Below are positions 1 through 8,286 of a stretch of 8,286 nucleotides of DNA, in pieces (positions within the stretch are counted from its first letter, which is position 1; each line of letters starts with the position of its first letter). Origin of the DNA: Treponema sp. (lineage in GTDB: Bacteria; Spirochaetota; Spirochaetia; Treponematales; Breznakiellaceae); the NCBI GenBank assembly GCA_031264475.1, contig JAISEA010000062.1, positions 1 through 8,286 on the forward strand, read 5' to 3'. The position numbers were made by a program, and so were the translations under genes. The notes under the pieces were generated by a model. The model was not told where the DNA came from and did not search any database. It saw only the letters and a program-made list of their open reading frames with translations.

Positions 1-36
1 AAATGGTATTATATGCTTTAGAGAATTTACAATAAT

Positions 37-42
37 AGAGGA
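37..42 (+). promoter_or_regulatory. Ribosome binding site of the PpiD/SurA-like gene
   Basis: AGAGGA lies four bases before the ATG at 47 and supports that start. No convincing promoter fits in the 36 bases to its left; the gene's promoter or an upstream operon partner probably lies outside the window. Confidence 0.6.
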
Positions 43-46
43 AATT

Positions 47-1603
47 ATGGCTTTAAAAGAGAAAAAAGCGACCCCCAAAAAGAACGACCCCACAATGGAA
101 GAGTTTACCCGCCGGTTTAAGACCCACCCCGGCATTGTTATCGGTACGTTTGTCGTGCTGATTATCGTCATTATCGCGTTTGTCTTTGTGCCGGCGATAG
201 TACCGAGCGCCGAAATGGGACGTAATGTTGACCTAGTCTTCGGCTATTACGACAAGACGCCCATCTCCTATGAGCCGGGCGGTTATCTTGCCCAAATTTA
301 CGAGAATATCGCCAGAAGTCAGCAGAACGCGGGACAGGACATCAACAACCTATTTATGAACTATCAAATATGGCGCGTGGCATTTGAGCAAACCGTGGTT
401 CATACGGCGATTCTGGAGGAAATGCGGAAAGCCGGTTACGCAACGCCTGACAGCGTTGTAGATAAACAGGTCGCTATGCTTCCGATATTTCAGGAAAACG
501 GGCGTTTTTCCTCGGTGAAGTATCGGCAAATGGACAGCAACGAGCGAGGAACCCTATGGAAGGACGTACAAGAAGAAATCATCTCGTCCCGTTATATAGA
601 CGATATAACCGGTTTGAAAATATCTTCCAAAGAAGCGCCTTTCGTCAGAGCGATGGCTTCCCCTGAACGCTCGTTTGATATGGTTACGTTCTCCTTGAGT
701 AATTACCCAGATTCCGAAATAATAGCCTTCGCCAACGCTAATCAGAATCTTTTCAAGTCCACGCACCTCTCAAGAATCTCCATGAATTCCGAGAGAGAAG
801 CGCAACAAATCATGCAGAACATCAAAGATGGCGTCTCGACTTTTGAGGATTCGGCAAGAACCCAGTCCCAAGACGCGGCAACCGCAGAGAAAGGCGGAGA
901 CATGGGCGTCAAGATGGCTTTTGAGCTTAGGTCGGAGATAACAACTGATGATGATAATGTACGAAACGCGGTTTTGGACCTTGCCAAAGGGAATTTCAGC
1001 GAAGTCATAAGAACGAGCGAAACATGGACGTTCTTCCGCGCCGAAGACGAACCTAAATTCGCGGATACAACAGACACTGAAACGTTGGCGAAAATACGTT
1101 CCTACATCATGGATTTTGAAAAAGGGCGTGTGGAAGACTATTTCATAAAAGAAGCGGAAACTTTTGCTGCTTTGAGCAAGATCAACGGCTTTGACGCTGT
1201 TGTTGAAGAACAAAGCCTTGAAAAGAAACATTTTGGTCCCATGCCCATCAACTTCGGTGGAGAACAGCTTTTGCCGCCTCTTGACTCGTCGGTGAGCGAA
1301 CTTTCAAACGCTGTTTCAGATGAGAACTTCTGGCAGATAGCCTTCTCAACACCGCTTAACACCGCGTCTAGTCCTTTTGTTATTGGAAACAACGTGCTTG
1401 TGCTTTACCCTTTAGAAGAAACACCGGCGGACGAAACCAACGCTGGCTACATAGAAACCGCCTATTCTTCTTATTGGTTAAGTTATACCATGGAACAAAA
1501 AATACGCTCTTTCTTTACAGAAAACGCAAAACTAAAAGATAACTTTTCGGACGTCTTCTTTAGATACCTTCAACCCCAAGCATCAACGGATATTGCAGAA
1601 TAA
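47..1603 (+). CDS. Membrane-anchored PpiD/SurA-like periplasmic folding factor (parvulin-type)
   Basis: A 518-residue protein with a short basic cytoplasmic N-terminus, one strongly hydrophobic segment at about residues 29-52, and the rest predicted outside the cytoplasmic membrane. This is the layout of PpiD, an inner-membrane-anchored chaperone for secreted and outer-membrane proteins. Residues about 85-200 resemble a helical SurA-N chaperone region. Residues about 237-337 resemble a PpiC/parvulin fold: His240 near its start, a GGDMG motif at 283-287, and an AVLDLAKGNFSEV stretch matching the family's 'f.l..Ge.S.pv' segment. The usual closing G-[YH]-H motif reads TWT (326-328), so the second catalytic His seems absent and isomerase activity is doubtful. 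Residues about 380-460 may be a further degenerate copy. The ATG start is supported by AGAGGA four bases upstream. The gene converges with the minus-strand cluster. The fold family is fairly secure; enzymatic activity is not. Confidence 0.8.
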   Translation: MALKEKKATPKKNDPTMEEFTRRFKTHPGIVIGTFVVLIIVIIAFVFVPAIVPSAEMGRNVDLVFGYYDKTPISYEPGGYLAQIYENIARSQQNAGQDINNLFMNYQIWRVAFEQTVVHTAILEEMRKAGYATPDSVVDKQVAMLPIFQENGRFSSVKYRQMDSNERGTLWKDVQEEIISSRYIDDITGLKISSKEAPFVRAMASPERSFDMVTFSLSNYPDSEIIAFANANQNLFKSTHLSRISMNSEREAQQIMQNIKDGVSTFEDSARTQSQDAATAEKGGDMGVKMAFELRSEITTDDDNVRNAVLDLAKGNFSEVIRTSETWTFFRAEDEPKFADTTDTETLAKIRSYIMDFEKGRVEDYFIKEAETFAALSKINGFDAVVEEQSLEKKHFGPMPINFGGEQLLPPLDSSVSELSNAVSDENFWQIAFSTPLNTASSPFVIGNNVLVLYPLEETPADETNAGYIETAYSSYWLSYTMEQKIRSFFTENAKLKDNFSDVFFRYLQPQASTDIAE

Positions 1604-1614
1604 AACAATAGCAA

Positions 1615-1657
1615 CCCTTATTAAACGCGGAATCTTACGGTCTGTGTTTAATAAGGG
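1615..1657. terminator. Stem-loop between convergent genes, probable (bidirectional) terminator
   Basis: CCCTTATTAAAC at 1615-1626 pairs perfectly with GTTTAATAAGGG at 1646-1657. The stem can be extended inward by five pairs (1627-1631 with 1641-1645, two of them G-T), leaving a 9-base loop. It sits 11 bases after the stop of the plus-strand gene and 34 bases beyond the end of the minus-strand cluster. Read on the minus strand, the stem is followed by a moderately T-rich run (TTGCTATTGTTTTATT), so it looks better as the terminator of the cyclase cluster. On the plus strand no T-tract follows, so termination in that direction is less certain. Confidence 0.65.
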
Positions 1658-1691
1658 ATCGCGTCAAAATCATTCAAATCTTTCAGTTACG

Positions 1692-2423
1692 TCAAGGGAT
1701 ATTCCCGAAATATGTCCACAGCACAGCCCGTACTTCTTTGACGTTTGTTTTGAAACCTTTTTTCTTTAGCGCGGCAAAAACCATCTCTGGACTTTGGTTT
1801 GGAGCCGCGTTGTACTCGTTTAGTACGGCAAGCGCCGTTGCTGGAGACACGCCCCCTTTCGGCGCGGACTTGGCAAGCGCCGCGATAAGCGCCCTTTCAA
1901 GGCGGTCTATGCGCCCCAAAAGAGACTGTTCAAACATATACATCTCCGGCATCAGAATCGCCGCCGAAATATGCTTAATTAAGCCTTCAGGCGACACAAA
2001 CGCGCCGGTAACTTTCGGCATGAGATCACCCACTTTCATAGAAATGTCGTAGAAAAGACTCGTATAGAAGTAAAACGACATACCAGAAGGGAAATAGCCG
2101 CTTAACTCTTCGCCGCCGTTTGTAAATGAAACAGGGTAGACAACGAGTCGGAATCTTCCATCGCCGCTCTCATTCATGCGCGCCGAAGCCTCGGTTCCCC
2201 GCATACCGGGAATCGCCCACACCGTGTTCAGGCTGGCGCCGATGACCCGCGCGTCCGAGTCTTTCAACCCGTTAGCGGAAACAACACGGCAGACCCTCCC
2301 GCCAGATGACGCCAGCTCGGTAACGATCTCGGCGCCTTCCTTCCTCTCGTTCCGTTTTGCCCATTCTTGCGCGTTAAGCCCTACGCAAACAAACAATAAA
2401 CAAACAACAATTCTCTTGCACAT
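1692..2423 (-). CDS. Small exported protein of unknown function, last gene of the cyclase cluster
   Basis: I do not recognise this family. From the ATG at 2423 it is 243 residues. The first 20 form a signal peptide: MCKR, a hydrophobic core, then VGLNA before QEW, with likely signal peptidase I cleavage after Ala18. A lipobox reading around Cys13 is possible but would leave a very short signal. Residues about 45-130 look beta-rich and may form the main extracytoplasmic domain. Residues about 160-187 form an amphipathic helix. Residues about 190-240 are helical and look like a small winged-helix-type module, a resemblance based only on the pattern. A longer reading from an ATG at 2477 is open but overlaps the upstream gene and hides the signal peptide. 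The start at 2423 has a perfect AGGAGG four bases away and is clearly better. It follows the coiled-coil gene by 16 bases, so co-transcription is likely. Confidence 0.75.
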   Translation of the reverse strand: MCKRIVVCLLFVCVGLNAQEWAKRNERKEGAEIVTELASSGGRVCRVVSANGLKDSDARVIGASLNTVWAIPGMRGTEASARMNESGDGRFRLVVYPVSFTNGGEELSGYFPSGMSFYFYTSLFYDISMKVGDLMPKVTGAFVSPEGLIKHISAAILMPEMYMFEQSLLGRIDRLERALIAALAKSAPKGGVSPATALAVLNEYNAAPNQSPEMVFAALKKKGFKTNVKEVRAVLWTYFGNIP

Positions 2424-2427
2424 TTTT

Positions 2428-2433
2428 CCTCCT
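2428..2433 (-). promoter_or_regulatory. Strong ribosome binding site that fixes the start of the exported protein
   Basis: On the minus strand AGGAGG is followed by AAAA and the ATG at 2423. It falls in the 16-base gap after the stop of the coiled-coil gene. It decides for the start that exposes a signal peptide rather than the upstream in-frame ATG at 2477. Confidence 0.8.
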
Positions 2434-2439
2434 ATCAAT

Positions 2440-4149
2440 TTATCGCCCCCTTGAAGTCTCAAGCAAAATCTTGTCATTGGGTTCGATAGCCATGCCCGGG
2501 GCGAGTTCCACCGTCTTGGCGGTAAACACGCGATTGGCGCCAGAAATCGTTACCGTTCCCACATATTCGTTGCCTGTTCTGAAGATGAACGCCTTTTGAT
2601 TCTCAAATGAAAGCCCGAACAACGGATCAATGTAGACAAGAATATCCGTTCTGTTCATCGGATCGATGACATATCCTGCCGCGCCGTTTTTTTCTGTTAC
2701 CGTGCGAAAATATCGGCGATCTCGGACAAGCAGGTTATCCGCGACATCCAGATTGTGGGAAAGCGTCGTATTCTCGCGGGTAAGATTGTCCGTTTCTTGA
2801 ATGAGCATCTGTTTCTCACGGGTAAGACTGCTCGTTTCTTGAATGAGCATCTGTTTCTCGTGGGTAAGATTGTCTATTTCTTGAGTAAGCTTCTGTTTCT
2901 CGGCGAATAGCGTTTCTTTCTCGGCAGTCAACGCCGCTAAATAAGCGGACAGAGAGGCATTATCTACTTTGGCGGCTTCGGTTTCCGCAGAAATATCAGC
3001 GATCAAAGCCTCTAATTCAGCGATTTGCGTCTCAAGCGTCTGCTTTTGATTGGACATATTATCGGAAAGCTCTTGAATCTCACTGCCCGCAGACCGTACC
3101 GTTTCATAGAAGAGCGCATCCATAGCTTCAATATAAGAAGGCGTGTTATTTTTCCACGGGATAGCGAGCAATTCTGAAGAGAGGGCATTCATATCGTGGT
3201 AAGAAGCGTTCATTTCAGCCAAAATTTCCATTTTGCCATTGGGCAAAGGAGCCGCTGTATCTGGAATATTTGTGTTTGCTATGATGGCTTCACTCTGTTC
3301 GTTGTTCCATAGCGGGTCAAGCGCCGCGATTTCCGCCTTGTATTTTGATGACACCGTGTCAACGCTTTCCAACTGCGTCTGCAAGCCGACCTTTTGAGAC
3401 TCGGAGAGCACGGAGAGGAGATTCGCTATGGTATCCTCGTACTGGGCGCGTATCGTTTCTTTCTCATGCTCGAAACGCAGGTACTCGGCATTGGCGGTTT
3501 TTCGCTGTTCCTCTGCCTGTTCAATACGAGTCTTGTCAAAAGACGCAATCTGTATCCGGTATTCTTCAAGTTTTGCGTTCAATACACCCAGCGACTCTGC
3601 ATACTTCGCCCGTACTTGAGTCACGTCCTCGTTAAACTTCTCGTTCACTTGGGCGATGCGGATAGTTTCCTCGCCGCGCGGCAGGGAAAGAGAATGGATG
3701 GTCGCTCGCTCGGCTTCGACGTTTGCTTCAAGCTTGCTTAACTCCACAGACAGTTCGCCTTCAAGCGCGGATTTTTCCGCAAGCGTGCTTTGATAAGCGA
3801 ATTCAATGCGGCTTGCCATATCAAGAAGATTCTTGAGGTTCAAGTCGTCAAAGGTATTGATGCTCTCTGGCACATTCCGCGTCCGCGTATTGATAACTCT
3901 GGTCGTAATGAATAACCCGCATACAGTCGCAACAATGACCCCTAGTATGATGAGAATGACGAACCACGAGCGGTTATTCTTCGCCTTAGCGAATTCCGTT
4001 TCTAGGTTGTAGACGTCCGGCGCGTCGCTCTTGAGAGTCTTCATGGCTTCTTCACGGAAGAAGAGCCGCGTCTCTTTATCCATGAAATCAAAACCTGACG
4101 TTGTTGTCAGTGCGGTTACTTGCTTGTCATTGTCCATATTCCATTCCAT
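2440..4149 (-). CDS. Single-pass membrane coiled-coil protein with C-terminal beta-rich domain
   Basis: A 569-residue protein of unknown function. Residues 1-60 are polar and probably cytoplasmic, 61-82 form one transmembrane segment, and the remainder should be extracytoplasmic. Two long Glu/Lys/Ala-rich coiled-coil regions span about 115-275 and 350-470. They are separated by a less regular linker containing Pro (about 278-345). Residues 421-462 are three near-identical 14-residue units (LTQEIDNLTHEKQM and variants). The last 90 residues are beta-rich with Gly turns (GYVIDPMNRTDILVYIDP, then EYVGTVTISG, then APGMAIEPNDKILL). They suggest an SH3-like or MreC-like barrel, but this is by eye only. 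The gene overlaps the end of the cyclase gene by 34 bp. Two starts are possible, ATG at 4149 and ATG at 4137. GAAGG abuts the first and lies 12 bases before the second, so the start is unsettled. It may be a structural or signalling partner of the cyclase. Confidence 0.75.
   Translation of the reverse strand: MEWNMDNDKQVTALTTTSGFDFMDKETRLFFREEAMKTLKSDAPDVYNLETEFAKAKNNRSWFVILIILGVIVATVCGLFITTRVINTRTRNVPESINTFDDLNLKNLLDMASRIEFAYQSTLAEKSALEGELSVELSKLEANVEAERATIHSLSLPRGEETIRIAQVNEKFNEDVTQVRAKYAESLGVLNAKLEEYRIQIASFDKTRIEQAEEQRKTANAEYLRFEHEKETIRAQYEDTIANLLSVLSESQKVGLQTQLESVDTVSSKYKAEIAALDPLWNNEQSEAIIANTNIPDTAAPLPNGKMEILAEMNASYHDMNALSSELLAIPWKNNTPSYIEAMDALFYETVRSAGSEIQELSDNMSNQKQTLETQIAELEALIADISAETEAAKVDNASLSAYLAALTAEKETLFAEKQKLTQEIDNLTHEKQMLIQETSSLTREKQMLIQETDNLTRENTTLSHNLDVADNLLVRDRRYFRTVTEKNGAAGYVIDPMNRTDILVYIDPLFGLSFENQKAFIFRTGNEYVGTVTISGANRVFTAKTVELAPGMAIEPNDKILLETSRGR
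2772..2897 (-). repeat. Three 42-bp tandem repeats inside the coiled-coil gene
   Basis: Units start at 2772, 2814 and 2856 with exact 42-bp spacing and only a few base differences. The shared segments include GGTAAGA and TTTCTTGA (plus strand). Each unit encodes 14 residues, two heptads, so copy number can change without breaking the frame or the coiled-coil register. The next bases (from 2898) start with the same TCTCG but diverge quickly, which suggests an older decayed copy. Confidence 0.85.
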
Positions 4150-5813
4150 CCTTCGGGAACTTCCCGTTCATTAACACGCTCTTTAAATACTTCGGCGGCT
4201 GGAATGGTCAGCGAGTTAAAATAGACGCGCGCCTCATCCCATTTGCCATTGTAATAATGGGTCAGGGCTTTTTCAAAGACCTCCCATTCGGCTATCTCTT
4301 TGTCTCCAGACATCTCTACGTCCAAGGGGAAAAATACCTTTTTCCCTTGGGTTTTGCCTTTCACCTGCACCGTGTCTATCTCGAAGAAACGGAAACGGTC
4401 GGTTTGCTCTTCGATGTCGTCCTTCACGTATTCTGAAACGATGACCGGCAGCTGGTATATGCGGGTCAGTCCCTCGATACGGGAAGCGGAATTCACATTA
4501 TCCCCGATGACCGTGTTAGTCATGCGCTCATTGGAGCCTATGGTGCCGTAAAACACCGTGCCTCCATCTATGCCCACGCCGATAGCAAGCATCACCGCCT
4601 TGAACACATCTTCTTCTCTAGGGGTGAGGGCGCGGGTCTTTTCAATCACCTTGCGGCTTTCGAGCATACCGTTCCGCAGTTCAGACGCCGCGTCTTGCAA
4701 TCTCCACGCCGAGAGCAGAGCCGCGAGAGACTTGTTCTGGTCTATCAGCTTGTCGTCCGCGCCGTAGACCGCAAGCAAGGCGTCTCCGATGATGGAGCCG
4801 ACGATACCGCCCTTGTTATGAATGATATGGATCGCGCTGTTGTAGTGCAGATTGAGCAGATCGATAATATCGTTTCCCAGGGTTTCGGTCATATTGGTGA
4901 AACTGCGAATATCGGTAAAAAGCACGGTCAGTTCCCGCTGTTCGCCCTCAAGGTTCACGATACGGTCGCGGTACGCCTTATCCACCACGTCGCGGGACGC
5001 GAATTTACGGAAAATGCCGAGCAGGTTGTTGATGGAAGACGCAAGCGAATTGAACGAAGCTCCCAGATAGGTAATATCGTCGGCAGGCGCGTCCTTTAGA
5101 TCAATGAGGGTAAGCTCTTGTTTTTGTTGCATATCGTACAGGGAACGGCTTATGACCTTGACGAAACGCAGGATACGGAGGAGGGCGAAGAAGCTCACGC
5201 CCATGAATACGACGGTCAACGCTATGATGATAATGACTATTCGCTTAAAGACCTCGTTTGATTCGCGCATAAGGTCAGCCATCAAGTCGGCGCGGAGCAG
5301 GAACACGTCCCAATCTTCGTGGTACTTGTAGACCCCGAAGTATTCGCCGTCCGGCGTATTGAAGAAACGCGCGCCTTCGTCCGTCCCATTCTCATGAGCT
5401 TTCACTATCTCGTCTAACAGCCCTTCGTCAGGCAATCGTTCAGGCGTCGCCCCGGAGGTACTGAAAAGCAATTCCCCAGAGGGAAACATACCCAGGGCCC
5501 AACTCCCCGGATGAGTCATGTTCTTTTCGGCGGCGCGGGCGATGAAGTCCGTTACCTCTTGTTTGTTTTCTGAGAATAGGAATATTTGGTATTGATTTCC
5601 TGCATTTATGAAGATTTCTCTCAGTTCCCGCGCCAATAAGCGGCTGTTCATCTCCATCGTTTCCTTGCGGAGGAGAGAAATAGTCAGGTAATTAGTGGCA
5701 AAGTTTGAAATCAACAGTAAAGCGGATACAATGATCACTATCTTGGCGGAGATAGGAACCATCGAAGTTTCGCCAATCTTTTGAAATAACCCTCTTTTTT
5801 TATTACGTTTCAT
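4116..5813 (-). CDS. Membrane class III nucleotide (adenylate-type) cyclase with Cache-like sensor and HAMP
   Basis: Expected to make a cyclic nucleotide (cAMP in most of this family) from the NTP at the inner face of the cytoplasmic membrane. Order of parts in 565 residues: first transmembrane segment about 22-44; extracytoplasmic domain about 45-190 with Cache-like features (GMFPSGELLFSTSG at 108-121, a later FGVYKYHEDWDVFLL strand pair); second transmembrane segment about 191-213; HAMP linker about 214-267 (DDITYLGASFNSL); cyclase domain about 290-480; and a C-terminal tail with one TPR-like hairpin (about 510-545). Metal ligands are Asp301 (LFTDIRSF) and Asp344 (IIGDALLAVYG). The transition-state pair is Asn441/Arg445 (GDNVNSASR), and the position of the second purine contact is Thr434. 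The usual purine-selecting Lys, four residues before the second Asp, is Ser340. An in-frame TAA two codons upstream bars a longer N-terminus from this region. The ribosome site is weak (AGGGG 13 bases upstream). It is the first gene of the three-gene cluster. Confidence 0.9.
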   Translation of the reverse strand: MKRNKKRGLFQKIGETSMVPISAKIVIIVSALLLISNFATNYLTISLLRKETMEMNSRLLARELREIFINAGNQYQIFLFSENKQEVTDFIARAAEKNMTHPGSWALGMFPSGELLFSTSGATPERLPDEGLLDEIVKAHENGTDEGARFFNTPDGEYFGVYKYHEDWDVFLLRADLMADLMRESNEVFKRIVIIIIALTVVFMGVSFFALLRILRFVKVISRSLYDMQQKQELTLIDLKDAPADDITYLGASFNSLASSINNLLGIFRKFASRDVVDKAYRDRIVNLEGEQRELTVLFTDIRSFTNMTETLGNDIIDLLNLHYNSAIHIIHNKGGIVGSIIGDALLAVYGADDKLIDQNKSLAALLSAWRLQDAASELRNGMLESRKVIEKTRALTPREEDVFKAVMLAIGVGIDGGTVFYGTIGSNERMTNTVIGDNVNSASRIEGLTRIYQLPVIVSEYVKDDIEEQTDRFRFFEIDTVQVKGKTQGKKVFFPLDVEMSGDKEIAEWEVFEKALTHYYNGKWDEARVYFNSLTIPAAEVFKERVNEREVPEGWNGIWTMTSK

Positions 5814-5868
5814 TTTTTATTTTATACCCCTTTTTGGAACAATTCTCTTTTTTTATCACATTTCTTAC

Positions 5869-5880
5869 TATACTTGTATA
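5869..5880. promoter_or_regulatory. Small inverted repeat overlapping the cyclase promoter region
   Basis: TATAC (5869-5873) and GTATA (5876-5880) form inverted half-sites around TT and cover the -10-like sequences of the cyclase cluster. This could be an operator for a dimeric regulator, but at 5 bp per arm in an A+T-rich gap it may be chance. Confidence 0.2.
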
Positions 5881-5901
5881 CCTTCTTTGAGGAAAAGTCA
5901 A
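5875..5901 (-). promoter_or_regulatory. Candidate sigma-70-type promoter for the cyclase cluster
   Basis: On the minus strand TTGACT (5896-5901) is followed after 15 bases by TATACA (5875-5880). The spacing is short. A second -10-like TATAGT occurs at 5867-5872, but 23 bases from the same -35. The region lies in the 97-bp gap between the NFACT gene and the cyclase. I see no convincing terminator after the NFACT gene, so some read-through into the cluster is also possible. Confidence 0.4.
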
Positions 5902-5910
5902 GGGACTAAT

Positions 5911-7335
5911 TTATTTTTCCACGCGGCAATTTTCCAGCTCTTGCAGTCTGTGTTTATCAACCTTGATGTGGAGATTCTTCTCCTGTGTCGGGATGACGAG
6001 TCCTTTGGGACCGTTTTTCGCCCGGTGGAGGAATTTCACCGGCGTATAAAAGAGATCGGCTTCCTCGTTAGATCGCCCTTTTGAATAAAAAACCGCGAGA
6101 TTGCCCGCGTCCAAGAGGATATTGAGCGGATACGACTTGCCCTTCCGCTGCTTTATGAACACATAGGAGCCGGCGAAGTCCCGCACGTGCAACCAAAGGT
6201 CTCCGCCTTTGACGTAATGGCGCAGAAGGTCGTCGTTTTCCTTGGCGTTCCGTCCCACGATCAACAGCCAATCCTCCTTGCGGAAGGAAAGTCCGGGGCG
6301 TTTTTGGTCTTTTCTCGCGGTCTGCGCCGAAACCCCTGCGGGTCTGTCGCCAGATTGTAGTTTTTTCTGCAAGACGAGGGGATTCTCTTCTGCCAGCAGA
6401 GAGGCGAGAGTCGTCTCAAGGCGGGCGAGTTCTTCCTTGCTCTTGGTTATTTCCGCCTGTACATCCGCAAGCCCATTTTTCGCCTTGCGAAACCGCTCGT
6501 AATAGCGCGCGGCTTGCGCCTGTGGAGCGGTCTTTGGGTCAAGCGCGATGGTCGTCCGCTCGCCGGTGTAGAAGTTATCCGCCTCAAGCCAGACGTCTCC
6601 GAGGTGAATAGACGCAATATGGGCAAGAATGACGTCTCCATATTGCCTGAAGCGTTCCGCGTTGGAAAAATCGGCGGCTTTTTCCTCTAGTTTCTCAATT
6701 GAGGCGATGAGTCTATTCATTTTCCCTTCAAAAGTCTTCGTCGCCTGTTCTCGGAGCGCGGACAGGGACAGAACGCCGCCTTGTTCCGCGTAAAACCGAT
6801 CTATTCTTTCGTTGAAACTACCTTGTCCGTCCAATTCACGCACTGCGTAATCTTTGGGCGAAGGTTTTGCCTCCGCGTCTTCCGGGTGGTAGAACCCGCC
6901 GGTTGTCTCGCCGCGTTTTGGTAGTCTCCGCATGGCGTCCAGCACCTTGCCGTCCGCGTCTGTTACGACCACGTTAGCCGCGTTTGACCAGAGGCGTATG
7001 TAGAGAAACAGGCGTTCATCCGCTTTCTTGACCGTGAGTCGCACGATGCGGTTATCCTGTAACTGAACCGCGGACTCGATCCACCCGTTGACCGCGCGGG
7101 AGTTGAGGAATTCCGCGAATCGCAGGGGGTGATCCCGCTTGGGAACGGAAGAGAAGGTTTCGTGCAAACGGCACGCGCCCGCGGTCAGCACAACGAGCAG
7201 ATTCTTGCTCCTTCCGTTGCCGTGGAGCCTGAGGCAAAGCACATCAAACGCTATTTGCACGGCTTTTTGTATCTGGCACCCGACCAGATCCAATTCTTCG
7301 AGTATAAGATCGATTTCTTTCCAATTCAACGACAT
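5911..7335 (-). CDS. NFACT family protein (Rqc2/RqcH-like, ribosome quality control), short form
   Basis: Canonical members bind stalled 50S subunits carrying peptidyl-tRNA and recruit tRNA to add a C-terminal alanine tail; some are called fibronectin-binding proteins. This 474-residue copy has an NFACT-N-like region at about 1-165, a central coiled coil at about 200-320, and a clear NFACT-R domain at about 350-465. NFACT-R shows VGRNAKENDDLLRHYV (360-375), DLWLHVRDFAGSYVFIK (379-395) and YTPVKFLHRAKNGPKGLVI (430-448). Canonical bacterial proteins are around 560-580 residues. Here the GFYHPEDAE segment (147-155) runs almost directly into FNERIDRFYAEQGG (174-187), so the helix-hairpin-helix region normally between them appears missing. 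The Asp of the Asp-Arg pair needed in B. subtilis RqcH aligns with Asn95 (QDNRIV). The ATG start has AGGA seven bases upstream (7343-7346). Family is secure; full Rqc activity is uncertain. Confidence 0.85.
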   Translation of the reverse strand: MSLNWKEIDLILEELDLVGCQIQKAVQIAFDVLCLRLHGNGRSKNLLVVLTAGACRLHETFSSVPKRDHPLRFAEFLNSRAVNGWIESAVQLQDNRIVRLTVKKADERLFLYIRLWSNAANVVVTDADGKVLDAMRRLPKRGETTGGFYHPEDAEAKPSPKDYAVRELDGQGSFNERIDRFYAEQGGVLSLSALREQATKTFEGKMNRLIASIEKLEEKAADFSNAERFRQYGDVILAHIASIHLGDVWLEADNFYTGERTTIALDPKTAPQAQAARYYERFRKAKNGLADVQAEITKSKEELARLETTLASLLAEENPLVLQKKLQSGDRPAGVSAQTARKDQKRPGLSFRKEDWLLIVGRNAKENDDLLRHYVKGGDLWLHVRDFAGSYVFIKQRKGKSYPLNILLDAGNLAVFYSKGRSNEEADLFYTPVKFLHRAKNGPKGLVIPTQEKNLHIKVDKHRLQELENCRVEK

Positions 7336-7421
7336 ATCTTTATCCTAGCGCGGTAGCGGGAAAAGATCAAGTATTTTGTATTCACGTTACGCGATTATTC
7401 GTTTGGAACGTTTATCCTGTT

Positions 7422-7427
7422 ATTATA
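7422..7427 (-). promoter_or_regulatory. Candidate -10 element for the NFACT gene
   Basis: A consensus TATAAT lies on the minus strand about 87 bases before the NFACT start. No good TTGACA match sits 16-18 bases further upstream. That position falls right at the edge of the 21-bp repeat array, so an activator bound to the array could replace a missing -35. The -10 match is exact, but the promoter assignment is tentative. Confidence 0.35.
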
Positions 7428-7446
7428 CGTTGATCAGTCCTCGTTT

Positions 7447-7644
7447 GCGTCATCGGGGTACGTACCCGCGACTCTGGGGTACGTACCCGTAACTCTGGGG
7501 TACGTACCCGAACACTTGGGGTACGCACCCGCGTCATCAGGGTACGTACCCGCAACTTCGGGGTACGCACCCGCGTCATCGGGGTACATACCCGCAACTC
7601 TAGGGTACGTACCCGCAACTTCGGGGTACGTACCCGCGTCATCA
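7447..7644. repeat. Array of nine 21-bp repeats, each with a 12-bp palindromic core GGGTACGTACCC
   Basis: Cores begin at 7456, 7477, 7498, 7519, 7540, 7561, 7582, 7603 and 7624, exactly 21 bp apart. Six are the perfect palindrome GGGTACGTACCC. Those at 7519 and 7561 read GGGTACGCACCC, and the one at 7582 reads GGGTACATACCC, so changes fall only at core positions 7 and 8. The 9-base spacers fall mainly into two types: GCGTCATC(G/A), and variants of G(C)AACT(T/C)(C/T)(G/A). The first type also flags both outer edges of the array. A decayed tenth core (GAGGTA) may follow at 7645. The function is unknown. A protein-binding array, a structured transcript or a mobile palindromic repeat are all compatible. 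Confidence 0.95.
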
Positions 7645-7671
7645 GAGGTATTTGGAGAGATATGGAATTCG

Positions 7672-7689
7672 GCGGATTTACTAATCCGC
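7672..7689 (-). terminator. Stem-loop after hisH, weak terminator or mRNA-end hairpin
   Basis: GCGGATT (7672-7678) pairs with AATCCGC (7683-7689) around a 4-base loop, 12 bases beyond the hisH stop. No T-tract follows in the direction of transcription, so intrinsic termination is not assured; it could protect the 3' end of the message instead. Confidence 0.4.
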
Positions 7690-7701
7690 TTAATAGAAGG
7701 A

Positions 7702-8286
7702 TTAGAAGTTATTCAACCAATTATTCAGAAGTTGCAAGCCGACAGCGCCGGATTTTTCCGGGTGGAACTGTACCGCGCAGAGAGCGCCTCGTTCCACAGC
7801 CGCGCAGAATCGCACCGAATAGTCAGCCGTCGCCGCGACAACGCTTTTATCCGCCGGATCCGCGTAGAACGAATGTATATAGTAGAAAAATGGGGGCGCT
7901 TCTGTGGATAAGCCTGAAAAGAGCCGGGTTCCTTCGCGGAATAGGGTGCTGTTCCAGCCGATTTGGGGGACCTTGCGGCAGGTGAACTTCTTCACCGCGC
8001 CGGGGATTATGGATAAACCGCGAATGATTTCGCCGTTGACGGGCGGCGCCTCTTCCGACGATTCAAACAGTAGTTGCAAGCCGATGCAGATACCCAGAAA
8101 CGGACGCTCCAGCTTGATCCATTCACGGACAGCCGCGGTGTAGCCTGTCTCTTCAAGCGCGGTCATCGCCGTGCCAAAATGCCCGTCTCCGGGGAAGACG
8201 ATTTTATCATAACGCCGTATTTCCTCCGCTCCGGGCACAAATTCCGCCTGCGCCCCAAGCCGCGACAGCGCATTCATCACGGACCC
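7702..8286 (-). CDS. hisH: Imidazole glycerol phosphate synthase glutaminase subunit HisH (5' end cut by window)
   Basis: HisH hydrolyses glutamine and passes the ammonia to HisF, which makes imidazole glycerol phosphate and AICAR in histidine biosynthesis; it is cytoplasmic. The visible part has the class I glutamine amidotransferase triad: the nucleophile Cys in GICIGLQLLF (about 8086-8088), and His and Glu in QFHPEKSG (about 7759-7767). It also has FPGDGHFGTAM (oxyanion region), KVPQIGWN and YYIHSFYA, all typical of HisH. An ATG at 8280 is not the true start. The frame stays open to the edge, and the last codons read G-S-M-M-N-A-L, matching the family's 'GNLxSVxxAL', so roughly 10-15 N-terminal residues lie beyond the window. 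The rest is intact to the stop at 7702. Confidence 0.93.
   Translation of the reverse strand, partial: GSVMNALSRLGAQAEFVPGAEEIRRYDKIVFPGDGHFGTAMTALEETGYTAAVREWIKLERPFLGICIGLQLLFESSEEAPPVNGEIIRGLSIIPGAVKKFTCRKVPQIGWNSTLFREGTRLFSGLSTEAPPFFYYIHSFYADPADKSVVAATADYSVRFCAAVERGALCAVQFHPEKSGAVGLQLLNNWLNNF

What the first reader, a model, noticed from the sequence alone, without database searches (positions are those of the whole stretch)
7447..7650. Helically phased array of nine palindromic 12-bp sites between hisH and the NFACT gene
Nine copies of GGGTACGTACCC (three with one changed base) recur at exactly 21 bp, two turns of B-DNA, so every palindrome faces the same side of the helix. No indel disturbs the spacing. 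A dyad-symmetric core with constant phase is what cooperative binding of a dimeric protein would look like, as in iteron or operator arrays. I recognise no known element with this core. It could be a regulatory, nucleoid-organising or replication/segregation-type site, or a clade-specific repeat family.
Basis: partly seen in the sequence, partly recalled or inferred. Interest (0 to 1): 0.75.

Follow-up and report, generated by a model that had tools for sequence, protein, structure and literature searches.

The report
Structure-keeping 21-bp satellite arrays in Treponema
The nine evenly spaced palindromes are real, but they look like one of dozens of mostly unrelated non-coding tandem repeats in this spirochaete lineage that share an exact 21-bp unit and often a mirror-symmetric core, rather than a special switch for the two neighbouring genes.

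Summary
Observation confirmed: nine GGGTACGTACCC-type palindromes at 7456-7635, spacing exactly 21 bp, between hisH and an NFACT gene. The operator reading is not supported. As an array this core was found in one other place: the same locus of a near sister, G001 (Treponema sp. Gx481_bin55), again nine copies. No exact dispersed site exists there, and three more distant congeners lack the array. But G001 is full of other arrays: in 317 kb, 42 of 100 tandem arrays have period 21 (none 20, one 22), with mostly unrelated sequences (29 families in 38 arrays), mostly intergenic. Variation shows no codon rhythm but a conserved stretch plus a variable one, and dyads are enriched (15 of 44 arrays against 5.8% of controls). 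In two loci both arms changed together. So period and, in part, structure are kept, not sequence. This fits the published 'constant repeat size, variable sequence' 20-21-nt repeats of bacteria (PMC8161180), whose function is unknown. I read it as a fast-turning satellite, with dyad conservation as the main new aspect.

The parts
7456..7635 (.). nine 12-bp palindromic cores (GGGTACGTACCC, three with one change) at exactly 21 bp, separated by 9-bp variable spacers
7447..7643 (.). whole tandem array including partial end spacers (TRF periods 21/42/63)
7702..8286 (-). hisH (5' end outside the window); its stop lies 58 bp from the array
5911..7335 (-). NFACT-domain gene; its start lies 111 bp from the array
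7672..7689 (.). inverted repeat GCGGATT-TACT-AATCCGC between hisH and the array (no terminator-like site detected)
   Evidence: sequence; one search found 0 terminator-like sites

Best explanation
The array is a non-coding intergenic satellite of the 'constant period, variable sequence' class (21 bp = two turns of B-DNA), present in the window and its sister G001 and absent at that locus in three more distant congeners. Each unit is a conserved 12-bp core plus a variable 9-bp spacer. Shown: exact period, many mostly unrelated arrays of the same period in G001, patchy presence, units in a different order in the two sisters at constant period, no codon rhythm in variation, enriched dyad symmetry. 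Inferred: arrays grow and shrink by whole-unit slippage or unequal exchange; the period is set by the helix (two turns), either in the duplication step or by selection; the dyad is kept by hairpin-templated (template-switch) correction and/or because the fold itself is useful. No sequence-specific regulator of hisH or NFACT is needed.
For: Period: in 317 kb of G001, 42 of 100 merged tandem arrays have period 21, 0 have 20, 1 has 22, 7 have 23. Short intergenic repeats outside the arrays also peak at distance 21 (13 against a mean of 2.2 per distance; distance 14 has 14), though these may be decayed arrays. Unrelated sequences: 38 arrays (37 of G001 plus the window's) fall into 29 families at >=15/21 matches; 12 pairs reach that level against 0.4 in shuffles. 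Non-coding: codon-rhythm power 0.066 against 0.100 expected over 41 arrays, while the one-block component has z = 6.2; 38 of 44 G001 arrays are mostly outside genes called by a rough caller. Lineage-specific: G010 and G012 have hisH and NFACT 2-3 bp apart, G011 about 90 bp apart without an array; two other G001 arrays have no counterpart within 1.5 kb on that side of the orthologous gene in 7 of 7 and 11 of 11 congener loci (synteny of the second neighbour not checked). Turnover: window and G001 are 96.6% identical over a 6152-bp stretch on one side, spacers are in a different order, nine units in both. Core constraint: arms 0/144 changes, centre 7/72, spacers 46/162. Dyads: score >=6 in 15 of 44 arrays (11 of 37 in G001 alone) against 5.8% of 3480 control 21-mers, p = 1e-8 and 5e-6. 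Paired arm changes within single loci: L089 and L090.
Against: Dyads are not universal: 29 of 44 arrays stay below score 6, and only 11 of 54 are significant at 0.05 on their own shuffles (20%). Of 55 arrays tested for paired changes 9 had p <= 0.05, two of them (L061, L088) unreliable because of indels. In the window array no arm position varies, so it offers no compensatory change. Invariant arms against a variable centre and spacers could also mean selection for a bound protein. No single-copy ancestor was recognised in congener loci, so the birth mechanism is inferred. More open frames were seen than in a simple simulation (119 against 95.8). Units of one array are related, so the Fisher p-values overstate independence.
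Confidence: 0.6

Rival explanations
1. Structural binding platform: an abundant nucleoid-type protein polymerises on DNA and needs sites every two turns, with loose sequence demands; arrays of any sequence with that spacing serve it.
For: Exact 21-bp period over mostly unrelated sequences; conserved stretch plus variable stretch per unit; a protein that polymerises on DNA was proposed for this repeat class by Subirana and Messeguer (PMC8161180, parts 1-4 of 5 read).
Against: A second class with period 23, not two turns, coexists; arrays are few or unseen in the sampled parts of close congeners and of single-contig relatives (1 array of period 21 in 480 kb of four genomes), so such cells do not need them; no protein identified.
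Confidence: 0.17
2. RNA element: the array is transcribed with hisH or the NFACT leader and folds into a long hairpin (each palindrome can pair with itself or any other unit), affecting processing, stability or RNA-RNA contacts.
For: Minus-strand RNA of 7447-7645 folds at -119.3 kcal/mol, z = -9.0 against dinucleotide shuffles; variation of the core is confined to two central positions, which would lie in the loop of a small hairpin.
Against: A tandem palindrome is expected to fold this way whatever its role; G001 arrays occur in tandem, divergent and convergent gaps like the background; no Rfam match at gathering score; many arrays lack clear dyads.
Confidence: 0.1
4. Coding repeat of seven amino acids (frames such as DDAGTYP or GYVPASS are open in both sisters).
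For: Period divisible by three; open frames in both window and G001; 119 open frames in 42 arrays against 95.8 in simulation.
Against: Variation has less 3-bp rhythm than chance; core changes fall on first and second codon positions of these two frames; a 23-bp class exists; the simulation ignores shared ancestry of units; in the simulation too 36.7 of 42 arrays keep an open frame.
Confidence: 0.03

Closest known systems
Constant-size, variable-sequence 20-21-nt tandem repeats of bacteria (Subirana and Messeguer 2021, PMC8161180; parts 1-4 of 5 read)
   Same: Unit of 20-21 nt, several families of different sequence in one genome, in general non-coding, species-specific, function unknown.
   Different: Here a spirochaete family; period 21 with none at 20 in the G001 sample; 13 arrays of period 21 per 100 kb there; dyad-symmetric cores enriched and sometimes changing in both arms. 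[quoted passage not shown] The founding 2020 paper was not held.
Tandem repeats of Borg elements (PMC9879509, passages seen)
   Same: Arise independently, fast evolving, partly intergenic, virtually absent from host genomes.
   Different: Borg units are described as perfect copies with A enrichment and varied length, about half inside ORFs; here units are diverged, length fixed, mostly intergenic.
REP/BIME palindromic repeats (recalled; only search listings seen)
   Same: Intergenic palindromes, sometimes clustered.
   Different: REPs are dispersed copies of one sequence family; here most arrays have their own sequence and a strict head-to-tail 21-bp period.
Iteron or operator arrays (recalled)
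   Same: Repeated sites in helical phase.
   Different: No replication, partition or regulator gene beside it in the window; no exact dispersed sites in G001; not kept in three congeners.

Membership tests
constant-size variable-sequence 20-21-nt tandem repeats | one fixed unit length across arrays of a genome | tested here: met
   42 of 100 arrays at 21 in the G001 sample; 20 and 22: 0 and 1; a smaller class at 23 (7)
constant-size variable-sequence 20-21-nt tandem repeats | unrelated unit sequences, several families per genome | tested here: met
   38 arrays, 29 families at >=15/21
[quoted passage not shown]
   38 of 44 mostly outside called genes (rough gene caller); no codon rhythm
constant-size variable-sequence 20-21-nt tandem repeats | short characteristic word shared by most arrays of a species | not tested
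   only pairwise unit similarity was measured
operator array of a sequence-specific regulator | same site at other targets, or conserved at the locus | tested here: not met
   shared only with the near sister
operator array of a sequence-specific regulator | specific binding protein | not testable with these tools
   needs pull-down or binding assay
iterons / centromere-like sites | linked replication or partition genes | tested here: not met
   direct flanks are hisH and NFACT; only the window's genes were looked at
REP elements | one dispersed palindromic family | tested here: not met
   in G001 exact cores lie at one locus only
CRISPR array | near-identical repeats with unique spacers of about 30 nt (recalled) | tested here: not met
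   9-bp spacers, partly repeated

The most novel reading that the evidence does not exclude
Satellites in which period and dyad symmetry, not sequence, are inherited: units are copied at two helical turns, and mutations in one arm are written into the other by hairpin-templated synthesis, so arrays drift through sequence space while keeping 21 bp and a palindrome, and multiply in some spirochaete lineages.
Probability: 0.3. Interest if true: 0.72.

Novelty: new member of a known kind. Interest (0 to 1): 0.5.

Why it matters
Bacterial repeats of fixed length but free sequence are an open puzzle with no agreed mechanism. This lineage offers a dense natural experiment: dozens of arrays of mostly unrelated sequence, relatives with and without them, and loci where both arms of the palindrome changed together. 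It could separate a helix-length constraint from a sequence constraint and makes the template-switch idea testable. It also warns that palindromic, helically phased arrays need not be operators.

Tried and rejected
Rfam scan: no match at gathering score. Promoter/terminator scan of 7300-7760: two promoter-like sites on the minus strand against 0.6 expected, no terminator-like site. Search for a single-copy ancestor of three array units in congener loci: best matches 13-15 of 21; one of six comparisons reached 0.025 and is taken as chance. A third congener comparison gave no clear orthologues (best 29% identity) and was dropped. Flanking sequence as a dispersed element: the 76 bp next to the array match G001 at the same locus (92%), plus 21 bases inside the array and a 14-base chance-level match. 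The generic search with GGG-N6-CCC three times hit 26 of 117 genomes, but the pattern read backwards hit 12 of 117; I did not look at those control matches, and several outgroup genomes had only 1-3 hits. I use only to show that other palindromes occur at 21 bp, as its listed sequences do. One Streptomyces hit (L013) looks like a proline-rich coding repeat, read by eye. Paired-change statistics for L061 and L088 were set aside because indels shift the register; for L089 and L098 two neighbouring sub-arrays were pooled, and the centre was chosen by best pairing. Literature searches; none listed a paper on tandem repeats of termite-gut treponemes, and two papers that treat Breznakiellaceae have no hit for 'tandem repeat' in the main text (word search only). 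Of PMC6749651 I read part 1 and a word search, of PMC4060949 passages. The 2020 J Bacteriol paper that founded the class was not held, so whether it covers spirochaetes is unknown to me.

Full report
Check. They lie between hisH (TIGR01855) and an NFACT-domain gene, both on the minus strand.

Relatives. The window's own assembly is not held. The nearest genome, G001 (57% complete), has the same array with nine units at the same locus. Its contig length equals that of JAISCD010000050.1, Treponema sp. Gx481_bin55, so I take them as one genome. Its origin from termite gut and its family (Breznakiellaceae) are recollection and inference, not read from a record. Of 117 relatives only G001 holds two adjacent units with up to 3 mismatches. 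A scan of genome contigs found one more stretch besides the G001 record, in Streptomyces. In G010 and G012 hisH and NFACT are 2-3 bp apart; in G011 about 90 bp without an array.

The array inside. Read in the direction of the genes, the 18 units of the two sisters are GGGT-NN-GTACCC with 9-bp spacers. Changes: arms (positions 1-4, 9-12) 0 of 144, centre 7 of 72 (all at positions 5 and 6), spacers 46 of 162; arms against centre p = 0.0004, core against spacer p = 2e-12, units not being independent. DNA on one side is 96.6% identical over 6152 bp, yet the spacers are in a different order: the pair TGATGACGC-CAAGTGTTC is at units 6-7 in the window and 2-3 in G001. So units were probably gained and lost while period and, in these two, copy number stayed the same.

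The genome around it. In 317 kb of G001 (21 stretches of a 1.8-Mb genome) Tandem Repeats Finder with merged overlaps gives 100 arrays: 42 with period 21, none with 20, one with 22, seven with 23; nine more have 42, 63 or 84. The 42 arrays make up 2.7% of the sample and 8.9% of its non-genic bases. 38 arrays, the window's included, fall into 29 sequence families. Of the 20 contigs fetched from base 1, 11 begin in a repeat: seven of period 21, 42 or 63, two of 23, one of 18 and one a run of C, so array density and length are probably underestimates. Short intergenic repeats outside the arrays peak at distance 21 (13 against a mean of 2.2) and 14 (14); in genes distance 21 has 5 against 1.8. These may be decayed arrays.

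Distribution. In one search, with up to 20 kb per genome (G001 more; three genomes 2-11 kb), 7 of 25 family members and 0 of 16 genomes of other families of the order had a 21-bp array; the contigs of G015, G023, G037 and G067 were already known to hold one. A second set gave 2 of 17 genomes, many stretches being short. Four single-contig relatives (G038, G039, G044, G049) had one such array in 480 kb. So the expansion is patchy and strong in G001. At two other array loci of G001 no array lies within 1.5 kb on that side of the orthologous gene in 7 of 7 and 11 of 11 congener loci; one congener (G007) has an unrelated 21-bp array on the other side of the gene.

Coding or not. Variation along the unit has less 3-bp rhythm than chance (0.066 against 0.100, 41 arrays) and a strong single-block component (z = 6.2): one conserved stretch and one variable stretch per unit. 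With a rough gene caller 38 of 44 arrays are mostly intergenic; of the 30 with genes on both sides 23 lie in tandem, 4 in divergent and 3 in convergent gaps, against 66, 19 and 8 of 93 background gaps of 100 bp or more. Open frames are more frequent than in a simple simulation (119 against 95.8), which I put down to shared ancestry of units.

Symmetry. The best dyad of the unit averages 4.56 over 54 arrays against 3.66 +- 0.12 in shuffles. Against 3480 non-array intergenic 21-mers of G001, 15 of 44 arrays reach score 6 against 5.8%; in G001 alone 11 of 37. So most arrays show no convincing dyad. In L089 (11286-11594) two sub-arrays in one register have arms TGAATCA/TGATTCA-like and TAGATCA/TGATCTA, two pairs changed on both sides; in L090 (2171-2549) TGTCT/AGACA becomes AGTCT/AGACT. 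Over 55 arrays 9 had more paired changes than shuffles at p <= 0.05, two of them unreliable. Template switching can write such paired changes (PMC8794818, PMC7202029; search listing and start of abstract only). Because each core is self-complementary the whole array can fold back on itself (RNA -119.3 kcal/mol, z -9.0; DNA z -6.9).

Known kind. Subirana and Messeguer describe bacterial tandem repeats of constant size (20-21 or 52 nt) and variable sequence, species-specific, function unknown; they note that 21 nt is two turns and suggest a polymerising protein, the nucleoid or small RNAs (PMC8161180, parts 1-4 of 5 read). Its text has no hit for palindromes or treponemes, though it mentions short words and 'their reverse' within 52-nt repeats. 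The present arrays meet the features of that class that I tested.

Verdict. A real, non-random feature, but most likely not a site-specific operator: a lineage-specific member of a known, unexplained class of satellites, with enriched and in places covarying dyads as the new aspect.

Noticed in passing
L083:11958-12051, L089:2138-2300, L093:18008-18606, L099:5-245, L053:3776-3925, L056:3327-3400, L111:18651-18871: A second class of tandem arrays with period exactly 23 bp, some with CCTAGAC- or CCCTAG-like words and inverted repeats; not a multiple of a helical turn or codon.
   Followed up: partly
L097:1-248, L083:13107-14132, L085:995-1348, L094:303-409: GGTGTCTGACACC-like palindromes recur in several places of G001, also in arrays of period 18, 25 or about 52.
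   Followed up: no
L014:6736-6770, L098:2650-2775, L101:9001-9065, L086:14560-14733: Heptamer-type arrays (CTACCTG-, AGCAGTG-, TAGCAGG-like; periods 7, 14, 21, 63), some next to 21-bp arrays.
   Followed up: no
window 2771-2902: 42-bp repeats inside the ORF 2440-4149 (minus strand), length a multiple of three, so probably coding; G001 has the same (L014:12243-12374).
   Followed up: partly
L029:44-1066 (G007): About 48 units of 21 bp over 1023 bp with 0% indels by TRF; one minus-strand frame is open throughout.
   Followed up: partly
L043:363-597 (G020): Alternating 21-bp units whose palindromes differ in sequence and in centre (CGGAATTCCG and TAGGACGTCCTA).
   Followed up: partly
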